In this document: in pieces, positions 1 through 10,502 of the stretch
How positions within the stretch are numbered: position 1 is the stretch's first letter
How the letters are laid out: every line of letters starts with the position of its first letter
Assembly: GCA_021841985.1 (NCBI GenBank)
Contig: JAKCCP010000414.1
Span: 1-10,502 of the forward strand
Length of the DNA stretch: 10,502 bases
From: Pseudomonadota bacterium
GTDB lineage: Bacteria; Pseudomonadota; Alphaproteobacteria; Acetobacterales; Acetobacteraceae
Direction of reading: 5' to 3'
Program-made: the position numbers and the translations under genes
The notes under the pieces: model-generated
What the model was told of the DNA's origin: nothing
The model's database searches: none
What the model saw: only the letters and a program-made list of their open reading frames with translations

Positions 1-985
1 TATCATCGCCCCGGCCTTCCACCTCAACCGCGAGGATTGGGAAGAGAGCTTCCGCCGCGCCCACACCGATCTCCCCGCCGACCGCGTGTTTCGTGAACGC
101 CGCGACATCCTGACCGAGGCGCGCGCGAAGCTCCGCGCCCGCTTCCTCGCCGCCGATGTCGGCATCACCGGGGCCAATTTCCTGATCGCCGAGACCGGCT
201 CCTCGGTCATCGTCACCAATGAGGGCAATGGCGATCTGACCCAGACCCTGCCGCGCGTGCATATCGTCCTCGCCAGCATCGAAAAGATGGTGCCGACGCT
301 GGAGGACGCGACCAACATGCTGCGTCTCCTCGCGCGCTCGGCGACCGGGCAGGATTTTTCCGTCTATACCACGTTCTCGACCGGGGTGCGCCGCGAGGGC
401 GACCTCGACGGGCCGGAGGAATACCACGTCATCCTGCTCGATAATGGCCGCAGCGCCATGCTCGGCACCGAGTTCCAGGACATGCTGCGCTGCATCCGCT
501 GCGCCGCCTGCATGAACCACTGCCCGGTTTATGGCGTCGTCGGCGGCCACGCCTATGGCTGGGTGTACCCCGGGCCGATGGGCGCGGTGCTCACGCCGAC
601 CCTGATCGGCATCGATCAGGCCGGGAATCTCCCCAACGCCTCGACCTTCTGCGGCAAATGCGAAAGCGTCTGCCCGGTGAAGATTCCCTTGCCGAAAATG
701 ATGCGCCATTGGCGCGAGCGCGAGTTCGAGCGCCATCTGACGCCGGGCGCCGTCCGCACCAATCTCGCGCTCTGGGGGTTTGTCGCCCGCCGTCCGGGGC
801 TCTATCGGCTGGCAACCCGGATCGGCGCCGGCGTGCTCGGCTGGCTCGGGCGCCGGCGCGGACGACTTTCCCGCTTTCCCTTCGCCGGCGGCTGGACGGC
901 CGGGCGCGATCTGCCGACGCCGGAGGGCGAGACCTTCTTTGCCCGTTATGCAAGCGAGCAGCGTGGCAAGAGAGGCCGCGCATGA
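1..985 (+). CDS. lutB: LutB, lactate utilization iron-sulfur protein (5' end missing)
   Basis: This is the C-terminal two thirds or so of LutB, the iron-sulfur subunit of the LutABC L-lactate oxidation complex, which passes electrons from lactate to the respiratory chain. The frame is open from base 2 to a TGA at 983-985 (327 codons seen; the family is about 470), so the true start lies upstream and the GTG at 86 is internal. The visible part opens in the LUD domain, including GITGANFLIAETGSS and the typical VPTLEDA. Two ferredoxin-like clusters follow: CIRCAACMNHCP from about base 491, and CGKCESVCPVKIPLPKMM from about base 649. The basic tail matches the LutB C-terminal domain. The stop overlaps lutC by four bases (ATGA), as expected for coupled subunits. 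lutA is not visible. Assignment rests on motifs and the lutC neighbour; lactate as the substrate is taken from the family. Confidence 0.93.
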   Translation, partial: IIAPAFHLNREDWEESFRRAHTDLPADRVFRERRDILTEARAKLRARFLAADVGITGANFLIAETGSSVIVTNEGNGDLTQTLPRVHIVLASIEKMVPTLEDATNMLRLLARSATGQDFSVYTTFSTGVRREGDLDGPEEYHVILLDNGRSAMLGTEFQDMLRCIRCAACMNHCPVYGVVGGHAYGWVYPGPMGAVLTPTLIGIDQAGNLPNASTFCGKCESVCPVKIPLPKMMRHWREREFERHLTPGAVRTNLALWGFVARRPGLYRLATRIGAGVLGWLGRRRGRLSRFPFAGGWTAGRDLPTPEGETFFARYASEQRGKRGRA

Positions 986-1737
986 GCGCCGAGGCAAGCC
1001 CCCCCGGGCGCCCCCCCGGGCGCGTCGCCATTCTCGGCGCCATCCGCCGCCATCTCCGCCGTGGCGCCCTGCCCGAGGATCAGGCGGCGATGCTGCGGGC
1101 GCGTCTTGCCGCCCATCCCCGCCATCTCATCCCCGCCCGCTCGCGTCTGTCGCGCGCCGGGCAGGTCGCCCTCTTCATCGCCAATGTCGAGAAGGAATTC
1201 GGCAGCGTCGCCCGCCTTGCGGATGCGCGCGCGGTGCCCGGCGCCATCGCCGATTATCTCGCGCAGCAGAATCTTCCCTCCGAGATCGTGATCGCGCCGC
1301 ATCCCGAATTGCGGGAGATCCCGTGGGCGGAGCGGCCGCTGCTCAAGCTCCGCGCCGGGCGCGCCGAGGCGAGCGATCTGGTCAGCCTGCAACAGGGTTT
1401 CGCCGCCATCGCCGAGACCGGCACGCTGATGCTGCCGGCCGCGCCCGAGCGGCCGACGACGGTCAATCTCCTCGCCGATACCGCGCTGGTCCTGCTCCGC
1501 GCGAGCCGCATCGTCGGCGCCTATGAGGAGGCGTGGGATCTGCTCCGCGCCGAGCGGCGCGATCCGCTGACCGGCGGGTTCATGCCGCGCAATGTCATGC
1601 TGGTGACCGGGCCGTCGCGCTCGGCGGATATCGAGCAGACGCTGGAACTCGGCGCGCATGGGCCGCGCCGGCTGCATATCCTCCTGCTCGACGACGACGA
1701 GGCGGCGCGCGCCACGCCGGAAAGCGTCCCAAAGTGA
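982..1737 (+). CDS. lutC: LutC, LUD-domain lactate utilization protein
   Basis: LutC is the small LUD-domain (formerly DUF162) subunit of the LutABC L-lactate oxidation system. The product is 251 residues, close to the family's 220-250. Family signatures are GFAAIAETGTLML (residues 139-151) and NVMLVTGPSRSADIE (204-218), followed by HGPRRLHILLLDDD (226-239), the classic LUD C-terminal end. The ATG at 982 overlaps the lutB stop (ATGA), which decides the start; the same frame is open further upstream but inside lutB. Residues 7-14 are a repeated PPGR encoded by two identical 12-base units at 998-1021, each with a run of seven C; this end is not conserved LUD sequence. The next gene starts one base after the stop, so lutB, lutC and the Smr gene are probably one transcript. 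Sure of the family; biochemical role by homology. Confidence 0.93.
   Translation: MSAEASPPGRPPGRVAILGAIRRHLRRGALPEDQAAMLRARLAAHPRHLIPARSRLSRAGQVALFIANVEKEFGSVARLADARAVPGAIADYLAQQNLPSEIVIAPHPELREIPWAERPLLKLRAGRAEASDLVSLQQGFAAIAETGTLMLPAAPERPTTVNLLADTALVLLRASRIVGAYEEAWDLLRAERRDPLTGGFMPRNVMLVTGPSRSADIEQTLELGAHGPRRLHILLLDDDEAARATPESVPK
998..1021 (+). repeat. 12-bp tandem repeat with two C7 tracts in the lutC 5' end
   Basis: Two exact head-to-tail copies of GCCCCCCCGGGC lie at 998-1009 and 1010-1021, coding for PPGR-PPGR near the lutC N-terminus. Each copy has seven consecutive C. Gain or loss of a whole unit keeps the frame; a slip within a C7 run would shift it early in lutC. Confidence 0.9.
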
Positions 1738-1738
1738 C

Positions 1739-2278
1739 ATGCCGCGCGATGGATCGCGTCGAAGCGCGCCGAGCGAGGCCGATCTCACCCTCTGGGCGGC
1801 TTTTGTCCGCGACATAAAACCGCTTCCCGGCCGCGCCCGGCCGGTTTTGGTGGAGATCCCGCAAACCCCGCCGCCGGCGCCGAGCCCGGCGCCAGACCTT
1901 CCCGCCGCTCCGCTCCCGCGCCGCGCTCCCGCGCCGCGAGCGCCGCTGGTGATCGGCGTCGCGCCGGCCGGGCTCGATGGCGCGACCTGGGAGCGGCTGC
2001 GCTCGGGGCGGCTGCGGCCGGCGCGGGTCGTTGATCTCCATGGTCTCACGCTGGCTGAGGCGCACCGCGCCTTGCTCGCCGCTGTCGCGGCGGCGCGAGC
2101 GGAACGGTTGCGGTGCATCGAAATCATCACCGGACGCGGCAGCGGCGAGGCGGGCGGCGCGATCCGGCGCGAATTGCCGCATTGGCTGAACCTCCCGGCG
2201 CTTCGCCCGCTGCTGCTCGCCGCCGCCCATCCGCACCGCGCCAATCCCGGCGCGACCCGTCTCCTCTTCCGCAAATAG
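1739..2278 (+). CDS. Smr-domain (MutS2 C-terminal-like) protein
   Basis: This is a stand-alone Smr-domain protein of 179 residues. Smr domains are small folds first seen at the end of MutS2; family members bind or nick nucleic acid, and some act in ribosome rescue. The N-terminal 30 residues (DLTLWAAFVRDIKPLPG) resemble the start of alphaproteobacterial Smr proteins. A Pro/Ala-rich linker follows (about 35-75), then the Smr domain: VVDLHGLTLAEAHR (97-110) with the DLHG motif and IITGRG (129-134). The usual final HGGxGALYVLLRR is changed to NPGATRLLFRK (169-179), so the last motif is divergent. The ATG at 1739, one base after the lutC stop, is chosen because the open frame upstream lies inside lutC and lacks family sequence. 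The substrate is not predictable. Its place behind lutBC looks like transcriptional convenience, not a lactate role. Confidence 0.87.
   Translation: MPRDGSRRSAPSEADLTLWAAFVRDIKPLPGRARPVLVEIPQTPPPAPSPAPDLPAAPLPRRAPAPRAPLVIGVAPAGLDGATWERLRSGRLRPARVVDLHGLTLAEAHRALLAAVAAARAERLRCIEIITGRGSGEAGGAIRRELPHWLNLPALRPLLLAAAHPHRANPGATRLLFRK
1911..1936 (+). repeat. 13-bp tandem duplication in the Smr linker
   Basis: CGCTCCCGCGCCG occurs twice head to tail (1911-1923 and 1924-1936) in the Pro/Ala-rich linker of the Smr gene. Thirteen is not a multiple of three, so gain or loss of a copy would shift the frame before the Smr domain. The two copies are read in different frames (about PLPRR, then APAPR). Confidence 0.85.
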
Positions 2279-2286
2279 GCCGGAGC

Positions 2287-2300
2287 CGCCGTTCGCGGCG
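2287..2300 (+). terminator. small hairpin after the Smr gene, possible weak terminator
   Basis: CGCCG-TTCG-CGGCG forms a 5-bp GC stem with a TTCG loop, nine bases after the Smr stop codon. No T-rich run follows (next bases CGGTTTGATC). It is a weak candidate for intrinsic termination of the lut-smr transcript or for 3'-end protection. Confidence 0.25.
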
Positions 2301-2304
2301 CGGT

Positions 2305-2318
2305 TTGATCCAGATCAA
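2305..2318 (+). promoter_or_regulatory. FNR/FixK/Anr-type box upstream of pqqC
   Basis: TTGATCCAGATCAA is an exact match to the TTGAT-N4-ATCAA recognition sequence of FNR-type members of the Crp family (FNR, FixK, Anr, DNR). It also fits the alphaproteobacterial FixK form TTGATC-N2-GATCAA. It lies in the 100-base gap between the Smr gene and pqqC, with its centre about 67 bases before the pqqC ATG. If the regulator binds at -41.5, as in class II activation, transcription would begin near 2353, leaving a leader of about 26 bases that still contains the ribosome binding site at 2362-2366. The sequence match and intergenic position are seen; the direction of control and the protein that binds are inferred. 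Confidence 0.7.
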
Positions 2319-2361
2319 GGCCGGCCTCTCCCGCCTCCCGGAAGATGCGCCGGAGACGACC

Positions 2362-2366
2362 AGGAG
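2362..2366 (+). promoter_or_regulatory. pqqC ribosome binding site
   Basis: AGGAG, within CAGGAGAAAG, is 12 bases before the ATG at 2379. It supports that start, though it is rather far away; the in-frame ATGs at codons 4 and 5 are even farther. Confidence 0.55.
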
Positions 2367-2378
2367 AAAGAAACCACA

Positions 2379-3113
2379 ATGACCGCGATGATGAGCCCTG
2401 CTGATCTGGAGCGCGCGCTCCGCAAGATCGGCGAGGAACGCTATCACAATCTCCACCCGTTCCACAAAATGCTGCATGGCGGGCGGATGAATTTCGGCCA
2501 GGTGCAGGCCTGGGCGCTGAACCGCTACGTCTATCAGGCGGCGATTCCGAGGAAGGACGCGGCGCTGATGGCGAGGCTCGAGGATCGCGCGTTGCGGCGC
2601 GAATGGATCCATCGCATTCATGACCATGACGGCATTGATGCCGATAGCGGCGGCATCGAGCGCTGGCTCAGGCTCACCGACGGGCTGAAGCTCGGCCGCG
2701 CCTATGTCATCTCGCAGGAAGGCGCGCTGCCGGCGACCAAATTCGCGGTCGAAGCCTATGTCCGCTTCGTCTATGAACGCCCGACGCTGGAAGCCATCGC
2801 GTCCTCGCTGACCGAACTCTTCGCGCCGGCGATCCATGCCGAGCGCATCGCCGGCATGCTGGAACACTATGATTTCATCAGCGACGATCTCGTCGCCTAT
2901 TTCAGGAAGCGCCTGGATCAGGCGCCGCGCGATTGCCGCTTCGCCCTCGCCTATGTCCAGGAACATGCGCGCACGCCCGAGCAACAGGCGGCGGTTCTGG
3001 CGGCGCTGCGTTTCAAGACCGATGTCTTGTGGGCGCAGCTCGATGCGCTCTATTTCGCCTATGTCGAGCCGGGTTTCATTCCGCCCGGCGCGTTCCGCCC
3101 GGACGTTGGGTGA
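2379..3113 (+). CDS. pqqC: PqqC, pyrroloquinoline-quinone synthase
   Basis: PqqC carries out the last step of PQQ synthesis: ring closure and eight-electron oxidation of the precursor AHQQ with molecular oxygen, without metal or cofactor. The 244-residue product has the usual PqqC length and the all-helical TenA/PqqC fold signature. Residues known from the Klebsiella enzyme are present, shifted by one: H83 in DHDG, Y127, E146 and H153-R156 in SLTELFAPAIHAER, Y174 and R178 in AYFRKRL, and K213 in FKTDVLW. A catalytically competent PqqC is therefore likely, not merely a relative such as CADD or TenA. No pqqA, B, D or E flanks it: upstream is an Smr gene and downstream a convergent cupin gene. 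The FNR-type box in its promoter region suggests oxygen-linked control. The other pqq genes presumably lie elsewhere; if they are absent, this would be a repurposed paralogue. Confidence 0.9.
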   Translation: MTAMMSPADLERALRKIGEERYHNLHPFHKMLHGGRMNFGQVQAWALNRYVYQAAIPRKDAALMARLEDRALRREWIHRIHDHDGIDADSGGIERWLRLTDGLKLGRAYVISQEGALPATKFAVEAYVRFVYERPTLEAIASSLTELFAPAIHAERIAGMLEHYDFISDDLVAYFRKRLDQAPRDCRFALAYVQEHARTPEQQAAVLAALRFKTDVLWAQLDALYFAYVEPGFIPPGAFRPDVG

Positions 3114-3154
3114 TCGAGCGGTTGACCCGCTTCGCGGTTCAATTCGCTCGGATC
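3112..3154. terminator. hairpin between the convergent pqqC and cupin stop codons
   Basis: An imperfect inverted repeat of about 20 bases per arm spans the space between the pqqC stop (3111-3113) and the cupin stop (3153-3155 on the other strand). The inner stem is CCGC-TTC-GCGG (3127-3137); the outer parts pair TTGA with TTCAA, GAGCG with CGCTC, and GATC with GATC, with a few mismatches or bulges. No long T-run flanks it, but its position suits a bidirectional terminator serving both convergent genes. Confidence 0.55.
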
Positions 3155-3656
3155 AACCGCAATCGCCGTCCCCGCGACCATCGAGAAACGCGGCGATCCC
3201 TGGGTTGCGGCGGAGTGTTGCGAGGTCGGCGGCGCTCGGGAGAAGCGGCTTGTCGCGCACCGCGTTCACCAGGCAGAGGAAGCCGAGCGGCGCATCGGGG
3301 GCGGCGCGGAACTGGTGCCAGGTCCAGCCCGGGATCGACACCAGATCGAAGGGACGGACCTCCGCGACCGCGTCCCCGACCAGCGCCCGGCCGCGCCCGC
3401 TGAGGATCATCACCGCATGCGCGTGCTCATGCCGCTCCAGCGTCGAATACCCGCCCGGCGCGACCTCGAAATAGCGCCATTCGGCGGCGAGTTCGGGGGT
3501 GTGGAACAGCACTTGCCGCGTCACCGCGCGAAACGGCGTCGTCTCGTCCTCCTTGTAGGCGAGGAGCGGCACCGCCGACCAGCGGAGGCCACCGCGAGCG
3601 AGCGGGTCGGCGCCGGTTGCGGCGGCGCGAAACGCCGGCGGGGGGCGATCAGACAT
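3153..3656 (-). CDS. cupin protein, probable methylthioxylulose-5-phosphate methylsulfurylase
   Basis: This is a single-domain cupin of 167 residues. Cupin motif 1 is GGYSTLERHEHAHAVMILSG (residues 68-87) with candidate metal ligands H76, H78 and possibly H80. Motif 2 is RPFDLVSIPGWTWHQF (101-116) with H114. It starts at the ATG at 3656, which overlaps the end of the upstream RuBisCO-like gene by eight bases, so the two are co-translated. In Rhodospirillum rubrum a cupin encoded close to an RLP removes methanethiol from 1-methylthioxylulose-5-phosphate to yield 1-deoxyxylulose-5-phosphate, the isoprenoid precursor. The pairing and size make that function the best guess, but cupins are diverse and the sequence alone does not prove it. 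The usual motif-1 glutamate is not obvious; the extra histidine may replace it. Confidence 0.75.
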   Translation of the reverse strand: MSDRPPPAFRAAATGADPLARGGLRWSAVPLLAYKEDETTPFRAVTRQVLFHTPELAAEWRYFEVAPGGYSTLERHEHAHAVMILSGRGRALVGDAVAEVRPFDLVSIPGWTWHQFRAAPDAPLGFLCLVNAVRDKPLLPSAADLATLRRNPGIAAFLDGRGDGDCG

Positions 3657-4764
3657 CGGAACTCTCCGCGACTTGGCGCACGAAGGCGCTGGTTTCCGTG
3701 ACCATGGACGCGCCGGCGGCGAGCAGCGCGCCGCCGATCAGCAGCATGGTGTCGCGGCCATAAAACGCCAGCATCTCGGGAACCCGCGCCGGAATCATGC
3801 CACCCGCCGGCACCGGCAGCGCCGGCGCGAGGCCGGCCCAGGGCGCCCGCGCCGTCTCGGCGATGGCGCGGCAGGTCTCCGGCGTATAGCCGAACCGCCC
3901 GCCATGATGGGGATAGATCACGGCGTCGGCCCCGAACAAGCGGAACAGCTTGCCATAGAGCAGCGCCGGCGCGATGCGTCCCGCCCCGGCCAGGGCGGGG
4001 TGGGCGAGAAACGCGAGATCGGGATTTTCCCGCACGATCGTCTGAAAGGCCGGCAAACCGACCACCAGGGGCGCGATCAGGACGGTGTCGACCCCGGCGC
4101 CACGCGCCGCGTCGATCTGGCGGCGGAGATCATCGAGCGAGCCCGAGAGATTGGGCGCATAGCAGGTCGGATGGCCGGTTTTCGCCCGCGCCTCGCGGAT
4201 CGCCCCGGCGCAGGCCCGCACCCGTTCGGCGAACGGGGCATAGGGCTGATCGGCGATGCCGTGATCATCCTTGATCATGTCGATGCCGCCAAGCGCGAGG
4301 CGCCCGGCGAGCGCGGCCAGCGCCGCCGGCCCCAGACCCTGCGGCTTCAGCGCGGCACAGGTCAACGCCCGCGCTGAAGCCCCGAGGCGCCGGCGCAGCC
4401 CGGCGATCCCGTGACGCGGCCCCCCGAAGTCATTGGCGAAACCGGCCGGCAAAGCGATATCCCAGAGCACGACGTCATCGTGGATCGAGGAATTGCCGAA
4501 CAGCATGTTCAGCATCTGCCCGGCCTCGCCGCCGCGCTGGCCGAGCATCGTCGCCGCCGCCAGCGCAATGCCGACCTCGAACACGCCGCCGCCGCGCTCC
4601 GCGATCGTTGCGACCTGCCCGACGATGCCCTCCAAAACCTGCCGCTCGTTGATCGCCGCGAGCGGCATTTCGACGCTCTGCTCGACAGCGAGGGCGGCGG
4701 CACGTTCCTTGATCGTCGCCGCCTCGCCTCGCACCCGGTAGGTCACCAGGACGCGCTGGTCCAT
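3649..4764 (-). CDS. RuBisCO-like protein (form IV), probable 5-methylthioribulose-1-phosphate isomerase
   Basis: This is a form IV RuBisCO-like protein of 371 residues, not a CO2-fixing enzyme. Aligned by eye to RuBisCO, K140 in ALKPQGLG matches K175, K165-D166-D167 in MIKDDHGIADQ match the carbamylated K201 region, H255 matches H294, K272 in YGKLFRLFG matches loop-6 K334, and the phosphate sites appear as AGG (320-322) and IGG (343-345). Changed positions are Q142 for K177, H168 for E204, P256 for R295 and A320 for S379, as expected of an RLP. In R. rubrum such a protein isomerises 5-methylthioribulose-1-phosphate in methylthioadenosine salvage; in Bacillus the related MtnW is an enolase. 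The cupin partner favours the isomerase. The start at 4764 (MDQRVLVTYR) is preferred because GGAGG at 4776-4780 is 11 bases away; the ATG at 4773 is too close. Longer versions to 4992 run into the DUF2336 gene. Confidence 0.85.
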   Translation of the reverse strand: MDQRVLVTYRVRGEAATIKERAAALAVEQSVEMPLAAINERQVLEGIVGQVATIAERGGGVFEVGIALAAATMLGQRGGEAGQMLNMLFGNSSIHDDVVLWDIALPAGFANDFGGPRHGIAGLRRRLGASARALTCAALKPQGLGPAALAALAGRLALGGIDMIKDDHGIADQPYAPFAERVRACAGAIREARAKTGHPTCYAPNLSGSLDDLRRQIDAARGAGVDTVLIAPLVVGLPAFQTIVRENPDLAFLAHPALAGAGRIAPALLYGKLFRLFGADAVIYPHHGGRFGYTPETCRAIAETARAPWAGLAPALPVPAGGMIPARVPEMLAFYGRDTMLLIGGALLAAGASMVTETSAFVRQVAESSDV

Positions 4765-4775
4765 CGCTGTCATGT

Positions 4776-4780
4776 CCTCC
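4776..4780 (-). promoter_or_regulatory. ribosome binding site deciding the RLP start
   Basis: On the minus strand GGAGG precedes the RLP gene. It is 11 bases from the ATG at 4764 and only two from the ATG at 4773, which is why the shorter protein is preferred. Confidence 0.55.
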
Positions 4781-4824
4781 GCTTGCCGCCGCCGTTCTGA
4801 CCCGGCGGCGGCGCGGACGCAAGC
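4781..4824 (-). other. strong GC hairpin between DUF2336 and RLP genes
   Basis: A perfect 9-bp stem, CCGCCGCCG (4786-4794) with CGGCGGCGG (4803-4811), closes an 8-base loop. It is flanked by a second pairing block, GCTTG (4781-4785) with CAAGC (4820-4824). It fills most of the 65-base gap between the DUF2336 stop and the RLP start and ends right beside the RLP ribosome binding site. No T-run follows in the direction of transcription. It may be a partial terminator, an RNA-processing site, or a structure affecting RLP translation; the sequence does not choose between them. Confidence 0.45.
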
Positions 4825-4829
4825 CGCGC

Positions 4830-6068
4830 TCAGACGACGATATGCGAGAGGAAATCGATCTGCCAGTGCATCTCCTCGGCGGTGAGCGGAAAGCCGCCGC
4901 CCGGCTTGGGCGACAGCAGGCTGGCCGGCGGGAGATCGCAGAGCAGGGTTTGCAGCAACACCGCGACCTGCATCGAGAACCCGGATTTCCACACCAGGCT
5001 GACCAGGCCCTTGGCGTGGCGGAGGCGCCGGGCACGCTCGATCAGGGAAGCCGGCACCTCGGCGGCGACGGCGAGAATGGCGATGCAGCGGAAAATATCG
5101 CCGTTCCGCACGCAGGCGAGGAGGAGCGACTCATCGAGCCGGGTTTCGGCGTTCCGCGCCCGCGCCCAGGCGAGCGCGGCTTCGAGATCGGGCGGAACTT
5201 CCGCGGCGCCGGGCTTCTCGGGCGCGCCGATCCGCGCGGCAAGGCGCTGGCGAAGGAGGGTGATCGCCTCGACCGGCAGATCGGCGCGGCGGGTCAATTC
5301 GCCGAGAAGATCGGTCGCGACGATTTCAGCCAGCGCGCGGGCCGCTTTCGCGGTCAGCGCCGGGCGGCGGACCAGCGGCGCGTGCCAGCGCGGCTCGCCC
5401 TCGGCGCGGGCGATGAGCGCGTCGAGTGTCGCCTCGCGGATTTGCGCCCGGGGGTTTTCGAGCAGGATCTGGATCGCCTGATTGTCGCTGCTGGCGGCGA
5501 TCGCTTCGGCGACCGCGGCCGGGACGAAAGCGCGGCGGGCGATGGTGCTGGCGGTGCCGCTATGCGGCGGATCGGCGAGCAGCGCCAGCAGATCCTCGCT
5601 CTCGAGCAGCGGCGAGAAGCGCAGGATCGGCACGCTGACGATGCTGGTCGCATCGCGCGCGAGGCGGAGCACCAGCGCCGGCGGCACGTTCGGGAGTTCC
5701 TTGATCATCTCCGCGATGGTCGCGCGCACCCGCACCGCTTCATCGGCGACGAGATTGGCCAGGGTCTGATAGGCCTGCTCGCAGAGCCGCGCCTGATCGC
5801 TCGCGCCGAGCAGCGGCACCGAGGTCGCGAGCTTGCGGGCCAGCAGCACCCGCACCCGCTCATCGGTGTCGGCGGCGAGGATCTCGTCCGCCGAGGGCGG
5901 TGTTGCCGGATTGAGCGCGACCGCCGCGCGCACCGTGACCGAGGGGTCGCTCGCCAGGCGTTCGAGCACCGCCGGCGCGGTGCCGCGGCTTGCCCCGCTT
6001 CGCACCCGCGCGGCTTCGTCGGCATCGCCGAGCGGCGCGCCCGGGGCTTCCGCGATCCCGGCCGGCAT
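4830..6068 (-). CDS. DUF2336 helical-repeat protein
   Basis: This 412-residue protein of the DUF2336 family is common in Rhodospirillales and other alphaproteobacteria; its molecular function is not known. It is built of short Leu/Ala-rich helical pairs resembling HEAT repeats, for example VLERLASDPSVTVRAAVALN and similar units repeating through residues 30-250. A charged linker near 280-300 follows, then a conserved-looking C-terminal helical block ending in EEMHWQIDFLSHIVV. No signal peptide or membrane helix is seen, so it is probably a cytoplasmic scaffold. The start is the ATG at 6068, which overlaps the stop of the GGDEF gene by one base (TGATG); a TTG at 6071 just before it is less likely. 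This coupling suggests that it works with, or is made in step with, the diguanylate cyclase. The family call is from memory of its pattern, so moderately sure. Confidence 0.75.
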   Translation of the reverse strand: MPAGIAEAPGAPLGDADEAARVRSGASRGTAPAVLERLASDPSVTVRAAVALNPATPPSADEILAADTDERVRVLLARKLATSVPLLGASDQARLCEQAYQTLANLVADEAVRVRATIAEMIKELPNVPPALVLRLARDATSIVSVPILRFSPLLESEDLLALLADPPHSGTASTIARRAFVPAAVAEAIAASSDNQAIQILLENPRAQIREATLDALIARAEGEPRWHAPLVRRPALTAKAARALAEIVATDLLGELTRRADLPVEAITLLRQRLAARIGAPEKPGAAEVPPDLEAALAWARARNAETRLDESLLLACVRNGDIFRCIAILAVAAEVPASLIERARRLRHAKGLVSLVWKSGFSMQVAVLLQTLLCDLPPASLLSPKPGGGFPLTAEEMHWQIDFLSHIVV

Positions 6069-7534
6069 CAATGCGGGTCCGTCGCGCTGGCGGCGTGCGC
6101 GACCCGCCAGCGGCCGCGCCCGGTGCGTTTGACGTCATACATCGCCTGATCGGCGCGGCGCATGAGATGGTCGAGATCGAGACCCTCGTTCGGCCAGTGC
6201 GTGGCGATGCCGATCGAGAGCGAGATCGGCGCCGCTTCCCCGGCCGCGAGATGGGCAAGCTCGTCGGGGCCGCGCGCGCAGAGCGCCTCGGCGCGCTCGG
6301 AGGCGGAGAATTCATCCGCGCCATCGAGCCAGAGGGCGAATTCATCGCCGCCGAAACGCGCCACGAGATCGGTCGGGCGCACCGTCGCGCGGAGCAATGT
6401 CGCGGTGATGACGAGCGCCTGATCCCCCGCCTCGTGGCCCAGCCGGTCGTTCACCGACTTGAAATTATCGACATCGACGAAGATGATCGTGCCCGGCAGA
6501 CGCTCGCGATCGAGGCGGCCGATGCGCCGTTCGACCTCCTCGACGAAGGCGCGGCGGTTGAAGAGGCCGGTCAGCGGATCGGTGCGGGCCTGGCGGGCCA
6601 TGTCCTGCTGGATGCTTTCCTGCTCGAGCACGAGGCGGAGTATGCCGACCGCGGCGGCCATCACCGCGCAATCCTCGGGCTCCCAGTCACGCCCGGTGAT
6701 GCCGCGCCAGAGCACCACCGCCGCCGCCCCACCGAGGCGCGCGGCGCAGGAACTGACCAACAGACGCTCGCCGAGCGGTCCCGCGACCGGCATCGGCCCG
6801 GCCTGATGCGGCCGGCACAGATGTTCGAGCGCGACCTCGACGAATTCCTCGGGAACGTCCGTCGTCTGGTGGCGCACCGGGTCGGCGCGCCACTCGATGG
6901 TCGCGTCGCGGTGCAGATCGATCACCGCCCCACCCTCCGCGCCGAGCGCGCTGCACAGCGCCCCGAGCCCGGCCCGCGCCATGTTGGTGGCGAGCATTTC
7001 CTGGCGGATATGCCAGAGAATATGGTCGATCACCTCGTTGCGGCGGAGGGCGGTGATGATTTCGCCGCGCCGGTCCTCCTCCTCGGTGATTTCGATGCCG
7101 GAACCGCGCTGGCCGACGATCCGGCCCTCGACATCGGTCATCGGCGTGGTGGTGGCGCGGAGACAGGCGAGCGAGCCATCCTGGCGCCGCAGCCAGACCT
7201 GGCGGCGCTGGCGGATCGCCGCCGGCAGGAACACGTTGTTTTGCGCCGCCGGCTCGGCCAGGATCTCGCTGCCGCTGCGCCCGAGCAGCGCCGGCGCCGG
7301 CCAGCCGAGGACCGGGTCCGGGCCGATGAAGGTGAACCTTCCCGCCATGTCGGTCTCGAACACGAAATCGGCGGTCAGCAGGACGAATTCCCGCCAGCGC
7401 TGGCGGCTGTCGAACAGCGCCGAGCGCAAAGGCTCGATCAGAGGCTCGGCGAATTTACGATCGACCTCGGCCTCCGGCTGGGCAACCCCGGATTGGGACG
7501 CCAGATTCCCGCTCGTCATGTCGCCATCTGCCAT
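6068..7534 (-). CDS. PAS-GAF-GGDEF diguanylate cyclase
   Basis: This sensor enzyme of 488 residues is predicted to make cyclic di-GMP from two GTP. It has an N-terminal PAS-like domain (about 45-150: [19 protein letters not shown] to [12 protein letters not shown]), a GAF-like segment (about 165-310), and a GGDEF domain (about 317-478). The latter has [12 protein letters not shown] (319-330), the metal-binding DVDNFK (354-359), the intact active site RFGGDEF (393-399), and an inhibitory I-site RPTD (386-389) five residues before GGDEF. It is therefore likely active and product-inhibited. No membrane helices or signal peptide are visible, so it senses inside the cell; the ligand is unknown. 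The ATG at 7534 has only a weak upstream purine run; ATG 7519 (MTSGN) is an alternative. It leads a minus-strand group with DUF2336 and, 65 bases further on, the RLP and cupin genes. Confidence 0.93.
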
Positions 7535-7760
7535 CTTCGCTCTCGCTCAAGCTTGCGCGGCAATGAGACACGGGAAGTGTAAATGTGGCGTTACCGCACT
7601 GACGATTTGTCACAAAAATCCGGGAGGCGCGAGCCTCGCTCCGGCCTTGGCGCCGGCCGCGCGCCACCATCTTGCGTCGCCTTGCGTTGACAGTGCCGAG
7701 GGAGGATCGCATGGTCGCGCCGCGCCCGCCGCTTTCACCGCCAAGCCGATAGAGAGCCTC
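7535..7760. other. divergent intergenic region between the GGDEF gene and dapD
   Basis: This 226-base spacer must carry promoters for both the GGDEF gene (minus) and dapD (plus). It holds an AT-richer patch (about 7577-7620) with the 11-base palindrome TTTGTCACAAA (7606-7616), and a TTGACA (7687-7692) that could be a -35 for dapD, although the matching -10 (CATGGT at 7710-7715) is poor. The rest is GC-rich with no recognised motif. No promoter can be named with confidence. Confidence 0.5.
7711..7752 (+). other. possible 13-codon leader ORF upstream of dapD
   Basis: An ATG with a near-ideal ribosome binding site (GGAGG at 7701-7705, five bases away) opens a 13-residue frame, [13 protein letters not shown]. 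It stops at TAG 7750-7752, eight bases before the dapD ATG, and is rich in proline. dapD itself has only a weak purine run in front (AGAGAG). If the TTGACA at 7687 is a real -35 element, transcription would begin too late to include this frame, so the two ideas exclude each other. Speculative. Confidence 0.25.
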
Positions 7761-8600
7761 ATGACCGAAGCGACACTCCGCCCCGCCATCGAGGCGCTCT
7801 GGGAAGCGCGCGAGACCCTTTCCCCCGCGGCCTCCGGCCCGGCGCGCGCCGCCATCGAGGCGGTGCTCGGCGGGCTCGACCGTGGCGAATACCGCGTCGC
7901 GGCGCCGAGCGAGGCCGGTTGGCAGGTCGCGGAATGGCTGAAAAAAGCGGTTCTGCTCTCCTTCCGGATCAACTCTTCGGTCCCGCTTCCCGGCGCCGCC
8001 GGGGCGCCGGTCTTCGACAAGGTCGCGCTCAAGACCGCGGGCTGGGATGCCGAGCGCTTCGCCGCGGCGGGATTCCGCGCCGTCCCCGGCGCGGTGGTGC
8101 GCCATGCCGCCTATATCGCGCCCGGCGTCGTCCTGATGCCCTCCTTCGTCAATGTCGGCGCCTATGTCGGGCGCGGCACCATGGTCGATACCTGGTCGAC
8201 GATCGGGAGCTGCGCGCAGATCGGCGCCAATTGCCATATCAGCGGCGGGGTCGGGATCGGCGGCGTGCTCGAGCCCTTGCAGGCCAATCCGGTGATCATC
8301 GAGGATGATTGCTTCATCGGCGCCCGCTCCGAGGTCGCCGAGGGGGTGATCGTCGAGCGCGGCAGCGTGCTCGCCATGGGCGTCTTTCTCGGCGCCTCGA
8401 CCAGGATCGTCGATCGCGCCAGCGGCGAGGTGTTTTACGGCCGCGTGCCGGCCTATTCGGTGGTGGTGCCGGGGAGCCTCCCGGGCGCGACGCTCGCCGA
8501 TGGCCGGCCCGGCCCCTCGCTCGCCTGCGCGGTGATCGTCAAGCGCGTCGATGCGCGCACGCGGGCCAAGACCGCGATCAACGAATTGCTCCGCGATTGA
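7761..8600 (+). CDS. dapD: 2,3,4,5-tetrahydropyridine-2,6-dicarboxylate N-succinyltransferase
   Basis: DapD transfers succinyl from succinyl-CoA to tetrahydrodipicolinate in the succinylase route to meso-diaminopimelate and lysine. The product is 279 residues, typical for the family (about 274). An N-terminal helical part (1-105, with the conserved LLSFRINSS at 65-73) is followed by a left-handed beta-helix of hexapeptide repeats (about 110-215). This includes [15 protein letters not shown] (141-155, with the conserved Asp of VDTW), [17 protein letters not shown] and [12 protein letters not shown], then the C-terminal segment with [19 protein letters not shown]. The ATG at 7761 matches the family start ([20 protein letters not shown]); the frame is open upstream but carries no family sequence. 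The stop overlaps the TTG start of dapE. It is cytoplasmic, probably a trimer as in other DapD enzymes. Confidence 0.97.
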
Positions 8601-9733
8601 ACCCCGCCGATCCGGAAGCCCTGGCCGCGGCGCTGATCCGCCGCCCCTCCGTCACCCCGCGCGATGCCGGCGCGCAGGACGTGCTGGCGGAGGCGCTGGC
8701 CGGGCTCGGCTTTGCCGTCACCCGGCTGCGTTTCGGCGAGATCGACAATCTCCACGCCCGCATCGGCGCGGGCGCGCCGCATTTCGCCTTTGCCGGCCAT
8801 ACCGACGTGGTGCCGCCCGGGGGCGGCGCCGGCGCGGCTTCGTGGTCGTCCGATCCCTTCGGCGCCATCGCGCGCGAGGGGCTGCTCTATGGCCGGGGCG
8901 CGGTCGACATGAAAGGCGGGATCGCGGCCTTCGTCGCCGCCTGCGCCGATCATCTCGCCGCCGGGCCGCGCCGCGGCACGATCAGCCTCCTGATCACCGG
9001 CGATGAGGAGGGGGTCGCGAAGGACGGCACGGCGCCGCTCATGGCCTGGCTCGCCGAACGCGGCGAGGTGCCCGATTTCTGCCTGGTCGGCGAGCCGACC
9101 TGCCGCGCGCGCCTCGGCGATGTGGTGAAGATCGGACGGCGCGGCAGCATCAACGCCGCGATCACCGTGTTCGGAACGCAAGGCCACGTCGCCTATCCCG
9201 ACCGCGCCGACAACCCCGCGCATCGTCTCGCCCGCGCCCTCGCCGCGCTGATCGCGGCGCCGCTCGATGCCGGAAGCGCCCATTTCGAGCCCTCGTCCTT
9301 GCAAATCACCAGCATCGACATCGGCAATCCGGCCGCCAACGTGATCCCCGCCGAGGCGCGGGCGCGGCTCAATATCCGCTTCAATGACCGCCATACCGGG
9401 GCGGGCCTGGAAGCCTGGCTGCGCGCCACCCTCGCCCAGCACGCCGAGCGCTTCGAGATCGAGACCGCGATCAGCGGCGAGGCCTTCCTGACCGCGCCGG
9501 GACCGGCGTTGGCCCGCCTGGTCGCGGCGATCGCGGCGGAATGCGGCGCCCCGCCGGCGCTGGAAACCGGCGGCGGCACCTCGGATGCGCGGTTCATTTC
9601 CCGCTACTGCCCGGTCGCCGAGTTCGGCCTCGTCGGCGATACCATGCATCAGGTGGATGAACGGGTGGCGATCGCCGATCTCTGGCGGCTGAAGGCGATC
9701 TACGCCCGGATCCTGGCGGATTTCCTGGCATGA
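8597..9733 (+). CDS. dapE: succinyl-diaminopimelate desuccinylase
   Basis: DapE is a two-zinc M20-family hydrolase that removes succinate from N-succinyl-LL-diaminopimelate. The 378-residue product has standard length. All metal and catalytic residues are seen: H68 and D70 in [12 protein letters not shown]104 in [11 protein letters not shown]137-E138 in TGDEE, E166 in VGEPT, and H351 in [18 protein letters not shown] (325-333) is also typical. The start is read as TTG at 8597, overlapping the dapD stop in TTGA. No ATG or GTG lies near the expected N-terminus ([20 protein letters not shown]), and the upstream frame is inside dapD. Its own stop overlaps the next gene (ATGA). A rare start coupled to dapD implies that translation depends on ribosomes finishing dapD. 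dapC-type aminotransferase is not in the window. Confidence 0.96.
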
Positions 9734-10296
9734 ACGCGGGCGTCGCGGCGCTCGCCTCGGGGCTGCGCACCGCCGCCTTGCTGGCTGCCGGCCGGGCGGA
9801 CGGGGTGACCGGGATCGAACCCGGCCTGGCCGGCGCGCGGCGCAGTTTTCTCGCCGCCCCGCTCTCGCTGCCGCTGTTTTTCCTGCTCCGCCTGCTCGAC
9901 TGGTCGGAGGGCGCTCTCCCGCCCCATCCCGGACACGCGGCGGCGCTCGATGTCCTTGGCTTCGTCGCCGGCTGGGCGGGGTTCGCGCTGCTGACCCGGA
10001 AGCTGGTCGCGGCGATCGGACGCGGGCCGCTCTGGCCGCGCTATCTCGCGGTGTGGAACTGGTGCAATTTCGCGCAATACGTGCTGCTCGCCCTCGGCGC
10101 GGTGCCGGAATTTCTCGGCGCGCCGGCGATCATGCAGCAGACCGCGGCGCTGGTGACCTTCGGCTGGGCGATCTGGCTGGAATGGTATGCGACGCGCATG
10201 GCGCTCGCCATCGGCGGGCTGCCGGCGGCCCTCTTCACCCTGCTCGATCTCGCGATCGGCATCGCGCTGGCCGGCCTCGCCGATCTGCTCGCCTGA
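9730..10296 (+). CDS. small integral membrane protein of unknown function
   Basis: This 188-residue protein begins at an ATG overlapping the dapE stop (ATGA), so it is very likely co-translated with dapE. I do not recognise a named family. Hydrophobic stretches near residues 38-56, 73-93, 106-128, 133-152 and 160-186 suggest four or five membrane helices. There is an aromatic, polar-containing segment, VWNWCNFAQYVLLALG (108-123), and a second, GWAIWLEWYATRMALAIGG (145-163), each with charged or amide residues inside a helix that may matter for function. The N-terminal 30 residues are not clearly a signal peptide. Good codon bias and the clean overlap show that it is a real gene. A role tied to lysine or cell-wall precursor supply would be a guess from position only. 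Confidence 0.8.
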   Translation: MNAGVAALASGLRTAALLAAGRADGVTGIEPGLAGARRSFLAAPLSLPLFFLLRLLDWSEGALPPHPGHAAALDVLGFVAGWAGFALLTRKLVAAIGRGPLWPRYLAVWNWCNFAQYVLLALGAVPEFLGAPAIMQQTAALVTFGWAIWLEWYATRMALAIGGLPAALFTLLDLAIGIALAGLADLLA

Positions 10297-10330
10297 TCTC
10301 AGCCGAGGAAAATTGCCGCCCCGAGAAAAC

Positions 10331-10390
10331 GGGAAGAAAGTCTTTTTGCTTCTTTTTCGGAAGTCAAAAGAAGGAGTTTTATAGACTTTC
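10331..10390. repeat. AT-rich nested palindrome, possible interspersed repeat and terminator
   Basis: An AT-rich block unlike its surroundings contains two nested inverted repeats. The inner pair is CTTCTTTT (10349-10356) with AAAAGAAG (10366-10373) around a 9-base loop; the outer pair is GAAAGTCT (10336-10343) with AGACTTTC (10383-10390). It lies between the membrane-protein stop and the convergent truA gene, and its right end runs through the truA stop codon. From memory, very similar T-rich palindromes recur between genes in Acetobacteraceae; that needs a genome count. Likely a two-way terminator. Confidence 0.55.
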
Positions 10391-10502
10391 CCGAAACGGA
10401 TCGAGCGCGGCGGGATAGCGCACGCCGGTGAGGCAGAGCCCGGCGGCGGGGGCGGTCGGGCCGGCGCGCGCGCGGTCGCGCGCGGCGAGCGCGCGGGCGA
10501 CA
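10379..10502 (-). CDS. truA: TruA, tRNA pseudouridine(38-40) synthase (C-terminal end only)
   Basis: This is the last 40 codons of a minus-strand gene running off the right edge, ending at a TAA (TTA at 10379-10381). The visible tail, including GPTAPAAGLCLTGVRYPAAL, fits the end of TruA, where (T)APxxGLxLxxVxYP precedes the stop. TruA converts uridines 38-40 of tRNA anticodon arms to pseudouridine. truA next to dapE and dapD is a common alphaproteobacterial order (def-fmt-truA-dapE-dapD), which supports the call; the catalytic Asp would lie outside the window. The last residues (FRESL) are coded by the AT-rich palindromic element, so the repeat appears to have altered the C-terminus. The identification rests on a short piece. 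Confidence 0.72.
   Translation of the reverse strand, partial: VARALAARDRARAGPTAPAAGLCLTGVRYPAALDPFRESL

Follow-up and report, generated by a model that had tools for sequence, protein, structure and literature searches.

The MTA-isoprenoid shunt, an oxygen-independent sulfur salvage that frees methanethiol and feeds isoprenoid synthesis, has already been published together with both of the enzymes considered here, a RuBisCO-like protein (RLP) and a cupin, and has been recorded in at least 25 species (PMC5893883). In R. palustris, the isomerase step of RLP1 was shown in vivo and in vitro, with 1-methylthioxylulose-5-phosphate and the ribulose isomer formed at about 3:1, and this bacterium operates both the MTA-isoprenoid shunt and the Ald2 route (PMC5893883). 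The shunt has also been raised as a possible substitute for Dxs in five species that lack Dxs (PMC10663253). The facts on the R. rubrum enzymes are second-hand, by way of PMC5893883, PMC4958253 and PMC6302742, and statements from all cited papers refer to the excerpts of their text that were available.

The window, that is, the whole stretch of 10,502 nt analysed here, contains an RLP-cupin gene pair that would make an uncultured proteobacterium a further carrier of the shunt. Most likely, the pair helps to turn a toxic sulfur by-product into an isoprenoid building block and reusable methanethiol, a route known from purple bacteria. Taken alone, it changes little.

The overlapping gene pair and its families

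The pair and its conserved residues are located as follows.

3649-4773, minus strand: RLP ORF of 374 aa (PF00016 RuBisCO_large, E 9.9e-25), with a second in-frame ATG at 4764; RLP1-type (DeepYkr-like) RuBisCO-like protein, predicted 5-methylthioribulose-1-phosphate 1,3-isomerase from PF00016, PDB match, tree, motifs and model
3153-3656, minus strand: cupin ORF of 167 aa (PF07883 Cupin_2, E 2.1e-13; best PDB match 3jzv), predicted 1-methylthioxylulose-5-phosphate methylsulfurylase
3649-3656, minus strand: overlap of 8 nt holding the RLP stop and the cupin start, sequence ATGTCTGA
4492-4494, minus strand: RLP Asn94, at the place of MtnW Lys98 in the 26-row tree alignment
4261-4272, minus strand: RLP KDDH motif (K168-D169-D170-H171), at the aligned positions of the carbamate Lys and the metal ligands
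3417-3431, minus strand: cupin HxHxH (H76, H78, H80), putative metal site, invariant in 16/16 rows of alignment A2
3312-3317, minus strand: cupin H114-Q115, invariant in 16/16 rows of A2
3273-3275, minus strand: cupin Cys128, invariant in A2

The original prediction had described an RLP gene overlapping a small cupin gene by eight bases, and the sequence confirms this, with both genes on the minus strand; the end of the pair as drawn there is the ATG at 4764. The RLP start codon is ambiguous, close homologues using either ATG (4773 or 4764). In the homology searches, 5413 of the 7997 scored candidates matched the RLP and 6949 of 7513 matched the cupin at E 0.001, and the best 120 of each set of matches were inspected. 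The closest relative, L001, lies on contig JAJZBV010000008.1 of a proteobacterial MAG and is identical to the window in 99.4% of its DNA over 10.3 kb, while L002 shows 90.8% DNA identity over window positions 3169-10306; the identical 8-nt overlap is kept in both. Against L002, the dN/dS values (RLP 0.34, cupin 0.23) indicate that both genes are under purifying selection, and the overlapping pair is, judging from these sequences, no chance feature.

The best PDB match of the RLP is 3qfw, the RLP of R. palustris (397.7 bits), followed by MtnW structures led by 2oek at 131.9 bits. The two MtnW models of NCBIfam scored 169.5 bits (cut-off 409) and 126.3 bits (cut-off 513.6) on the RLP, both far below their cut-offs. 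The R. rubrum RLP (G051) is 59.4% identical to the window RLP over 367 aa; G051 is treated as R. rubrum since it encodes a cupin with 100% identity to the protein that bears the name of the R. rubrum sulfo-lyase. An AlphaFold model of the RLP, built from a 26-row alignment, reached a pLDDT of 93.8, and its closest fold is again 3qfw (52% identity, TM 0.90/0.95), followed by 4nas (MtnW by its PDB title), 2oej and 2zvi.

A tree was constructed from 26 rows, comprising 19 of the 33 listed RuBisCO-family matches, the window RLP, the plasmid RLPs L179 and L180, and four PDB stretches. The 14 omitted matches were L172 (a near-identical copy of L001), L167 (an R. rubrum duplicate), two more RLP1 proteins (L166 and L173), L156, L161, and eight extra RuBisCOs (L146-L149, L151, L152, L154 and L157); the scores of L172, L166 and L173 resemble those of the RLP1 group. 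In the tree, the window RLP, L002, the R. rubrum RLP, 3qfw and seven more rows form an RLP1 clade of 11 rows (support 96/97). Transketolase-linked RLPs, sampled by three rows only (99/98), are sister to this clade, and the joint group of 14 rows has a support of 100/97. MtnW, sampled by two structures only (100/99), is set apart from the RLP1 clade and joins the 14 inner rows at 100/98. The Photo group (83/77), OiaX-like proteins and true RuBisCOs lie further out. The RLP thus falls with the R. rubrum and R. palustris RLPs and away from MtnW, as the original prediction would have it, and the placement supports its assignment as an RLP1-type form IV protein, not MtnW.

The residues of the KDDH motif, which we take from the RuBisCO family to be the carbamate-forming Lys and the metal ligands, are invariant in 26/26 rows of RLP alignment A1, and the motif is carried by all 11 rows of the RLP1 clade. 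In the tree rows, His replaces the Glu metal ligand in all 14 rows of the RLP1 clade and the transketolase-linked group, and Glu is kept in the other 12; this is a mark seen in these two groups here rather than a published definition. Asn stands at the position of MtnW Lys98, presumably the general base of that enzyme, in all 14 inner rows. Since the OiaX-like and RuBisCO rows share the Asn, Asn94 separates the window RLP from MtnW only and is no marker of the RLP1 clade.

The cupin matches 3jzv, which is Rru_A2000, at 203.9 bits, followed by 3kgz (166 bits) and 3ibm (107.7 bits), with the rest at 27 bits or less. Its alignment with the R. rubrum methylsulfurylase is gapless, with 68% identity over 136 aa. 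Alignment A2 consists of 16 sequences hand-picked from 121, the R. rubrum cupin among them. The relation to the R. rubrum enzyme, on which the first reading of this cupin depended, holds over the full domain, with H76, H78, H80, H114, Q115 and C128 all retained. In the Pfam search, Cupin_2 was the only match of the cupin, and ARD was not matched.

Companion enzymes and the proposed pathway

For comparison, 80 loci were taken as the best of at least 566 confirmed matches, with one genome per species, a sample biased to close relatives. The enzyme inventory covered the genomes of 15 of these loci, picked so that L001, L002 and a range of both MAGs and isolates were covered. The inventory of the window's species was read from the L001 genome, a MAG that is 99.4% identical to the window over 10.3 kb. 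mtnA, mtnP and O-acetylhomoserine sulfhydrylase were each over the cut-off in 15/15 carrier genomes, L001 included for the former two. In the L001 genome, the RLP, mtnA and mtnP lie on three separate contigs, and neither mtnA nor mtnP occurs in any of the 80 RLP flanks; therefore, linkage lends no support.

ARD (mtnD) was found in 0/15 carrier genomes at E 0.001, L001 included; the same search was positive in five of 14 control genomes, two of them over the cut-off. mtnC was over the cut-off in one genome of the 15 (that of L007) and gave weak matches below the cut-off in four, with none in L001 or L002. mtnB was over the cut-off in 0/15, with weaker matches below it in all 15, and those of L001 are class II aldolase matches only. 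The presence of mtnP and mtnA, the absence of mtnD, and mtnB and mtnC below the cut-off in the L001 and L002 genomes agree with the gene content expected for the shunt at the outset, and the classical mtnBCD set appears incomplete in the L001 MAG.

These data bear on a different interpretation, in which the cupin is a dioxygenase resembling ARD and the RLP an MtnW-type enolase acting in classical, oxygen-dependent methionine salvage. ARD is also a cupin protein, MtnW is the next-closest solved group of the RLP at 131.9 bits, and the MtnW clade is the nearest one outside the RLP1 and transketolase-linked groups. However, the RLP sits with RLP1 and is devoid of the MtnW K98 and the Glu ligand, the cupin fits Rru_A2000 at 203.9 bits with a Pfam match to Cupin_2 and not ARD, and mtnD and over-cut-off mtnB are both found in 0/15 carrier genomes. 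On the tree, the motif, the missing mtnD and the MtnW models below their cut-offs, this interpretation was rejected as very improbable.

The preferred reading, in which the RLP and the cupin catalyse the third and fourth steps of the MTA-isoprenoid shunt, is given a probability of about 0.93. What was seen here is family placement, residue conservation, pairing, and the presence or absence of enzymes in a near-identical genome; the reactions themselves are carried over from work on R. rubrum and R. palustris, and the roles of the catalytic residues are putative. MtnP and MtnA, whose genes lie elsewhere in the genome, would convert 5'-methylthioadenosine to 5-methylthioribulose-1-phosphate, which the RLP would turn into 1-methylthioxylulose-5-phosphate by a 1,3-proton transfer. 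By analogy, Lys168 would be carbamylated, and Asp170 and His171 would act as metal ligands. The cupin would then transfer the methylthio group onto glutathione or another thiol, so that 1-deoxyxylulose-5-phosphate remains for isoprenoid synthesis, and the freed methanethiol could be returned to methionine via O-acetylhomoserine sulfhydrylase. The shunt had been named as the likely role of the pair from the start; tree, cupin alignment, pairing and gene content all support it, the activity being predicted.

One class II aldolase of the L001 genome is Ald2-like, with 50% identity to the aldolase-like gene that adjoins R. rubrum mtnA; therefore, the Ald2 route (DHAP shunt) may run alongside the MTA-isoprenoid shunt. 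In a stronger form of this view, most 5-methylthioribulose-1-phosphate would pass through the Ald2-type aldolase, and the RLP would mainly be a side branch or serve detoxification. This Ald2-like gene and the operation of both routes in R. palustris (PMC5893883) speak for such a division, but the L001 aldolase is unlinked and its specificity putative, and both shunt genes are under purifying selection. We consider the stronger form unlikely, and the RLP-cupin pair is best read as part of the MTA-isoprenoid shunt.

Gene spacing and upstream neighbours

Of the 80 loci, 77 have a cupin gene downstream of the RLP gene in the same orientation. Counted with one genome per species, these 77 paired loci suggest that the pairing is commoner than the 2018 count of 25 species would indicate (PMC5893883). 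Of the three loci with no cupin, L044 ends 278 nt past the RLP, L059 extends 691 nt past it, which is room enough for a cupin, and L047 has none in 10 kb, with a convergent PALP-family gene adjoining the RLP. The spacing was determined in 76 loci, with cupin starts placed by a simple rule and doubtful in L005, L012, L026, L030 and L058. The two genes overlap in 26 loci, are 0-60 nt apart in 40 and more than 60 nt apart in 10; an overlap of 8 nt is the commonest single value (8/76 loci). In R. rubrum, about 0.9 kb separates the RLP gene from the cupin gene, and a BrnT/BrnA toxin-antitoxin pair lies between them on the opposite strand.

It had also been proposed that the overlap keeps the two enzymes in a fixed ratio, perhaps with channelling of a sulfur-containing intermediate. 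In this version the shunt chemistry is right, and selection would have favoured the overlap because it sets the enzyme ratio or lets a complex channel the methylthio intermediate. The 8-nt overlap kept in L001 and L002 is in line with it, as are the overlap in 26/76 loci and the spacing of 0-60 nt in 40 more. Against it stand the gaps of more than 60 nt in 10/76 loci, the BrnT/BrnA pair that splits the R. rubrum genes, and the different changes listed for R. rubrum on MTA vs sulfate, 8.13 for the RLP and 0.96 for the cupin, in units not given in the accessible part of that source (PMC4958253); by contrast, the R. rubrum genes are elsewhere reported as not appreciably MTA-regulated (PMC5893883). 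Moreover, 1-methylthioxylulose-5-phosphate accumulates in an R. palustris cupin mutant (PMC5893883), and no fusion of RLP and cupin appeared among the best 120 of the 5413 RLP matches, all of which are 439 aa or shorter, too short for one. The fixed-ratio and channelling claim is therefore unsupported, and we regard it as improbable. Translational coupling is plausible in the window's species but does not characterise the system overall.

Two further genes lie upstream of the pair on the same strand.

4830-6071, minus strand: DUF2336/SpbR-like gene (PF10098; NF052659 below cut-off)
6068-7534, minus strand: PAS-GGDEF diguanylate cyclase gene (PF00990; PAS model TIGR00229)

The DUF2336/SpbR-like gene begins 56 nt upstream of the RLP gene and is overlapped by the GGDEF gene by 4 nt. 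Both genes are present in L001 and L002. Apart from L001 and L002, none of the 80 flanks has a DUF2336 match at E 1e-15, and three (L052, L061 and L070) have a GGDEF match; many of these flanks are short. A scan of positions 2900-7700 for promoters, by the sigma-70 consensus only, and for terminators gave nothing between the four genes. The sole promoter-like site is on the plus strand (6459-6487), and the sole terminator-like site is on the minus strand (7637-7624), upstream of the GGDEF gene, a count lower than the mean of 2.3 in shuffled sequence. A riboswitch or other RNA element close to the pair was also considered and dropped, the window having no Rfam match at gathering scores. The DUF2336/SpbR-like gene is a possible operon partner of the RLP-cupin pair, and, judged by gene order alone, c-di-GMP signalling may possibly be tied to MTA salvage in this genus.

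A sister clade and comparison with described systems

Outside the window, plasmid RLPs encoded directly after a transketolase C-half are 35-41% identical to the window RLP. With the Agrobacterium RLP as query, 24 plasmid records were found at E 1e-30, and by coordinates the transketolase C-half adjoins the RLP in 22 of them, several being strains of one species (Ensifer adhaerens). Of the other two, Terrarubrum has a cupin instead, and Shinella zoogloeoides shows no C-half among the 60 of 278 entries listed. The neighbourhoods of L176, L179 and L180 are annotated, and L178 is without annotation. The gene order is mtnK-mtnA-TPP N-half-C-half-RLP in L176 and L180, and mtnA-oxidoreductase-TPP N-half-C-half-RLP in L179. 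Transketolase C-halves in three of the 80 flanks (L007, L038 and L046) were considered as the same cassette and rejected, since they show 29-31% identity, lie on the opposite strand and have no N-half.

Tentatively, and at less than even odds, RLP1 and its sister clade may form one isomerase group that passes its methylthio-pentulose product on to exchangeable partners: the cupin or, on rhizobial, marine and other plasmids, a split TPP enzyme that would cleave it with loss of methanethiol. The TPP enzyme, as we infer, would split 1-methylthioxylulose-5-phosphate into glyceraldehyde-3-phosphate and a TPP-bound two-carbon unit, which would expel methanethiol to give acetyl phosphate or acetate. 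In the open-access literature searched, no paper was found that proposes an RLP and transketolase route for methylthioribose; the available text of the nearest papers is on other topics, namely Calvin-cycle genomes (PMC7895386) and a promiscuous transketolase acting on 5-deoxyribose (PMC8102628). If true, methylthioribose would be used by a route not yet described, and the sister clade would render the function of an RLP group directly testable. The RLPs of L176, L179 and L180 resemble the window RLP in the His ligand and the Asn at the K98 position (the motif of Ponticoccus being K-E-D-H), whereas their partner is a two-subunit TPP enzyme and not a cupin.

Compared with MtnW (Geobacillus 2oek and Bacillus 2zvi), the window RLP shares the RuBisCO fold, the position of the carbamate Lys and, as predicted, a methylthio-sugar phosphate as substrate. 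However, the identity is only 26-30%, the MtnW K98 and Glu ligand are Asn and His in the window RLP, and mtnD was not found in the L001 genome. By both sequence and fold, the closest solved RLP is that of R. palustris, 3qfw, which has the same motif and from its tree position is probably the RLP1 of PMC5893883. In contrast to the window, R. palustris carries a second RLP, the Photo-type RLP2, for which the accessible text reports no detectable activity on this substrate (PMC5893883). The window genes overlap by 8 nt, whereas those of R. rubrum are separated by about 0.9 kb with BrnT/BrnA between; likewise, mtnP and mtnA are adjacent in R. rubrum but lie on two different contigs in the L001 genome. 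Nevertheless, the two systems agree in both proteins (59% over 367 aa with the Rru_A1998 RLP and 68% over 136 aa with the Rru_A2000 cupin), in strand and gene order, and in having mtnP and mtnA elsewhere in the genome.

Genes flanking the RLP-cupin pair

The RuBisCO-like protein (RLP) gene and the overlapping cupin gene of the window are flanked by the following genes.
2-1737: genes for a LutB-like iron-sulfur protein and a LutC-like LUD protein (lactate utilisation type)
2379-3113: pqqC, convergent with the cupin gene
4830-7534: PAS-GGDEF gene and DUF2336/SpbR-like gene, same strand as the RLP gene, directly upstream

The PAS-GGDEF and DUF2336/SpbR-like genes overlap by 4 nt and are followed after 56 nt by the RLP gene, and this arrangement is kept both in L001, the locus of a near-identical genome, and in L002, a locus with 90.8% identity. 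It is possible that these two genes, the RLP gene and the cupin gene form one four-gene transcript. On the left side, synteny between the window and L002 ends at 3169, a position still inside the cupin gene, close to its 3' end. Of the 80 flanks compared (the best of 566 confirmed matches), that of L001 was the one in which the pqqC gene was found. The LutB-like gene is truncated by the left edge of the window.

RLPs with a transketolase-like partner

In a sister RLP clade, a split transketolase-like TPP enzyme adjoins the RLP gene in place of the cupin.
L176:695-6119, L180:624-6044 and L179:1-6140: sister-clade RLP with split transketolase-like TPP enzyme
L007:6216-7052, L038:8966-9874 and L046:12868-13776: transketolase C-half-like gene, opposite strand, in cupin-bearing loci

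The His ligand, replacing the Glu metal ligand of MtnW and RuBisCO, is common to the sister-clade and window-type RLPs. The mtnK-mtnA genes lie in the same neighbourhood in L176 and L180, and mtnA does so in L179. Judged by coordinates, the transketolase C-half is next to the RLP gene in 22 of the 24 plasmid records matched by the Agrobacterium RLP. This cassette possibly represents a methylthioribose route so far undescribed.

The C-half-like genes of the three cupin-bearing loci, located about 1-2 kb past the cupin, show 29-31% identity to the C-half of the sister clade.

Other RuBisCO-family loci and the R. rubrum arrangement

L159:1486-2739: second RLP, 3nwr/OiaX-like
L150:1039-2493: form I-like RuBisCO
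L123:1150-1812: class II aldolase, 50% identity to the R. rubrum gene adjoining mtnA
L047:9521-12222: RLP1-type gene without cupin
L144:9069-9618: BrnT toxin/BrnA antitoxin pair of R. rubrum, opposite strand

Besides the paired RLP, the genome behind L001 carries the 3nwr/OiaX-like RLP, which scores below the OiaX cut-off, and the form I-like RuBisCO. Its class II aldolase could possibly be an Ald2 serving the DHAP shunt in parallel. In L047, no cupin was found in the 10 kb downstream of the RLP1-type gene, and the adjoining gene encodes a convergent PALP-family (cysteine synthase-like) enzyme. An RLP-cupin pair is also present in L079, a MAG contig titled Klebsiella pneumoniae, whose RLP is 55% identical to that of the window; this title looks doubtful. 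In R. rubrum, unlike in the window, the RLP gene is separated from the cupin gene by the BrnT/BrnA pair.
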